Program-made: the position numbers and the translations under genes | The notes under the pieces: model-generated | The model's database searches: none | What the model was told of the DNA's origin: nothing | Seen by the model: only the letters and a program-made list of their open reading frames with translations | Shown here: positions 1 to 64,000 of the stretch, in pieces | Numbering within the stretch: position 1 is the first letter of the stretch | How the letters are laid out: each line of letters opens with the position of its first letter | Assembly: GCA_030613055.1 (NCBI GenBank) | Contig: JAUWMR010000007.1 | Coordinates: 1-64,000, forward strand | Reading direction: 5' to 3' | DNA from: Desulfobacteraceae bacterium | GTDB taxonomy: Bacteria > Desulfobacterota > DSM-4660 > Desulfatiglandales > Desulfatiglandaceae | Length of the DNA: 64,000 nt

Positions 1-35
1 GCTAGAAGAATGGTCAGGGAAACCACCCGGGAGTG

Positions 36-160
36 AAGATTGCAGATTGAAGATTGAAGATGGTGGGGGGAAATACATCGGGATTGAAGATTGAAGATTG
101 AAGATTGTGGGTGGAAATAAATCGGGATTGAAGATTGACGATTGAAGATTGTGGGTGAGG
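36..160. repeat. Short direct repeats upstream of the four-helix-bundle gene
   Basis: Two to three imperfect copies of a unit of about 45 bases occur here. Each has a run of GATTGAAGATTGAAGATTG followed by a G-rich stretch and AAATA(A/C)ATCGG. The opposite-strand version (CAATCTTCAAT) recurs at about 534-569, just after the next gene, so that gene is bracketed by the same motif. The units are unequal and contiguous, without spacers, so this is not a CRISPR array. Similar AAGATTGAAGATTG runs are familiar in desulfobacterial genomes; their function is unknown to me. Confidence 0.6.
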
Positions 161-520
161 ATGAATAGTGAGGAGTTAAAGAGGAGGACAAAAGAATTCG
201 CTCACCGTTGTGTGAAATTGAGCATGGCATTGCCTGAAACGGTGCTTGGCAGGCATATTCGTGGGCAATTGATTAGATGCGCTACATCCGTGGCTTCAAA
301 TTACAGGGCTGTTTGCATTGCACAATCCAAGGCGAGTTTCATATCAAAATTAAGTATTGTACTTGAAGAAACGGATGAATCTCATTTCTGGCTGGAGTTT
401 ATCATTGATGAAAAATTATTGAACAAAGAGCTTGTTGAGCCACTATTAAGAGAAGCAGATGAATTAACTGCTATCTTCGTGTCGTCAAGGAAAACATCAA
501 GAATTAGGGATAAAAGTTGA
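161..520 (+). CDS. Four-helix-bundle protein (23S rRNA intervening-sequence type)
   Basis: A 119-residue protein matching the four helix bundle / IVS-type family (S23-like). It shows the family's opening (KEFAHRCVKLSMALPET), the conserved core GQLIRCATSVASNYR at about residues 42-56, and a C-terminal helix with WLEFIIDE and LLREADELTAI. The biochemical role of the family is not established; members are often found inside rRNA intervening sequences or as stand-alone genes in repeats. I start it at ATG 161 because the GTG/TTG options upstream lie in repeat sequence and the family normally begins a few residues before this helix. It is monocistronic and bracketed by repeats, which suggests a mobile or passenger gene. 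Confidence 0.75.
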   Translation: MNSEELKRRTKEFAHRCVKLSMALPETVLGRHIRGQLIRCATSVASNYRAVCIAQSKASFISKLSIVLEETDESHFWLEFIIDEKLLNKELVEPLLREADELTAIFVSSRKTSRIRDKS

Positions 521-586
521 ATGCCGGTTTAGTTCAATCTTCAATAGTCAATAGTCAATCTTCAATCATATAGGGAGGAATAAACT

Positions 587-1870
587 ATGGCAAATGCATC
601 TTCTGAATTTGACAAGGCTCTCGAAATAGGTCGTCCGCCCAATATCGTCCAACTGTTTCCCAATTCAAGGGCCCTGATTGTCAGCGGCAAGGTGATTGAT
701 CGGGCCATGATTGCCAGGGGAAACGCCATGACCATTGCAGCCAATGGACGAAATTACTTTGTGATTCGCGGGGCGCTCCTTGCCGCGCAGCGGGCAAATG
801 CCGCAATCATGATTGAGATAGCAAAATCCGAGGGAGGCGTGGGAGCCTACTGCGCGTCCAATTTCTGGAACCTGGCAAGACGGGTGGACGCGGTAATAAA
901 TGAACTGGGCATTACCGTGCCGGTGGCCATTCACGCCGACCATTACGGCATCAAGGGAGATCAGGATGTTGAAACGGGCAGAATGGAAATCCCTTCTATG
1001 TTTGATGCCGGCATCACATCAATCGCCGTTGATGCCTCACACCTGCCCGACGATGATAACCTCCTGGCAAATCTTACGCTTCGGCCTTATATACCTGAGT
1101 GGGCCGGATATGAGACCGAAGTGGGGGAAATAAAAGGAAAAGAGGGGCTATCAACGGCCGATGAGGCCCTTTTCTTGATTCAGGGTCTTAATGCACACGA
1201 TATTTTTCCTGACTGGATTGCGTTGAACAACGGAACCGCGCACGGGATCCAGGATAGCGAAACCGGCATCCAGGTCCCCCTGACAATAGAGATCCATAAT
1301 GCCATAGCTAAATATAATGTTTCCGGGGCACAGCACGGGACATCAGGCAATGATTCGGAACGGCTCCGGATGATTTGCAAAGAGACCAGCACAACAAAGG
1401 CAAACGTTGCTACTGCCCTTCAGATGATTACCTGGGGTGTGAAGGTAAATGAGTATGGAAACGCGATCCTGGATGATAAAGGGGAGTTTCTCAAGATGCC
1501 GGATGAAGGTGTGACAGAAGAACTCTGGGCAGAAATGGTGGCATATGCAAATGAAAAGGGTCTTAAAGGCGGGAACTACAAGAAGCTGAATCTCCCCTTT
1601 GAGAATAAACTTTTTCGCCTCTCCCGTGATGTGCGGGAGCGCATGGCAAAAGGGGTGGAGGACTTTGTATATGAGCTGCTTACAAACGTGTTTAACGCCC
1701 GGGATACAGCGCCCTTAGCCTTAGATGTCATCCTCAAGGCGGGATCATATGATTTGGGTTCTAAGGCCTCTCGAATCGAAGACCCTGCTGAATGGACAGA
1801 AAGCAAGATAAGAGAGAAGGCTGCTAAGATTAGCACTGATAAAGGACCGGAAGGGGATTTTGAGGATTGA
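587..1870 (+). CDS. fba: Class II fructose-bisphosphate aldolase
   Basis: A 427-residue zinc aldolase that interconverts fructose 1,6-bisphosphate with dihydroxyacetone phosphate and glyceraldehyde 3-phosphate in glycolysis and gluconeogenesis, in the cytoplasm. Class II features are visible: the HADHYG motif at about residues 116-121 holds the first zinc histidine, ALNNGTAHGI lies near 216, and AQHGTSGND near 248 matches the family's HG(S/G)SG phosphate loop. The length is typical of the longer, yeast/E. coli FbaA-like branch. A strong ribosome binding site (GGGAGGA) lies 9 bases before ATG. The next gene starts 78 bases downstream on the same strand, so co-transcription is possible. Confidence 0.9.
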   Translation: MANASSEFDKALEIGRPPNIVQLFPNSRALIVSGKVIDRAMIARGNAMTIAANGRNYFVIRGALLAAQRANAAIMIEIAKSEGGVGAYCASNFWNLARRVDAVINELGITVPVAIHADHYGIKGDQDVETGRMEIPSMFDAGITSIAVDASHLPDDDNLLANLTLRPYIPEWAGYETEVGEIKGKEGLSTADEALFLIQGLNAHDIFPDWIALNNGTAHGIQDSETGIQVPLTIEIHNAIAKYNVSGAQHGTSGNDSERLRMICKETSTTKANVATALQMITWGVKVNEYGNAILDDKGEFLKMPDEGVTEELWAEMVAYANEKGLKGGNYKKLNLPFENKLFRLSRDVRERMAKGVEDFVYELLTNVFNARDTAPLALDVILKAGSYDLGSKASRIEDPAEWTESKIREKAAKISTDKGPEGDFED

Positions 1871-1948
1871 AATGATGGCATTCGCCAGGCCAAAGGCGTA
1901 TGGCTCAAGGCGCATTAGAAATACTCAAACATAAGGATAATCTCATAT

Positions 1949-2995
1949 ATGCAACTAAAACCAACGACTGGAACCCACATATGGATCAAGGATATCACGG
2001 AGCAAGATAAGGTCAGGGGTTGCTACCTGGTCAAGGCTAAAAATGCAGGAACAACCCGGAAAGGCGATCCTTTTCTCAGTCTTGTCTTAGCCGACCGGAG
2101 CGGAGAGATTGAAGCCAAGGTATGGGAGGGCGCTGATGAGCTTTCCCCCCTGTTTCATGAGGGTGATATTGTTGAGGTAGAGGGATATGCCAATTCCTAT
2201 CGAGAACGGGTACAAATTACGGTTTCGGCCCTTGAGGTTTCAAATAAGGATATTGAGCCGGGGATTTTATTGGAATCGGCCCCTGCCCCAATATCTGAAA
2301 TGATGAAATCCTTAAGGGAAATCATGAAAGATTTGACCAACGTTAATCTAAAGGCCCTAATCGACCGGTTTTTAAGTGACCGGAAATTTATTTCTCAATT
2401 TGAAAATGCACCGGCGGCCAAGAGTTTTCACCACAGCTATGTGGGGGGGCTATTAGAACATACTCTTTCCGTCTGCCAGATGGCTGTGCAGGTGGCGGAG
2501 CATTACCCCCAATTGGACAGGGATCTGCTGATTACAGCAGCATTTTTACACGACATTGGGAAGATAAAAGAATTCAAGTTCGATAATACAATTAATTATT
2601 CGGACGAGGGCAGGTTGCTTGGGCACCTGGTGTTGGGAGCGGGCATGTTGGATGATAAATTAAGTGAATTAAAGAGCTTCCCCCAGGACCTGGCGGTTCG
2701 ACTAAAACACCTCATACTAAGTCATCACGGCCAGTACGAATTCGGCTCACCCAAACGCCCAAAATTTTTGGAGGCATTTGCACTCTATTTTATTGACGAT
2801 CTGGATGCCAAGATGAACGGTCTAAGCCGCTTTATGGAAAAAGACAGAAAGGATGGGGCCTGGACCGATTATAACCGGATGTTTGAACGGTTCTTCCTAA
2901 AAGGGCAGATTCTCCCTTCTGAAGAAGACTCTGATAATAGGGATGTAACTGACGAAAGACAGGCCACGTTATTCACGCAAAATAATGATTCCTGA
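1949..2995 (+). CDS. YhaM-type 3'-5' exoribonuclease (OB fold plus HD domain)
   Basis: A 348-residue protein with the two-part plan of the YhaM family: an N-terminal OB-fold nucleic-acid-binding domain (about 5-100) and a metal-dependent HD phosphohydrolase domain (about 155-310). Metal ligands are visible as HHSYVGGLLEHT (161-172), the HD pair at 201-202 in AAFLHDIGK, HLILSHHG near 254-261 and the late Asp in FIDDLDAKM. YhaM enzymes degrade RNA, and single-stranded DNA, from the 3' end. The acidic tail after about residue 315 looks disordered. The start is ATG 1949, preceded by AAGGA. It lies downstream of the aldolase gene and convergent with pcm. The exact substrate cannot be read from the sequence. 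Confidence 0.82.
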   Translation: MQLKPTTGTHIWIKDITEQDKVRGCYLVKAKNAGTTRKGDPFLSLVLADRSGEIEAKVWEGADELSPLFHEGDIVEVEGYANSYRERVQITVSALEVSNKDIEPGILLESAPAPISEMMKSLREIMKDLTNVNLKALIDRFLSDRKFISQFENAPAAKSFHHSYVGGLLEHTLSVCQMAVQVAEHYPQLDRDLLITAAFLHDIGKIKEFKFDNTINYSDEGRLLGHLVLGAGMLDDKLSELKSFPQDLAVRLKHLILSHHGQYEFGSPKRPKFLEAFALYFIDDLDAKMNGLSRFMEKDRKDGAWTDYNRMFERFFLKGQILPSEEDSDNRDVTDERQATLFTQNNDS

Positions 2996-3189
2996 TCCTT
3001 TTATGCCCTTCCCGGGACGGTTCGAGACCTTGCTCCCTTTCATTGCCTTGCTGAAAGAACTTTCTAAGGGTCTCATGATCATTTAATGTTGATGATCTCG
3101 TAAAAAGCTATGTTACTAATATGTCGTTCGATCATCTGTTAAATCTATATTTTTCAAATCAAAAAGGCAAGGCAATATTTCATATTACA

Positions 3190-3213
3190 TTAAAATTGCC
3201 ATGGCAATTTTAA
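3190..3213. repeat. Perfect 24-base palindrome in a convergent intergenic region
   Basis: TTAAAATTGCCA is followed immediately by its exact reverse complement, with no loop. It sits in the 321-base gap between the convergent exonuclease and pcm genes, where I see no coding sequence. It could be a dyad operator, a bidirectional transcription stop without a classical T tract, or a relic of a small mobile element. A partial ATCTCGTAAAAAGC motif at about 3094-3107 resembles the ends of a repeat family seen at 35293 and 42541. Confidence 0.55.
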
Positions 3214-3316
3214 ACACATGGTAAATAGTATCAGAGAAGAGATAATTGTTCAATATTTAGGGGCAGGCTTCAGTATTCGACCTAAATACCTGAGTAGTTA
3301 CATAGTGCAAAATTTA

Positions 3317-4030
3317 TTAATCGCGTCCCTTGACCATGGGAACGAAGCGGACATACATCACGTCTTTGGCTACAATCCGCCCTTTTTTCTTAACGGCCCT
3401 CACCAGTTTCTGAACAGTCCCCTGCCTGCCCACGGGGATAATCATCCGACCACCTTCATCTAATTGCCGGACCAGTGCCTCGGGAATCTGTTCTGGTGCG
3501 CAAGTTACGATTATGGCATCAAAGGGCGCGTTTTCCGGCCATCCCTTATAACCGTCACCTATCTTTACCCATATGTTTTTATAGCCTAACGTATCGAGTG
3601 TCTGTCGGGCCCTTTTTCCGAGCTTTTCGATAATCTCAATCGTGTAGACCTCTTTGACCAGTTCGGCCAATATGGCGGCCTGGTACCCTGAGCCTGTACC
3701 GATTTCAAGCACCCTGTCTTCAGGCCTCAGGTTCAGGGCCTCTGTCATAAATGCAACAATGTAAGGCTGGGAGATGGTCTGATCTTCACCGATGGGCAGG
3801 GGATGATCTCTGTAGGAAAGGGCCCTGTACCTCTCAGGCACAAACAGGTGCCTGGGCACCTTTCTCATAGCCTCTAATACCCTGGGGTCCTCGATACCCA
3901 TTGCCGCGATCTGCCGATCAACCATGCTCTCGCGGAGAGAAACGAAATCATCGGTGTCTCCGGCAGAAAGTGTTGGGGGACAAATAAGAATAATAATGAA
4001 GAAAAATAAAAAAAATTGTATTTTTCTCAT
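3317..4030 (-). CDS. pcm: Protein-L-isoaspartate O-methyltransferase with signal peptide
   Basis: A 237-residue enzyme that uses S-adenosylmethionine to methylate the alpha-carboxyl of abnormal L-isoaspartyl residues, starting repair of aged proteins. The family signature GEDQTISQPY lies at about 81-90 and SAM motif I (VLEIGTGSGYQ) at about 107-117. The first 24 residues form a clear signal peptide (MRK, a run of Phe/Ile/Leu, then a PPTLSA cleavage region), so the enzyme is probably exported to the periplasm. I start at ATG 4030 because the open frame further upstream runs into ruvB and the signal peptide begins exactly there. It is the last gene of the leftward ruvBA group. Confidence 0.88.
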   Translation of the reverse strand: MRKIQFFLFFFIIILICPPTLSAGDTDDFVSLRESMVDRQIAAMGIEDPRVLEAMRKVPRHLFVPERYRALSYRDHPLPIGEDQTISQPYIVAFMTEALNLRPEDRVLEIGTGSGYQAAILAELVKEVYTIEIIEKLGKRARQTLDTLGYKNIWVKIGDGYKGWPENAPFDAIIVTCAPEQIPEALVRQLDEGGRMIIPVGRQGTVQKLVRAVKKKGRIVAKDVMYVRFVPMVKGRD

Positions 4031-4073
4031 AGTCTTTACCTCAAATCCAATCGATTCAGGGAAAGCTTTTTTA

Positions 4074-5102
4074 TCAAAATAGTTTTTTTTGAACCAGGTC
4101 CTTTTCCTCCCCGGTCTGAATTCCCAAATGCTGGTACGCGCGTTTGGTGGCAACCCTCCCCTGGGATGTCCTCTTGATAAAACCCTTTTGAATCAGAAAA
4201 GGCTCATACACGTCCTCTAAGGTGTCCTTCTCCTCGCTTACGGCCGCAGACAGGCTGCCCAGGCCAATTGGCCCCCCATCAAACTTTTCTATGATGGTCT
4301 GTATAATGTGGCGGTCCATCTTATCCAGCCCCTTGTCGTCCACTTCCAACATGTCAAGAGCCCTGCTCGCCACCTCCTGAGTGATGATCCCGTCAGCCTT
4401 AACTTCTGCAAAGTCGCGGACCCTTCTCAGGAGCCTGTTCGCCACCCTGGGTGTGCCCCTTGCCCTTTTGGCTATTTCAAAGGCCCCCTCTTCTTTGATA
4501 GAGATTTCCAGAAGTTTGGAAGACCGGATAACAATCTTTTTGAGGTCCTCGGGCCTGTAAAAATCCACCCGCAGGACTACACCGAAGCGATCTCTCAAAG
4601 GAGGTGTTAGTAGCCCTGTCCGGGTAGTGGCGCCAGCAAGAGTAAATGGAGGGAGAGGTATTTTCATGGTTCGGGCTGAGGGGCCCTGGCCAATGATGAT
4701 ATCCAGTTCATAATCTTCCATGGCAGGGTAAAGGATTTCTTCAACCACGTGATTAAGCCTGTGGATCTCATCAATGAACAGGACATCTTTGGGCTGGAGA
4801 CTGGTGAGTATGGCTGCAAGGTCCCCGGATTTTTCAAGGACCGGCCCGGATGTGCTTTTAATGTTTACCTGGAGTTCGTTTGCGATGATGTGGGCAAGAG
4901 AGGTTTTCCCTAAGCCCGGGCTCCCATGAAAGAGCACATGGTCCAGGGCCTCTGAACGGCCCCTGGCCGCCTCTATGAAAACACGCAGATTCCTTTTCAT
5001 CTCTTCCTGACCCACGTATTCATCAAGTGTGCTGGGCCTGAGACTTATTTCGGCCGGTATTTCATCGGCCTGCGGTTCGGGATCTATGATTCTCTCTTCC
5101 AT
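4074..5102 (-). CDS. ruvB: Holliday junction branch-migration ATPase RuvB
   Basis: A 342-residue AAA+ motor that forms hexameric rings on Holliday-junction arms and, with RuvA, drives branch migration during recombinational repair. Walker A (GSPGLGKTS) lies at about 60-68 and Walker B (LFIDEIH) at about 108-114. The sensor GATTR and the winged-helix DNA-binding C-terminus ([11 protein letters not shown], then [10 protein letters not shown]) are also present. Length is normal for the family. It starts only 3 bases after ruvA ends, so the two are translated together. The 3' end is followed after 43 bases by pcm. Confidence 0.97.
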
Positions 5103-5105
5103 AAT

Positions 5106-5708
5106 TTAAGACAGGATTCTCAATGCCTCCCTGATCAAACCCTCTAAGGTCATTTCCGTGACCCCGTCTCGCGCCTTTTCAATGGCCATTTTGGCCGCTT
5201 TTGGCGAGTACCCTAAGTTAAGCAGGGCCGATAACGCATCATCTATAAGGCGTTTGTCTTCTCCCTCCGCTACTGTCGTTGGGAAAATTTCCTCGAGGCC
5301 AAGAATCCGGACGGCCCGATCCTTCAATTCCAGGGCAATCCTATCAGCAGTCTTTTTCCCAACGCCGGGAATGGCCTGCAGCCGGACCGCGTCCCCGCGA
5401 GCAATGGCCTCTAACAGGTCCTGGGGACCAATACCTGACAAGATGTTGGCGGACAGCTTTGGGCCTATACCCGAAACACCAATCAACAACAGAAAAAGAT
5501 CTTTCTCCAGTTTTGTCGTAAAACCGAACAGCGTAAGGGTATCTTCCCTGACATGTGTGTGAATATGAAGACTTACGCGCTCGTCTTTTTCCGGCAGGGT
5601 ATAAAAAGTTGAGAGGGGCACAAAGACTTCGTAGCCGATACCATTGGTTTCAATGATCACTGAACCGGTTGTCTTTCGGAATAATAAGCCGCTTAAATAT
5701 GCAATCAT
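5106..5708 (-). CDS. ruvA: Holliday junction-binding protein RuvA
   Basis: A 200-residue junction-recognition subunit that binds four-way DNA as a tetramer and loads RuvB. It has the N-terminal OB fold (MIAYLSG, then GIGYEVFVP at about 26-34). Two helix-hairpin-helix motifs follow in the middle (GVSGIGPKLSANILSGI and IPGVGKKTADRIALELKD), then a C-terminal helical domain (ALLNLGYSPKAAKMAIEKA) that contacts RuvB. Length and architecture are standard. It lies directly upstream of ruvB; ruvC is separated from it by a 154-base repeat-bearing gap, which interrupts an otherwise typical ruvCAB cluster. Confidence 0.97.
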   Translation of the reverse strand: MIAYLSGLLFRKTTGSVIIETNGIGYEVFVPLSTFYTLPEKDERVSLHIHTHVREDTLTLFGFTTKLEKDLFLLLIGVSGIGPKLSANILSGIGPQDLLEAIARGDAVRLQAIPGVGKKTADRIALELKDRAVRILGLEEIFPTTVAEGEDKRLIDDALSALLNLGYSPKAAKMAIEKARDGVTEMTLEGLIREALRILS

Positions 5709-5714
5709 CTTAAT

Positions 5715-5849
5715 TCTTTCAAAGAGACTTTTTTGACAGGATTTACAGGATAGCTAAAGTGTGAAACTTAACCTTGTTTGTGCACTTGAAACAGAATCTT
5801 GTTTATCCTGTTATCCTGTCAGATTTTTTCAAAAAGCTAAAGAGTTACC
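5715..5849. repeat. Palindromic repeat of the GTAACAC...CAAAGAG family, ACAGGAT-core type
   Basis: This element begins TCAAAGAGACTTTTTTGACAGGAT. It carries GACAGGATTTACAGGAT on one side and the inverted ATCCTGTTATCCTGTC on the other, and ends TTTTTTCAAAAAGCTAAAGAGTTAC. A closely similar copy lies at 58077-58177. The terminal segment is also shared, in inverted form, with the elements at 27238, 35423 and 59642. It lies between ruvC and ruvA. A MITE-like or REP-like origin is likely. Confidence 0.65.
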
Positions 5850-5862
5850 AACTTTTTAGTTT

Positions 5863-6351
5863 CTATTCCTTGGTCATGGAGTGAAACCTTGATGTATTGA
5901 GGTGGCATATCGCGACCGCTAAGGCATCAGAAGTATCGAGATTCGGTATTGTCTTGAGTTTCAGAATAATCCGGACCATGGAGAGAACCTGGTCTTTGGT
6001 CGCCCTGCCATAGCCAACGACAGATTTTTTTACTTCGAGCGGGGTGTATTCAAATATCTTCACACCACATTGAACGGCCGCAATTAAAACCGCGCCCCTG
6101 GCGTGGCCTAATTTTATAGAGCTTTTTACGTTTTTTGCATAGAACATATCTTCAATTGCCAGTTCATTGGGACGGTGGTGCTCAAGAATTTCCACCATGG
6201 CCTGGAAGATTTTGTGTATTCTATTATAAAAAGGGATCTCGGCAGAAGGTGCGATATAGCCGGAATGAATGCAGGTCATTTTGTCGTTTTTCTTCTCAAT
6301 AAGGCCGTATCCTGTTATTCTTGACCCTGGGTCCACTCCAAGCACTAACAT
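5863..6351 (-). CDS. ruvC: Holliday junction resolvase RuvC
   Basis: A 162-residue RNase H-fold endonuclease that cuts Holliday junctions symmetrically. All four catalytic acids are in place: D7 in VLGVDPGSR, E67 in AIEDMFYAKN, and D139 and D142 in LDTSDALAVAICH. The length matches E. coli RuvC closely. The ATG overlaps the stop codon of yebC by one base (TGATG), so translation is coupled. The yebC-ruvC order followed by ruvA and ruvB is a common arrangement in proteobacteria. Confidence 0.96.
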   Translation of the reverse strand: MLVLGVDPGSRITGYGLIEKKNDKMTCIHSGYIAPSAEIPFYNRIHKIFQAMVEILEHHRPNELAIEDMFYAKNVKSSIKLGHARGAVLIAAVQCGVKIFEYTPLEVKKSVVGYGRATKDQVLSMVRIILKLKTIPNLDTSDALAVAICHLNTSRFHSMTKE

Positions 6352-7097
6352 CAGCTTAATGCCTCCAGCACCTCATCGGATATATCAAAGTTTGCGTAAA
6401 CATGGCTCACATCGTCGTTGTCCTCAAGGGCCTGCATCAAATTAAACATCTGCTGGGCCTTTTTTCCTTCTAATGCCACGGTATTCTTTGGAATCATGGT
6501 CACTTCCGCAAGTGTATAAGGGATTTGCGTGTCATCAATGGCCTTTTTTACCGATTCAAAATCCGAAGGGTCTGTAATGACTTCAAATTCAGTTTCTTCT
6601 TCCCTGACGTCTTCCGCGCCTGCTTCGAGCGCCAGGTCCAGGAGTTTTTCTTCATCTACCTTATTCTTTTCGATGACAAGCAGGCCTTTCTTCTCAAAAA
6701 TCCAGGCAACACAGCCAGGCTCTCCAAGATTCCCGCCATTGCGTTCAAAATGATACTTGACATCGGCCACGGCCCTGTTTTTGTTGTCCGTCAGACAATC
6801 CACAAGTACGGCAACACCCCCCGGTCCATAGCCTTCGTAGTTTGTTTCCTCATAGGACACGCCTTCTAATTCACCGGTCCCTTTTTTGATAGCCCGTTCG
6901 ATATTATCCTTGGGCATGTTTTCAGCTTTACCAGCAGCAATAGCCGTTCTCAAACGCGGATTTCCGTCCGGATCACCACCGCCTAAACGCGCGGCCACGG
7001 TTATCTCCTTAATGAGCTTGGAAAAAATCTTGCCGCGCCTGGCATCCGCAGCACCCTTTTTGTGCTTAATCGAACTCCATTTTGAATGACCTGACAT
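6351..7097 (-). CDS. yebC: YebC/PmpR-family translation or transcription regulator
   Basis: A 248-residue protein of the YebC family, cytoplasmic and widely conserved. It begins with the hallmark [18 protein letters not shown], followed by [12 protein letters not shown] and the EGYGPGGVA signature at about 88-96. Some members have been described as DNA-binding regulators; others relieve ribosome stalling. I start at ATG 7097, which has AAGGAGG nine bases upstream, rather than the GTG three codons earlier, which lies too close to that site. It is the first gene of the leftward yebC-ruvC unit. Confidence 0.95.
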
Positions 7098-7219
7098 CGG
7101 TTGCACCCTCCTTACGGTTTCGGTTGAGTAGTTGACAGGTTGAGCAGTTGAATCCGACCTAAAAAAACAAAAAGCTTAACAACTTGACTATTCCACAACT
7201 CGACTACTCAACTATTTAA

Positions 7220-7810
7220 CTATTCCACAAACTCCAATCCAACAAGATAGACTTCCGTGCTGCGTTTACGGATAGCTTTGGGTCTAAAGAGCCGGAGTTG
7301 CCGAAAGCGGCCAGAGATTTCTGACATATAAGGTTTTAGATCCGGCCCTTCCAGCACCTTGCATACGAAATGTCCCTTGTTTTTAAGGAGCGCAAAAGCT
7401 ATCTCACTTGCCTTTTTGGTCAATGACATGGAGCGGGCTGCATCTGTTAATCTGATTCCCGAAGTCTGAGGGGCCAGGTCACTCATAACAACGTCTCTTG
7501 GGTCGATTTCCCTGATCAACCAGTCCGTATCAACGGTCAGGACGTCGTTCAAAATGAATCTGAAGTTGAAAGAGGAAAGGTGTTCCGGAAGAATCAGGTC
7601 GATCCCCACAATATTCCCCTTAGGGCCAACCTTTTTAATCCCGTACTGGGACCAGGAGCCCGGATAGCAGCCAAGGTCCAGCAACCGGTCGCCCTTGCGA
7701 ATCAATTTAAATTTCTTGTCTATTTCCTGAAGCTTATAGACCGATCGGGCTAACCACTTTTCGTCCCTTGCCCGGCGGGCATAATGGTCATCCCACCTGT
7801 TCCGTGTCAT
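7220..7810 (-). CDS. rlmE: 23S rRNA 2'-O-ribose uridine methyltransferase (RlmE/FtsJ)
   Basis: A 196-residue SAM-dependent enzyme that methylates the ribose of a uridine in the 23S rRNA A-loop. It opens with the family's RWDDHYARRARDEKWLARSVYKL. SAM motif I is LLDLGCYPGSWSQ at about 43-55, and the K-D-K-E catalytic set is visible: K about 38, D111 in SDLAPQTSG, K151 in VCKVLEG and E186 in STEVYLV. Start ATG 7810 matches the family N-terminus; the open frame upstream reads through a tRNA fragment and is not coding. Confidence 0.93.
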   Translation of the reverse strand: MTRNRWDDHYARRARDEKWLARSVYKLQEIDKKFKLIRKGDRLLDLGCYPGSWSQYGIKKVGPKGNIVGIDLILPEHLSSFNFRFILNDVLTVDTDWLIREIDPRDVVMSDLAPQTSGIRLTDAARSMSLTKKASEIAFALLKNKGHFVCKVLEGPDLKPYMSEISGRFRQLRLFRPKAIRKRSTEVYLVGLEFVE

Positions 7811-7895
7811 TTGGTAATTTTTATCACAGTTATAGCTGCTTTGCAAAAAAAAACACCGGTCTCCTGAAATCCGAAAGAGGGGTTCAGCCTTCAGC

Positions 7896-7930
7896 AAAAA
7901 AAAGGGGTAGCCAAATTGAGCTAACCCCTT
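7896..7930 (-). terminator. Rho-independent terminator (duplicate copy) downstream of ppdK
   Basis: On the minus strand AAGGGGTTAGCTC and GGCTACCCCTT form a hairpin around an AATTT loop, followed by eight T residues. It is nearly identical to the terminator behind tRNA-Lys at 10905-10937. It lies directly behind a partial tRNA and about 80 bases behind the ppdK stop codon, so it now probably ends ppdK transcription. Confidence 0.75.
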
Positions 7931-7942
7931 GATATTCCTTGG

Positions 7943-7975
7943 TAGGCGTGGGAGGAATCGAATCCCCGACCAATT
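7943..7975 (-). pseudogene. Partial tRNA-Lys: 3' end duplicated (possible attachment site)
   Basis: About 33 bases match the 3' end of the intact tRNA-Lys at 10947-11022: variable loop, T-arm, 3' acceptor strand and CCA, with three mismatches. Together with the terminator (7896-7930) the duplicated block is about 78 bases, with roughly 74 matches. Upstream bases diverge abruptly after ACCAATT, so no complete tRNA is present. A tRNA 3' end repeated at the far side of a foreign-looking segment is the classical footprint of site-specific integration, here bracketing ppdK. Confidence 0.7.
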
Positions 7976-8012
7976 TAAATGCAAGCATACGAAATGATCT
8001 GGTTTCTGAGAT

Positions 8013-10742
8013 CTAATCTTCCAGCGCTGCTCTCGCCGCTGCAAAGCGGGCTATCGGCACACGGAAGGGGCTACAGGACACGTAGTCCAGGCCGACCTTG
8101 TGGAAGAAGTAAATCGAGTCGGGATCACCACCGTGCTCACCGCATACGCCCAGGTGGAAATGATCTTCCGGTTTCTTCACCGATTTGGCCTTCTCGACCG
8201 CGATCTTCACCAGGCCGCCAACACCCGCCTGATCGATGGACTGGAACGGATCCTTGTCGTAAATGCCGAGATCGACATAATGCGGCAGGAAGGAACCGGA
8301 GTCATCGCGGCTGAAACCGCAACCCATCTGCGTCAGATCGTTGGTGCCGAAGCTGAAGAATTCGGCATGCTGTGCGATTTCATCGGCTGTGACAGCGGCG
8401 CGTGGCACTTCAATCATGGTGCCGACCTTGTAGTTGAGCGTATCGAGATCGTTTTCCTTTTTCACTTTTTCCGCGACATCGTGGACGATTTTCGTCTGGT
8501 TCTCAAGCTCCCTGGCGTTACCTACCAGCGGGATCATGATCTCGGGATTGACTTCCACGCCTTCCCTGGTGAGCTGCGCGGCAGCTTCAAGGATGGCTCG
8601 CGCCTGCATGGCGGTCACTTCCGGCATGGAGATGCCGAGACGGCAGCCACGGTGTCCGAGCATCGGGTTGAACTCGTGAAGCTGAACAATGCGTTCCTTC
8701 ACATTGGCCGCATCAACACCAAGTTCCGTCGCGATTTCGTTGATCTTCTCTTCGTCATCCATCGGGGGCAGGAACTCGTGCAGCGGCGGATCCAGGGTAC
8801 GGATCGTCACAGCGTACGGGCTCATCGCCTTCAGGATACCGTAGAAGTCATCGCGTTGGTACGGCAGCAGTTTCGCCAGTGCCTTTTCACGCTGTTCGGC
8901 AGTGTCGGACAGGATCATGATACGCATGGCCTTGATCCTGTCTTCGCCGAAAAACATGTGCTCGGTACGTGTGAGACCGATACCCTGCGCGCCGAACTGA
9001 CGTGCCAAAACAGCATCAGCCGGGTTGTCAGCATTGGTACGAACACCGAGTCTCTTGGTCTTTTCCGCGATGTCCATCAGTTTCTTATACCACTCGTTGC
9101 TTTCGGGATCGGCATCCACTACCGGAACCTTGCCTTCGTAGACAATGCCCTTGGTGCCATTCAGGCTGATCCAGTCGCCTTCCTTCAGAGTCCGGCCTTT
9201 AACCTTGACAATGCGTTCCCGGTAGTTGATGTCCAGGTCACTGCAACCGACGATACATATCTTGCCCCATCCACGAGCCACCAGGGCAGCGTGGCTGGTC
9301 ATTCCGCCACGTGCGGTCAGGATACCCTTCGCCGCACTCATGCCATCCACATCTTCAGGGCTGGTTTCGAGACGGACAAGGATAAGCTGCTCTTTTGGGT
9401 TTTCTTTAACCATTTTGCGGGCGCGTTCTGAATTGAGAACGATCTTACCAATGGAGCCACCGGGACCTGCGGCCAACCCCTTGGTCAGCTTGTTGGCGTT
9501 CTTTTCAGCTGCAGGGTCAAGCATCGGATGCAAAAGCTCGTCAAGCTGTACCGGCTTGACGCGCTTCAGTGCAGTGACTTCATCAATCATGCCTTCATTC
9601 AGCATGTCGATGGCCATACGCACAGCCGCGAGACCGTTACGCTTGCCCGTACGGGTCTGCAACATCCACAAACGGCCCTTTTCGATGGTGAACTCGATAT
9701 CCTGCATATCGTGGTAATGGGCTTCCAGATTGTCACGGATGCTTACCAATTGCGCGTAAAGTTCCGGGTTCTTTTCTTCCAAAGACGGAAGCATGTCGTT
9801 CTGGCCCGGCTGCTTGCAGTGCTGGTTCAGGGCGTTTGGGGTACGGATCCCCGCGACAACGTCTTCGCCCTGGGCATTGACCAGCCATTCGCCGTAGAAA
9901 TTGGGGTCACCGGTGGCGGGGTCACGTGTGAACGCCACGCCGGTTGCGCAGTCATCGCCCATGTTCCCGAAGACCATGGTCTGTACGTTGACCGCTGTGC
10001 CCCAATCGTCGGGCAGTTTCTCGATACGACGGTAAGCTATAGCCCGCTTGCCGAACCATGACTGGAACACGGCACCGATACCGCCCCAGAGCTGTTCCCA
10101 GGGATCATCGGGTAAATCTTTGCCCAGCACTTCCTTGACCTTCGCCTTGTAATCTTCACAAAGCTGCTTCAGGTCACCGGCGCTGATATCCGTGTCTTCC
10201 TTGCAGCCCTTCTTCTCCTTCAGGGCGTCCATCAGCTTCTCGAGCTGTGGACGGATTGCTTGTTCTTCATCTTCGTATTCAATGCCCTCGGCCTTTTCCA
10301 TCACCACGTCAGAGTACATGGTAATCAGCCGACGGTAGGCGTCGTACACGAATCGGGCGTCACCGGACAGCTTGATCATACCGGGAATGGTGGCGGAGCA
10401 GAGGCCGACGTTCAAAACGGTTTCCATCATGCCGGGCATGGACTGACGGGCACCGGAACGGACACCGACTAACAGCGGGTTCTCGGGATCACCGAACTTC
10501 TTGCCCATGATGGCTTCCACTTTCGCCATCGCGTCTTTCGTTTCCTGCACCGCTTCCCCGGGAAGCTTGTTGCCATTCTCGAAAAATACAATGTTTGTCT
10601 CGGTGGTCAGCGTGAATCCCGGGGGAACCGGAATATTCAGGCTGGTCATCTCTCCCAGGTTAGCGCCTTTGCCACCCAGCAGGTTCTTCATGTCGGCCGA
10701 CCCCTCGGCCTTTCCGTCTCCAAAAAAATAAACGTGCTTCAC
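8013..10742 (-). CDS. ppdK: Pyruvate, phosphate dikinase
   Basis: A 909-residue enzyme that interconverts pyruvate, ATP and phosphate with phosphoenolpyruvate, AMP and pyrophosphate, feeding gluconeogenesis or glycolysis in anaerobes. The N-terminal ATP-grasp region begins with LLGGKGANLGEM. The swivelling phosphohistidine domain has GGMTSHAALVARGWGK with the catalytic His near residue 484. The C-terminal PEP/pyruvate TIM barrel includes GLTRTEHMFF and VCGEHGGDP. I choose GTG 10742 because AGGAGG precedes it by 7 bases and the family begins here with KHVYFFGDG. Codon use is visibly richer in GC at third positions than in neighbouring genes. The gene stands alone between an intact tRNA-Lys and a duplicated tRNA-Lys 3' end, which suggests horizontal acquisition. 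Confidence 0.95.
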   Translation of the reverse strand: MKHVYFFGDGKAEGSADMKNLLGGKGANLGEMTSLNIPVPPGFTLTTETNIVFFENGNKLPGEAVQETKDAMAKVEAIMGKKFGDPENPLLVGVRSGARQSMPGMMETVLNVGLCSATIPGMIKLSGDARFVYDAYRRLITMYSDVVMEKAEGIEYEDEEQAIRPQLEKLMDALKEKKGCKEDTDISAGDLKQLCEDYKAKVKEVLGKDLPDDPWEQLWGGIGAVFQSWFGKRAIAYRRIEKLPDDWGTAVNVQTMVFGNMGDDCATGVAFTRDPATGDPNFYGEWLVNAQGEDVVAGIRTPNALNQHCKQPGQNDMLPSLEEKNPELYAQLVSIRDNLEAHYHDMQDIEFTIEKGRLWMLQTRTGKRNGLAAVRMAIDMLNEGMIDEVTALKRVKPVQLDELLHPMLDPAAEKNANKLTKGLAAGPGGSIGKIVLNSERARKMVKENPKEQLILVRLETSPEDVDGMSAAKGILTARGGMTSHAALVARGWGKICIVGCSDLDINYRERIVKVKGRTLKEGDWISLNGTKGIVYEGKVPVVDADPESNEWYKKLMDIAEKTKRLGVRTNADNPADAVLARQFGAQGIGLTRTEHMFFGEDRIKAMRIMILSDTAEQREKALAKLLPYQRDDFYGILKAMSPYAVTIRTLDPPLHEFLPPMDDEEKINEIATELGVDAANVKERIVQLHEFNPMLGHRGCRLGISMPEVTAMQARAILEAAAQLTREGVEVNPEIMIPLVGNARELENQTKIVHDVAEKVKKENDLDTLNYKVGTMIEVPRAAVTADEIAQHAEFFSFGTNDLTQMGCGFSRDDSGSFLPHYVDLGIYDKDPFQSIDQAGVGGLVKIAVEKAKSVKKPEDHFHLGVCGEHGGDPDSIYFFHKVGLDYVSCSPFRVPIARFAAARAALED

Positions 10743-10904
10743 TTTGTTACCTCCTGAATCGTTGTATGATAAAATGTTGCTTTTTACGGGAAGGACTATA
10801 GAGAAAGTCCCCTTGTGAGTAATATAGAAAAAAGAAACCAAAACATATGCGGTACTGAAATTCGCATGGGCACAGATTCGGGCACAATCCATGATTTTAA
10901 CATT

Positions 10905-10937
10905 AAAAAAGGGGTGGCCAAATTGAGCTAACCCCTT
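10905..10937 (-). terminator. Rho-independent terminator of the tRNA-Arg/tRNA-Lys unit
   Basis: Minus-strand hairpin AAGGGGTTAGC / GGCCACCCCTT around a short AATTT loop, followed by six T residues. It lies 10 bases after the CCA end of tRNA-Lys. It is almost identical to the copy at 7896-7930. Confidence 0.85.
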
Positions 10938-10946
10938 GATATTCCT

Positions 10947-11022
10947 TGGTAGGCGTGAGAGGAATCGAACCTCCGACCAATTGATTAAGAGTCAACTGCT
11001 CTGCCAGCTGAGCTACACGCCC
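10947..11022 (-). tRNA. tRNA-Lys (anticodon CTT)
   Basis: A 76-base tRNA read on the minus strand. It has a 7-base acceptor stem (GGGCGTG pairing with CACGCCT), D-arm GCTCAGCTGGCAGAGC, and anticodon arm TTGACTCTTAATCAA with CTT. The T-arm has GGTTCGATTCC, the discriminator is A, and CCA is encoded. It lies 20 bases downstream of tRNA-Arg in the same direction and is followed by a terminator, so the two form one transcription unit. Its 3' end is duplicated at 7943-7975. Confidence 0.96.
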
Positions 11023-11042
11023 ATGATTTTTGCGAAACAATA

Positions 11043-11119
<77 letters not shown>

Positions 11120-11134
11120 CATTTGCAAAAAATT

Positions 11135-11163
11135 TGTCTAACAGGAATATTAACACATGTCAA
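11135..11163 (-). promoter_or_regulatory. Sigma70-type promoter for the tRNA pair
   Basis: On the minus strand TTGACA (11163-11158) and TAGACA (11140-11135) are separated by exactly 17 bases, about 15 bases before tRNA-Arg. The -35 box lies in one arm of an 11-base inverted repeat (ACACATGTCAA at 11153-11163, TTGACATGTGT at 11185-11195) shared with the divergent rplM promoter. Confidence 0.75.
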
Positions 11164-11184
11164 TAAAATTTTAGCAGAAATAAC

Positions 11185-11213
11185 TTGACATGTGTGAGAT
11201 TTTTTCTTAAAAA
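11185..11213 (+). promoter_or_regulatory. Probable promoter of rplM-rpsI
   Basis: TTGACA at 11185-11190 is followed after 17 bases by TAAAAA (11208-11213), a weak -10 match, about 35 bases before the rplM start. The -35 box forms half of the inverted repeat shared with the divergent tRNA promoter. Confidence 0.6.
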
Positions 11214-11247
11214 TATCATTTTATTTTTTACTGACAGGATATTGGCT

Positions 11248-11676
11248 ATGAAGACATTTGTTGCGAAAGAACACGAAATTACGAAGAAATGGTACCTTGT
11301 GGATGCCAAAGACAAGGTTCTTGGCAGGCTGGCAACCCAGATCGCCATACATCTGAGAGGCAAACACAAGCCAATCTTTACCCCCCACGCAGATACAGGG
11401 GATTTTGTTATTGTGATAAACGCTGAAAAAGTGGCGCTGACAGGTAGAAAATGGGACAATAAGATCTACTACCGGCACAGCGGGTACATTGGTGGTCTGA
11501 AAGAGATTACCGCAAAAAAACTGCTCGAAAAAAAACCGCGGGATATCGTCCGCTTTGCCGTAAAGGGGATGCTGCCAAAAAACAGCCTGGGCCGGCGTCA
11601 GTTGAAGAAATTAAAGATCTATGTGGGTGCAGATCATCCACACGATGCACAAAAACCAGAAAAATTGGAGATTTAG
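11248..11676 (+). CDS. rplM: 50S ribosomal protein L13
   Basis: A 142-residue large-subunit ribosomal protein that acts early in 50S assembly by binding 23S rRNA. Hallmarks are the [17 protein letters not shown] opening, [19 protein letters not shown], and the late [19 protein letters not shown] followed by [16 protein letters not shown] 11248 gives the family-standard length; the longer open frame begins inside the promoter and is rejected. It is followed without any gap by rpsI, the usual L13-S9 operon. Confidence 0.98.
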
Positions 11677-12069
11677 ATGGCAGAGGATAGATTTTACGCC
11701 ACGGGAAAAAGAAAAACCTCGATTGCTCGCGTTTGGATGAAACCCGGGACCGGTCAAATATCAATCAACAAACGACCTATCAATGAATATTTAGTTCAGG
11801 AGTCAGACAGGCTGCTTGTTATGGACCCGTTCAAACTTACCGACATGGTTGATAAATTCGACCTGTATGTAAATGTCAGTGGTGGCGGCATTTCCGGCCA
11901 GGCAGGGGCTATCCGGCATGGTATAAGCAGGGCTCTCGTGAATATGAATCCGGAATTGCGCGAGCCTCTCAAAAAAGCACAGTTTTTGACGAGGGACTCA
12001 AGAATGAAGGAACGAAAAAAGTACGGCCAGCCCGGTGCTCGAGCCCGGTTCCAGTATTCAAAACGATAG
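11677..12069 (+). CDS. rpsI: 30S ribosomal protein S9
   Basis: A 130-residue small-subunit protein whose basic tail reaches the P-site tRNA. It begins with the typical FYATGKRKTSIARVWMKPG. It contains VSGGGISGQAGAIRHGISRAL and ends in the invariant RKKYGQPGARARFQYSKR-type tail. The start codon follows the rplM stop directly, so the two are translationally coupled. A terminator follows at 12102. Confidence 0.98.
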   Translation: MAEDRFYATGKRKTSIARVWMKPGTGQISINKRPINEYLVQESDRLLVMDPFKLTDMVDKFDLYVNVSGGGISGQAGAIRHGISRALVNMNPELREPLKKAQFLTRDSRMKERKKYGQPGARARFQYSKR

Positions 12070-12095
12070 TTTTTTTTATTATTATAAAGGATTAT

Positions 12096-13094
12096 TCAAT
12101 GGGGAGCGCAGGAATGGCTCCCTTTTTCTATTATGTCTTCCCAGTTCAAGCAGTTAGGGGGCTTTTCTCCCCTGAGACCGGCAAGGAGATTGTCTACGGC
12201 AAGCCATGCCATTCGGGTTCGGGTCTCCAGGGTGGCGCTCCCCACATGTGGAAGAAGGATCACGTTTTCAAGATCCACCAGCCCGGGGGTCAGAGACGGC
12301 TCCTCCTCGTATACGTCCAACCCGGCCCCTGCGATTTTTCCTTGCTTCAGGGTGTCGAGCAAAGCCTTCTCATCCACAACCGGCCCCCGTGACGTGTTGA
12401 TCAGAAAGGCCTCCGGCTTCATCCATCCTAAGGATTCTCGATCGATCAAATGCCGGGTCCGGTCGGTAAGCGGGACATGGAGGGAGACAAAATCCGCCTG
12501 TTTAAGCAGCCTCCTAAGATCCGCATATTCTACCCCCAGGGTCTCTTCCTCCGCCTGTTCCAGTGGACGACGATTGTGATAGAGGACCCGCATATCAAAT
12601 CCCCCGGCCCTCTTGACAACAGCCTTTCCGATTTTGCCAAGGCCTATAATACCTAAGGTCTTGCCCGTAACCTCCCGGCCAAGAAATACGAGGGGCGCCC
12701 AGAATTGAAATCGACCTTCCCTTGTCCTCTTATCCCCTTCGACGACTCTCCTCGCTAATGAAAGGATAAGGGTAAAAGCAAGATCCGCCGTTGCCTCGGT
12801 CAGGACATCGGGTGTATTGGATACAGGAATGCCTCGAGATGTGGCCGCATCCACGTCGATATTATTGAATCCTACACCCAGATTGGCGATCATCTTCAAC
12901 CGCTGCGCCTTCTCTATAAAGGTCCGGTCGACTGTATCGGTAAGCATGCAGAGTAGACCATCTTTATCCACAATCCTTTCCAGGATCTTCTCTCTTTTCA
13001 TGGGCCTGTCTTTCTCATTGGCCTCTATTTCGTGTTCCCTGTGGAGGAGCGCCAGGATCTCTTCGGGAAGCCTTCCTGTAACGAGTATCTTCAT
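12096..13094 (-). CDS. D-2-hydroxyacid dehydrogenase (glyoxylate/hydroxypyruvate reductase-like)
   Basis: A 332-residue NAD(P)-dependent dehydrogenase of the D-isomer family, closest by eye to glyoxylate or hydroxypyruvate reductases (GyaR/GhrB type). The substrate loop NLGVGFNNIDV is at about 71-81, and the nucleotide-binding GIIGLGKIG at 148-156. The catalytic triad is present as R236 (SRGPVVDE), E265 (YEEEP) and H283 (LPHVGSAT). Candidate reactions are reduction of glyoxylate to glycolate or hydroxypyruvate to glycerate; the exact substrate is not decidable. A GAGG ribosome binding site precedes ATG 13094. About 100 bases of its 5' coding sequence are duplicated at 18101-18366. Confidence 0.85.
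   Translation of the reverse strand: MKILVTGRLPEEILALLHREHEIEANEKDRPMKREKILERIVDKDGLLCMLTDTVDRTFIEKAQRLKMIANLGVGFNNIDVDAATSRGIPVSNTPDVLTEATADLAFTLILSLARRVVEGDKRTREGRFQFWAPLVFLGREVTGKTLGIIGLGKIGKAVVKRAGGFDMRVLYHNRRPLEQAEEETLGVEYADLRRLLKQADFVSLHVPLTDRTRHLIDRESLGWMKPEAFLINTSRGPVVDEKALLDTLKQGKIAGAGLDVYEEEPSLTPGLVDLENVILLPHVGSATLETRTRMAWLAVDNLLAGLRGEKPPNCLNWEDIIEKGSHSCAPH
12102..12127 (+). terminator. Rho-independent terminator of rplM-rpsI
   Basis: GGGAGC and GCTCCC form a short hairpin followed by TTTTT, 33 bases after the rpsI stop. It overlaps the last codons of the convergent dehydrogenase gene. Confidence 0.7.
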
Positions 13095-13150
13095 TCGTTT
13101 CCTCTACTCCATCGTCCCTTATCTTTTTTCTGGAAAAGGGCCGGAAATCA

Positions 13151-13220
13151 TCGCAACGTCTCGGAAATTGTATCCCGCCCATGGCGGGAAAATTATAGAT
13201 ATTTACTGAGGCTTGGTAAT
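13151..13220. repeat. Palindromic repeat with TCCCGCC-CAT-GGCGGGA core
   Basis: A stem-loop core (13173-13189) is flanked by about 25 bases that recur in opposite orientation at 41911-41977, including AAGCCTCA(A/G)TAAA and TCTGAGA/TCCGAGA-type ends. It lies in the gap between the dehydrogenase and the CAP-domain gene. It is a dispersed intergenic repeat of unknown function. Confidence 0.6.
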
Positions 13221-13287
13221 CTTGCCTTCAGCCCCTAACCTTCAACCTCTAACATATTTTCAACCCCCGCCCCCCGTGAACTGATAT

Positions 13288-13869
13288 CTATTCATTAGGA
13301 GATGCAAGCACAAGTGTCCAATAGGTGCCGTATTGCGATGACGCATTACGAAAACATGCGGCCCCTATCTCTGTGAAATTTGAGCTCATTATGTTTCTGC
13401 AATGCCGGGGACTGTTCAACCATGCCGAAACAATATGTTCAGTAGCTTCACGCCCCGCAGATATGTTTTCTCCGATAGCCTTCCAGTCATATCCAGCAGC
13501 CGTGGCCCTTTTGCCTATATCAGAACCGTCTGATCCTGTATGACTGGCAAAGTCATTCTCGGCCATATCCCTTGAGTGACCCATGGCAGCCTTTGCCAGA
13601 GCTGAATTCCATCTGACGGGATTAACTGCGGGATATCTTTTGGAACCACATTCATGCTTTACCGACCTTGCACTATTAACAAACTCAAGCATATTCCTTT
13701 TTATTGACTCAGGTGCCTCACACTGAAACGACCTGTTCCTGTAAATGACAACGACCTCTTCCTCCTTTTCATTCCTGGTTGTCTCACAACCGACAAATAA
13801 GCAGGTGCTCAACGCTAAAGATAAAAGTGTTTTCAACCACATACGGAAATTTTTATCGAGGAAGTTCAT
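13288..13869 (-). CDS. CAP-domain (SCP-like) lipoprotein
   Basis: A 193-residue exported protein of the CAP/SCP superfamily (Cys-rich secretory, antigen 5, PR-1 fold). A lipoprotein signal peptide is visible: positive N-region, hydrophobic ALSTCLFVGC and the lipobox cysteine at about residue 28. The CAP core follows: MLEFVNSARS, WNSALAKAAMGHSRDMAENDFASHTGSDGS split over the middle, GENISAGR, and the late WLNSPRHCRNIMSSNFTEIGAA. The function of bacterial members is mostly unknown; some bind sterols or lipids. I place the start at ATG 13869; ATG 13842 (starting MWLKTLL) would also give a good signal peptide. Confidence 0.85.
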   Translation of the reverse strand: MNFLDKNFRMWLKTLLSLALSTCLFVGCETTRNEKEEEVVVIYRNRSFQCEAPESIKRNMLEFVNSARSVKHECGSKRYPAVNPVRWNSALAKAAMGHSRDMAENDFASHTGSDGSDIGKRATAAGYDWKAIGENISAGREATEHIVSAWLNSPRHCRNIMSSNFTEIGAACFRNASSQYGTYWTLVLASPNE

Positions 13870-14055
13870 CGCTCGATTCTCTATTTCTATCCACTCAATG
13901 AGATATATCTGAAACAAAGTCAATTTCTCAAGAAGAATGTTTTTATCTCTCTGTTTGCTTGACTTTTTGACACCTTCAGTGGATTTCTTATTAGATTGAG
14001 TTGATAAAAAATCGTTTTTTGTGGGAGGGACAGCCAGGGAAAGAGTTTTGGCCTC

Positions 14056-16992
14056 TCATGGATTGATGGCTTCCCTATCCGGCACCTTGCTATTATTAAA
14101 TAAAGGAGGGGTCTTTTCCCCAGTCTTATCCTGGGATTTGTAAGCCATTCTTTCAATCACCGAAAAGAGTTCTTCCGCCTTTATGGGTTTGGGCACGTAA
14201 TCGTCCATTCCTGCCGCAAGGCATTTCTCCCTATCACCCTTCATGGCATGGGCCGTCATGGCCACAATAGGAACATGCCCACCCTCCTTCTCATCCTTCT
14301 CCCGGATACGTTGTGTGGCCTCAAACCCGTCCATCTCCGGCATCTGAATATCCATGAGGATCAGATCAAAACGCTCCCTATCAAGGATTTCAATAGCTTC
14401 CTTGCCGTTTGAAGCAACAACAACCTGATGACCCCGTTTTTCCAGCATTATTACTGCCAGTTTTTGATTCACCAGGTTGTCCTCAGCCAGCAGGATCTTG
14501 AGCCTCCGGCGAGCATCCTGGATAGAAAAGCGGGTGATAACAGTGCGTTTTTCTTTGGTTGGGCACCCCATGGCCAGCATGATACCGTCTAAAAGATCCG
14601 ACTGTTTCACGGGCTTCAGCAGATATCCGGATATCCCCAATTCTCTGCATCGCTCCGCATCCCCTTTTTGACCCAGGGAAGTAAGTAATATGATCTCCAC
14701 ATCCGACCCAAACGGGCCTTCTTTTACACGCTTCGCTACCTCAAATCCATCCATCTCCGGCATCTGCAGGTCTAACAGCATGAGCTGGTAGGGCCGCCCC
14801 GATTCAAAGGCCCTTTTTATCTCTGCCAGCGCCCTCTTCCCATCTGCGACTTCCGTCGGCACAAGACCCCACAGAGATGTCATTTCGTGAAATACCAAAC
14901 GGTTAGTAGCATTATCATCCACAATCAGAACCTGGACGCCCGATAGATCCAGTTCCTTCAAACGGAGCGTTTCTCTCGTTTCCCTTATATTCAATGGGAA
15001 ACGGGCAGTGAAGTGAAAAGTGCTCCCCTTTCCCTGCTCGCTTTCCACCCAAATGTTTCCACCCATCATCTCCACAAGCTGCTTGGATATCGTCAAACCC
15101 AGACCGGTACCACCATACTTTCGGGTAGTGGAGCCATCTGCCTGTCTGAAGCTTTTAAAAATTGTCTCAACCTTCTCAGGAGGAATCCCAATTCCTGTGT
15201 CCGTTACCAGAAAATGTAAGAGCACCGAAGCATCTTCTTCTTTCTCTGTCTTTACCTTGACGCCTACTTCTCCTTTGTCAGTAAATTTTGTGGAATTGCC
15301 CAACAAATTGACAATGACCTGCCGGAGCCTGGTAGGATCACCTACCATGGCTGTGGGAACATCAGGCTTGATGTGGCAGGTGAGTTCAAGTCCCGCCTCT
15401 TCCGCCTTTACAGCCACTATCTCGGCAGCATGCTCCACGGTATTGCGCAAATCAAAATCCATTTCCTCCAGCTCAAGCTTGCCAGATTCGATTTTTGAAA
15501 GATCCAGGATATCGTTCAAAAGGGCAAGTAAGGAATTGGCCGATGACTTCACCATCTTCAGATACTCGCGCTGCTCTTTGGTAAGTTCGGTCCCCAGGGC
15601 CAGCCCTGTCATCCCGATAATGCCGTTCATAGGCGTCCGGATCTCATGACTCATATTTGCGAGAAACTCGCTTTTTGCCCGGTTCGCGATTTCTGCCTCC
15701 TCCTTTGCTTTTTTTAATTCCTTTTCTGCCCGCCTGCGGTCGGTCACATCCCTCATAATCCCTCGAAACCCTATCCCCTGACCCTCTGTATCCCTTACCA
15801 AAGATATGGAACCTTCTATCCACAGTCTGGCTCCATCTTTTCTTATAACCTCCCAATCAGCTATTTTCGAAGAATTCCCCGTAGCGTATACCTCCTTGGA
15901 AATCTGATACAAACGCTTAACGTTCTCTTCATCCATGGTCTGTTGGTTATTCATACCTATTAGTTCATCTCTGAAATAACCAAGCATGTTACACATGGAA
16001 TCATTAAAGAATGTAAAATTGCCCGCAATATCAACCTGGTAATATCCATCTTCGATATTCTCGAGGATGGTCCGGTATTTCTCCTCACTTTCCTGAAGCG
16101 CCTCCTCCATATGCTTTCGATTCGTTACATCCCTGATAATCCCTTGAAATCCAATAACCTTGCCTTCAGTTCCCTTTTTCAGAGATATAGAGGCCTCTAT
16201 ATGTCTTTTTGTTCCGTCTTTTCTTGTAATTTTCCAATCAAAGCCGCTGGCACTTACTCCTGTGGTGTAGACCCTGTTGAAGGCTTGATATCCCTTCTTG
16301 GCAGTGCCTTGATTTGTGAATCCCCCCAAACTCATTCCTATTAATTCATCCCTGGAACAGCCAAGTATATTACACATGGACTCATTGAAGAATGTAAAAT
16401 TGCCCGCAATATCAACCTCATAATATCCCTCTTGCATGTCCTCGAGGATCGTTCTGTATTTTTCTTCAGAGCACCTCAATTTGTCAAAGGTCTGTTTTTG
16501 CAAGGTCATGTCATGGAAATATCCCACGCTTCCAATTACCTTACTGTTATCGTAAAGCAAAGAGCCTGAAATACGGACAGGTATATGTCTACCGTCCTTA
16601 TGTAGCACTTCCGTATCATAGTTTATCAGCTGGCCCGGCCCGTCATACTTTGGGCTCTTCAACTTTCTGTTCACATCGCGGGCCAATCCAGGGAGATACA
16701 ATTCTTCAACATTTATCTTTCCCACTACCTCTTCCTGAGAATAACCGAATATCTTTTCCGCACCCTTATTAAACAGTAATACATTTCCTTTCGTGTCAAC
16801 ACCAACGATTCCATCTATCGAGTTCTGGATCAACTTGGCTTCCAGATCATACCTTTTTCCAACCTCTTGCTCGGCCTGTCTGCGTTTAGTTAACTCCTTC
16901 TCCAACTCTTTTACCCTCTTTTCCAATCCTTCATAGCTTGGTCTGTCCACTTTCAGGTCCTCCATTTCCATGGAAAGGAAAATATCTCTCAT
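14056..16992 (-). CDS. Hybrid sensor histidine kinase, three PAS domains and two receivers
   Basis: A 978-residue signalling kinase without membrane segments, so probably cytoplasmic. Order: short coiled coil (18-50), PAS1 (about 48-165), PAS2 (about 175-295) and PAS3 (about 300-420), the last two very alike (GYY.VDIAGNFTFFN). HisKA follows with phosphoacceptor H449 in MSHEIRTPMNG, then the HATPase with N566, D598 and the GGTGLGL lid at 627-633. Receiver 1 has D741 and receiver 2 has D881. There is no C-terminal HPt domain, so phosphotransfer must finish on a separate HPt protein. The stimulus is unknown. It is monocistronic, with no response regulator nearby. Confidence 0.92.
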   Translation of the reverse strand: MRDIFLSMEMEDLKVDRPSYEGLEKRVKELEKELTKRRQAEQEVGKRYDLEAKLIQNSIDGIVGVDTKGNVLLFNKGAEKIFGYSQEEVVGKINVEELYLPGLARDVNRKLKSPKYDGPGQLINYDTEVLHKDGRHIPVRISGSLLYDNSKVIGSVGYFHDMTLQKQTFDKLRCSEEKYRTILEDMQEGYYEVDIAGNFTFFNESMCNILGCSRDELIGMSLGGFTNQGTAKKGYQAFNRVYTTGVSASGFDWKITRKDGTKRHIEASISLKKGTEGKVIGFQGIIRDVTNRKHMEEALQESEEKYRTILENIEDGYYQVDIAGNFTFFNDSMCNMLGYFRDELIGMNNQQTMDEENVKRLYQISKEVYATGNSSKIADWEVIRKDGARLWIEGSISLVRDTEGQGIGFRGIMRDVTDRRRAEKELKKAKEEAEIANRAKSEFLANMSHEIRTPMNGIIGMTGLALGTELTKEQREYLKMVKSSANSLLALLNDILDLSKIESGKLELEEMDFDLRNTVEHAAEIVAVKAEEAGLELTCHIKPDVPTAMVGDPTRLRQVIVNLLGNSTKFTDKGEVGVKVKTEKEEDASVLLHFLVTDTGIGIPPEKVETIFKSFRQADGSTTRKYGGTGLGLTISKQLVEMMGGNIWVESEQGKGSTFHFTARFPLNIRETRETLRLKELDLSGVQVLIVDDNATNRLVFHEMTSLWGLVPTEVADGKRALAEIKRAFESGRPYQLMLLDLQMPEMDGFEVAKRVKEGPFGSDVEIILLTSLGQKGDAERCRELGISGYLLKPVKQSDLLDGIMLAMGCPTKEKRTVITRFSIQDARRRLKILLAEDNLVNQKLAVIMLEKRGHQVVVASNGKEAIEILDRERFDLILMDIQMPEMDGFEATQRIREKDEKEGGHVPIVAMTAHAMKGDREKCLAAGMDDYVPKPIKAEELFSVIERMAYKSQDKTGEKTPPLFNNSKVPDREAINP

Positions 16993-17404
16993 TACACGCA
17001 GTTCCCATATTTAGAAGGAACCCGCCATAATGGTTTCAACTAACCTTCTTCTCTTCACATAAAACACAAGCAAATAATTTATATTTTCATAATATACATA
17101 TCAGTCATATCCCATCAAAACTTGAGCTAAAACATTCATAAAGAATCCACGCCCATCGAAGACCCCGCAATGCGGGGGAGGACATGGTTTTAAAATCGAA
17201 ATAAAACGTATTGTTCAACGCGCCTTGAAATGTAATTATGCGATGATATTCCCCTCTTTACACGTAATAATTGTTGACAATTGGCAATTTTCCTGATGAT
17301 TTCAGAGTACGGATTTCAAAACCAACATCTTCCTGCAGGGAAATAATGAGTACTTATGTTGTTGCGCCTAATTCCACATGTACGTTAAGAAGAGGTCCTG
17401 GATA
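16993..17404. other. Intergenic region between histidine kinase and bactofilin genes
   Basis: A 412-base divergent gap with no convincing gene. It holds a small GC-rich stem-loop (CCCCGCA-A-TGCGGGG, 17163-17177). A TTGACAATTGGCAATTTT stretch at about 17274-17291 could supply a -35 box for the bactofilin gene, but no good -10 box is seen at the right distance. Confidence 0.4.
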
Positions 17405-18103
17405 ATGAAAAAAGAAGGGCAAATAACAACCTTTTTGGGCAAGGACGCGGCACTTGACGGTAAGCTGAAATTTCATGGGACCATCGAGATTGCCGGCCAT
17501 TTTAAGGGGGAGATTTCATCCAAGGGGTCGTTGATTGTAGGTGAAGGGGGAATGGTCGAGGCTTCTGTTCATACCGCTTCTGTTTTCACCAGTGGCGAAA
17601 TCCACGGCGATATCATTGCCGAGCAGATGGTGAAAATACATACAACTGGAAAAATCTTTGGAAGTATTAAGGCACCCGCTATGGTGATAGATGAAGGGGG
17701 CATTTTCGAGGGACATAGCCTGATCCATCAGGCAAATGAGACGGATAAGAAATTATCCGCCGTGACAGGACCGGATATGCATTACAGCGATCCTTCTCCG
17801 TCTCTTGGCACCATTCATGGCGTTGTCACAGGTGAACCTCATCAAGCCCATGGCACGATTAATGATGTTTTCGCCGACATGGAACGTGGGGAAAAAGCTG
17901 TCCCCATAAAATATGCCAAAATCACCGCGACATGCAGGGGAGTTGTTAAAAAGACTACCAGGACAGACGCTTCAGGTTACTATAAGTTTACAGATCTTGA
18001 AGATGGTGAGTGGAAGCTGAAATTTAAGGCCAAAGGCTATGAGAAAGAAGAGTCTATGGTTAAAATCTCCGGCGGTGGGGAGTACGAAGAAAATTTTGAG
18101 TAG
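17405..18103 (+). CDS. Bactofilin with C-terminal carboxypeptidase-regulatory-like domain
   Basis: A 232-residue protein. Residues 1-110 are a bactofilin (right-handed beta-helix, polymerising cytoskeletal protein): TTFLGKDAALDGKLKFHGTI opens it, followed by repeating six-residue turns such as GHFKGEISSKGSLIVGEGG. After a linker of about 45 residues comes a second domain (about 145-232) beginning HGVVTGEP. It has TDASGYYKFTDLEDGEWKLK and AKGYEKEE, the pattern of carboxypeptidase-regulatory/CnaB-like beta-sandwich repeats. The combination suggests a cell-envelope scaffold with a binding or stalk module. Start is ATG 17405 after GAGG. The stop codon lies inside a duplicated fragment of the dehydrogenase gene. 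Confidence 0.82.
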   Translation: MKKEGQITTFLGKDAALDGKLKFHGTIEIAGHFKGEISSKGSLIVGEGGMVEASVHTASVFTSGEIHGDIIAEQMVKIHTTGKIFGSIKAPAMVIDEGGIFEGHSLIHQANETDKKLSAVTGPDMHYSDPSPSLGTIHGVVTGEPHQAHGTINDVFADMERGEKAVPIKYAKITATCRGVVKKTTRTDASGYYKFTDLEDGEWKLKFKAKGYEKEESMVKISGGGEYEENFE

Positions 18104-18366
18104 ACAATCTTTATCCACAATCCTTTCCAGGATCTTCTCTCTTTTCATGGGCCTGTAATATTTCAGCCCTTCTAAAAAAGAGACCCCAATGCCCCGGTCC
18201 TGTTTTCAAAGCGCCAAACTATTGTCATGTCATCTAAGTAATGTCGTAAAAATGGCTGTCATTCCCGTGGAAGCGGGAATGACGAGTGCCTGATACTATA
18301 TTTCACGCATGACACGACACTATTACATTGGCCTCTATTTCGTGTTCTATGTGGAGGAGATCCAGC
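18101..18366. pseudogene. Split fragment of the D-hydroxyacid dehydrogenase 5' coding region
   Basis: Bases 18101-18156 match 12954-13009 with a single mismatch, and 18326-18366 match 13016-13056 with about five mismatches. Between the halves, 169 unrelated bases (18157-18325) replace six bases of the original. The fragment lies in the same orientation as the full gene and encodes about codons 13-47 of it. It starts at the bactofilin stop codon and ends just before the truA start, so it has supplied both junctions. This is a duplication or gene-conversion scar later split by a small repeat. Confidence 0.75.
18221..18326. repeat. MITE-like element with GTCATTCCCG...CGGGAATGAC palindrome
   Basis: Ends form an imperfect inverted repeat: CTATTGTCATGTCAT near 18221-18236, and CATGACACGACACTATTA near 18308-18325. 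The centre has a GTCATTCCCG / CGGGAATGAC stem-loop. It splits the dehydrogenase fragment. The central palindrome is shared with elements at 35293-35387 and 42541-42664. Confidence 0.55.
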
Positions 18367-18375
18367 AGGTTGCTG

Positions 18376-19125
18376 ATGGCTGAAACATTACATAATATAA
18401 AACTGACCATGGCCTATGACGGGAGCCATTATCATGGATGGCAGCGGCAGAGCAATCAAATGACAGTCCAGGAGGTTATCGAAGATAACATTCAAAAGAT
18501 GAGTGGTGAGACTGTTAAACTGATCGCTTCCGGCCGAACGGACGCGGGGGTTCATGCGATCAATCAGGTCTGCAATTTTCAAACACGATCCGATCTTGAT
18601 CCGGAGGTTATCAGAAAGGGCCTCAATTCCCTTCTTTCGGATGATATTCTTATTACTGGGGCAGAATATGTCCCCATTGAGTTTCATGCAAGGTACAGTG
18701 CTAAAAGCAAGACCTATGAATACAGGGTTTTGAACAGGAAAGAGCCGGATATCTTCCGGCGCAATTACCTCTGGCATGTCCCTATGCCTTTAGACGTGGA
18801 AGAAATGACAAGATGCCTGTCCGTCCTTCGGGGCAGGTATGATTTTTCTTCTTTTAAATCATCGGGAAGTGGAAATATTGACCCGGTGAGAGAAGTCCTG
18901 AAGGCAGAACTTTACGGCCCCAAAAATGGAAGGCTGCGGATTGTTTTGGAAGCGGAAGGTTTTTTAAGGCATATGGTACGCAACATAGTGGGGACGGTTG
19001 TAGACGCGGGCCTGGGAAAATTGAGCGCTATGCGGTTTAAAGTGATTTTTGAGTCAAAAGACCGGAGGCTGGCAGGACTTAAGGCCCCGGCCCACGGATT
19101 GTTTCTTATTAACGTGCGGTATTGA
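18376..19125 (+). CDS. truA: tRNA pseudouridine synthase A
   Basis: A 249-residue enzyme that isomerises uridines 38-40 of the tRNA anticodon stem-loop to pseudouridine. It begins NIKLTMAYDGSHYHGWQRQ. The catalytic Asp (D56) is in ASGRTDAGVHA at about 52-62, and FHARYSAKSKTYEYR and FLRHMVRNIVGTVVDAG are typical later motifs. ATG 18376 matches the family N-terminus; the 16 extra upstream codons read through duplicated non-coding sequence and are rejected. The upstream GGAGGAG is 16 bases away, rather far, so initiation may be modest. Confidence 0.95.
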   Translation: MAETLHNIKLTMAYDGSHYHGWQRQSNQMTVQEVIEDNIQKMSGETVKLIASGRTDAGVHAINQVCNFQTRSDLDPEVIRKGLNSLLSDDILITGAEYVPIEFHARYSAKSKTYEYRVLNRKEPDIFRRNYLWHVPMPLDVEEMTRCLSVLRGRYDFSSFKSSGSGNIDPVREVLKAELYGPKNGRLRIVLEAEGFLRHMVRNIVGTVVDAGLGKLSAMRFKVIFESKDRRLAGLKAPAHGLFLINVRY

Positions 19126-19213
19126 TTTCGAAAACGGTCGGCTGTCAGCATTCAGCAAATTCAGGGGCTATGCTAACCTGACAGGTACTCTCAGAAATTA
19201 TGGAAATGGACAG

Positions 19214-19372
19214 TCAGTCATTAGAAGGAGACTCCTTTAATGAATCTTGCACGGTTTGATGTACCTGTTTCCAGCCTTCCTCAAAAGATTTAACCGATAA
19301 TTTTCCTACCTCAATAAACTTTACAATAATTTCCTTGGTAATCTTAAAGACAAGCTCATCATCCTTATTCAT
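19214..19372 (-). CDS. Small uncharacterised protein (52 residues)
   Basis: A short frame preceded by a good ribosome binding site (AGGAGAT, 7 bases before ATG). The predicted protein starts MNKDDELVFKITKEIIVKF and continues IEVGKLSVKSFEEGWKQVHQ, ending ESPSND. It is amphipathic and helical, with no signal peptide. I do not recognise a named family, though short MNKD(D/E)ELVFKITKE-type proteins are familiar to me from desulfobacterial genomes. It is convergent with truA. Confidence 0.6.
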   Translation of the reverse strand: MNKDDELVFKITKEIIVKFIEVGKLSVKSFEEGWKQVHQTVQDSLKESPSND

Positions 19373-19512
19373 AATAGATCTCCTGGGTTAGTTTTACTCT
19401 AAAACTCACTAATTCGGGCCTAAATTCCATTTTTAGATCACAAATGCAATTCGGGAAATCACCTTGCGATTCTTTCGCACCAAAATCGCTCTATTTAATG
19501 AGAGATGTACTT

Positions 19513-19561
19513 AAGCCCCCGCTGAACGGAAGAAGGCCTCAACCGAATCCAGCGGGGGCTT
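19513..19561. terminator. Strong bidirectional terminator hairpin
   Basis: AAGCCCCCGCT and AGCGGGGGCTT are perfect 11-base complements around a 27-base loop. They lie between the small minus-strand gene and the 3' end of amrS. The T tract is short on either side, so a role as a structured RNA end is also possible. Confidence 0.6.
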
Positions 19562-19627
19562 TGTGTAAGAAGAACCCTTAACGAGCCCTCCTTAAGTTTA
19601 ATAAGCTATCAGAGTAAAATTTATAAA

Positions 19628-20641
19628 TCAAATATTCCAGACACCCGGAATTTGTGAGCCACAATCCGGACAACAATTATCTTCGATTTTGTTCCGGGTT
19701 ACGCTAAATCCGAAACGATCTATCAACAGTTCACCACAGTTGTGGCAGAACGTCTTTTCGCCCATGTCCCCGTGAATGTTCCCCGTATATACATATTTCA
19801 ATCCTGCCTCGTACCCTAAATCCCTTGCCCTCCGGATACTTTCGGGTGGTGTAGACGATATGTCGGTAAGACGGTAAGTGGGATGAAAACGGCTTATGTG
19901 CCAGGGAATGTCCGGGTCAAGATCAGCCAAGAATTGAGAAATCTCCTTAAGTTCCTCTTTGGAGTCGTTGAGTCCCGGGATCAACAGGGTTGTAACCTCC
20001 AGCCAGATACCCAGCCTTTTCATGGTTTCGAGGGTTCTGAGGACCGGTTCGAGTTTTGCGCCACACTGTTCTTTGTAAAATTTTTCGGTGAAGGCCTTGA
20101 GGTCCACATTTGCCGCATGGAGATCCGGGCTTATGTCCTCAAGACATTGCCGTGTCATATATCCATTGGTCACAAAAACATTTTTCAGTCCCTTTGAAAC
20201 CGCTATTCTTGCCGTATCAACTGCGAGCTCATAATAGATGGTAGGCTCCGTGTAAGTGTAAGATACGGTTGCAGAGCCGGTTTCCAGGGCGTCCTTGACG
20301 ATTTCTTCCGGGCGCATATCCTCCCCTAATATCCGGTTATGGTCAGAGGGCATCTGGGAAATGTCGGCATTCTGGCAGAAAAGGCATCTGAAATTACAGC
20401 CCACGGTGGCTATTGAATAGGAAAGTGTACCGGGCAGGAAATGAAACAGGGGTTTTTTTTCGATGGGATCGCAGTGTCTGGCAATAACCTTTCCGTATGC
20501 AAGGCTTATAAGTGTGCCTGATTGATTTTCCCGGACCCCGCAGAGTCCGGTTTTGCCATTGCCTATAATACAACCGTGGTTGCACAAAAGGCATCGGACC
20601 TTTTCGTTTTCCAGTTTTTCATACATGTATGCCTGTTTCAT
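19628..20641 (-). CDS. amrS: AmmeMemoRadiSam system radical SAM enzyme
   Basis: A 337-residue radical SAM protein. The iron-sulfur motif C82-x3-C86-x2-C89 lies in VGCNFRCLFCQNADIS. An N-terminal Cys set (CLLCNHGC at about 17-24 and C34) and a C-terminal pair of CxxC motifs (CHNCGE, CPDCG) are typical of this family. AmmeMemoRadiSam is a three-protein genomic association (AMMECR1, Memo and this enzyme) proposed to modify an RNA or protein; its reaction is not settled. Neither partner is in this window. It overlaps the upstream methyltransferase gene by 23 bases, so the two are co-translated. Confidence 0.9.
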   Translation of the reverse strand: MKQAYMYEKLENEKVRCLLCNHGCIIGNGKTGLCGVRENQSGTLISLAYGKVIARHCDPIEKKPLFHFLPGTLSYSIATVGCNFRCLFCQNADISQMPSDHNRILGEDMRPEEIVKDALETGSATVSYTYTEPTIYYELAVDTARIAVSKGLKNVFVTNGYMTRQCLEDISPDLHAANVDLKAFTEKFYKEQCGAKLEPVLRTLETMKRLGIWLEVTTLLIPGLNDSKEELKEISQFLADLDPDIPWHISRFHPTYRLTDISSTPPESIRRARDLGYEAGLKYVYTGNIHGDMGEKTFCHNCGELLIDRFGFSVTRNKIEDNCCPDCGSQIPGVWNI

Positions 20642-21431
20642 CCCTGTGAACTCCTTTGTTTCGGTTCAAATCCTCGAGTGTGCCAGGTCCCATCAGGGTT
20701 TGGCTTGCCCTTTTGAGCCGTGCTTTTAAAGGGAGGTTGTCTGTTCTCATCCGGGGGACCATCGTGGCGGAGATCCCCAAAAAGAACCCAAATGGAAAAT
20801 GCTCCCAGTTAAACAGATTTTTCGCGAAAGGGGCTGTTCCCTCTATAAAGGGGGGGCATGTTTTAATGCAGCCCCAGGATACAGGGACAGGGCCGTATGC
20901 CGCCTTAAGGAGGGATTTTATCTGCAATAGATTATAAAATGTGGCGTGAGAAAAGAGGGGATTACCAAGATAGCCCTGCATCTTCTTTACGAGTCCATTC
21001 CAGGAAAGGCCGTTTATAACCCCGACAAAGACCTTCCTTTTGGCTACTCTTCCAGCCTCTCTCAGGGCCTCAAGGGGATTATCTAAAAATTCCAGTGTAT
21101 TTATAAGTATGGCCAGGTCAAATTCATTGTCATCAAAAGGGAGGTCTTCAGCAATTCCTGTCTTGAATGTACATATATGCCCGAGACGCTTGCCGGCTTT
21201 TTGAATCATGCATGGTGAGGCGTCGATGCCATTTAGATTAAGGCTTAGTCTGCTGCATAGGAGGAGATGGTTCCCGTGTCCACAGCCGATGTCCAGGAGC
21301 CTTTCTCCAGGTCGTGGGTCAAGCAGGGCCATGATGAGTTGCTCGATGGATCTGTCAAAGGCCCTGCCCTGAGGTGAATTATACCAGGCTTTGTAAAACC
21401 TGGCGATTTTTTCGTCAAATATGAGTCCCAT
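20619..21431 (-). CDS. Class I SAM-dependent methyltransferase
   Basis: A 270-residue methyltransferase of the type-11 class. Motif I is RLLDIGCGHGNHLLLC at about 44-59, the acidic loop is LNGIDASPCMI, and motif IV is FDLAILINTLEFLDNP. The substrate is unknown. The C-terminal 100 residues (PPFIEGTAPFAKNLFNWEHFPFGFFLG) are not part of the core fold and may bind the substrate. It is translationally coupled to the amrS radical SAM gene, which suggests a shared pathway. Confidence 0.85.
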   Translation of the reverse strand: MGLIFDEKIARFYKAWYNSPQGRAFDRSIEQLIMALLDPRPGERLLDIGCGHGNHLLLCSRLSLNLNGIDASPCMIQKAGKRLGHICTFKTGIAEDLPFDDNEFDLAILINTLEFLDNPLEALREAGRVAKRKVFVGVINGLSWNGLVKKMQGYLGNPLFSHATFYNLLQIKSLLKAAYGPVPVSWGCIKTCPPFIEGTAPFAKNLFNWEHFPFGFFLGISATMVPRMRTDNLPLKARLKRASQTLMGPGTLEDLNRNKGVHRDETGIHV

Positions 21432-21578
21432 CGGTCAAAAATGGCTGTGCTGAAAACGATTGAAAAAAAATTATCATTCTGCCGATTTGAAAAAAATCGT
21501 CATGTCTGCTATTTCTAAATTATTAAAATGCATCTCAGGATGCAAGCATAAATTTTTATCATAAAAAATCTTGAATCC

Positions 21579-23861
21579 ATGAAAAACCTGACATCCAGAC
21601 AGGCAACTCTCGGTTCTGACCGGCCAGGCGTTGAACTGGAAGGCCAGATTGAGAGCGTAACCTACGTCAATGAAGAAACAGGATACACTGTGGCTAAAGT
21701 CAATGTCCCGGGCTTTATTTTGCCTGTTACCATTGTAGGTAATCTCTTGGCATTGGCACCGGGCGAGGTGTTGAAAATGAACGGGGTATGGGAGAACCAC
21801 CCCAAGTTCGGCAGGCAGTTCCGGGTCCTCAGCCACCGCGCCATGCTTCCGTCATCTATTAAGGGCATAAAAAAATACCTGGGTTCCGGTCTCATTAAGG
21901 GGATCGGATCAGTGATGGCATCAAGGATTGTAAAAAAGTTTGGCGAAAAGACCCTGGAAATAATCGATGGAAAAATTGAGAAGCTAACAGGTGTTGAGGG
22001 TATCGGCCCGAAAAGGGTCGAAATGATCAGGGGGGCCTGGGCCGACCAGAAAGAGATCCGTGAGATCATGATCTTTCTCCAGGAACATGGCGTTGGAGTA
22101 AGCCATGCAACGAAGATCTATAAACAATACGGGCAGCGATCCATTGCGGTCGTTTTGCAGAATCCCTATACGCTTGCAACGGACATCATCGGTATCGGGT
22201 TTCAAACAGCGGACAGGATTGCAAAGCAACTCGGATTTGAAAAAAACTCCCCGGTCAGGGCAGAGGCCGGGGTTTTGTATGTCTTAAACCGGCTTTCAGA
22301 AGAAGGACATATCTTTTATCCCTATGATCCGTTAATAGAAAAATGCCGTGAAATATTAGAGGTAGACAGAGAGACCATCATCAAGGCACTGGGAACCATT
22401 TCCCATGAAGAGAAAATCGTCATGGAAGACCTGGATCAGCGCTTAGGTGAATTTGAACCGGATCGTAAGGCAGTCTATCTGGTAAGATTCCACATCTCTG
22501 AAACCGGTGTTGTCAGGCACCTTTCGCGTCTGATTTCATCGCCCAAAACCGTTCGGGCCATGGATTCTGATAAAGCCGCCCTCTGGGTCGAGAAACGGAT
22601 TCACCTGCATTTAGCACAAGGACAGATTGATGCGGTCAAAAGGGCCATTTCGGACAAGGTCATGGTTATCACCGGCGGGCCGGGAACGGGAAAGACAACG
22701 ATTATCAATGCGGTTATACAGATATACCGGGCAGTCGGCGCTAACATCTTTTTAGCGGCACCTACGGGACGGGCCTCGAAACGTATGACTGAAACGACCG
22801 GGCAACCGGCAAGGACCATCCACAGGATGCTTGAGTTTAACTGGCAAAAGGGAGGTTTTCAACGGAATGAAAATCGTCCGCTTGATGCAGACGTTATCAT
22901 AATAGACGAGGTCTCCATGATCGATACTATCCTCATGTATCACCTCATGAAAGCGGTTCCTGCAGGCGCAACTTTGATAATGGTGGGCGATTCGAATCAG
23001 TTGCCATCCGTAGGCCCTGGAAATGTGCTAAAGGATGTTATCGAGTCGGGATTGGTCCCCGTAATCGAACTGAACGAGATTTTCAGGCAGGCAAGGGAAA
23101 GCCTCATTATATTAAATGCCCACAGGATTAACCGGGGGCTCCTGCCTGAAATGAAAGATTCGGGCGAAAACCTTGAGGATTTTTATTTCATCGAGCAGGA
23201 GAACCCGGATCAGGCGCTCCATATCATCCTGGAACTGGTCTGTAAGCGGATTCCCCGGAGTTTCAATATGGACCCCATGAGGGATATACAGGTCATAACC
23301 CCCATGCACAAAGGGATTGTGGGGACAGTAAACCTGAACATGAAACTCCAGGATTCACTCAATCCCTCAAGAACAGAAATAATTAGAGGGGACAGAGTTT
23401 TCCGCCTGAACGACAAGGTTATGCAGATAAAAAATAACTATGACAAAGAGGTCTTTAACGGGGACATCGGGTTGATTAAGTCCATAGATGAGGAAAACCA
23501 GAAAATCGTTGTGGACTATGATGACCGGCAGGTTCCTTATGATTTCATGGAGCTTGACGAGATCATCTTAGCCTATGCAATCTCAGTCCATAAATCCCAG
23601 GGGAGCGAATACCCTGCCGTGGTCTTGCCCATATTGTCGCAACATTACCTGCTTCTTCAAAGGAACCTTATCTATACGGCGGTTACCCGGGGAAAGCGAT
23701 TAGTGGTTATGGTGGGCAGTAAAAAGGCCCTTGCCATGGGGGTCAAAAATGAGAGCACGCTGAAAAGGTATACCCGCCTTGCAGAAAGACTAAGGAATCT
23801 GCGCTCAGTACCGGCGGACAAGCCCTCTATTTATGGCCCACGAGATATACCCACAATATAA
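21579..23861 (+). CDS. recD2: ATP-dependent RecD2-type DNA helicase
   Basis: A 760-residue superfamily 1B 5'-3' helicase of the RecD2 class, which works without RecBC. The N-terminal OB-like domain (ELEGQIESVTYVNEETGYTV) is followed by tandem helix-hairpin-helix segments (VEGIGPKRVEMI near 142). Walker A is ITGGPGTGKTT at about 362-372, Walker B is VIIIDEVSMID near 436, and motif III includes GDSNQLPSVGPG. The late motifs YAISVHKSQGSEYPAVVLP and YTAVTRGKRLVVMVG complete it. The ribosome binding site before ATG 21579 is weak. Family roles include replication-fork and mismatch or recombination repair. Confidence 0.95.
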   Translation: MKNLTSRQATLGSDRPGVELEGQIESVTYVNEETGYTVAKVNVPGFILPVTIVGNLLALAPGEVLKMNGVWENHPKFGRQFRVLSHRAMLPSSIKGIKKYLGSGLIKGIGSVMASRIVKKFGEKTLEIIDGKIEKLTGVEGIGPKRVEMIRGAWADQKEIREIMIFLQEHGVGVSHATKIYKQYGQRSIAVVLQNPYTLATDIIGIGFQTADRIAKQLGFEKNSPVRAEAGVLYVLNRLSEEGHIFYPYDPLIEKCREILEVDRETIIKALGTISHEEKIVMEDLDQRLGEFEPDRKAVYLVRFHISETGVVRHLSRLISSPKTVRAMDSDKAALWVEKRIHLHLAQGQIDAVKRAISDKVMVITGGPGTGKTTIINAVIQIYRAVGANIFLAAPTGRASKRMTETTGQPARTIHRMLEFNWQKGGFQRNENRPLDADVIIIDEVSMIDTILMYHLMKAVPAGATLIMVGDSNQLPSVGPGNVLKDVIESGLVPVIELNEIFRQARESLIILNAHRINRGLLPEMKDSGENLEDFYFIEQENPDQALHIILELVCKRIPRSFNMDPMRDIQVITPMHKGIVGTVNLNMKLQDSLNPSRTEIIRGDRVFRLNDKVMQIKNNYDKEVFNGDIGLIKSIDEENQKIVVDYDDRQVPYDFMELDEIILAYAISVHKSQGSEYPAVVLPILSQHYLLLQRNLIYTAVTRGKRLVVMVGSKKALAMGVKNESTLKRYTRLAERLRNLRSVPADKPSIYGPRDIPTI

Positions 23862-24115
23862 TGAGGTCGAATTTGGCTTGACACACAAGGCCAATTTGTC
23901 CCATATTTACTCATCGAAAAGCGAATTCTTATCAGATAAAATAAACTTATGCGATATATTACTCCCTTTGTTCTTGAAGATTTGAGAAAAAAGATGGTTT
24001 TCGTTGTACGACAAAAATCAAATCAAAGCTATTGATCCTGTCTCATACTTTCAAAATTTCTTTAAGCCGTCCCCATCTCACTCCACTTATCCTCTGAACA
24101 TTTGAGCGGAAACCA

Positions 24116-24142
24116 CCTGCCTGTGCGGTGCACGCAGACAGG
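24116..24142. repeat. CCTGCCTGTGCG...CACGCAGACAGG palindrome
   Basis: An imperfect stem-loop (about 10 of 12 pairs) whose inverse copy occurs at 46304-46333 (CCTGTCTGCGTGC...ACGCACAGGCAGG). It lies upstream of the promoter of the DUF4143 ATPase gene. It looks like a REP-like dispersed palindrome. Confidence 0.5.
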
Positions 24143-24188
24143 GGTGCAGAAAATGCAGGGCAGTTGACAACGCCCCTCATTATTTCCG

Positions 24189-24217
24189 TTGACATGCCCA
24201 AATTATGTCGCTATTAT
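24189..24217 (+). promoter_or_regulatory. Strong sigma70-type promoter of the DUF4143 ATPase gene
   Basis: A consensus -35 box TTGACA (24189-24194) and a near-consensus TATTAT -10 box (24212-24217) are separated by exactly 17 bases. The expected transcription start lies about 24 bases before the start codon, and AAGGAGGG precedes ATG 24248. Confidence 0.85.
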
Positions 24218-24247
24218 GGCGCTTAAAAAGCCATAAAGGAGGGAAAT

Positions 24248-25411
24248 ATGGCGACAATAGATCGTTTTTTCCATGATCCAGGACAAACCTTTTTTTTGTT
24301 CGGCCCACGTGGTACGGGTAAATCCACCTGGCTCAGGCAGAAATTCCCCAAAGCATATTACATCGACCTTTTGGCGCCGGATGTTTTCAGAAATTTTTCC
24401 GCAAAACCGGAACGCCTAAAAGATATCTGCGCTGCTCTATCTGCTGAAGGCATCGTCATCATCGACGAGATCCAGAAAGTGCCTGAGCTTTTAGATGTTG
24501 TTCATCAGCTTATTGAACAAAGAAAAGATCTGCAGTTTATTCTGACCGGTTCCAGCGCCAGAAAATTAAAACGTGCAAGTGTTGATCTGCTGGCTGGTCG
24601 GGCTCTGTTCAAATCAATGCATCCGTTCATGGCCGCCGAACTTGGCAGTTCATTCTCACTGCCTGAAGCTCTTACAACAGGCCTTGTCCCTTTGGTCATT
24701 GACTCTCCTAATAAAAAAGAGAGTTTGTCTGCCTATACGGGACTTTACATTAGAGAAGAAGTACAGCTTGAAGGTCTGGTCAGGAATATTGGTTCCTTTA
24801 ACCGTTTTCTTGAGTCGATCAGCTTTTCACATGGTTCTGTGCTGAATATTTCCGATGTTGCCAGAGACTGCCAGGTTAAAAGGAAGACAGTTGAAGGTTA
24901 TATTGCGATTCTCGAAGACCTGATGCTGGCCTTTATGGTTCCTGTTTTTTCCAAAAGAGCCAAACGTCGCCTTTCTGCTCATCCCAAGATATTTTTTTTT
25001 GATACCGGAGTATTCAGGGTCTTAAGGCCCGCCGGTCCGCTTGATAGCCCCAGTGAAATTGACGGACCTGCCCTGGAAGGTCTAATTGTCCAGCATTTGC
25101 GGGCCTGGATAAGTTACCGCGGCAGTTCTGATAAGTTGTATTTCTGGCGGACCAAGTCCAGCGTAGAGGTTGATCTGGTTGTTTACGGACCTGATACTTT
25201 CTGTGCTTGTGAAGTCAAGAACACTGATAAAATACATTCCAAAATGCTTAAAGGCCTGATTAATTTTAAGCATGACTACCCTGAAGCAAAGGCATGTTTT
25301 CTATACCGCGGCAAAGAAATTCTGATGATTAAAGGCATACATTGTATTCCCTGTGAAGAATTTTTGCTCCAGCTAAAGCCGGAATATCGAGAGTCGGGCA
25401 AGAAGCCTTAG
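24248..25411 (+). CDS. AAA ATPase with DUF4143 domain
   Basis: A 387-residue ATPase of the AAA_14/DUF4143 group. Walker A is FGPRGTGKST at about 18-27 and Walker B is IVIIDEIQKVPELL at about 72-85. LTGSSARKLKR is the sensor region. The C-terminal part has a winged-helix stretch (ISDVARDCQVKRKTVEGYI) and a PD-(D/E)xK-like nuclease fold with E/D and K in VEVDLVVYG...CEVKNT. The cellular role is unclear; such genes are common, scattered and often horizontally transferred. It stands alone behind a strong promoter, next to a repeat, and is followed by a hairpin (25443-25485). Confidence 0.85.
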   Translation: MATIDRFFHDPGQTFFLFGPRGTGKSTWLRQKFPKAYYIDLLAPDVFRNFSAKPERLKDICAALSAEGIVIIDEIQKVPELLDVVHQLIEQRKDLQFILTGSSARKLKRASVDLLAGRALFKSMHPFMAAELGSSFSLPEALTTGLVPLVIDSPNKKESLSAYTGLYIREEVQLEGLVRNIGSFNRFLESISFSHGSVLNISDVARDCQVKRKTVEGYIAILEDLMLAFMVPVFSKRAKRRLSAHPKIFFFDTGVFRVLRPAGPLDSPSEIDGPALEGLIVQHLRAWISYRGSSDKLYFWRTKSSVEVDLVVYGPDTFCACEVKNTDKIHSKMLKGLINFKHDYPEAKACFLYRGKEILMIKGIHCIPCEEFLLQLKPEYRESGKKP

Positions 25412-25442
25412 TGTCAAAGCTTGAACCGCAATAGCGAGCGAA

Positions 25443-25485
25443 TGTCAAGGGTTCGCAGTAGATTATTACGGCTTCACCCTTGACA
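25443..25485. terminator. Inverted repeat after the DUF4143 ATPase gene
   Basis: TGTCAAGGGT (25443-25452) and ACCCTTGACA (25476-25485) are perfect complements separated by 23 bases. There is no T tract, so termination is only inferred; a binding site is the alternative. Confidence 0.45.
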
Positions 25486-25593
25486 CCTTAGATCTGCAGC
25501 ACCCTCGACTTTTGCAACGTTAGGGTAAACGCATTGCACAGTTGAAGCTTATCCTTAAGATGTGAAAAGGGGGTCTTTAGCGGGAGGAATCAA

Positions 25594-26943
25594 ATGACAC
25601 ATTATTTTGCGCCAGCCATTGCGGTTTTGTTGCTTATAATATTGACCCTGTTCATTTCAGGGCATACGTGCTGCCAGGAAAACAGCAAGAGAATTACGAT
25701 ATTTTACACCAATGATCTGGAAGGCACACTTGAACCCTGCGGGTGAGCAAGCAACCCCATGGGGGGGATAGCTCGTCGAGCTACTTCGATCAATAATATC
25801 AGAGAACAGGGCATACAGACGATCTTGCTGGATGGCGGGGAGTTTGCGTCGGAATTAAGTGAACTGGGCCGGATAAAATTTGAAACTCTATTAGAGTCCT
25901 TTCTTCAATTGCAATATGATGCCATATCCTTTGGCGAACGTGAAATGTTGATGCAGAATGAGGGATATGACGCATGTGGGGTCCTGAATTCATCCGGAAT
26001 CCCGATTATAACACTCAATATTTTACACAAGGGAAAGAGGTTCAGGGAAAATCCATTGATAATTGATCGGGGAGGCATCAAAGTTGGCATATTCGGCCTT
26101 TTATTGAAACATAATATCCCCGGGGCACTGAGAAAGGATTGGGTGATTGAAGATCCGGAAAAGGTCATCGAGGGAGCCTTATCCTTTTCAAGAAATAATG
26201 CCGATTTTGTCGTTGCAATCCTTCATGGGGATGTGTCTTTGGTTCGAGATTTTGTAAAAAAACATGGGGGAATGGATATCGTGATAGTGTCAGGAAATAC
26301 CGGTGAAGATCCATCACATTTAAAGATCGATAATTGTCTGCTGGTCTCCGCGGGGAAGCGGGGCAGGTATCTGGGTAGAATTGACGCCTCTTTTTATAAC
26401 CGTAAGTGGCAATTTAACGACCAGACAGTCGCTCTCGACAAATACGTTCCAAAGGATCCCATGTTGACGGCAACTTATGAAGGATTCCAGGAACGCGTGA
26501 AATGGATGACAAGAAAAGGTGCAAAAAAAATCGAGGGAGAGGTAAGGGCCAGGTTTTCGTCTCTACTTTGTTCAGTGACATGTATGACATGTCACGGAGA
26601 CATATATGACGCATGGGATAAGACGGCCCATGCCCATGCCATTGATTCCCTGATCAGCAAGAATGAACAGTACAATCCGGAGTGCGTGGCCTGCCACACT
26701 ACGGGATACCTGGAAGGTGGATTCGTTTCCATGGAAACAACGCCCCAGTACGCGGGTGTCCAATGCGTTTCCTGCCATGGAAGGATGGAAGGGCATATTG
26801 GTTTGCACTCCGGAATGAAGGCCCAATTACAGGCCGACGCGGCGACAGGTGCCGAGGTAATAAAAGATATATGCGTGAAATGCCATACAGTAGAACGCGA
26901 CGACGATTTTGATTTTGAACGGGACAAGAAAAAAGTCCATTGA
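25594..26943 (+). CDS. Tetrahaem cytochrome with metallophosphatase-like domain; probable selenoprotein (UGA at 25744)
   Basis: Read through one in-frame TGA (25744-25746), this is a 449-residue protein. GGGAGG precedes ATG 25594. Residues 1-27 are a signal peptide or anchor. A 5'-nucleotidase/UshA-like domain (about 32-300) includes FYTNDLEGTLEPCG-U51-ASNPMGG, ILLDGGEF, FGEREML and VAILHGD. Four CxxCH haem motifs follow: CMTCH 330-334, CVACH 364-368, CVSCH 391-395 and CVKCH 427-431, so it is likely a periplasmic cytochrome. In relatives I know the motif reads EPCGC, so U51 replaces a Cys. A stem-loop (25769-25783) lies within SECIS range. The alternative is a nonsense mutation, but the frame on both sides is intact and another selenoprotein lies nearby. 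The native reaction is unknown. Confidence 0.72.
25769..25783 (+). promoter_or_regulatory. Possible bacterial SECIS stem-loop
   Basis: TAGCTC and GAGCTA form a perfect hairpin (stem 25769-25774 with 25778-25783) whose apical bases are GTC, or CGTCG if the last pair opens. It begins 22 bases after the TGA at 25744. Bacterial SECIS elements need a small hairpin with a G near the start of the loop at about this distance. The element is plausible but less canonical than the one in hdrA. Confidence 0.5.
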
Positions 26944-27175
26944 TTTATCTTTACCCGAAAAATTTAGGTAAGGTCTTATTTTACAGCCATAAAAGCATAT
27001 GGCTTCAGAGGTTTTCATTTTTTAAGGATTTGATTCATACATTCCTCCTCATAGAATGCCTTTTCATGTAACCAAAACTTCAATGATATATTAGTGTTTG
27101 CTTTGATTTCCCAGACACTCCCACGAAAAATAGCACGGTATCTGCATATTTCACTGACTCCCCGATTTTTTTACC

Positions 27176-27203
27176 TTGACATACTCTGCGAAAAGCATAC
27201 AAT
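27176..27203 (+). promoter_or_regulatory. Probable promoter of the kor-hdr operon
   Basis: TTGACA (27176-27181) and TACAAT (27198-27203) are separated by 16 bases, a near-consensus sigma70 site about 120 bases before the first gene. The palindromic repeat at 27238-27308 lies within the predicted leader. Confidence 0.72.
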
Positions 27204-27237
27204 CACTGCTTTTGAGACACGGAAACACTAATTTTTA

Positions 27238-27308
27238 TAACACCTTGGCCCTTTGAAAACAAGAACTGTACATGGGGATCTCTTTTTTAAAAGAGCTAAA
27301 TTAATACT
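27238..27308. repeat. Palindromic repeat, CATGGGGATCTCTTTTTT-core type (copy 1)
   Basis: TAACACCTTGGCCCTTTGAAAA opens it and TTTTAAAAGAGCTAAATTAATAC closes it, imperfect inverted repeats around ACATGGGGATCTC. It is strikingly like 35423-35492 before hdrA. It lies between the promoter and the first codon of the kor operon, 18 bases before the ATG, so it would be in the mRNA leader. Confidence 0.7.
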
Positions 27309-27326
27309 AATTTTTTTATTTTTGGA

Positions 27327-27614
27327 ATGACTATGGAATTCTGGCGGATCCCACTTGATGCAGATGAAATTCAGATTACCCGGGGCATAGTCCATATCAT
27401 CGAAGATCGATGCAAGGGTTGCGGGTATTGTATTGAGTTCTGCCCCAAAGAAATTCTTGAATTTTCTACTAAATTCAACCAAAAGGGCTATCACCCACCC
27501 ATGGTCGTAAAACCGGACGACTGTGTTAATTGCCATTACTGTGAAATTATCTGCCCTGAATTCGCCATTTATTCGGTGGAAGACACCATGAACATGGAGA
27601 AAGCGCAAGGATGA
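27327..27614 (+). CDS. korD: 2-oxoacid:ferredoxin oxidoreductase, ferredoxin-like delta subunit
   Basis: A 95-residue dicluster ferredoxin. Two motifs are visible: CKGCGYCIEFCPKEIL at about 31-46 and CVNCHYCEIICPEFAI at about 70-85. Both have the CxxCxxCxxxCP pattern that binds [4Fe-4S]. It passes electrons from the thiamine-diphosphate catalytic subunits to ferredoxin or to the Hdr-like partners encoded downstream. Its stop codon overlaps the korA start by four bases. The name follows gene order and family; VorD or OorD would be equivalent labels. Confidence 0.9.
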   Translation: MTMEFWRIPLDADEIQITRGIVHIIEDRCKGCGYCIEFCPKEILEFSTKFNQKGYHPPMVVKPDDCVNCHYCEIICPEFAIYSVEDTMNMEKAQG

Positions 27615-28756
27615 AACCAGCGGTCCTCACAGGAGAGCACTTTATGACAGGGGATGTTGCCTGCGCCGAAGGCGGCCTGGCGGCCGGATGCCTCTTCTTC
27701 GGGGGATACCCCATAACCCCCGCCACTGAAGTAGCCGAACGTATGTCCGAACGTCTTCCGGAGATAGGTGGAACGTTTATACAGATGGAAGACGAAATTG
27801 CCGCCATGGCATCTATCGTTGGAGCGTCATGCGCCGGTGTAAAGAGTATGACTGCTACATCGGGTCCCGGTTTCAGCCTGATGATGGAAAATATCGGCTT
27901 AGCCATATGCACCGAAACCCCTTGTGTTGTAGCGAACGTGCAACGCGCCGGTCCATCTACCGGTCTTCCGACCCAGGGAGCCCAGGCCGATATGATGCAG
28001 GCAAGGTGGGGTTCACACGGCCATTATGAGATCATCGCTTTAGCGCCTTCATCCCCGCAGGAGATATTCTACCAGACTATTACGGCCTTCAATCTCAGCG
28101 AAAAGTACCGCCTGCCGGTACTCGTTATGACAGACGAAATGATCGGCCATTTAAGCGAGCGCGTCATAATACCGGATGCAAAAGACATTAAAACCGTTTC
28201 AAGGACCAGACCAAAAGGCAGAAAAGATCGTTTTAAGCCTTACAGGCCCGGGCCCGACGGCATTGCACCCATGGCAATTGCAGGCGAAGGTTACAATATT
28301 CACATGACCGGCCTGACCCATGACGAGCGGGGGTATCCGGTCATGACGGTCGAGGCCCAGTATGAAATGATGGACCGCATAATGAAAAAGGTTCGTCAGA
28401 ATCTCGATGACATAATTGAAACCGAGGGCTACAGGCTGGATGATGCGGAGATTGTGATCGTATCCTATGGGGTATCGTCCCGTACTTGTCTGGCAGCCGT
28501 TGACGAGGCCCGTGAGTTAGGTATAAAGGCCGGGTTTTTAAAACTGATAACAGTGTGGCCTTTTCCGGAGGACCTGATCCATAGACTTGCCGAGAGGGTA
28601 AAGGGCTTTGTAACTGTGGAAATCAACCTGGGGCAGATCCATCTGGAAGTTGAAAGATGCACGGCAGGCAAGGCCCCTGCTTTCCTTGTAGGGCACCCGG
28701 GCGGCACCATTATACCTCCCGAACGTGTCATTGACTTGTTGAAGGAGGCATTTTAG
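27611..28756 (+). CDS. korA: 2-oxoacid:ferredoxin oxidoreductase, alpha subunit
   Basis: A 381-residue subunit of a CoA-acylating 2-oxoacid oxidoreductase, most like 2-oxoglutarate (Kor) enzymes. It carries the pyrimidine-binding half of the thiamine diphosphate site and the transketolase C-terminal domain. Features: GGYPITPATEVAERM at about 34-48, FIQMEDEIAAMASIVGAS, TATSGPGFSLMMENIGLA at about 84-101, and the late VTVEINLGQI typical of the family. Together with korB and korC it oxidatively decarboxylates a 2-oxoacid to the acyl-CoA, reducing ferredoxin. Substrate choice (2-oxoglutarate or branched-chain 2-oxoacid) cannot be fixed by eye. Second gene of the operon. Confidence 0.92.
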   Translation: MKPAVLTGEHFMTGDVACAEGGLAAGCLFFGGYPITPATEVAERMSERLPEIGGTFIQMEDEIAAMASIVGASCAGVKSMTATSGPGFSLMMENIGLAICTETPCVVANVQRAGPSTGLPTQGAQADMMQARWGSHGHYEIIALAPSSPQEIFYQTITAFNLSEKYRLPVLVMTDEMIGHLSERVIIPDAKDIKTVSRTRPKGRKDRFKPYRPGPDGIAPMAIAGEGYNIHMTGLTHDERGYPVMTVEAQYEMMDRIMKKVRQNLDDIIETEGYRLDDAEIVIVSYGVSSRTCLAAVDEARELGIKAGFLKLITVWPFPEDLIHRLAERVKGFVTVEINLGQIHLEVERCTAGKAPAFLVGHPGGTIIPPERVIDLLKEAF

Positions 28757-28801
28757 GCACTTTTTTCTGTATGGTTTATTAATTCAGGGGAACACAAAAA
28801 A

Positions 28802-29644
28802 ATGACACAGACAAAAAAATCCTCCGGCCATCCATTAGACGGCCTTCTTCGACTGGATCGCATCCCTCATATCTGGTGCCCCGGATGCGGTATTGGCACA
28901 GCGTTTTCTTCGTGCCTTATCGCCATGAAGACAAGCGGCATTGATCTTCAAAAAACAGTGATGGTGTCCGGAATCGGATGCTCTGGCAGGGGCGCCGGAT
29001 ATGTGAACCTGGATTCCTATCATACGACCCACGGAAGGGCTATTCCATTTGCAACCGGCATGAAATTGGCCAATCCGGAACTGAATGTAGTGGTATTCAG
29101 CGGGGATGGAGACCTTTTTGCCATCGGCGGCAACCATTTTATACATGCTGCCCGGCGGAACGTGGACATGACAATTATCTGTATAAACAACTTCAATTAC
29201 GGCATGACCGGCGGTCAGGTTGCCCCAACTACTCCATATCAGGCAAAGACAACAACCACGCCCGCGGGCAATCCTGAACGTCCTTTTAACCTTCCCCTTT
29301 TGGCCTATGCCTCTGGTGCGACTTATGTGTCCAGATGGACCATCCTGCACACTCGTGACCTGATGGAGTCCATTGAGGAAGCGCTAAAAAAACGTGGGTT
29401 TTCCTTTATTGAAGTGCTTGCCCCGTGTCCGGTCAACTACGGCCGGCGAAACAGGGAAAAGGCGCTTGATTCCCTCAAAATTTACCAGGAGCGCACTATA
29501 ATAAAAAACGATGCCCATCCCACTGAACTGGATATTGACTTTGACAGAGGAGTCATCCTGGGAAAATTTATTGACCTGGACCAGCCCACATGCACGGAAA
29601 TGTATGACAAGACTTGCCGGCCCAAGGATCTATTATATGACTGA
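28802..29644 (+). CDS. korB: 2-oxoacid:ferredoxin oxidoreductase, beta subunit
   Basis: A 280-residue thiamine-diphosphate-binding subunit. The N-terminal WCPGCGIGTAFSS supplies Fe-S/TPP contacts. The TPP signature is FSGDGDLFAIGGNHFIHAARR with NNFNYGMTGGQVAPTTP about 25 residues on. LAPCPVNYGRRN near the end is typical of KorB and VorB. It catalyses the decarboxylation half of the reaction. It lies 45 bases after korA and overlaps korC by eight bases (ATGACTGA), indicating tight coupling. Confidence 0.93.
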   Translation: MTQTKKSSGHPLDGLLRLDRIPHIWCPGCGIGTAFSSCLIAMKTSGIDLQKTVMVSGIGCSGRGAGYVNLDSYHTTHGRAIPFATGMKLANPELNVVVFSGDGDLFAIGGNHFIHAARRNVDMTIICINNFNYGMTGGQVAPTTPYQAKTTTTPAGNPERPFNLPLLAYASGATYVSRWTILHTRDLMESIEEALKKRGFSFIEVLAPCPVNYGRRNREKALDSLKIYQERTIIKNDAHPTELDIDFDRGVILGKFIDLDQPTCTEMYDKTCRPKDLLYD

Positions 29645-30227
29645 ACAGAAAGACATAAAACAGGAGATTGTCATCACCGGATTCGGAGGCCAGGGGATCG
29701 TGTTAGCCGGTCGCATCCTTGGCGAGGCAGTCGTCTTAGGTGACCACAGACAAAGCACACTGGTACAGTCTTACGGTCCTGAGGCCCGGGGAGGAGCGTG
29801 CAGCGCGGAGGTTATGATTTCCGACGAACCCATTCAATATCCTTACGTGAGGCACCCCGATATCCTTATTTGTATGTCCCAATCCGGTTATGACAAATTC
29901 ATTGAGCAGCTTAAGCCGGAAGGGACATTGATAATTGATCATGACCTTGTCAAACCCCGGGGAATTGATAGAACCTTTTTTTCCATTCCGTGCACGCGCA
30001 TGGCAGAGGAATTAGGAAGGGTCATGATGGCCAATATTGTTATGTTAGGTTTTTTTACTGCAATCACAAAAGCGGTTTCGCTGGAATCAGCACGTAATGC
30101 CGTGCTCGAATCAGTTCCGAAAGGCACAGAGGAAACGAACACAGCCGCTTTTAATAAAGGCCACGATTATGGTCTGGCAGTTTTAAAAGGCAGGGAAAAG
30201 AAGGCCACCGGAAAGGCAGGGGCGTAG
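29637..30227 (+). CDS. korC: 2-oxoacid:ferredoxin oxidoreductase, gamma subunit
   Basis: A 196-residue gamma subunit that contributes to CoA binding. The diagnostic opening is IVITGFGGQGIVLAGRILGE at about 11-30, then QSYGPEARGGACSAEVMIS. The later TRMAEELGRVMMANIVMLG and the ETNTAAFNKG motif are family-typical. ATG 29637 is chosen because it overlaps the korB stop and gives the usual family length. A large flavoprotein gene follows two bases after its stop, so the Hdr-like protein is probably made from the same transcript. Confidence 0.93.
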   Translation: MTEQKDIKQEIVITGFGGQGIVLAGRILGEAVVLGDHRQSTLVQSYGPEARGGACSAEVMISDEPIQYPYVRHPDILICMSQSGYDKFIEQLKPEGTLIIDHDLVKPRGIDRTFFSIPCTRMAEELGRVMMANIVMLGFFTAITKAVSLESARNAVLESVPKGTEETNTAAFNKGHDYGLAVLKGREKKATGKAGA

Positions 30228-30229
30228 GT

Positions 30230-33200
30230 ATGAAGAGAATAAAAGACCGCCTGCATAGAGTTCTTGTCATAGGGGCAACTCCCGCGGGAGTTGTGGCGAC
30301 AAATAAATTGGGTGAACTGGGTATACCGGTAACACTTGTAGACCCTGATCCTGATATAGACAAAAAACTCTCCCGGGAAGAATGGAAATTAGCTACAGGT
30401 GTACCCCTTAATTTTGCCCATCGCCCCGGGCTTTTAAGGATCCTCAGAAATCCGCTTATCCGCTCTATAATGCCCGCCGAAGTGACCTCAATCAAGCATA
30501 CGCCCCAGGGATTTCGTGCCCGAATCATGTCTGTTCAGACATTCATTGATCCGGACCGGTGTGTTCTGTGTGGCAGATGCGTGGAGATTTGTCCGGTAAT
30601 AACAACTGATGGCAATAAACCCATCTTATTTGGCAGCCGCATGAGTCTTCCCGGCCGGCCTGTTATCGATAAAAGACGTAAACCCCCTTGCCAGGACAAT
30701 TGCCCCTTAGGAGTTAATGCGCAGGCCTACATTGCCCTGTCAAGGGCTGGCAGATTCCGGGAGGCATTAGAAGTTGTCAGGCGCGATAATATTCTGCCCG
30801 GTATTTGTGGCAGGGTCTGCACCCATCCCTGTGAAGCGTCCTGCCGTAGAGGTGAGCTGGACGAATCGATCGCTATCAGGGATATTAAACGCTTTTTGGC
30901 CGACTATGAACTTTCTCATCCAGGCGATTTGACACATCCTGATGTCCCTAAGATATCCAGGAAGATTGCCATCATCGGGTCCGGCCCTGCCGGGCTTGCG
31001 TCAGCGGCAGATCTCGCGCGTCTCGGCTATCAGGTGACAATCTTTGAGAAAGAGGCCGCGGCAGGGGGTTTGCTCCGATACGGTATCGGCCCCCATCGTC
31101 TCCCAAGGGATATCCTTGATTATGAGATCGATTATGTAAAAAAGTTGGGGGTTCAATTTTTAACATCACATCCCGTTGATCTTGCGGGAGATGTTGATGA
31201 ACTCAAACAGGACTTCGATGCCACCATCCTTGCAACTGGCACCTGGGCCGACCGCATGTTAGGCGTGCCCGGGGAAGACCTCTCAGATGTTGAAGGGTGC
31301 CTCTACCTGTTAAACAGAATTTATCGGGGTGAGGTTAACGAATTGAAAGAGGATGTCGCTGTAATCGGCGATGGAAACGCCGCGTTTGACTTAGCACGCG
31401 CCCTTAAGCGTTTGGGTGCGAGTGTTACTATTATATCCTGGTTTCGCGAGGATATTATCCCCGCTGACCAGGATGAAATCAGAGGGGCTCGTGAGGAAGG
31501 TATTTCTATCGTGGACCAAACCCAGGTCATCGCCTTTGCCGGAGAAAACGGAAGGCTAAACCACCTGAAATGCAAACCCACCAGACCTGGCAAGCCCGAT
31601 GTTCAGGGAATACCCTGGCCGGTCATCGTTCAGGGAAGCAAATCGTTTGAGCTCGAGTTTAGCCGCGCCGTTGTGGCCATAGGCCAGACCGGTTGCCTTC
31701 AGACGAAGAATTCGAAAGAAAGCCGGCAAGTCGCACCCTCCGGAATCAATATCACTGAAAGCGGTCTTATTGAAGTTGATGAATCGTTCCGAACAAATAT
31801 ACCCGGCGTCTACGGAGCAGGGGATGGCGCAACAGGTCCTTCCTCCGTAGTGGACTCCATGGCCACGGGCAGGGCAGTTGCCCGTTTTGTTCATAAGGAC
31901 CTTGGCGGAGAAGGGCTATTAATACCGGAAAAAACAAGACCTGAAGACAAAGATTTTCCAGAGATCGCATCTGATATTCCTTCTCTCGCCCGGCCCACTA
32001 TGCCGGAAAGGCAGCCCGCTGTGAGATGCAATGATTTTTCAGAAGTCGCTTTAGGCCTGAGTGAAGCGCAGATCCAATTTGAGACCGAACGCTGCCTCCA
32101 ATGCGGGATCTGCTCTGAATGCCTTCTGTGTACTGAAGTCTGCAGCCTGATTGGAGCCATCAATCACCAGGAACAATCCGAAGAACTTATAGAACATGCG
32201 GGCGCGATTATTATTTCTGACCCTGAAGCCGCCCCTTCTATAAAGGGAGAAGATGTGATTCGTGCGTATGGCCCAAAGGCCGCAAAATCGGACGTGTACG
32301 CCATGATTACGCGCGGTTTTGCCGCGGCCTCAAGGGCCATGGTTCTCTTAGGAGGGACATCCCGTCGCCCAAAAGGATATGGGGTCTCCTTTTCCCCTCC
32401 CGGACCGGAGCTGTCTCCGGATATTCGAATTGGCGTCTTTGTATGTCGCTGCAATGACTCATATGGATGGCATGACGGGATGGATGAATATGTTGAGCAA
32501 CTCATCAGTGTGGAGGACATTGTGCACACAGAGGTTTTACACTCTGCATGCGTCCCGGAGGGCACTGCGGACATCTTGAGCGCCATCCGTGAGAGGGGTA
32601 TTACACGTGTTGTTTTAGCCTCCTGTGTATGCTGTCCCCTTGATTTTGTATGCAATGCCTGCACGGATCAGCGCAGTCGTCTCAAAGAAGCCCTGTTTAA
32701 GGGCACAGGCGTTAGTCATTCCATGGTGGAGACCTGCAATTTGCGGGGTGAGGTGCTCCGGCATCTGGCTTATGACCCATCAAGAGCCTTTGCTCTTTTT
32801 ACCGGACTCATTGAACGATCCATCCACAGGGCCAGGATGTTGAAGGCTCTCCCTTCTCCGGCAAGAACCTACAATTTTACAACAGCCGTCATCGGACAGT
32901 CGGAAGCAGCCCTAAGCAGTGTCCAGGCCCTTGCTGAAGCAGGATTTGAAGTCTTTATGTTCGGAACCCCGGACAGGCCTTTCTCGGAAATGGTGACGTA
33001 TCCAAGTGTCCATTGTTTTCAAGACACAAGCGTCAGGAGTATAAGTGGCACATTAGGTAATTTTCAGGTCTCTGTGGAATCCGGCAATTTTTCTCAGATC
33101 CTGCAAGTGGGAGCCGTGATCTTAGGAGAAAAATCCAATCGGCTGGTGCCATACATCCCTCAAGAAGGGCTTCCGAATCGCATCGTGGAAGCCTCTATGC

Positions 33201-33610
33201 AGAAACGGGGTGTTTCAGGATCTCCTTTTCTTTATCCGGGGGCAACTTCTATCGCCGGGCTTTTTTTAGCCGGCCCGTCCGGCATCCGTGTGTCGGAAAG
33301 GAAAAAGGGCGCTGCTGCCGCTGTGCTGACAGCGGCAATTATGCCCCGGGGGCCCAGGCACAGTAAAGGATATACTGTAACGGTTGACAAAATCCTGTGT
33401 CGCGGTTGCGGCCGCTGCATCCAGGTCTGCCCGTATCAGGCCATTGAGTTGAAGAAAAATTCTGTCGGGGGATGGTACGCCGTTGTGGACGAGGCGCTCT
33501 GCAAGGGTTGCGGTATCTGTATCTCCGTTTGCCCCTCGCATGCCGCAGACAGCCCGTATCGCGACCAGATATATCTCGAACAAATGCTTGAAGAAGTGCT
33601 TGTGCAGTAA
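30230..33610 (+). CDS. HdrA/GltD-like hybrid iron-sulfur flavoprotein, 1126 residues
   Basis: A very large, multi-module flavin and iron-sulfur protein. Order: N-terminal Rossmann segment (9-40, VLVIGATPAG), Fe-S motif CVLCGRCVEICP (111-122), GltD-type Fe-S domain (PCQDNCPLG 153-161, with CGRVCTHPCEASCRRG 193-208), FAD site (IAIIGSGPAGLAS 246-258), NAD(P)H site (VAVIGDGNAAFDLA 376-389) and FAD C-end (GVYGAGDG 526-533). A Cys cluster lies at about 622-638, an HdrA-like N-terminal domain at about 733-900 (IGVFVCRCN), a degenerate Rossmann segment (AVIGQSEAAL), and a C-terminal 2x[4Fe-4S] ferredoxin (CRGCGRCIQVCP and CKGCGICISVCP). It starts 2 bases after korC. The name is descriptive; the reaction is inferred to be electron transfer between ferredoxin/Kor and NAD(P)H. 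No exact named family is known to me. Confidence 0.85.
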   Translation: MKRIKDRLHRVLVIGATPAGVVATNKLGELGIPVTLVDPDPDIDKKLSREEWKLATGVPLNFAHRPGLLRILRNPLIRSIMPAEVTSIKHTPQGFRARIMSVQTFIDPDRCVLCGRCVEICPVITTDGNKPILFGSRMSLPGRPVIDKRRKPPCQDNCPLGVNAQAYIALSRAGRFREALEVVRRDNILPGICGRVCTHPCEASCRRGELDESIAIRDIKRFLADYELSHPGDLTHPDVPKISRKIAIIGSGPAGLASAADLARLGYQVTIFEKEAAAGGLLRYGIGPHRLPRDILDYEIDYVKKLGVQFLTSHPVDLAGDVDELKQDFDATILATGTWADRMLGVPGEDLSDVEGCLYLLNRIYRGEVNELKEDVAVIGDGNAAFDLARALKRLGASVTIISWFREDIIPADQDEIRGAREEGISIVDQTQVIAFAGENGRLNHLKCKPTRPGKPDVQGIPWPVIVQGSKSFELEFSRAVVAIGQTGCLQTKNSKESRQVAPSGINITESGLIEVDESFRTNIPGVYGAGDGATGPSSVVDSMATGRAVARFVHKDLGGEGLLIPEKTRPEDKDFPEIASDIPSLARPTMPERQPAVRCNDFSEVALGLSEAQIQFETERCLQCGICSECLLCTEVCSLIGAINHQEQSEELIEHAGAIIISDPEAAPSIKGEDVIRAYGPKAAKSDVYAMITRGFAAASRAMVLLGGTSRRPKGYGVSFSPPGPELSPDIRIGVFVCRCNDSYGWHDGMDEYVEQLISVEDIVHTEVLHSACVPEGTADILSAIRERGITRVVLASCVCCPLDFVCNACTDQRSRLKEALFKGTGVSHSMVETCNLRGEVLRHLAYDPSRAFALFTGLIERSIHRARMLKALPSPARTYNFTTAVIGQSEAALSSVQALAEAGFEVFMFGTPDRPFSEMVTYPSVHCFQDTSVRSISGTLGNFQVSVESGNFSQILQVGAVILGEKSNRLVPYIPQEGLPNRIVEASMQKRGVSGSPFLYPGATSIAGLFLAGPSGIRVSERKKGAAAAVLTAAIMPRGPRHSKGYTVTVDKILCRGCGRCIQVCPYQAIELKKNSVGGWYAVVDEALCKGCGICISVCPSHAADSPYRDQIYLEQMLEEVLVQ

Positions 33611-33663
33611 AAATATTAGGATCATCTCCAAAAACAGAACATTTATGAAATGGACACGAAACT

Positions 33664-35247
33664 ATGACGAATTTTAACATAATCCTGTTCCTCTGCGGTT
33701 GGGGGCCTCATGCGGCATATCAAACTCTCCAGGATAACGGTTCCGATATTCCCCCGGAGATAAAAATGGTCCGTATTCCCTGTACAGGAAGAATCAGCAA
33801 GGCACTTCTATTCAAACCCTTTGAGATGGGCGCTGACGGAGTAGTGTTAGCAGGATGCGAACCAGGTTCCTGTCGTTATGGAACCGGAACCAATACTGCG
33901 TTAAATAACGTGGAAGATACCCGCGGAATTCTTGATCTGTTAGGCCTGGGAGAAGACCGCTTGCGCCTGGTTACTTTTTTGCCTGATGAGCCGGAAGCCC
34001 TGCTTGAATTTCTGACAGATTTTGTTAGCGAAATAAAGGGCATTGGAAAAAGCCCGGTTGTTCCACCTCACAAAAAAACGCCACTTGTTGGGGTCGATGA
34101 TCTCATAAAACAGACCGTGGTCGCTTATGACGTCTATACCTGCCTGGATTGCGGTAAATGCACATCTGCATGTCCTTTGACCTTAGCGGGCAAACCATTT
34201 TCTCCCAGGGCCATTGCCAGTACTATCATCTCCGGCAATATCGATTCCCCATCCGTTCAAAATGATATCTGGGCCTGCCTCACATGCGGCCTCTGTTATG
34301 AACGATGCCCATCGGCCGTCAATTTTCCGGAATTTATTCGGGATATACGCCACATCTTGAAAAAGAGCGGCTCAAACGGACATGCGGCCCATGGTGGCTT
34401 TTTCCAGTCTTTGATGCGAACCATGACATCACCTGACCTCAAGATCAAACACTGGGAATGGCTCCCTGAAGAAATCCGTACCGATGACAAAAGCAAGACC
34501 CTCTTCTTTGGCGGCTGCGCGCCCTATTTTGATATATTTTTCAGAAACCATCTTGGTGTTAAAACTCGAAAAATCCTTGTGGACAGTCTTCGGCTCCTCA
34601 ATTTCTTTGACATCCGGCCAGCCGTGCTTGATGACGAACGATGTTGTGGACATGATCTCCTCTGGTCCGGTGATAAAGAGAACTTTTTGAAATTAGCCAG
34701 GCTAAACGTGGATGCCATCCATAGAATGGGTGTGCAGGAAATTATTATAGGCTGTCCTGAGGGATACAGGACATTTGTGCATGATTATCCCGAGCATGGC
34801 ATTGAATGTAATTTCAAGGTCACTCACATATTTGAACTGCTGGAAAGAGAGATTGACAAAGGCGCTGTAGGATTTAAAAAATTTAACCGGAAATTGACAT
34901 TTCAGGACCCGTGCCGCATGAGCAGATTTGAAAATTGCGCCGATTTGCCGAGAAAACTCATCAACCGGCTTAACCTGAAAGGTTTTACGGAAATGCAGGA
35001 CCGGGAAACCGGCGCCATTTGCTGCGGAAACTGCGCATGGATCGGATGCGATTCGTTCAGCAAGGCCATGCAGGTAAAGCGCATCGGCCAGGTGCATGAC
35101 ACAGAGAGTGATTTGTTAGTGACAGCCTGTCCCAAGTGCCAGATTCATTTGCAATGCGCAATGGAAGACCCCTTCTTAGGTGAAGAGCTTGACACAAAGA
35201 TGATGGATCTCACGAGCGTACTGGCCAAGACTATTCAATGGGAGTAA
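33664..35247 (+). CDS. MvhD-HdrC-HdrB fusion protein (CCG-domain iron-sulfur protein)
   Basis: A 527-residue fusion. Residues 1-120 resemble MvhD/FlpD (LFLCGWGPHAAY, IPCTGRI, AGCEPGSCRYGTGT). The canonical CxxC opening is reduced: C11 remains but C14 is Gly, leaving C11, C40, C65 and C70. An HdrC-like 2x[4Fe-4S] module follows (C160/C163/C166/C170 and C205/C208/C211/C215). Two HdrB-like CCG domains come next: the first (C285, C327-C328, C364) lacks the final CxxC cysteine, the second (C417, C453-C454, C489-PK-C492) is complete. In heterodisulfide reductases the complete CCG site binds the non-cubane cluster that cleaves a disulfide. Here it would act with the adjacent HdrA-type proteins. It starts 53 bases after the 1126-residue gene. 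Confidence 0.82.
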   Translation: MTNFNIILFLCGWGPHAAYQTLQDNGSDIPPEIKMVRIPCTGRISKALLFKPFEMGADGVVLAGCEPGSCRYGTGTNTALNNVEDTRGILDLLGLGEDRLRLVTFLPDEPEALLEFLTDFVSEIKGIGKSPVVPPHKKTPLVGVDDLIKQTVVAYDVYTCLDCGKCTSACPLTLAGKPFSPRAIASTIISGNIDSPSVQNDIWACLTCGLCYERCPSAVNFPEFIRDIRHILKKSGSNGHAAHGGFFQSLMRTMTSPDLKIKHWEWLPEEIRTDDKSKTLFFGGCAPYFDIFFRNHLGVKTRKILVDSLRLLNFFDIRPAVLDDERCCGHDLLWSGDKENFLKLARLNVDAIHRMGVQEIIIGCPEGYRTFVHDYPEHGIECNFKVTHIFELLEREIDKGAVGFKKFNRKLTFQDPCRMSRFENCADLPRKLINRLNLKGFTEMQDRETGAICCGNCAWIGCDSFSKAMQVKRIGQVHDTESDLLVTACPKCQIHLQCAMEDPFLGEELDTKMMDLTSVLAKTIQWE

Positions 35248-35292
35248 GGATTTATGATTTATGATTTATGATTTGCGATTGAAGATTGACAG

Positions 35293-35387
35293 TCTCGTAA
35301 AAAGTCTTTATCTGTCTTTTTTTGTCATTCCCGCCCCGCATCAAGTGCGGGGCGGGAGTGACGGTAAATTGGACTTTTTGCAAGTCC
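35293..35387. repeat. TCTCGTAAAAAGTC...GACTTTTTGCAAGTCC palindromic repeat
   Basis: Terminal inverted repeats TCTCGTAAAAAGTC (35293-35306) and GACTTTTTGCAAGTCC (35372-35387) flank a central GTCATTCCCGCCCCGC / GCGGGGCGGGAGTGAC stem-loop. The same ends and core occur at 42541-42664. It is a dispersed MITE/REP-like element between the MvhD-HdrB fusion and hdrA. Confidence 0.7.
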
Positions 35388-35422
35388 ATCAAAATTGAGC
35401 ATTGTGCCCAATTATCGATCTT

Positions 35423-35492
35423 GTAACACTTTAGCCCTTTAAAAACAGTACCGGGACATGGGGATCTCTTTTTTAAAGAGCTAAACTATTAC
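35423..35492. repeat. Palindromic repeat, CATGGGGATCTCTTTTTT-core type (copy 2)
   Basis: GTAACACTTTAGCCCTTTAAAA (35423-35444) and TTTTAAAGAGCTAAACTATTAC form imperfect terminal inverted repeats around ACATGGGGATCTC. It is nearly the same as 27238-27308 and also lies just before a redox gene, 28 bases before hdrA. It may affect the leader of hdrA mRNA or simply be a mobile repeat. Confidence 0.7.
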
Positions 35493-35520
35493 CAATAGTC
35501 ATTATATTGGGGAATAAAAA

Positions 35521-37971
35521 ATGAAAACAAACGTCGTTGTAAAAGAATCAGAAAGCATTGAAGCACAGCCACGAATCGGCGTCTATGTCTGCCACTGCGG
35601 CCTTAATATAGCCCGGATCGTGGACTGCGAAAAGGTAGCCGAATTAGCGTCATACCTTGATGACGTAGTCGTATCAAAGAATATCACCTATGCCTGTTCG
35701 GAACCGGGGCAACAGGAGATAGTAGACGACATCACTGACCAGGGCCTGGACCGGGTCGTGGTCGCCTCATGTTCACCAAGACTCCATGAACCCACATTCC
35801 GGCAGATGCTTAAGAAAGCTGGTCTTAACCCCTATCTTCTGGAGATGGCCAACCTTCGTGAGCAGTGCAGCTGGGTTCACATGAAGGAAAAGGATGCTGC
35901 CACAGAAAAGGCCATTGATCTCGTTAAGATGGCTGTTTCCCGCGCGCGCCTCCTGTATCCCCTCATTGAAGAGATCCTGCCCCTTACAAAAAGAACGCTG
36001 GTCATAGGCGGCGGTATCGCGGGAATCCAGGCTTCGCTTGACCTTGCAGATAACGGCTATGATGTGGTCTTAGTGGAGAAAAGGCCATCCATCGGCGGGA
36101 CCATGGCCCAGCTCGATAAGACTTTTCCGACTATGGACTGCTCTATCTGAATACTCGGACCGAAGATGACGGATGTCGGTCGACATCCCCGGATAAAGCT
36201 TTACACTATGAGCGAGATAGTAGACGTCAAGGGCTATGTAGGCAACTTTGATGTAAGTATTTTAAAAAAGGCCCGGTACGTTGATGAAACGGATTGCACC
36301 GCATGTGGTGATTGCGTTGACGTCTGTCCCGTAGTTCGCCCTGACGAATTTAATCTCGGATTATCATCGCGCAAGGCTATTTTTATGCCCTTTCCGCAGG
36401 CCGTCCCGTCCGCATACCTGATCAACGTCAATGAATGCTTAGGTCATAACCCGGTTGTATGCGCTAAGTGTATTGAGGCATGCGACAAGGATTGCATTAA
36501 CTTTCACATGTCTGATGAAGAGATCGTTGAAAGCGTTGGTTCAATTGTCGTTGCTACCGGACTTTCTGTGTACGAACCCACAGAATTAGATGAATATGCA
36601 TACACACGGTTTGAAAATGTTCTAACAAGCCTTGAGTTTGAACGCCTCATCAATGCGGGAGGTCCTACCCAGGGAGAAGTCATACGCCCCACAGATAGAA
36701 GACCGCCTAAATCCATTGGCTTTATACAGTGCGTTGGTTCCCGGTCAGCAAGGAAGGGAGCCAGCTATTGTTCCAATGTCTGCTGTATGAATACGGTAAA
36801 GGGCACTCTCATGCTCAAAGAACACTACCCGGATATAGATATCAAGGTGTTTTATATTGACATACGTGCCTTTGGCAAAGGGTTTGAAGACCTTTACCGT
36901 CGCAGCCAGAGATTAGGCGTACAATACCTGAGAGGGCTGCCCGGTACGGTTGAAGAAATTGCGGATCAAAGCCTGCGTGTGTCCATTGAAAACACTGTTA
37001 AGGGCAGACTCGAGACCCACGAACTGGATATGTTAGTGCTGGCCTTAGGGATCAAACCGGCGACTGGCACCAGAAAACTTCAGGAGATGTTAGGTCTCCA
37101 ACTCACGCCTGACGGTTTTTTCTTAGAGGCCCACCCCAAACTCCAGCCGGTAGATGCCGCGACAAGGGGTATTTTTTACGCGGGATGCGCCGAGGGCCCC
37201 AAGGATATCAAGGAAAGTGTGACCCAGTCGTCCGCGGCGGCAGCCCGGGCTATCAGGTTAATGCATAAGGGGGAAATAACCACAGAGCCCATTACTTCTG
37301 AGGTCATACCGGAAAACTGTACATCGTGCGGGAAATGCGCGGAAGTTTGCCCCTATAACGCAATAACCGTAGATATTAAAAATAAGATCCCTGCCGTGGT
37401 GAACAGTGCGGCCTGTGCCGGGTGCGGCACCTGTGCGGCAGAATGCCTTTTTGACGCCATTATCATGAACCATTTCACCGATTCCCAGATCCTCAACCAG
37501 GTGGACGCTCTTTTGGAGGAGAGCCCCAAAGAAAAGATCCTGGTATTCGCCTGTAACTGGTGTTCCTACGCGGGGGCCGATTTTGCTGGTGTTTCCCGTA
37601 TCCAGTATCCCCCCAATGTGCGTCTTATTCGAACCATGTGTTCGGGCCGCGTGGACGAAAAATTTATCTGGGATGGATTTGGAAAGGGCGCGCCTGTAAT
37701 TTTGGTAAGCGGATGCCATATCGGAGATTGTCACTACATTGATGCCAATCACTGGACAGAAAAACGCGTAAAAAAGGTGCGCAAAAAGATGGATAAGTTA
37801 GGTATTCGTCCGGAACGGCTTCAATTAGAATGGATCAGCGCGGCCGAAGGCGTTCGGTTCGCGGAGGTAATGCAGCGCATGGAGACCCTCCGCCGGGAGG
37901 TCACAGCAGAGGAAATTGCGGAAACCATCCGGATCCTCAAAGACCGGAAAAAAAAGAAAAAACAGGTTTAG
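35521..37971 (+). CDS. hdrA: HdrA-MvhD fusion, selenocysteine-containing (UGA at 36148)
   Basis: Read through one in-frame TGA (36148-36150), this is an 816-residue protein. HdrA domain: IGVYVCHCG near 19-27, FAD site VIGGGIAGIQ 161-170, then TFPTMDCSI-U210-ILGPKMTDVGRHP. Many HdrA proteins have Cys at U210, and Sec here is known in methanogens and several Desulfobacterota. Fe-S motifs: C259/C262/C265/C269, a second Cys-rich stretch (CLGHNP...CAKCIEAC), CTSCGKCAEVCP (600-610) and CAGCGTCAAEC (632-642). A C-terminal MvhD domain has CNWC 678-681, CSGRV, and C732-HIGD-C737. HdrA is the flavin-based bifurcating subunit; the MvhD domain couples it to an electron donor. A GGUC-loop hairpin follows the UGA. 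No ribosome binding site is strong. The frame is clean on both sides. Confidence 0.9.
36171..36188 (+). promoter_or_regulatory. Bacterial SECIS element in hdrA
   Basis: GGATGTC (36171-36177) and GACATCC (36182-36188) form a perfect 7-base-pair stem with the loop GGTC. The loop's GGU lies 27 bases after the UGA at 36148-36150. A GGU/GGUC apex is the known SelB recognition feature, so this strongly supports selenocysteine insertion. Confidence 0.85.
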
Positions 37972-37989
37972 CACTTTTTACCACGGGGC

Positions 37990-38385
37990 TTACGTAATTG
38001 GCCACTCCCCCCTTTCCTTTAGCACGTCACGATAAACAGCTAACGCCTCGTTAACAGCGGGCATGCCCGCGTAAGTCGCTACCTGGAAGAAGACTTCAGC
38101 TAATTTTTTAGGATCACACCCCACATTCAGGGCGGCATTTACGTGGAGCTTTAACTCGTCAGTGGCGCGGATTGCCGCCAACATGGCGCATGCTGCCATC
38201 TGTCTTTCTGGCAGGGTGAGTACAGATCGTGAATAGAGATTGCCGGTTATAAACATGGAGAAATCATTGGCCAGATCCCTGTCAAATTCTTTCCACATCA
38301 GATAAGGCGGATCTATCTTGATGCCTTTACCGAAGAGTTTATTTGCAGTTTCCCGGGTTCTTTTTTTTTCTGTTTCATCATTCAC
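37990..38385 (-). CDS. Carboxymuconolactone decarboxylase/AhpD-like protein
   Basis: A 131-residue protein of the CMD (carboxymuconolactone decarboxylase / AhpD-like) superfamily. The core is visible as SMFITGNLYSRSVLTLPERQMAACAMLAAIRATDELKLHV (in segments) with the later AALNVGCDPKKLAEVFFQVATYAGMPAVNEAL. The CxxC pair of AhpD peroxidase partners is absent, so a redox role like AhpD is unlikely. I start at GTG 38385 because AGGAGG lies 8 bases upstream; the ATG at 38415 has no such site. It is convergent with hdrA. Substrate unknown. Confidence 0.85.
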   Translation of the reverse strand: MNDETEKKRTRETANKLFGKGIKIDPPYLMWKEFDRDLANDFSMFITGNLYSRSVLTLPERQMAACAMLAAIRATDELKLHVNAALNVGCDPKKLAEVFFQVATYAGMPAVNEALAVYRDVLKERGEWPIT

Positions 38386-38421
38386 GACGAAATCCTCCTT
38401 TTCAAAAGCCTTCAAAAATAA

Positions 38422-38454
38422 AACCCCTTGCCTCCGTTTGGAGAGGAAGGGGTT
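38422..38454 (-). terminator. Hairpin upstream of the CMD gene
   Basis: AACCCCTTGCCTCC and GGAGAGGAAGGGGTT pair around a GTTT loop. On the minus strand it is followed by TTTTATTTTT. It lies between ihfA and the downstream CMD gene and probably stops read-through into the latter. Confidence 0.7.
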
Positions 38455-38503
38455 ATGATAAAGATTGACTTAGGTCTTTCCCGACTGGGCATATAAAACA
38501 CTG

Positions 38504-38543
38504 AAAAAAAGACTGCGTTTCTCTTGTCGCGCGGGAACAGTCT
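38504..38543 (-). terminator. Rho-independent terminator overlapping the ihfA stop
   Basis: On the minus strand AGACTG and CAGTCT enclose a GC-rich loop and are followed by TTTTTTT. The stem's first bases overlap the ihfA stop codon. Confidence 0.6.
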
Positions 38544-38823
38544 ATTTTCTGTTCATCCTTTTCGCCAGGACCGGGGAACACTTGAATGTGGTAATCTTTC
38601 TTGATTTCAGAATCAGGTCTTCACCTGTTGCAGGATTTCTTCCCCTGCGCTTTTTCTTTTCCCTGACACAAAACTTGCCAAAACCGGATATCAGGACATC
38701 TTCCCCTGTTTCCAGAGACTCCTTGATTTTTTCCAGGAGTGTTTCTACTATTTTTGCCGCGTTCTTCCTGTTGAACTCTTTCCCGGCCACTACCTGAACA
38801 AGGTCTGCCTTTGTGAGGGTCAT
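38542..38823 (-). CDS. ihfA: Integration host factor alpha-like DNA-bending protein
   Basis: A 93-residue HU/IHF family protein. It starts MTLTKADLVQ and has the DNA-binding beta arm in FGKFCVREKKKRRGRNPATGEDL (positions about 48-70), with RNPATGE the family signature. The C-terminal TFKCSPVLAKRMN resembles IHF-alpha more than HU. It would form dimers that bend DNA and organise the nucleoid or act in site-specific recombination. Strong hairpins follow it. The exact IHF versus HU assignment is tentative. Confidence 0.85.
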   Translation of the reverse strand: MTLTKADLVQVVAGKEFNRKNAAKIVETLLEKIKESLETGEDVLISGFGKFCVREKKKRRGRNPATGEDLILKSRKITTFKCSPVLAKRMNRK

Positions 38824-38995
38824 GATGCCTCCTGTAGTATGAAATGTTTTTACTCTATTATTGGAAATGAACTACCTCGCAGCCCCGCTCAGGCGGGGTC
38901 TCCGTTATGCTCCGACAAGCTGCGGGGAAATAAACCCTTGCCTGCCTCTGGCTGGCTTGCCTGCCTCTGGCGGATTAAATCAAATCCTTGTTTTC

Positions 38996-39331
38996 CTAAT
39001 CCTGGTCCTGCCATTTTTTTAGCGCCGTCCAGCAATTAGAATAAGCCTCATACCGATCCCGGTCATCAGGATCGATGAGATTCTTATAGTTATCATAGTC
39101 AATTTCCATACTTGAGCGCCTAAGATACTCCGCCCAGGTTATCTTTTTAACCGCCATCCGGTAGCGATAATCCGCATGCTTGAATTCCAGGACCAAACCG
39201 ACCCGACCCTCAAGCATATTGGCCAGTCTTTCAATATCCTCCGCCTTTCTGGCCATGACCATTACTTCATCGGGTTCACAGTAATGGTCATGTACTACCG
39301 AAAAGAACCCCTCGCGCGTAAATGCCCACAT
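38996..39331 (-). CDS. Conserved hypothetical protein
   Basis: A 111-residue soluble protein with no signal peptide or transmembrane segment. It begins MWAFTREGFFSVVHDHYCEPDEVMV and has the stretch KADYRYR-like FKHADYRYRMAV, with many acidic and aromatic residues. The opening (aromatic, FFSVV.D, then VMVMARKAEDIERL) suggests a small alpha/beta fold also seen in other bacteria. I do not recognise a family with certainty. It is a likely real gene: the frame is clean, and it lies between ihfA and a cNMP-binding gene on the same strand. Confidence 0.65.
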   Translation of the reverse strand: MWAFTREGFFSVVHDHYCEPDEVMVMARKAEDIERLANMLEGRVGLVLEFKHADYRYRMAVKKITWAEYLRRSSMEIDYDNYKNLIDPDDRDRYEAYSNCWTALKKWQDQD

Positions 39332-39479
39332 ATATACCCCTTAATGGCTTAAATAGATAATAAACTGAGTAGATGTCAATAGATTACATGGAAATAGTAA
39401 AAAAAGATCCTCGGTATTAAAAAAAAGCAGGATATCGGGGGTGAAGGTATAGAAGGACACATGCCTTTTAATGAAATTT

Positions 39480-39905
39480 TCAGTAGATTTCCTTTTGAGC
39501 TGTCCGGAGACGCCGGCTCAAGGTTTGCAGCAGTTCTATGGCAATGGATGGGTATTTTTTGATCTCCTCACGGATGTTCCATTGATCTAAGGAAAGGACC
39601 TCGGTATCCTCTCTTGCCACGACACTCGCCGTTCGAATATAATCATCAAGCACAGCCATTTCTCCAAAATAGTTATTCGACCTGAAAACTTCCAGAACCC
39701 TTTCATTTTTTTCGCCCAGATTTATTATGACTTCTACCTCACCCGAAATAATGACAAATACGCGACCATCACGCTCGCCCTCCCTGATGATCATATCCCC
39801 TTTATTAAAGGAATGATGCCGTGAATGTTTTGATATGCGCCGAAGATCCCGTTTTTTGAGAAGGGAAAACAGAGAAATTTTTGACAAGACATCCACATCG
39901 TTCAT
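39480..39905 (-). CDS. Cyclic nucleotide-binding domain protein
   Basis: A 141-residue single-domain protein of the CRP/cNMP-binding fold. Key features: FNKGDMIIREGERDGRVFVIISGEVEVII (in two parts), then the phosphate-binding cassette NYFGEMAVLDDYIRTASVVA. The cassette has the essential Glu and, in place of the standard PRxA, an IRTAS that retains the Arg. There is no DNA-binding helix-turn-helix, so it is probably a partner subunit or sensor rather than a transcription factor. It lies 40 bases downstream of glnS on the same strand. Confidence 0.88.
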   Translation of the reverse strand: MNDVDVLSKISLFSLLKKRDLRRISKHSRHHSFNKGDMIIREGERDGRVFVIISGEVEVIINLGEKNERVLEVFRSNNYFGEMAVLDDYIRTASVVAREDTEVLSLDQWNIREEIKKYPSIAIELLQTLSRRLRTAQKEIY

Positions 39906-39945
39906 TTTTCCGGCTCCTTTGCGTCTTTGCTTACTATTGTTTCAT

Positions 39946-41643
39946 TTATTGCTTACCAGCCTTTTTGATCCTTGCCCATGTATCCCGCAGAGTTACCGTC
40001 CGGTTGAATACAAGCGCCACGTCAGAGGAATCAACCAAATCCACACAAAAATAGCCTAATCTTTCAAACTGATATCGACTTCCGGGTATTGCGTCTTTTA
40101 GACCTGGTTCAATATGGCAGAATTTTAGCGTCTCAAGCGAATTTGGGTTCAGGAGAGTCTTAAAATCGGTGCCGTCTTTTTTACTGCCCGGGTCTGGTTT
40201 TACAAAAAGATGATCGTACAGTCGCACTTCAGCCTTAAGCGCGTGGGCTGCCGAAACCCAATGCAGTGTTGCCTTTACCTTTCGTCCATCCGGGGCATCA
40301 CCACCGCGCGTTGCCGGATCATAAGTGCAGTGAATCTCCACTATTTCGCCTGTTTTCTGGTCCTTAATTACATTCACGCATTTGATGAAATACGCGTATC
40401 GCAGCCGTACTTCACGACCGGGGGCAAGCCTGAAGAACTTTTTGGGCGGATCTTCTAAAAAATCATCCTGTTCTATATAGAGCACGCGCGAAAAGGGGAC
40501 CTTCCGCGTCCCCATACCGGGATCGCTTGGATGGTTTAAGGCTTCAAGCTCTTCCACCTGGTCCTCCGGATAGTTGTCTATTACCACCCGAAGAGGGCGC
40601 AATACACCCATTACGCGGGGGGCGTGTTCATTTAAATCATCGCGGAGACAGTGCTCGAGCAGGGCAATATCGACCGTGCTGTCCCTTTTTGCCACTCCTA
40701 TACGTTCACAGAAGTTACGGATGGACGCGGGTGTATAGCCTCTTCTTCGCAGCCCCGATATTGTGGGCATCCGTGGGTCATCCCATCCGGTGACCAGCCC
40801 CTCTTCTACCAATTGCAAAAGCATTCTCTTGCTCATTACAGTATATGTGAGATTAAGGCGGGCAAACTCGATCTGCTGCGGATGAAAAATCTTCAATTCT
40901 TCAATAAACCAGTCGTATAACGGGCGATGATCTTCAAATTCCAGTGTACAGATGGAATGCGTGATTCCTTCTATGGAATCAGATTGGCCATGGGTAAAAT
41001 CGTACATGGGATAGATGCACCATTTGTCGCCCGTTCGCTGATGCGTGGCCCTTAGGATGCGGTAAATTACAGGGTCCCGCATATTCAGATTAGGAGATGC
41101 CATGTCGATCTTCGCCCTGAGCACGCGGGAACCGTCCTCGAATTCCCCCGCACGCATGCGCGCGAACAGGTCCAGGTTTTCTTCAACCGAACGATTCCGG
41201 TAAGGACTGTCCTTGCCGGGTTCTGTCAGGGTGCCCCTGTATCCTTTTATCTCGTCGGCACTGAGGTCGCAGACGTATGCATTACCGTCCTTTATAAGTT
41301 GAACGGCATATTCATGGAGTTGATCAAAGTAGTCGGATGCGTAATACTCGCGATCCTCCCAATCGTATTCGAGCCATCGAATATCCTCTTTGATAGATTC
41401 CACATATTCCGCCTCTTCTTTGGTCGGGTTGGTGTCATCGAATCGCAGGTTGCACAAACCACGAAATTCCGCGGCAAGGCTGAAACTAAGGCATATTGCC
41501 TTGGCATGACCGATATGCAGATATCCGTTCGGTTCGGGCGGAAATCGGGTATGAACCCGGCCATCGTTTTTGTTGGCCTTAAGGTCTTCTACAATGATAT
41601 TGCGGATAAAATTAGGTGGGGGGGTGGAATCATTCGTGGTCAT
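39946..41643 (-). CDS. glnS: Glutamine--tRNA ligase
   Basis: A 565-residue class I aminoacyl-tRNA synthetase that charges tRNA-Gln with glutamine. The ATP-binding HIGH is H43-I-G-H46 in [10 protein letters not shown], and the KMSKS-like loop is VMSKR at about 270. The catalytic core contains [15 protein letters not shown] and the C-terminal beta-barrel anticodon-binding domain is complete ([21 protein letters not shown]). Length matches the E. coli enzyme. Having GlnRS means the cell need not make Gln-tRNA only by transamidation. The start is the ATG at 41643. Confidence 0.97.
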
Positions 41644-41910
41644 TGAAAGGGCTCCCTTCTTTATATAATATCCAGCTGCCCGTCTTTTATACAGCCTTCT
41701 TACCTGTTTTTACGTATAATGGCAATAGCAATATGGAATCTTTGTATCTGCAAAATATTTCGAGTTAGAATTTACCACGAAGGACACGAAGAGACAGAGT
41801 ACAAAAATATCTAATGTCCAATTATCAATAACCAATGTCCAATGAAAAACACTTAAAGCTTGGAAATTGAGCCTGCCCGCCGGACGGCAGGCGGGGATGT
41901 GTGAGGCAAA

Positions 41911-41977
41911 AGCATCAAGCCTCAATAAACACCTTTGATTTTCCCGCCATGGGCGGGATAGAAATTCTGAGATGTCG
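41911..41977. repeat. Palindromic repeat with TCCCGCC-ATG-GGCGGGA core
   Basis: The core (41942-41958) and flanks are the inverted equivalent of 13151-13220. It lies upstream of the small ASCH-like gene, with its right end about 20 bases before that gene's ribosome binding site. A second hairpin, GCCTGCC...GGCAGGC, lies next to it at 41872-41893. Confidence 0.6.
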
Positions 41978-42004
41978 CCTTTTATTTTAGTGGGAGATCC
42001 AATA

Positions 42005-42343
42005 ATGATACTCAGCTTTTCGATTACCACAAGGGAATTCCTTTCAGGGGAAAAAAGTGTGACACGACGCTTTTGGAAACCGGAACAACTGCGGCGATGG
42101 CAGAAGGCGTGGGATGAGGAGCGGTTGATACATGATGCCTGGGACAAGATACCCATTGCAGGCGGTCAAAAGATAGGCCGCTTTCGCTTAACCTCTCGGC
42201 CTTACCTGGAAAGGCTAAAGCATATGCCTAAAAGCGATCTTGCGGCAGAGGGTGGCATGTGCCGGTCTATTGAGGAATTTATCGACCTTGTAAATAAAAC
42301 CCCCGATACTGAAGCGGCAGTTATTCGCTTTGAAAAACTATGA
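42005..42343 (+). CDS. Small ASCH-like protein
   Basis: A 112-residue protein that begins MILSFSITTREFLSGEKSVTRRFW, an opening resembling ASCH-superfamily RNA-binding proteins (the K-x-VTRR-W pattern). It later has KIPIAGGQKIGRFRLTSRPYLE and SIEEFIDLVNKTPDTEA. ASCH proteins are predicted to bind RNA or modified nucleotides; no function is known for this one. GGGAG precedes ATG 42005 by 8 bases. Monocistronic and flanked by repeats. Confidence 0.65.
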   Translation: MILSFSITTREFLSGEKSVTRRFWKPEQLRRWQKAWDEERLIHDAWDKIPIAGGQKIGRFRLTSRPYLERLKHMPKSDLAAEGGMCRSIEEFIDLVNKTPDTEAAVIRFEKL

Positions 42344-42364
42344 CACCCCAATTGAGTTAAAACC

Positions 42365-42428
42365 CAGGCGGTAGTTGTCAGGTACCCGTTCACGGGTTCA
42401 GGGTTAACCGAAAACCCATAAACGCCTG
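42365..42428. ncRNA. Candidate structured RNA or repeat (three-way junction)
   Basis: An outer stem CAGGCG (42365-42370) with CGCCTG (42423-42428) encloses two hairpins, ACCCGT-TC-ACGGGT (42384-42397) and GGGTT...AACCC (about 42401-42417). Such a branched fold could be a structured RNA, or an intergenic palindromic repeat shared by other loci. It lies 21 bases after the ASCH-like gene stop. No known riboswitch class is recognised. Confidence 0.35.
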
Positions 42429-42540
42429 TGTTGTCTTTAGGCTTACTCATTAACCGGATGAACCTTCCACCTTTTCCTCTCTAAAGGTATAAATTTAGAG
42501 TAATTATACCAACAAAACGGAATAAACCAAGAATTGATGG

Positions 42541-42664
42541 TCTCGTAAAAAGTCTCCATGGCCGTCACTCCCGCGAAGGCGGGAGTCCACAAGTGGTTGA
42601 TTTTCCTGGATTCCCGCCTTCGCGGGAATGACGAAAAAGTGGGTTTTCTGACTTTTTACAAGTC
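42541..42664. repeat. TCTCGTAAAAAGTC...GACTTTTTACAAGTC palindromic repeat
   Basis: Terminal inverted repeats (42541-42554 and 42650-42664) with internal palindromes GTCACTCCCGCGAAGGCGGGAGT and TTCCCGCCTTCGCGGGAATGAC. It matches the element at 35293-35387 in ends and core. It is downstream of the transporter gene. Confidence 0.7.
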
Positions 42665-42687
42665 TGTCAATTTTAAACATTGGTGAT

Positions 42688-43575
42688 TTATTTTCGATTA
42701 ACCACATAGATCCCAAGACTGACCAGAACTAACGCGACGACTGAGCGGGGAACCAGCGGTTCGTAATGAAGCACAACGCTGGTAAAAGTGGCGAACACGG
42801 GAGTCAAGAAGGTAAACGCGGAAAGTCTGCTCACCGGATAGGAGTGTACCAGAAGGAACCAGAGGAGATAACTGATAAAGGCGACAATTATCCCTTGATA
42901 GGCTATTGAAACGAGAATCAGGCCGTCAATATGCCGGACAGGCGCTTCATGAAAGACGGCGCTGAGAAAAAAGAGTATCGGGATAGAAAAAGCCGTCTGA
43001 TAAAAAAGCGTATGATGATAAGATACCTTTCCTACCAGGCGCCGTTTGATGTAAATCGTGGTCGCTGCCCATAAGATCGCGGATGAAAGCGCTAACATGT
43101 CACCCAAGAATTGCCCGGGCGATGGCAATCCTAAGTGTTTACTTAAAAGTATAACAACCCCTGCAAAGGCAAGAAGCAAACCGATTCCCTTGTTTGGAGA
43201 CAGCCTGTCCCCTTCTGTAAAATAGTGTGCTCCCAGGGCGTGGAAAAACGGTGTGCTATAGAGAAGAATCCAGGCAGAGGAGACCGTCGTGTAAAGGAGG
43301 GAAGAATAAAGCAGCCCGAACTCTATACCAAAAAGAAACCCTACCACCAGTCCATCAAAGATGTTTCCTGGAAATATACTCATCTTTTTGAACTTCATCC
43401 ACACAAACAGGCCTAATGTGGCGATAACGGACCTCACCCCTGCCGTAAAAATAGGGTCGATCCCGAGGTTGCTGACCTTTATGGCCACGGCGTTAATGCC
43501 CCATAGCATACAGATCATGGTCAGAAGGAAAGCAGCTCTTAAATCAAGTGTTTGTTTTACCAATGGACTATCCAT
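42688..43575 (-). CDS. EamA-family (drug/metabolite) transporter
   Basis: A 295-residue inner-membrane transporter with ten predicted membrane helices in two EamA repeats. It starts MDSPLVKQTLDLRAAFLLTMICMLWGINAVAIKVS (two stretches), and LAFAGVVILL and the late FTFLTPVFATFTSVVLHYEPL are typical motifs. The transported substrate is unknown; family members export amino acids, nucleosides, sugars or drugs. I prefer ATG 43575 because AAGGA precedes it; the frame upstream uses a TTG and overlaps the next gene. It is the last gene of a leftward DUF169/TIGR04076/M24 group, ending a possible operon. Confidence 0.85.
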   Translation of the reverse strand: MDSPLVKQTLDLRAAFLLTMICMLWGINAVAIKVSNLGIDPIFTAGVRSVIATLGLFVWMKFKKMSIFPGNIFDGLVVGFLFGIEFGLLYSSLLYTTVSSAWILLYSTPFFHALGAHYFTEGDRLSPNKGIGLLLAFAGVVILLSKHLGLPSPGQFLGDMLALSSAILWAATTIYIKRRLVGKVSYHHTLFYQTAFSIPILFFLSAVFHEAPVRHIDGLILVSIAYQGIIVAFISYLLWFLLVHSYPVSRLSAFTFLTPVFATFTSVVLHYEPLVPRSVVALVLVSLGIYVVNRK

Positions 43576-43600
43576 ATAAGGATTCCTTAAAGATAGGAGG

Positions 43601-44770
43601 TCAAATCTCAAAAAGCCGTCTGGGGCTTTTTGTCAAAATTTGATTTCCTTTTTCTCCTATCAGGATCATGTCTTCCAGTTTAACGACGCCAACATCCTCT
43701 CTCAGCATGTGTATCTCCAGAGTTATGACATAACCATCCAAAAGCCTTGAATGGTCATATTTTGAGAGTATGGGAGGTTCAGAACATTCCAGTCCGATGC
43801 CATGGCCGATCATATGACTCTTTTTCCCGTTCCTGAAACTCAAGAAGGCATCCATGACATCCAGTTCCTTGCTTTTATCCGCAGCAACCTGGAATGCCTC
43901 GCTGCATTTCATTTCCGGTTTGATGTTCTCAATAAGATAATCCTCAATCTCTCTCAAAGCATTGAACATTGCCTTTAACTCTTCATCGGCCTTTCCAAGC
44001 ACATATGTTCTCGTCTGATCCGCATGATATCCATCTACCAGGGTTGGGATATCAACAATGACTGTATCCCCTTTTTCAATTCTTCTTCTTGAAGGCCCGG
44101 CCGGGACAGACGGGCTTAAACCCACGCCCGTTATACTTAAAATAACGCCGCTGAGTTTTAAGAGGTTTGGCCCGGAGGCAATAGGGCCCCTGCTCATAAA
44201 AAAATCCGGCTGTCTCATGAAAAATATTCCTTCGTGTCCTGCTAATCTATGGGCGTTTTCAACAGCGGCAGCGAGTTCAAGCTCTGTGATTCCTTCCTCT
44301 AAGAAAGATAGCACTGCTTCATGTCCCGCATCCATGACTTCACATGCTTGTTTGATCTTTTCTATTTCAAACGCATCTTTTTTCTTCCTTTGTTCCAGGA
44401 CAAGAGGGGATGCATTAACGAAATCAAACCCGGAAAATACTTTTTGGAATTCTAAAAATTTTATTGCTGGCAGGACATCTAATTCGGTTGCAATCTTCTT
44501 GCCCTTAAGCCTTGACGATATTTCCTCGAAGACATTCTCCAGCCGGCGCTCTTCTCTCATCTTATCCTTTTCAATGAACACGTCATTTGACGCGAATTCA
44601 AAACCACTTCTCACGTATAAGAAATAGTCTTCCGGCAAAATAACCAGATAAGATGGCTGTGCAGTGCCTGTATAATAGAACACATCACGGGAATAGAAGA
44701 GCAGGGCACCGCCCAATCCATGTTCCTTTATCTTCTCCTGTAAGGATTTAATTCTCTCTTCACGTGCCAT
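43601..44770 (-). CDS. M24-family metallopeptidase (Xaa-Pro aminopeptidase-like)
   Basis: A 389-residue protein with a creatinase-like N-domain (about 1-140) and an M24 'pita-bread' domain. The five metal ligands are visible: Asp in TVIVDIPTLVDGY, Asp in HADQTRTYV, His in GHGIGLECSEPP, Glu in ITLEIHML, and Glu in KLEDMI. It could be a peptidase for Xaa-Pro bonds or a creatinase-type hydrolase. Start ATG 44770 follows AAAGGA; the upstream open frame overlaps the next gene's 3' end and is not family-like. It is probably co-transcribed with the TIGR04076 gene upstream and the transporter downstream. Confidence 0.88.
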   Translation of the reverse strand: MAREERIKSLQEKIKEHGLGGALLFYSRDVFYYTGTAQPSYLVILPEDYFLYVRSGFEFASNDVFIEKDKMREERRLENVFEEISSRLKGKKIATELDVLPAIKFLEFQKVFSGFDFVNASPLVLEQRKKKDAFEIEKIKQACEVMDAGHEAVLSFLEEGITELELAAAVENAHRLAGHEGIFFMRQPDFFMSRGPIASGPNLLKLSGVILSITGVGLSPSVPAGPSRRRIEKGDTVIVDIPTLVDGYHADQTRTYVLGKADEELKAMFNALREIEDYLIENIKPEMKCSEAFQVAADKSKELDVMDAFLSFRNGKKSHMIGHGIGLECSEPPILSKYDHSRLLDGYVITLEIHMLREDVGVVKLEDMILIGEKGNQILTKSPRRLFEI

Positions 44771-44786
44771 TTTTTCAATCCTTTGT

Positions 44787-45218
44787 TCACTGGTTTTTTC
44801 TTGGAACGACCTGAACCTTAAGCATGACTTCTCCGTATCCCATACATTCAACGCCCGTATCCGGGCACCTCACATATCTCATAAAATGGAAATCATTCGG
44901 TTCATGACCTTCACTCAGTCTTTCGTTTATCAGCGCAACAGGCACAGTCAATTGAGAGATGAGGTAGACACACATTCTCTTTGGACAGAGCTTTGTGATA
45001 AAATTGCCGTCCACGTCCATGACAAATTTCTCTCCTTTTTCATGACCGGAATTGCAGTGCCTGGAACTGACGACCTCCGCCTCAATGGAATAGAGGGGCG
45101 CGGCCTTAGCCACCCTTCTCAAATGTCTGATCCTGTGCCCCTCTTCGTGTAACTTCTCCAATTCCGAATCGGAGTATCCCACGCGCTTTCCGTATCTTGT
45201 AATAATTTCGTTGGTCAT
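44787..45218 (-). CDS. TIGR04076-like protein
   Basis: A 143-residue soluble protein. Its Cys pattern resembles the TIGR04076 family: SRHCNSGHEKGEKFVMDVDGNFI (split across the centre), then KLCPKRMCVYLISQL and the late YVRCPDTGVECMGYG. The family function is unknown. A GGAGG ribosome binding site is 7-9 bases upstream of ATG. It sits 42 bases downstream of the DUF169 gene and 16 bases before the M24 gene, so one operon is likely. Confidence 0.75.
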   Translation of the reverse strand: MTNEIITRYGKRVGYSDSELEKLHEEGHRIRHLRRVAKAAPLYSIEAEVVSSRHCNSGHEKGEKFVMDVDGNFITKLCPKRMCVYLISQLTVPVALINERLSEGHEPNDFHFMRYVRCPDTGVECMGYGEVMLKVQVVPRKNQ

Positions 45219-45260
45219 GACTATCCTCCTCCTTTTAGCCTTCCCTCGCCCGCCAAATTC

Positions 45261-46073
45261 TCAAGCATCCCTGCGCTTAACCAGTTTATCCACCGCTTCC
45301 GGCTTAAAAATATCTGCTAAAGGGATAGTAAAGCCCACTTCCGGCTGGTACTTTAAGTAAGTCGGGACAGGGTAGCGGATACCTTTCTGGTGTGTTTTCT
45401 CAAGACCCTCAACGAGTTCCGGTAGCTTCCCACCGGGAACGGCCATAATCATTTCGTGATCCTGGCAGCCGGCCCAAACCCTGTCACCATTACCAGGGAC
45501 TACTATCTTGGGTTTATTGTCAAGATATGCCCCTATAACACCCTCAGTACAGGAGGCTGCTCTGCCTGAGAAGCTGCTCTCAACCGGTCTCCCGGTATGA
45601 TACGTGGCGCCGTGTATTAAACGCATCATCTGGGCCGGATTTACATAAATAAGGACGACATCCGGTTCAATCTTGGTCCTTTCCAGGGGGGAGTAAACCA
45701 TGATGGGATCATAATCGAGTTCAAGAATCACGAATCCTGCCAATACCTCGGCCGCGGCCTTTTCATCTGATGCGTAGTTCATCCGGGTAAGAAAATGGAT
45801 TGCTCCATCTTTGTTGATGTCCCTTTCCCAGCCATATGTATGGGCTGCGATGGCACATCCCGCATCCTCTTTGGTAAAAGCCACTGTCCACCCATAACGC
45901 CTAACCATGGCGGAACCCTGACACGGAGCCATCTTGACCCCCAGGTCTCGAAGCGGCCTTTTTGCTTTCTGAGGTATTTCATCTTCCCTTTCCAGGAACT
46001 TCACGGCCACCGGAAAGGTGGACGGATTCACCAGATTTCTCAATTTCTCTCCTAAACTAATCCATTTTTCCAT
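45261..46073 (-). CDS. DUF169-domain protein
   Basis: A 270-residue soluble protein of the DUF169 family. Conserved stretches are VAVKFLEREDEIP, KMAPCQGSAMVRRYGWTVAF with a conserved Cys, GRAASCTEGVIGAYL and NGDRVWAGCQDHEM. The three Cys residues (one per motif) suggest an Fe-S or metal site, but this is an inference. Members are common in anaerobic bacteria and archaea, with no established reaction. It is the first gene of the leftward group ending in the transporter. GGAGG lies before the ATG. Confidence 0.85.
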   Translation of the reverse strand: MEKWISLGEKLRNLVNPSTFPVAVKFLEREDEIPQKAKRPLRDLGVKMAPCQGSAMVRRYGWTVAFTKEDAGCAIAAHTYGWERDINKDGAIHFLTRMNYASDEKAAAEVLAGFVILELDYDPIMVYSPLERTKIEPDVVLIYVNPAQMMRLIHGATYHTGRPVESSFSGRAASCTEGVIGAYLDNKPKIVVPGNGDRVWAGCQDHEMIMAVPGGKLPELVEGLEKTHQKGIRYPVPTYLKYQPEVGFTIPLADIFKPEAVDKLVKRRDA

Positions 46074-46582
46074 AATATGCCTCCTGGTATTTTAATCCAC
46101 ATTACCTCTTGTACCTGATCCAATATTTCTCCCGATTTTGGACAAAATTTTTACTTTAAATGCTCTCTCTTATATGCCATACTAACCCACACCTAATACT
46201 GCATTAAGTTGCTTAATACAATATTATATAGCCTTTAAGAAAATATTTTAGAATTCCTGGCTGTGCATTTCAATTGTTGCGAGATTTGCGCAAAGGCTAA
46301 AGGCCTGTCTGCGTGCGGTCACGCACAGGCAGGCGCAGGGCTCATGGTGCAAGGACTTTACCTTATTCCTTACACCGAATGGTTCCACCGGGCCTCGGCA
46401 ATACTTACATCTATCAGGATAGAACTCTAAATTCATTTTCTGTAAACGTATATATAGCGTTAATATACAGAATTTTTTCTGCTTAATACAATACGTTCGG
46501 CCAGAGAAGACATGGAAAATTTATAACATCGCATAACGAACGCTACATACGAAATGTATAATTTTATAGGAGGTAAAACAGT
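46074..46582. other. Intergenic region at the edge of the accessory zone
   Basis: A 509-base AT-rich gap. It holds the palindrome at 46304-46333, an inverted copy of 24116-24142. A minus-strand frame at 46248-46436 starts with a CxxC-bearing segment (DRCKYC) but has no ribosome binding site and reads through the palindrome. I see no supported gene. Confidence 0.4.
46304..46333. repeat. CCTGTCTGCGTGC...CACGCACAGGCAGG palindrome
   Basis: A stem-loop of about 13 pairs. The inverted version is found at 24116-24142. REP-like intergenic palindrome. Confidence 0.55.
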
Positions 46583-46762
46583 ATGTCTGATCTACTTGGT
46601 CGTGCAATCCAAAAAGCACGAAGGCTTCCTGAGGCTGAACAAAACGTGATCGCAGCTATTATCCTTGAAGAGCTGGAAGATGAGGCTCATTGGAAACAAG
46701 CATTCTCCAAGTCGCAGGATGCGCTCGCTAAGTTGTCGGCAGAGGCAATGGAAGAAGAATGA
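46583..46762 (+). CDS. Antitoxin-like orphan protein (59 residues)
   Basis: Predicted from ATG 46583 with AGGAGGT upstream. It begins MSDLLGRAIQKARRLPEAEQ, then NVIAAIILEELEDEAHWKQAF, and ends SAEAMEEE. This follows the pattern of small type II antitoxins (LL.RAL..A..LPEAEQD.IA..IL.EL.DE..W...F..SQD.LA.LA.EA). No toxin gene follows: 150 bases of non-coding sequence separate it from the next gene, so it appears to be an orphan or decaying system. Confidence 0.6.
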   Translation: MSDLLGRAIQKARRLPEAEQNVIAAIILEELEDEAHWKQAFSKSQDALAKLSAEAMEEE

Positions 46763-46912
46763 AAAGAAATGTATTAAATAACGGAAGCCTAAATACTTAT
46801 GAATAAATAGAAGACAAATCTACCAAGAGTCAACGGCAGATTTACCCCCCGTCCTGATAAATCGTTTTGGAACCAACGTCCCCTTTTCCTCAATGGAAAA
46901 TAGTGACTAAAA

Positions 46913-47617
46913 ATGAATAGCAAGGTGTATAAATACATTCAAAGTAAATGGAAACTTGATTTTATCGAAAGGGGATCGCTCAAACTAAGAACTCTTGCAT
47001 ACTACAGGAAAGGAGAAGATAGTCGTGGAGACGAAAAAGAGGGGACTAAAATCTGGGAACTTTCAAATCATAAAGAGGAAGTAATTATTCCTGAAAAGAC
47101 AATTCAAGAAATAATGGATGGAAATGTAAGAATTAGAGGAGGTGATATTGTTGCTCGACCTGGTGGGGAAATAAAAATGCAAACTGCTTTGCCAAATCCA
47201 TTGGTGTTTTGCACTTCAAGTGTTCTAGATGATTCCCTTTTTAAGAGATGGAAATGCGACTCGTATTTTTCAATTATCGATCCTAAAGGGTTTAGTAATT
47301 GTTTGCTAAATGAAATAAATAAAAGATTGACTATTGTAGCGAGCTGTTACGATTTTATTAAATACGTTGATGACAAAAACTATAGAATTATTGGAGCTAT
47401 AGAGAAAGAAAATATCTCGATTTATTTTGAATCTCAAAATACTGTCATAAACTTAAGTATGCTGAAAAGATATTTTGGAAATTACTATATCAAAGAAAAA
47501 TGCTATTCTGATGAAAAAGAGTTTAGATTTATATATCTTCCATATCAGATCATAGATGATAAATATTCTCTGGATATTGAATGCTCCGAATTACTACATT
47601 TTGTAAAAGTAATGTAA
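46913..47617 (+). CDS. Hypothetical protein, AT-rich gene
   Basis: A 234-residue soluble protein starting MNSKVYKYIQSKWKLDFIERGSLKLRTLAYYRK (in parts). The opening KVYKY.....LDFIERGSLKLRTLAYYR is reminiscent of DUF2971-like proteins, which begin with a short beta strand and an aromatic-rich patch, but I cannot be sure. The late KCYSDEKEFRFIYLPYQI fits that comparison. Base use is AT-rich, unlike the housekeeping genes, which suggests recent transfer. No ribosome binding site is strong. It lies next to other orphan genes. Confidence 0.55.
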   Translation: MNSKVYKYIQSKWKLDFIERGSLKLRTLAYYRKGEDSRGDEKEGTKIWELSNHKEEVIIPEKTIQEIMDGNVRIRGGDIVARPGGEIKMQTALPNPLVFCTSSVLDDSLFKRWKCDSYFSIIDPKGFSNCLLNEINKRLTIVASCYDFIKYVDDKNYRIIGAIEKENISIYFESQNTVINLSMLKRYFGNYYIKEKCYSDEKEFRFIYLPYQIIDDKYSLDIECSELLHFVKVM

Positions 47618-47644
47618 TGGGGTCAAGTCTCGGAGGTAAATTCT

Positions 47645-48133
47645 ATGGAAGTCAGCCTGCGCACTCAAAGAACTTGGCGAGCTTTACTACTTTGGGCATT
47701 TTCTGCAGTAATATTGTTTGGCCCATTTGGTGTATTAAGCCAGTTGTACAGGGAGCACCAACAAAATCAGCAAAAGCTCTCCCAAAGTCGCTACAAAGCA
47801 CTTTGTCAGATTTGCGAAGCTCCCGCTACGCATAAAGCACGCTACAGTAATGATGAGACATACTACTTTTGCGATAAGCATTGGCCTGCACCCAAGAAGT
47901 TGACTGGATCTGGAGGTCCAGATACCAAAGGCTTTAGGCCCATCATTGTCATGGTACTAGTCTTGTCTATATATGTGCCGAATTTCTATCGTGTGATAGT
48001 GCATACGTTCTCCAGAGGGAGGAAGTACAACATAACCAAAAAGGGTGCTATTGTTGGTATTGTGGGCACAATAGTTATTTGGGGTTGGATCGTTCTTGAT
48101 ATGAAAAACCGACTTGAGTCTCTATTCTACTAG
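47645..48133 (+). CDS. Small membrane protein with Cys-rich centre
   Basis: A 162-residue protein with three probable membrane helices (about 11-32, 96-112 and 133-150). Between the first two is a soluble loop with CQICEAP and FCDKHWP, which may form a CxxC/CxxH zinc-like site. GGAGG precedes ATG 47645. There is no recognised family. It follows the AT-rich hypothetical gene and lies in the accessory zone. Confidence 0.5.
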   Translation: MEVSLRTQRTWRALLLWAFSAVILFGPFGVLSQLYREHQQNQQKLSQSRYKALCQICEAPATHKARYSNDETYYFCDKHWPAPKKLTGSGGPDTKGFRPIIVMVLVLSIYVPNFYRVIVHTFSRGRKYNITKKGAIVGIVGTIVIWGWIVLDMKNRLESLFY

Positions 48134-48307
48134 GGCATGTGAAAGAGGGTCAAACCTCATCTATTTACTATTGTCCTGATCATCACTTAACAGTTTTCTA
48201 TTTTCGTTTCTTTTACTAGACCTAAGATTGCGAAGAACCAAGATATTCTATGAGAATAGGCTTAAACGTAACATCTACATGATAATCACAAAAGTTAAGT
48301 CAATAGC

Positions 48308-48376
48308 AAAGTTTGACCCCCATTTTTTTTACGCAAAACATAAATAAGAAAACGAAAGACTTAGGGGGTCAAATCT
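48308..48376. repeat. Inverted TTTGACCCCC / GGGGGTCAAA repeat
   Basis: TTTGACCCCC near 48310-48319 and GGGGGTCAAA near 48364-48373 are complementary. The same GGGGTCAA word occurs at 47620-47627 and AGGGTCAAA at about 48147. These short boxes resemble REP/RAYT-type sequences common in this lineage. No transposase gene is seen here. Confidence 0.4.
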
Positions 48377-48383
48377 TTCTCCG

Positions 48384-48671
48384 CTAACGATGTCGGGGTC
48401 TGCGTTTGTCTCTGTAAACTCTATGTTTGCGGGGCGGCGAGCGATGATAGACATGACTGCGATAGCGGGGACGATGCCTGTAGTAGTTGTAAGGTCCGTA
48501 GTATGGCGGCCAGGCGATAACGAAGTTGCTAAAGAAGTAAGGCTGATGATAACCATAGACCAGTACGAATCTGGAGTGGTGCCCGCGTCCTCCAGCTGAG
48601 GCAGAAGGTATAAGGAAGGCAAGGCATAAGACCGTAGTGAAAAATATGATCAAGGTATTTTTTTTGTTCAT
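48384..48671 (-). CDS. Secreted Tyr/His/Arg-rich small protein
   Basis: A 95-residue protein with a clear signal peptide (MNKKNTLIIFFTTVLCLAFLIPSASAGG; cleavage after SASA). The mature part is very rich in Tyr, His, Pro and Arg (for example YYGPYNYYRHRPRY, then SPPRKHR) and has no Cys. Its composition suggests an unstructured envelope or periplasmic polypeptide, perhaps metal binding through His or binding anionic polymers. GGAGGT lies before the ATG. No family recognised. Confidence 0.6.
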   Translation of the reverse strand: MNKKNTLIIFFTTVLCLAFLIPSASAGGRGHHSRFVLVYGYHQPYFFSNFVIAWPPYYGPYNYYRHRPRYRSHVYHRSPPRKHRVYRDKRRPRHR

Positions 48672-49080
48672 TTTTTTTACCTCCTTTGATTTCTGTTTTA
48701 TTATTTTTATAATCGCAAATTACGTGCCAGAGGCTCTCAATTCATTTTAACCGCTTGACATTTCTTGGGTTTCATAAGAAACGTTAAACAATAGAATCAA
48801 ATAAATGAAAATGATTTCAGGCAAAACATGTCGAAAATTACCGGATATTCGACGGTTTTGTCGAAATACCATGATTCTCGTTTTTCGGATATAAAAGAAG
48901 CAATTCCTTAACTTTTATGGTTACTCACTAAAAATAAGCATTCGGAAGGCAGGCACCCGGGGCCTTACATCATGTTATGGGCCGTGGAAGAAAAGATCTC
49001 ACAGCATATTGTGAAATATATAACGTTGTTGACTGCCTTGAATAAATGTGTCCTACTTTCTTTGTTGGAGAGAATGAAAT
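48672..49080. other. Intergenic region before the methyltransferase gene
   Basis: A 409-base AT-rich region between divergent genes. It contains TTCGAC-GGTTTT-GTCGAA (about 48850-48867), a short inverted repeat, and no other supported features. A coding role is not supported. Confidence 0.35.
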
Positions 49081-50031
49081 ATGTTGAAATTGGAGAGCGA
49101 TAAAGAAAGATTAAAGACCACTAAGGTTAATTATATTTTTTGGAATAAGATCTTTCCGACTATAGAATTAACCGATTACACCGAGGGGATGTTTAATGGA
49201 GATCCCGATACACCAATTGACGTAGCGCAACTGAATCAGATTAATTATATTTTGGATGAAGTGGAGTGTGGCAAGGGTGTGCGAATTCTGGAAGTTGGCT
49301 GTGGAAATGGCCATTTGCTGGAAGAAATTCGAAAAAGAGGGGCGAATGGGATTGGAATTACCATTTCTCCGGAAGAAGTTGCTTTCTGCAAGCAGAGGGG
49401 GTTAGATGTTCGGTTGCTTAACTATCGCGATATCGATGATGAATGGACTCACAAATTTGACGCAGTCATAGCCAATGGTTCTGTCGAACATTTCGTCCAG
49501 GCCAAGGAAGCGTCTCAAAACCTGGATGACGCGATCTATAGAAATTTTTTTGAAATCTGCCGTCGTGTAATCAACCCGAAATCAAGCATTAAGAAGATTA
49601 TCAATACAACGATTTTCTTTGTTAGAAAACCTGATCCAAGAAATTTGTTGAAGAGCCCGTTTGCTTTTTCCTGGGGCTCAGACAATTTTCATTGGTCTAT
49701 GCTGAATAAGAGTTTCGCAGGATGGTACCCTGTTGAGGGGCAACTTGAACGGTGTGCCAAAGATTATTTTAATCTGGTTAAGACGGTTGATGGTACCTAT
49801 GATTATCATTTGACATCCGAGCATTGGCTAAGACGGGTGAAGAAGGCATTTACGGACTTTAGAGAATTACCAAAGTTTATAAGGGCATTTCTTTCGGTTT
49901 TGATCAGACACCCGGTGCATACGTTGACTATGACCGCCTGCTGCATGGTCACTCAATCATGGGGGTGGCAATTCAGACCCCCAAATCCACCCATTAAGCT
50001 TCTACGGCAAACATGGAAATACCACGGTTGA
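49081..50031 (+). CDS. SAM-dependent methyltransferase
   Basis: A 316-residue class I methyltransferase of the cyclopropane-synthase-like type. Motif I is ILEVGCGNGHLLEE, followed by GITISPEEVAFCKQRGLDV and the typical VIANGSVEHF. The C-terminal 120 residues contain NTTIFFVRKPDP and a long amphipathic region (FREFIRAF-like) that may contact membrane lipid. A substrate cannot be assigned. No ribosome binding site is strong near ATG 49081. The DUF3795 gene follows 43 bases later. Confidence 0.75.
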   Translation: MLKLESDKERLKTTKVNYIFWNKIFPTIELTDYTEGMFNGDPDTPIDVAQLNQINYILDEVECGKGVRILEVGCGNGHLLEEIRKRGANGIGITISPEEVAFCKQRGLDVRLLNYRDIDDEWTHKFDAVIANGSVEHFVQAKEASQNLDDAIYRNFFEICRRVINPKSSIKKIINTTIFFVRKPDPRNLLKSPFAFSWGSDNFHWSMLNKSFAGWYPVEGQLERCAKDYFNLVKTVDGTYDYHLTSEHWLRRVKKAFTDFRELPKFIRAFLSVLIRHPVHTLTMTACCMVTQSWGWQFRPPNPPIKLLRQTWKYHG

Positions 50032-50074
50032 AGGCAAATCCAGTGAAAAGGGATGTTATGTGAGGAGATGAGAT

Positions 50075-50473
50075 ATGAAGGAAGAGGGTGAGAATTTGAA
50101 GAGGATACTTGAAGCTGAAGGAAGCTCACATAACAACATGATCGCATATTGTGGTATGGATTGTTCAAAGTGTGAGGGCTATTTGGCCACCCAAGAAAAC
50201 AGCGACGCGAAACGCAAAGAAGTCGCGGAAAAATGGACTGTACAATATAATACAGACATCAAGCCGGAACAAATCAATTGTAATGGTTGCAAATCTGATG
50301 GAATTAAATTCTTCTTTACCGAAGGCATGTGTGAAATTAGAAAATGCAACATTGAGAAAAATAACAATAATTGTGCGGAATGCAGTGATTACAAATGTGA
50401 AAACCTAGAGAAATTCATCGAATTAGCCCCGCCAGTTGGAGAGGCTCTTGAGGCATTGCGGACACAAAGCTGA
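50075..50473 (+). CDS. DUF3795-domain protein
   Basis: A 132-residue Cys-rich protein. It has MIAYCGMDCSKCEGYLAT, CNGCKSDG, CEIRKC and NNCAECSDYKCENLEKF, the typical DUF3795 spacing that suggests a bound metal or Fe-S cluster. Function unknown; such proteins are widespread in anaerobes. The annotated start is ATG 50075; the core begins at residue 22, so a shorter form starting at that Met is possible. It lies between the methyltransferase and radical SAM genes on the same strand. Confidence 0.8.
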   Translation: MKEEGENLKRILEAEGSSHNNMIAYCGMDCSKCEGYLATQENSDAKRKEVAEKWTVQYNTDIKPEQINCNGCKSDGIKFFFTEGMCEIRKCNIEKNNNNCAECSDYKCENLEKFIELAPPVGEALEALRTQS

Positions 50474-50580
50474 CAACCTGACACGAGTTGCCAAAATCCC
50501 GCAAAATCAAACAATTGCTTCCCAAAACAACCAGGCCGCTTATATAGTCAAGGGGAAGCAGACAGCGAGGAGGTTTGTCC

Positions 50581-51855
50581 TTGAAGGTTCTTCTTATCTC
50601 AGCCAACACGGAACAGTTCAACATGCCGGCCATGCCTTTGGGGCTGGCATGTGTTGCTGAAGCCACAAGAAACGCCGGGCATGATGTCACCATGCTGGAC
50701 TTGATGTTTGAAATGGATGCCGCCGCAGTCCTTAAAAAAATAATCGCAGAATTCCGTCCGGAATGTATCGGCATCTCAGTGAGAAACATTGACGATCAGA
50801 ATATTGAAACCCCGAGATTTCTGCTTGATAAGGTAAAAGAGGTAGTAGCGCTCTGCCAGGATCAGGTGAATGTGCCGGTTGTCCTTGGTGGCGCTGGATA
50901 CAGCATATTTCCTGAAAGCGCGCTCGCTTACCTTGATGCAGACATGGGAATTGAGGGCGAAGGGGAAATTGCCTTCCCCGCTCTGCTGGCACGCCTGGAG
51001 AACAACTCCGATCTTTCCGGAATACCAGGACTGTATGCCCGGGATCATGGCTCTCAACAGCCAAAAACACTTGCCAAAAACCTTGATGAGTTAACGCTTC
51101 CGGACACCAGCATCCTGTCTGTTTCGGCATCCAAAAACAGGGAGACATGGATTCCGGTGCAAACCAGACGAGGATGCGCCCTTAAATGCAGTTATTGTTC
51201 CACGCCGGGTATTGAAGGCTCCATCCTCCGACGGCGCTCGCCAGAGCTTGTTTCAGTCTGGCTTGAAAGCTGGGTCAAGGCCGGATATACGAATTTCTTC
51301 TTTGTGGACAACACGTTTAATCTCCCTCCTGCCTATGCCAAGGAGATATGCCGCCAAATTCTGGAAAGAGGACTGAATATGCGCTGGCGGTCTATTATTT
51401 ACCCAAAAAATGTTGATAAGGAATTGGTTGAACTCGTGGCCGCGGCCGGTTGCAGGCAGATCAGCCTCGGTTTCGAAAGCGGCTCCGAGCAAATACTGAG
51501 GAATTTGAACAAGCGCTTTTCGCTGGAAGATGTGCGAACAACTTCAGCTATTTTTGCCGATCACGGGATTGAACGCATGGGTTTTTTATTGCTGGGAGGT
51601 CCTGGCGAAACAAGGGAAACCGTGGAAGAAAGCCTTGCCTTTGCTGATTCTTTGAAACTTGAGGCATTGAGACTTACGGCGGGTGTCCGTATTTATCCAG
51701 ACACACAATTGGCTAAGACTGCTGAAAATGAAGGGGCCATCACCTCACAAGGGAACCTGCTTCATCCACGTTTTTACTTGGCCCAAGGACTGGAAGGTTG
51801 GCTTTCTGAAAGGTTGAAAGAATGGCAGGTTTCCCGCCCCTATGTGATAATGTGA
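50581..51855 (+). CDS. B12-binding radical SAM protein
   Basis: A 424-residue class B-type radical SAM enzyme. The N-terminal half (about 1-140) is a cobalamin-binding-like domain (KVLLISANTEQF, GLACVAEATRNAGHDV, IGISVRNID). The radical SAM cluster motif is CALKCSYC, C199-x3-C203-x2-C206. The later YTNFFFVDNTFNLPP and LGFESGSEQILRNLNKRF are standard. It could methylate an inert carbon or phosphorus or join in a B12-dependent rearrangement; substrate unknown. I choose TTG 50581, since GAGGAGG lies 7 bases before it; TTG 50575 is too close. Confidence 0.8.
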   Translation: MKVLLISANTEQFNMPAMPLGLACVAEATRNAGHDVTMLDLMFEMDAAAVLKKIIAEFRPECIGISVRNIDDQNIETPRFLLDKVKEVVALCQDQVNVPVVLGGAGYSIFPESALAYLDADMGIEGEGEIAFPALLARLENNSDLSGIPGLYARDHGSQQPKTLAKNLDELTLPDTSILSVSASKNRETWIPVQTRRGCALKCSYCSTPGIEGSILRRRSPELVSVWLESWVKAGYTNFFFVDNTFNLPPAYAKEICRQILERGLNMRWRSIIYPKNVDKELVELVAAAGCRQISLGFESGSEQILRNLNKRFSLEDVRTTSAIFADHGIERMGFLLLGGPGETRETVEESLAFADSLKLEALRLTAGVRIYPDTQLAKTAENEGAITSQGNLLHPRFYLAQGLEGWLSERLKEWQVSRPYVIM

Positions 51856-52119
51856 ACCACCAATTGGACTTTTAACATCCCTGCTTAGCCCATCCAGGGG
51901 CTTCACCAGACCGCAAGAAGCGTTGCGGCCTTACGGGCAAGGTCATTGCGCGGCTGGTGCGCCCTGCCGTTCTTGCCAATATTGAAGTTGACAGTTCTTA
52001 TGACAAGAAGTTTAGAGACATTTATGATTAGGTGGCCTGTAACCTTTTGGCTTTAGGAAAACTGATCCTGACAGGACAAAAATACGCCAGTCGCTTGAAG
52101 ATATTGTAACGTGGTATAA
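51856..52119. other. Intergenic region with hairpins
   Basis: A 264-base gap with no gene. A GACCGCAAGAAGCGTTGCGGCC stem-loop near 51909-51930 is visible, together with remnants of GC-rich sequence unlike the flanking AT-rich genes. Confidence 0.35.
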
Positions 52120-52866
52120 ATGAAGACACTAATAAGTTTAACATTAGTCATGGCATTCGCTTTTTGTTCGGCTGAAATATTCGCGCAGGAAAATGATAAA
52201 TCTGAAGTAGTGGTTCTGCTTCATGGCTTAGCGCGATCATATAAATCTATGAAAAAGATGGAAAAGTCATTAATTACAGAAGGTTTTAAGACGTGTAATA
52301 TATCTTATCCATCGACAAAGTATTCGATAGATAAATTAGTGACAGATTTTGTTTTACCAAAGATTCAACAATGCGTTAAAAATTCCAACTTACCGGTTAA
52401 CTTTGTAACACACTCACTGGGTGGAATCATTGTAAGATATCTGGCGATACAGGAAAAGGACTTCGAAATTGGAAGAGTTGTCATGCTAAGTCCTCCAAAT
52501 AAAGGAAGCGAAGTGGTTGATAAACTTGGTGATCTATGGCTTTTTGGCGCGATCAATGGGCCTGCGGGTCGCGAGTTAGGTACAGGAAAAGAAAGCATAC
52601 CTAATACATTGGGTCCTGCCATTTTTGATGTTGGTATAATCACTGGAAATAAATCAATTAATTGGATACTTTCCGCAATAATTGAAGGCAAAGATGATGG
52701 AAAGGTGTCAGTCGAAAACGCCAAACTTGAGGGAATGAAAGACTTTTTAGTAATACCGGCGACACATCCATTTATTATGAAAAATAAAGTAGCAATAGAA
52801 CAAACGATTTACTTCCTTAAAAACGGTAACTTTAAAAAGAGAACAAATAGAGGGCTTAATTCTTAA
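52120..52866 (+). CDS. Secreted alpha/beta-hydrolase (lipase-like)
   Basis: A 248-residue protein with a signal peptide (MKTLISLTLVMAFAFCSAEIFAQ; a second Cys makes a lipoprotein less likely). The mature part has the lipase fold opening VVVLLHGLARSYKSM and the nucleophile elbow THSLGG, the Ser being at about residue 102. The probable acid and His residues lie in the last third (KDDGKVSVENA, and PATHPFIMKNK, respectively). It may hydrolyse esters or lipids in the periplasm. Ribosome binding site not strong. The gene is AT-rich, as expected of the accessory zone. Confidence 0.8.
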   Translation: MKTLISLTLVMAFAFCSAEIFAQENDKSEVVVLLHGLARSYKSMKKMEKSLITEGFKTCNISYPSTKYSIDKLVTDFVLPKIQQCVKNSNLPVNFVTHSLGGIIVRYLAIQEKDFEIGRVVMLSPPNKGSEVVDKLGDLWLFGAINGPAGRELGTGKESIPNTLGPAIFDVGIITGNKSINWILSAIIEGKDDGKVSVENAKLEGMKDFLVIPATHPFIMKNKVAIEQTIYFLKNGNFKKRTNRGLNS

Positions 52867-52927
52867 TTGCTTTACACGAGTTATCAAAAATAAAGGCCCT
52901 ATAACTTTTTTGAAAAGGAGGTTGAAC

Positions 52928-53890
52928 ATGATTAAGGAGATCATCGCACAGGAGATTAATACCGAGCGTTTCATCAATGAGAAAGTCGAAGAGATAAAAC
53001 GCGCTGTTGGGGACGGAATGGCGATCAATGCCCTCTCGGGAGGCGTCGATTCGTCTGCGGTCACGATGCTCGGTCATCGAGCCTTAGGCAAGCGCCTTAA
53101 AACGGTTTTTATCGAAAATGGCCTCATGCGAGAGGGAGAGTCCGAACAGGTCGCGGGATTTTTTCAAAAACTCGGCGTCACGGTCGAAGTAGTAGACGCG
53201 AGCAAAGAATTCTTCTCAGCGCTTAAAGGAATAGTAGACCCTGAAGAGAAGCGCGAGGCAATTACCCAGACTTTCTACCGAAATGTATTCGGACGGATGG
53301 TCAAGGAAAGCGGGGCGAAATATCTTTTACAGGGAACTATCCTGACCGATGTCGACGAGACCGTCGCGGGGGTCAAGCGGCAGCACAATGTCTTCGAGCA
53401 GCTCGGGATCGACCCGCTGGAGACTTTCGGCTACCGCATCATCGAGCCACTCATTCAGCTTCGCAAGGATGGCGTTAGAAAGATTGGCAAAGCCTTAGGG
53501 CTTCCGGCCGAGCTATTCGAGCGCATCCCGTTCCCGGGTCCTGCGCTCGCGGCGCGAGTGATAGGCGTGGTGACACCGGAGCGCATCGAAACTGTTCGGA
53601 AGGCGACCGTCATTGTCGAGCGGTTGCTAAAGAGCACCGGTTCATTCCAATACATGGCAATCCTCCATGAAGACCGCGTAACCGGCATGCGCGACGGCAT
53701 GCGCGATTTCGGTCAGCAGATCGAGGTGCGGTGCTGGGACAGCGTTGATGCGCGGACCGCAACACCGACGCAGCTCTCATTCGAAATCCTTAAGACGCTC
53801 GCCAGCCAGATTATCCGCGATGTGCCTGGCATTGTCAGCGTTACGTACAACATAACTCCGAAGCCCCCATCAACAATCGAAGCGATATGA
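52928..53890 (+). CDS. guaA: GMP synthase, ATP-pyrophosphatase subunit (GuaAb-type)
   Basis: A 320-residue ATP-PPase that activates XMP with ATP for amination to GMP in purine synthesis. The PP-loop is SGGVDSSAV at about 37-45, and the dimerisation/C-terminal domain contains PFPGPALAARVIG and TYNITPKPPSTIE. The N-terminal class I glutaminase domain of the usual bacterial GuaA is absent, so this is the split form typical of archaea and a few bacteria; ammonia must come from a separate glutaminase or solution. AAGGAGG precedes ATG 52928. Codon use is GC-richer than the flanking genes. No glutaminase gene is in the window. Confidence 0.88.
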   Translation: MIKEIIAQEINTERFINEKVEEIKRAVGDGMAINALSGGVDSSAVTMLGHRALGKRLKTVFIENGLMREGESEQVAGFFQKLGVTVEVVDASKEFFSALKGIVDPEEKREAITQTFYRNVFGRMVKESGAKYLLQGTILTDVDETVAGVKRQHNVFEQLGIDPLETFGYRIIEPLIQLRKDGVRKIGKALGLPAELFERIPFPGPALAARVIGVVTPERIETVRKATVIVERLLKSTGSFQYMAILHEDRVTGMRDGMRDFGQQIEVRCWDSVDARTATPTQLSFEILKTLASQIIRDVPGIVSVTYNITPKPPSTIEAI

Positions 53891-53912
53891 TGACGTTAGG
53901 GTACAGTTGGAA

Positions 53913-54152
53913 ATGAGTATCTCAATAAAATGGTTTCCTCCATCGTGGTTTCAAATTAAGACAGAAAATATGATTCTATATATTGATCCTGCTTACTTGA
54001 GAACCAATTTCACTAACTATCCTAAACGGATCGAGTTCTCGAAATGGCCTGATCCAATTGATGGGTTACCTGAAAAACTGGAAAAAGGGGATATTATCCT
54101 TGTAACACACCACCATAAGGATCATTGCAAAGCTGTGACCAGGTATGCATGA
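53913..54152 (+). pseudogene. Truncated MBL-fold hydrolase
   Basis: The first 75 or so residues of a metallo-beta-lactamase-fold hydrolase of the YtkL/UlaG-like type: MSISIKWFPPSWFQIKTENM, then YIDPAYLR and ILVTHHHKDHCKAV. The zinc-binding HHxxDH-type motif (HHHKDH) is kept. The frame then ends after RYA*, because it is joined to a different gene at about 54125-54150. The rest of the domain, including other zinc ligands, is missing, so the product should be inactive. Confidence 0.75.
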
Positions 54153-54526
54153 ACCTTTTCGAGAAAACACCTTTTGCCCGGAAGAAAATAGCCGAATGGT
54201 CCACCCGGGAGGAGGAGTTTGTAAAGCGAACCGCCTTTTCCCTGATTGCCTGCCTTGCCTGGCATGATAAAGAAGCCCCCGACGAAGACTTCATCAGTTT
54301 CCTGCCTGTCATCAAGAGTGGTGCCACAGATGAACGTAACTTCGTGAAGAAGGCCGTCAACTGGGCACTGAGGAATATAGGGAAAAGAAATCCGAATTTG
54401 AACAAAATCGCTATAAAGACCGCAAAAGATATCCAAAAAATGGATTCTAAATCCGCGCGGTGGGTCGCCTCGGGCGCTATCCGGGAGCTTACGAGTGAGG
54501 CCGTTCAGAAAAGGCTGAGAAAGTGA
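54125..54526 (+). pseudogene. C-terminal fragment of a DNA alkylation repair (AlkD-like) protein
   Basis: The last 130 or so residues of an AlkD-type HEAT-like DNA glycosylase family protein: LFEKTPFARKKIAEWSTREEEFVKRTAFSLIA (two stretches), DEDFISFLP, NFVKKAVNWALRNIGKRN, then RWVASGAIRELTS. The N-terminal half is lost; the frame overlaps the truncated MBL gene by 28 bases in a different phase. The join is best explained by a deletion that removed the 3' end of one gene and the 5' half of the other. An ATG at 54149 could still start a short protein. Confidence 0.7.
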
Positions 54527-55864
<1,338 letters not shown>

Positions 55865-55957
55865 TCAGTTTTTATTGAACATGTCATTGTTCATTGGCAT
55901 TCTTTCACTTTTATTATTCAGTTATCCTGTCTAAATAAATACCTGAGTAGTTACCTT

Positions 55958-57124
55958 TTATTTCACCGCCTTTTTTAGCGCATCCACCATGTCAGTTTTC
56001 TCCCATGTAAATTCAGGAAGTTCCCTGCCAAAATGCCCGTAGTTACAGGATTTCCTGTATATGGGCCTGAGAAGGTCCAGCCTCTCAATGATAGCCGCGG
56101 GGCGGAGATCAAACTCCTTCTTCACGATCTCGGTCAGTTCCTGGCTGGAAACAACCCCGGTGCTGTAAGCACCAACCAGCACTGAAACCGGTTCGGCCCG
56201 GCCAATAGTGTATGCCACCTGTATTTCACACTTTTCCGCCAAACCCGCTGCCACAATATTTTTGGCAATATAGCGGCACATATAGGAGGCGCTCCTGTCA
56301 ACCTTTGATGGGTCTTTTCCTGAAAAAGCGCCGCCGCCGTGATAACCGAATCCACCATAGGTATCCATGATGATCTTTCGGCCGGTTAAGCCGCAATCCC
56401 CTAATGGACCCCCGATTACAAACCTCCCTGTAGTATTAATGAAATACTGGGTATCTTCATCTATCATATCCTTAGATATCACATCCGTGATCACCTTTTC
56501 GACAATCGCTTCACGAAGGGTGTCATAGTCAACGTCCTGGTCATGCTGAGCTGCAATAACCACTGTATGTATCCTGGAAGGCCTGCCATCTGTGTATTCT
56601 ACCGTGACCTGGGACTTGCCATCAGGCCTGAGCCATGGTAGCTGCCCTGATTTCCGGACGTGGGCCAATCTCGCGGTCAGCCCGTGTGCTAAAAAGATAG
56701 GCATTGGCATCAGGGTGGGAGTGTCCTTGCACGCATAGCCGAACATCAGACCCTGATCTCCAGCACCCTGTTCATGGAAAAGTCCATCCCCTTCATTTAC
56801 ACCCATTGCAATATCCTGTGATTGCTTATCTATTGATGAGATCACGGCGCACGTCTCCCAATCAAACCCCATGGAGGAATTATGGTATCCGATCTCTTTG
56901 ATGGTCTGCCTTACGACATTAGGCATGTCCACGTAAGCTTCGGTCGTAACCTCACCCGCAATGATGGCCATGCCGGTAGTGACCAGGGTTTCGCAGGCAA
57001 CTCGGGATTTTTTGTCCTGTTCAAGCATCTTGTCCAGAATATGGTCTGAAATCTGGTCTGCAACTTTATCTGGATGTCCCTCAGTGACCGACTCAGAGGT
57101 AAACAGAAAATTTGAAGATTTCAT
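55958..57124 (-). CDS. metK: S-adenosylmethionine synthetase
   Basis: A 388-residue enzyme that makes S-adenosylmethionine from ATP and methionine. It opens [20 protein letters not shown]. The ATP site is [12 protein letters not shown], and the later motifs are [20 protein letters not shown] (phosphate-binding loop) and RAEPVSVLV. Length matches the family. Together with ahcY downstream it forms the SAM supply and recycling pair. No riboswitch is apparent in the short upstream region. GGAGAAAT precedes the ATG. Confidence 0.97.
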
Positions 57125-57175
57125 AAATTTCTCCTTTCACGTCTCAAGAATAAAATATTAAAAGTGTGGCAAAGC

Positions 57176-58024
57176 TCAAGTTTTTCGCAGCAGGCAATTG
57201 TCGATCAATCTGGTTTTTCCGATCCTGACCGCCAGGGCCAGAAGATTTTCATGTCCAAGAGTTTGAACATCTTCAAGTGTTACCGGATCGCACAGGGAAA
57301 AGTAATCAATCTCTGTAAAAGGATGTCTTTTTATCAATGCCTCAACGGCTTCTTTAATAGCGGCAGGACTCCTTTCACCTTTCTCATACATTTGACCGGC
57401 CAGATCTAAGGATTTTTTGAGGCAGAGCGCAGATTCTCTTTCCTCTGCATTCAGGTAGCTATTGCGGGAACTCATGGCCAGTCCGTCCGGTTCTCTTACA
57501 GTACGAACCCCAACGATTTTTATGTCCATATTGAGATCAATGATCATACGGCTTATTACTGTCAACTGCTGATAATCCTTCTGACCAAAAAATGCAAGGT
57601 GCGGCTTTGTGGCGTTAAATAATTTGCAAACCACGGTGGAAACACCGTCAAAGTGACCATGCCTTGAAATGCCGCACAGGTGGCGGGTCACCTTTTCCAC
57701 ATGTACATTTGTCTGATAATTTTCCGGATACATCTCTTCTATAGAAGGCATAAAAACTATGTCCACTCCGACTTCACGCGATTTTTTAAGATCACCCTCT
57801 GTATCCCTGGGGTACTCATCATAGTCATCCGTTGGGCTAAATTGCATAGGGTTGACAAAGATGCTGATAATCAGTTTATCCGAATTCTTCTTCGCGACCC
57901 TCATAAGCTCAAGGTGGCCTTCATGTAAAAACCCCATAGTTGGCACTAAGGAAACCATATGGCCGGCCAACCTTAATTTATCAGCCCTTCTTTGCATATC
58001 TTTAACGGTTTTTATCACTTCCAT
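57176..58024 (-). CDS. panC: Pantothenate synthetase
   Basis: A 282-residue ATP-dependent ligase joining pantoate and beta-alanine in coenzyme A synthesis. VPTMGFLHEGHLELM holds the HIGH-like ATP site, and FGQKDYQQLTVI and SSRNSYLNAEER are typical. I start at ATG 58024 (MEVIKTVKDMQ), giving the usual family length; the open frame runs 60 bases further into an intergenic repeat. Other pan genes are not in the window. It is 51 bases upstream of metK on the same strand. Confidence 0.93.
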   Translation of the reverse strand: MEVIKTVKDMQRRADKLRLAGHMVSLVPTMGFLHEGHLELMRVAKKNSDKLIISIFVNPMQFSPTDDYDEYPRDTEGDLKKSREVGVDIVFMPSIEEMYPENYQTNVHVEKVTRHLCGISRHGHFDGVSTVVCKLFNATKPHLAFFGQKDYQQLTVISRMIIDLNMDIKIVGVRTVREPDGLAMSSRNSYLNAEERESALCLKKSLDLAGQMYEKGERSPAAIKEAVEALIKRHPFTEIDYFSLCDPVTLEDVQTLGHENLLALAVRIGKTRLIDNCLLRKT

Positions 58025-58076
58025 GGGAGAATACCTGGCTCGTAACGGATTTCTATTATGTGATGCGGAATTCAGG

Positions 58077-58177
58077 TCATTCAAAGAGACTTTTTTGACA
58101 GGATTTACTGGATATTCAGGGTTGAAAACGCCTAAATTTATCCTGTCAGAATCATTTTCAAAAGGCTAAAGTGTTAC
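58077..58177. repeat. Palindromic repeat of the ACAGGAT-core type
   Basis: A near-copy of the element at 5715-5849: TCAAAGAGACTTTTTTGACAGGATTTAC at one end and TATCCTGTCAGAATCATTTTCAAAAGGCTAAAGTGTTAC at the other. It lies between panC and rsmA. Confidence 0.7.
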
Positions 58178-58220
58178 GATACGGGATATTGCAAGCAAAA
58201 AAAGTGTGTTTACCACTGGC

Positions 58221-59108
58221 TCATCCATTTGTCAATGGAAGAGCGCTTGCGAGGCACAGGAACTCATCCATATCAAGGGTTTCCGCCCTTCTTTTTGGAT
58301 CAATATTGCATCTATTCAAGGCTTCTAATAGGAGATCGCGATTCCAGGACGGGGAGGATCCCGAAAATGAATTTATTATGGTCTTTCGACGATGGAGAAA
58401 GGCCCCTTTCACAACCTTTCTGAAACTGGGCTCGTGGACAGAACGCCCTGGGTAAGGACGTTCAAAATCCAGATCAAGTACCATTGAGTCCACCTTAGGC
58501 CTGGGATAAAATGCGTCTTTTGGCACTTCAAGCAGGACTGTGGGGTGTGCATGGTATTTAACTAACAGGGTCATGGCACCGTATTTCTTACCGCCCGGAG
58601 AAGCCGTCAGCCTTCGGCCGACTTCTAATTGAAACATCAAAACAGCCCTGGCGATCAGGGCACGATTTTCTACCAGCTTTTCCAATATGGGGGAGCTTAT
58701 GTTGTAAGGCAAGTTCCCAATAATCTGGATCTTTGGCAAAGACCGGGATGCTATCTCTTGAAAGTCCCATCTGAGGATATCGGCGTTCACAAGTGTCACA
58801 TTGCTTATACCCGCTCTGGTCAGCTTCTTTTCAAGCGAACCGGCTAAGTATGGATCTTTTTCAACTGCGATAATATGCCCGACCGATCGGGCAAGGGGAA
58901 TTGTCAAGGCCCCCCGGCCAGGACCGATTTCTAAAATCAGATCCGATTCCCGGAATCCGGAACGTACTATTATTTTTTGAATGGCTTCGCGATCAACAAG
59001 AAAGTGCTGGCCCAGCTTTTTCTTAGGTCGAAACCCTACTCCACAAGAATCGTTCGTTCGTTTGCCAAGGCTCGCAGGTCCGGCATTTATTGATTTGGTA
59101 TGCGCCAA
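58221..59108 (-). CDS. rsmA: 16S rRNA dimethyladenosine transferase
   Basis: A 295-residue enzyme that dimethylates two adjacent adenosines near the 3' end of 16S rRNA. Motifs: LGQHFLVDREAIQKII, LEIGPGRGALTIPLA, and NLPYNISSPILEKLV. The start is uncertain: TTG 59108 overlaps the DUF2062 gene by 22 bases and gives an N-terminal extension of about 28 residues before GFRPKKKLGQHF. The last 10 bases of the upstream gene overlap, so coupling is likely. Same strand as tsaD. Confidence 0.92.
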   Translation of the reverse strand: MAHTKSINAGPASLGKRTNDSCGVGFRPKKKLGQHFLVDREAIQKIIVRSGFRESDLILEIGPGRGALTIPLARSVGHIIAVEKDPYLAGSLEKKLTRAGISNVTLVNADILRWDFQEIASRSLPKIQIIGNLPYNISSPILEKLVENRALIARAVLMFQLEVGRRLTASPGGKKYGAMTLLVKYHAHPTVLLEVPKDAFYPRPKVDSMVLDLDFERPYPGRSVHEPSFRKVVKGAFLHRRKTIINSFSGSSPSWNRDLLLEALNRCNIDPKRRAETLDMDEFLCLASALPLTNG

Positions 59109-59605
59109 CTCCCTCGTTCCTTCCTTGACCGACGCCAGGCCCTTACATATTTGAAGAAGTGAAGAAACACAAAATAAGAGACAGGGGCCAGGACGATTCC
59201 CATAATAAGTCCGCCTATCAAAAAGGCGGTAATAATTGTGCCTCCCGCTCCTGCGATTTTTGCCGCGATAACAAACAGGTTCTCACCCGATTGCATGTCA
59301 GTCATAATTGATGAAAAAATCGCTTTTCTCTCCGGGAGGCCCAATACGGAAGTGCCCAATTTATAACTGTAATAGTACAGGAAATACCAGTTTAACGGAT
59401 TGCTGACCCAGGTCCCTAAGGCTGCGGTGATTTTGCTTGCCCTGAAAAAAAGGGCCGCGGTAACAGCAAGGGCTGTCTGGAATGGTATGATGGGCATCAT
59501 ACCCGCAAAGATCCCGAATGCTATACCGAGGGCAAGCTCATGGGGTTCATCTCTCAGTCCGATAAGTTTATAATAGAAATATTTAAATTGCCTTTGTAAA
59601 TTCAT
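59087..59605 (-). CDS. DUF2062-domain membrane protein
   Basis: A 172-residue protein with three or four membrane helices (about 28-62, 70-88 and 118-150). It has the DUF2062 opening with FKYFYYKLIGLRDEPHELALGIAFGIFAGMMPIIPFQT (in parts), where PHELALGIAxGxFxGxxP is the signature. The function is unknown; related small membrane proteins often accompany glycosyltransferase or LPS genes. It precedes rsmA with an overlap and follows tsaD after about 107 bases, including a repeat. Confidence 0.8.
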   Translation of the reverse strand: MNLQRQFKYFYYKLIGLRDEPHELALGIAFGIFAGMMPIIPFQTALAVTAALFFRASKITAALGTWVSNPLNWYFLYYYSYKLGTSVLGLPERKAIFSSIMTDMQSGENLFVIAAKIAGAGGTIITAFLIGGLIMGIVLAPVSYFVFLHFFKYVRAWRRSRKERGSWRIPNQ

Positions 59606-59641
59606 ATTTCACAATCCCTCACCCCGCATACCACTCCAATA

Positions 59642-59698
59642 GTAACAGTTTAGCTCTTTGAAAATATCGATCATAAATTATAGGGGCATGGGGAGAGA
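59642..59698. repeat. GTAACAGTTTAGCTCTTTGAAAA repeat copy
   Basis: Begins GTAACAGTTTAGCTCTTTGAAAA and contains GGGGCATGGGGAGAGAT, so it resembles a half-copy of the elements at 27238 and 35423. It lies between tsaD and the DUF2062 gene. Confidence 0.5.
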
Positions 59699-59712
59699 TG
59701 CCTGAAGTTGAG

Positions 59713-60744
59713 TCAATCAATGGGAGACAATTCCTGTGTGGGATACTTGGATCTCACATCAACGGATAAATCAGCTTTCTCACCAGTTAAGAGCCGATTA
59801 TAACCTGCCGCAGCAATCATGGCCCCATTGTCCGTACAGTAATCCGGCCTGGGGCAATAGACCCTGATGTCCTGGCTTGAGGCTGCCTCTTCCAATCTGG
59901 CCCGCAGCCTCTTATTGCAGGCCACACCGCCTGCCGCCATAACTGCCAAAACCCCTGTCTTTCGCCCTGCATCTATAAGTTTTTGAACCAGTACGTCAAC
60001 AACAGATTCCTGAAACGAGGCGGCTATATCGGAAATCTTTACGCCATCCGTTTCTGTCTGGCCACCGCGCCATTTTTTTATGTACAGGGCAACTGCTGTC
60101 TTTAAGCCGCTGAAGCTAAAATCGAGGGAATCGTGTGACATATATGCCCTTGGAAAATTTATTTTGTTCCCCCTGCCTTCCAGGGCAAGATTTTCAATAA
60201 CCGGGCCTCCAGGGTACCCAATGCCTAAGATTCTTGCCACCTTATCAAATGCCTCGCCGGCCGCGTCATCAAGGGTCTGGCCCATCAGGCTATATTGTCC
60301 GTATCCCTTTACATGGTAAAGGCTGGTGTGTCCACCTGACACCGTAAGGGCTACAAAAGGAAACGCCGGGACTTCCTCCTCTAAAAAAATAGAAAGAATA
60401 TGACCTTCCAGATGGTTTATGGCCACCATGGGAAGATTATGAACATAAGCCAGAGCCTTGGCATAGTAAAGGCCCACTAAGAGCGCCCCCACAAGACCCG
60501 GACCAACGGTTACAGCAATACCGTCCAAATCCCTCATCCCGATGTCCGCCTTAAGGAGGGCTTCCGAAACAACAGGCATGATGTTTTTTAGGTGTTCCCT
60601 GGAGGCAAGCTCGGGAACGACACCTCCATAAGGATGATGCAGTTCGACCTGGGAGTGGACGACATTGGAGATAACCCGCCGGCCATCCAGGACTATTCCT
60701 GCAGAGGTATCATCGCATGAAGTGTCTATTCCCAAGATGATCAT
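59713..60744 (-). CDS. tsaD: tRNA N6-threonylcarbamoyladenosine synthase TsaD
   Basis: A 343-residue subunit of the complex that makes t6A at position 37 of ANN-decoding tRNAs. It starts ILGIDTSCDDTSAGIV, has AINHLEGHILSI with metal-binding H111 and H115, VTVGPGLVGALLVGL, and the ASKH-type phosphate loop SGGHTSLYHV. Length is typical. The CHASE2 kinase gene lies upstream on the same strand after 83 bases. Confidence 0.96.
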   Translation of the reverse strand: MIILGIDTSCDDTSAGIVLDGRRVISNVVHSQVELHHPYGGVVPELASREHLKNIMPVVSEALLKADIGMRDLDGIAVTVGPGLVGALLVGLYYAKALAYVHNLPMVAINHLEGHILSIFLEEEVPAFPFVALTVSGGHTSLYHVKGYGQYSLMGQTLDDAAGEAFDKVARILGIGYPGGPVIENLALEGRGNKINFPRAYMSHDSLDFSFSGLKTAVALYIKKWRGGQTETDGVKISDIAASFQESVVDVLVQKLIDAGRKTGVLAVMAAGGVACNKRLRARLEEAASSQDIRVYCPRPDYCTDNGAMIAAAGYNRLLTGEKADLSVDVRSKYPTQELSPID

Positions 60745-60827
60745 TTGACTACGTGTATACAGGTTTTTCTTGCAAAAAAATGAATAATAAAAGGAGCGCC
60801 TTTAAGAATAATTATCTTTGGGTCAAG

Positions 60828-63407
60828 TCATCCGTCCTGTTCCGCTCCTTTCTTGGCACGAATATCGTCAATCTTGGAAATAACCTGTTTTAAGTGTGTT
60901 GCCATTTCACCTGCCTTTTGATAGCGCTGCTCCAGGTCCTTTTCAAGGGCCTTATCGATGATTTTTTCTACGACAGGCGGAATTTTTGGATTAATATCCC
61001 TGGGTGAAAGGTGTTTTTCCTTAGCAATATTATACATGAGGGAAGTTATATCCTCCCCTTTAAAGGGTTTCTGGCCGGTCAACATCTCAAACAGCAGCAC
61101 TCCAAGTGAGAAAATATCTGAACGACCATCCACTTTCTTTCCTGAAACCTGCTCCGGTGACATAAAAGAGGGGGTACCCAGGATAACGCCGGTTTTGGTC
61201 TTGGAGGAAGATGTGATACGGGCAATTCCAAAATCCGTCACCTTCACATCATTGGTTTCTTTGATTCTCATGATATTGGCAGGTTTAATATCCCTGTGAA
61301 CAATATCCTTTGAGTGAGCATAATCCAGGGCATCTGCCACTCTGGACACGATGAGCAGGGTCTCATGCATCGGGAGGAGATGATCAGGTTTTGTGAATTC
61401 CTCAAGGTCGCCTCCTTCTAAATATTCCATGGCAATATATGCCAGGTCATGTTCCTCCCCACAGTCATAAATCGTGACAATGTTGGGATGGGCCAGCAAG
61501 CCCGCCGATTCAGCCTCCCGGAAGAAACGCTCTTTCATTTCATCTAAGTTGTCTTCATCAAATTCCGACAAAGTAACCGTTTTGATTGCAACGGTCCGGC
61601 GTATTTTGGGGTCCTGCCCCTTGTAAACCACACCCATGGCACCGCGGCCTAACTCACCCGTAATCTCATACCGCCCGAGGGTTGGCTTTACTTCCATGTC
61701 TATAAGGGTGGCACCGAGATCTCCGGGTTGTTTTCCCGCGGACGTCCCAAAAATCATTGTGGCCTCGGCATCTTTGAGTTTGGGAATCCGTTCATCCAAG
61801 TCTTTAAAAAGTTTGCCGTCCCCAATGATTACCTTATAAGTGGCAAGGGCCTTGGAAAACTGTCTTTTTCTCTCATAATCAAGACCTAAGTTATACAAAA
61901 GGTCTTTTACCCCTTCCTCTTCAAGAGGCATCCTTTGAAATTTTTCAAGCGCGAGGTCAAGCATGCCCTGCTGCTGAAAAGAAATCCCTAACATCTTATT
62001 GGTTTCAAAGGAGTCGGCTTCCACCTGTTCCTTTCTCTTCTCAGTAATCAAAAAGCGCTTGGAGATGATCAGTACATATCCCAGGATAAGGAGCAATATG
62101 GGAGGTGCAATCCTCAACCAGATGTTTGCTGAGAAGAAGAGAACCGTGCCGGTAACACCATAGCCTAACAGGAGTACCAGGGTAGTAATAGCCCCGGTTC
62201 CGGCCTTTAGCCTTGGCAGGACAAGTGTGAGGAAAAGTCCGAAAAGAATCAGGACTGCCAGTTCAGTCAAAGGCGTCCAATAGGGCCTTGAAAAAAAGGC
62301 CTGATTGAGGATACTGGCCACAGAATTGGCCACTACCTCCACCCCCGGCATATTTGGCGATATGGGCGTAACATATCTGTCTCCAATCCCGGGCGCTGTC
62401 GGTCCGATTATAACAATTTTATCTCTGAAAAGGCTTGTCTGGATCTGATTTTTATAAACCTTGCTAAACGGTGTTTGATGAAAAACCACACCAGGCCCCT
62501 GGTTCCACTTTATCAGCGTTCCCATCTGGGCATCAACAGCAGGAATTCTGATTACTGATGAAGGGCTGACCCTAAGAGAAATTCCTTCACCTATAACAAG
62601 CGTTATGTCTTCGTCATTAAGCCCCTTGTAAAGCTTGACTATAGTCAAAGGAAAAGAAGGGAAAAACGTGTTCTTTAGATAACCGAGTACATGAATCTGG
62701 TTTCTGATATATCCATCCCTGTCAGGAAAAATGTTAAGGTGGCCTATACCGCCGGCTACTTCGGCAAAAGAGGGTAGAACTGGTTGTAACTTGGAAAGCC
62801 ACAGGAGTGAGGACACTGCCCATTCATCGTTCGCGCCTTTTATCCGCTTGAAGGCGTTCTTTTCGATAAAACCGGGAACCTTTGTGTCACGACCGGTGCT
62901 CTGGGTATCAAAATAGAGGGGCAGGACCACATTACCCGCATTCTTAAGGGCTTCAAGCAATTTGGCGTCATTATCCAGGTCAACTATGGACTTCGATAGT
63001 TCATCATAAAAGGCTCGCCCTGTTTCTATCTTCATGAGTCCTGATCTACCATAGTCTGCCATTAATCGCCGGATGGCATTGAGCCCGGCGCTTTCTTCCG
63101 GCTCGGTAAACAATATATTCAGGGCGATTACCTTGGCCCCTGCAAGTGAAAGATTGTCGATACCCCTTGCAAGGACACTCCTCGGCCATGGGAAACGCCC
63201 TAATTCTGAAAGGTCATCATCGGTAATCGTCACCAGTTCAATATCAGGATTCCTTTCTCCGGACGCAGCTATCTTGGACCTGAAATCAAAGCTCTTCATC
63301 TCAATGGCATCGGTGAAATCGAAAATCCCTGTAAAAGTGATAAACAAAAATAACAGGGTAACGAGCACGCCGACTAACCAGTCTGGAACCTTCTGCTTTA
63401 CTTTCAT
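60828..63407 (-). CDS. CHASE2-domain Ser/Thr protein kinase
   Basis: An 859-residue membrane kinase. A transmembrane helix at about 12-30 precedes the extracytoplasmic CHASE2 sensor domain (about 35-345; LVTITDDDLSELGRFPWPRSV, later IVIIGPTAPGIGDRYVTPI), then three more helices (about 370-455). A TPR-like segment (QQGMLDLALEKFQRMPLEEEG) follows, then the Hanks-type kinase domain (about 575-845): GRGAMGVVYKG near 589, VAIK lysine, HRDIKPANIM near 703 and DFGIAR, with APE replaced by SPE. The signal and targets are unknown. It lies between a ComEA-like gene and tsaD. Confidence 0.93.
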   Translation of the reverse strand: MKVKQKVPDWLVGVLVTLLFLFITFTGIFDFTDAIEMKSFDFRSKIAASGERNPDIELVTITDDDLSELGRFPWPRSVLARGIDNLSLAGAKVIALNILFTEPEESAGLNAIRRLMADYGRSGLMKIETGRAFYDELSKSIVDLDNDAKLLEALKNAGNVVLPLYFDTQSTGRDTKVPGFIEKNAFKRIKGANDEWAVSSLLWLSKLQPVLPSFAEVAGGIGHLNIFPDRDGYIRNQIHVLGYLKNTFFPSFPLTIVKLYKGLNDEDITLVIGEGISLRVSPSSVIRIPAVDAQMGTLIKWNQGPGVVFHQTPFSKVYKNQIQTSLFRDKIVIIGPTAPGIGDRYVTPISPNMPGVEVVANSVASILNQAFFSRPYWTPLTELAVLILFGLFLTLVLPRLKAGTGAITTLVLLLGYGVTGTVLFFSANIWLRIAPPILLLILGYVLIISKRFLITEKRKEQVEADSFETNKMLGISFQQQGMLDLALEKFQRMPLEEEGVKDLLYNLGLDYERKRQFSKALATYKVIIGDGKLFKDLDERIPKLKDAEATMIFGTSAGKQPGDLGATLIDMEVKPTLGRYEITGELGRGAMGVVYKGQDPKIRRTVAIKTVTLSEFDEDNLDEMKERFFREAESAGLLAHPNIVTIYDCGEEHDLAYIAMEYLEGGDLEEFTKPDHLLPMHETLLIVSRVADALDYAHSKDIVHRDIKPANIMRIKETNDVKVTDFGIARITSSSKTKTGVILGTPSFMSPEQVSGKKVDGRSDIFSLGVLLFEMLTGQKPFKGEDITSLMYNIAKEKHLSPRDINPKIPPVVEKIIDKALEKDLEQRYQKAGEMATHLKQVISKIDDIRAKKGAEQDG

Positions 63408-63431
63408 GACAAGTCCCCTTTTCTAAGTCCC

Positions 63432-63992
63432 TTACAATGTAAGGTAAGGATTTATGTTTTTGTATAGTTTGTCACCAATGCCTGGAATGGACAGGAGTTC
63501 ATCCATCCTGTAAAAACCGCCTCTCCTTGTTCTTTCACGAACAATAGCGGCCGCGGTTCGAGGGCCGATCCCGCCAATGGCCGTTAGACCTTCTAAAGTT
63601 TCCTTGTTAATTGAAACGGGTATCCCCAGCGTAATCTTATTAAAAGCTGACATCTCACCTTTAAAAATGAAATCTAACCCTTTTTCGCGACTCTTTACAA
63701 GAATATCTGCACCTGAATTGTACAAAATTGATTCTGCCAGGCCGTCTTTTTCAATCCCCGGATACAGTTCCCTTGCCCTGCTTAGAAGTTCCTCCCGGTT
63801 GGGTGGCCCGAAAAACCCGTAGACACCCGGGTGCATTATATCACCTGAAATCCGTACAAAAACCTTCTCACTGCAAGCGGCCCTATCATGCCCGGACAGG
63901 CTGAAAATGCCTTTAAGTGCATGAAGGCTAATAAGAATAATCAGCAGCAAAAACAACCCCCCAGCACTGCTATTGATCATTTTTCCGGTCAT
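63432..63992 (-). CDS. ComEA-like helix-hairpin-helix protein
   Basis: A 186-residue protein with an N-terminal signal/anchor helix (SSAGGLFLLLIILISLHALKG), an SLBB-like stretch (VFVRISGDIMHPGVYGFFG) and a C-terminal tandem helix-hairpin-helix (LEGLTAIGGIGPRTAAAIVRERTRRGG, then IPGIGDKLYKNI). ComEA proteins bind DNA at the periplasmic face for uptake; this one has the ComEA/SLBB plan, so DNA binding is inferred. The sequence ends at the window edge, so a slightly earlier start cannot be ruled out. Confidence 0.8.
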   Translation of the reverse strand: MTGKMINSSAGGLFLLLIILISLHALKGIFSLSGHDRAACSEKVFVRISGDIMHPGVYGFFGPPNREELLSRARELYPGIEKDGLAESILYNSGADILVKSREKGLDFIFKGEMSAFNKITLGIPVSINKETLEGLTAIGGIGPRTAAAIVRERTRRGGFYRMDELLSIPGIGDKLYKNINPYLTL

Positions 63993-64000
63993 TTTCCAAC

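Follow-up and report, generated by a model that had tools for sequence, protein, structure and literature searches.

A divergent UshA-like tetrahaem protein with a probable selenocysteine codon in a Desulfobacteraceae genome

An in-frame TGA may be a lesion in a gene or a codon for selenocysteine, and the question of which applies is raised by one gene in the window (by which we mean the whole 64,000-nucleotide stretch of contig JAUWMR010000007.1 analysed here). The frame runs from 25594 to 26943 on the forward strand, as do all features of the gene described below, and its 449 residues are interrupted by a single TGA at 25744-25746, in the context EPCG-U-ASNPMGGIARRA, after which 398 codons follow before the terminating TGA at 26941-26943. 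The ATG at 25594 is preceded by a Shine-Dalgarno-like GGGAGGAA (25582-25589), and the N-terminus has the character of a signal peptide (25594-25674), with a predicted hydrophobic helix at residues 5-23. A UshA-like domain of the metallophosphatase fold, with eroded metal ligands, occupies 25681-26433 and includes the Cys-Gly-Sec motif (25738-25746), and a tetrahaem cytochrome c554-like domain occupies 26569-26940, where Pfam PF13435 matches residues 329-396 at 59.5 bits against a cut-off of 20.8. The haem motifs are CMTCH (residues 330-334, 26581-26595), CVACH (364-368, 26683-26697), CVSCH (391-395, 26764-26778) and CVKCH (427-431, 26872-26886), each apparent in the sequence and in the homologue alignment. 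A preliminary description of the locus had reported this layout, namely a frame with signal peptide and ribosome binding site, one TGA, 398 further codons and four CxxCH motifs, and our reading of the sequence confirms it; the tetrahaem region gains additional support from the Pfam match.

The machinery for inserting selenocysteine, which the preliminary description had proposed as a check, is present in the same genome in the form of selA (622 bits), selB (392 bits), tRNA-Sec (71.7 bits) and two copies of selD. Furthermore, the codon aligned with position 25744 is TGA in 52 and TGC or TGT in 7 distinct homologous sequences, which were drawn from across the phylum and from related genomes, and many of these 59 are less than 30% identical to the window protein; given this match, the in-frame TGA is not a chance occurrence. 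An alignment of 36 sequences shows no variation at Cys49, at Sec/Cys51 or at any of the haem Cys and His residues, and on the tree the sister pairs L077/L083 and L080/L081 are each split between a Sec and a Cys form. A Cys version is also found outside the phylum, in a Planctomycetota homologue (L120, 3896-5335) that carries EPCGC and a tetrahaem domain. In one homologue (L061) SGR replaces CGU while the haem motifs are kept, and the loss of both residues together is a hint that Cys and Sec work as a pair. The alternative of an ordinary Cys protein whose TGA arose by nonsense mutation or by sequencing error, leaving a pseudogene or an artefact, would require one base change from TGC or TGT, and Cys versions do exist, but it is ruled out as a negligible prospect by the recurrence of TGA at this codon in homologues of many families (52 distinct sequences), including relatives at 50-55% identity and below, and by a conserved downstream frame with intact haem motifs. 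The comparative evidence is thus strong that the gene very probably reads this stop codon as selenocysteine, and both the selenoprotein call and the Cys-to-Sec exchange at EPCGC that had been suggested earlier are borne out. As a separate observation, each of the two selD genes (C87:567-1493 and C68:31712-32638 of genome G000) has one in-frame TGA, which probably makes both copies of SelD selenoproteins in their own right.

Insertion of selenocysteine would be expected to depend upon a SECIS element, and the preliminary description had pointed to a small hairpin in suitable range. The published model of the bacterial element specifies a stem of 4-16 bp, an apical loop of 3-9 nt, a distance of 16-37 nt from the UGA and a G within the first two loop positions (PMC13188914). 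The window hairpin, UAGCUC-GUC-GAGCUA (25769-25783), satisfies these constraints in its geometry, with a 6 bp stem (25769-25774 paired with 25778-25783), the loop GUC and a distance of 28 nt from the UGA. Between the window gene and its two closest relatives, whose proteins are 50-55% identical to that of the window, the four stem codons are unchanged and the loop codon alone varies; elsewhere in the gene identical codons are found for 25% of conserved residues (39/153), although the hairpin stretch was picked after looking, and the comparison should be read with this in mind. The same hairpin occurs in L087, and in L083 the stem displays a compensatory synonymous double change (GCU/CGA to GCC/CGG). 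In most other Sec members a hairpin at the adjacent GG-L codons carries GGUCU in its loop instead; this type occurs in 33 of 52 Sec and 2 of 7 Cys sequences, and in none of 9 ordinary UshA sequences. Against synonymous-codon controls the hairpin showed no excess stability (p 0.155), the codon-shuffled test was negative for the Sec group (mean z -0.34) as it was for the Cys group (-0.38), and an Rfam search returned no SECIS family match. As the stability test was negative, we regard this hairpin as a likely rather than a proven SECIS element; the existence of the hairpin noted earlier is confirmed.

The preliminary description had also considered the protein a probable new selenoprotein of a type not previously described, and in this respect it must be revised. 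The NCBIfam model NF041198, 'UshA-like (seleno)protein' (UshA_like_PCGU; CxU), matches all 36 aligned members, and its 519 positions extend over the UshA-like portion as well as the haem region. Ocean metagenomes had yielded UshA-like CxU selenoproteins by 2008 (PMC2398784), and two reviews, of 2022 (PMC9312934) and 2026 (PMC13188914), list them too, and as such the kind is already known; the cited sources give no function for the family. The window protein scores 241.1 bits (E 2e-71) with this model, over both regions and with the PCG-U/C motif and haem region in model order, which is below the curated cut-off of 275; the relatives L075 (248 bits) and L076 (240 bits) fall under it as well. 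These three form a fully supported branch on a long stem, and the tree places the window protein among other members of the family, though the deep forks are weakly supported. Given the scores and the long stem, we file the protein as a divergent relative of the same kind, short of formal membership under the curated threshold, and as a new addition to the described UshA-like PCGU selenoproteins. We assign a probability of roughly 0.9 to this reading, a selenoprotein of UshA-like kinship. When genome contigs were searched with the window protein alone no relative emerged, while a search with a three-sequence alignment yielded six loci, of which the informative ones were L120 and L119 (the L076 locus), the latter a close relative from a MAG labelled Deltaproteobacteria; no relatives were found in viral contigs.

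The members of NF041198 share with the window protein the PCGU position, the order of UshA-like domain and tetrahaem region and the exchange of Cys and Sec. The window protein differs in being without the ~70-residue insert of the long members and in having a hairpin unlike the common GGUCU-loop type. The second family of UshA-like (seleno)proteins, NF049981, has a related fold with Sec but a shorter profile (262 positions) and a CxxU motif (PMC13188914), and the window protein reaches only 49.8 bits against its cut-off of 140. Cytochrome c554 (PF13435; PDB 1bvb) has the same tetrahaem CxxCH pattern, but is free-standing, with neither UshA domain nor Sec. ExtKL (NF040886) and MccSep (PDB 9wt8) are likewise multihaem cytochromes with Sec, yet they match only the haem part of the window protein, and weakly (20.1 and 15.7 bits); a literature search for MccSep found no paper. 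In L092, L093 and L096 two UshA-like selenoprotein genes adjoin, a ~350-residue PCAU form without haem motifs being followed by the haem-fused PCGU form.

What such a protein might do is best approached through its front half, which matches 5'-nucleotidases by sequence (PDB 3ivd, E 2e-9) and whose predicted fold has matches among the structures of 5'-nucleotidases, E. coli UshA being one of them, and of SoxB; the UshA/5'-nucleotidase-like domain proposed earlier is supported by this and by the homologue and profile evidence. The AlphaFold model, built from three sequences, has good confidence only for parts of residues 30-280, and is poor at residues 43-57 (the CGU loop) and in the haem domain, too weak for an estimate of the Sec-haem distance. 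UshA 5'-nucleotidase and the SoxB thiosulfohydrolase (TIGR04486) share with the window protein the fold and the motif GG-x-x-x-R-A-T, but are without CGU and without haems. When the canonical dinuclear-metal ligands of ordinary UshA proteins (D-x-H, D, N-H, H-x-H) are mapped onto the family they are found to be mostly replaced, and the window protein does not carry the ligand set of the UshA and SoxB hydrolases (D-x-H, D, N-H, H, H-x-H); the ordinary UshA proteins keep these ligands, including the paralogue of the same genome (L039). A phosphoesterase or nucleotidase that still works through bound metal, with Sec as a metal ligand and haem electrons tuning its activity, would be in keeping with the UshA-type fold, the position of C-G-U/C in the loop immediately following the first metal-binding strand and the retention of D41 and H211, but in the window protein D-x-H has become D-L-E, GD has become GE, GNHE has become GERE and GHTH has become GNTG, and we consider this reading improbable. 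Since this erosion is family-wide, hydrolysis at the metal pocket is unlikely, and of the C-G-U redox or metal site wired to haems that had been envisaged, the metal version is weakened and the redox version becomes the likelier.

The loss of ligands, the invariant CGU/CGC and the four haems together suggest a hydrolase fold converted to redox work. On the comparative evidence SelB and tRNA-Sec, guided by the hairpin 28 nt downstream, would read the UGA of codon 51 as selenocysteine. The protein would be exported, its mature form consisting of a UshA/SoxB-type domain with a decayed hydrolytic metal site followed by the C-terminal tetrahaem c554-like domain. The invariant Cys49-x-Sec51 pair (Cys-Gly-Sec), kept in place of the hydrolytic site, may form a reversible selenenyl-sulfide or act as a soft nucleophilic site within the old active-site cleft, where it would exchange electrons with a substrate in the periplasm, possibly a sulfur compound; the haems may in turn connect this exchange, in either direction, with the respiratory cytochrome network. 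For this redox mechanism taken alone, a periplasmic Cys-Gly-Sec pair coupled to four haems, we judge the chances to be slightly under even. A narrower form of the same explanation would have the protein act upon sulfur compounds in the manner of SoxB (e.g. thiosulfate, polysulfide or S-sulfonate chemistry), with CGU taking the role of carrier or nucleophile and the haems acting as a sink or source of electrons. Of the named families SoxB is one of the nearest (matched by 24 of 36 members at E<=1e-10), and its structures match the predicted fold, but the resemblance is limited to fold and shared motifs, with 39 bits against a SoxB cut-off of 550, and this more specific version appears doubtful; it is only by virtue of SoxB kinship that one may reasonably think of a sulfur compound as substrate. 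To return to the broader proposal of a haem-wired redox pair, we tentatively suggest, as a possibility that falls somewhat short of an even chance, that the window protein, L075 and L076 constitute a separate, undescribed UshA-like subfamily, with its own type of hairpin, in which a hydrolase fold that has lost its activity now serves as a Cys-Gly-Sec oxidoreductase wired to haems.

Comparison of the window with the loci of the two closest relatives yielded no substrate or conserved operon partner. The window gene is preceded by an AAA/DUF4143 ATPase and followed by a 2-oxoacid:ferredoxin oxidoreductase and an Hdr-like cluster; the neighbouring genes differ in the two relatives, and thus no operon partner is indicated. 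Elsewhere in the window a TGA (36148-36150, in TMDCSI-U-ILGPKM) splits an HdrA-type gene (35521-37971), which we take to be the known Sec-HdrA arrangement.
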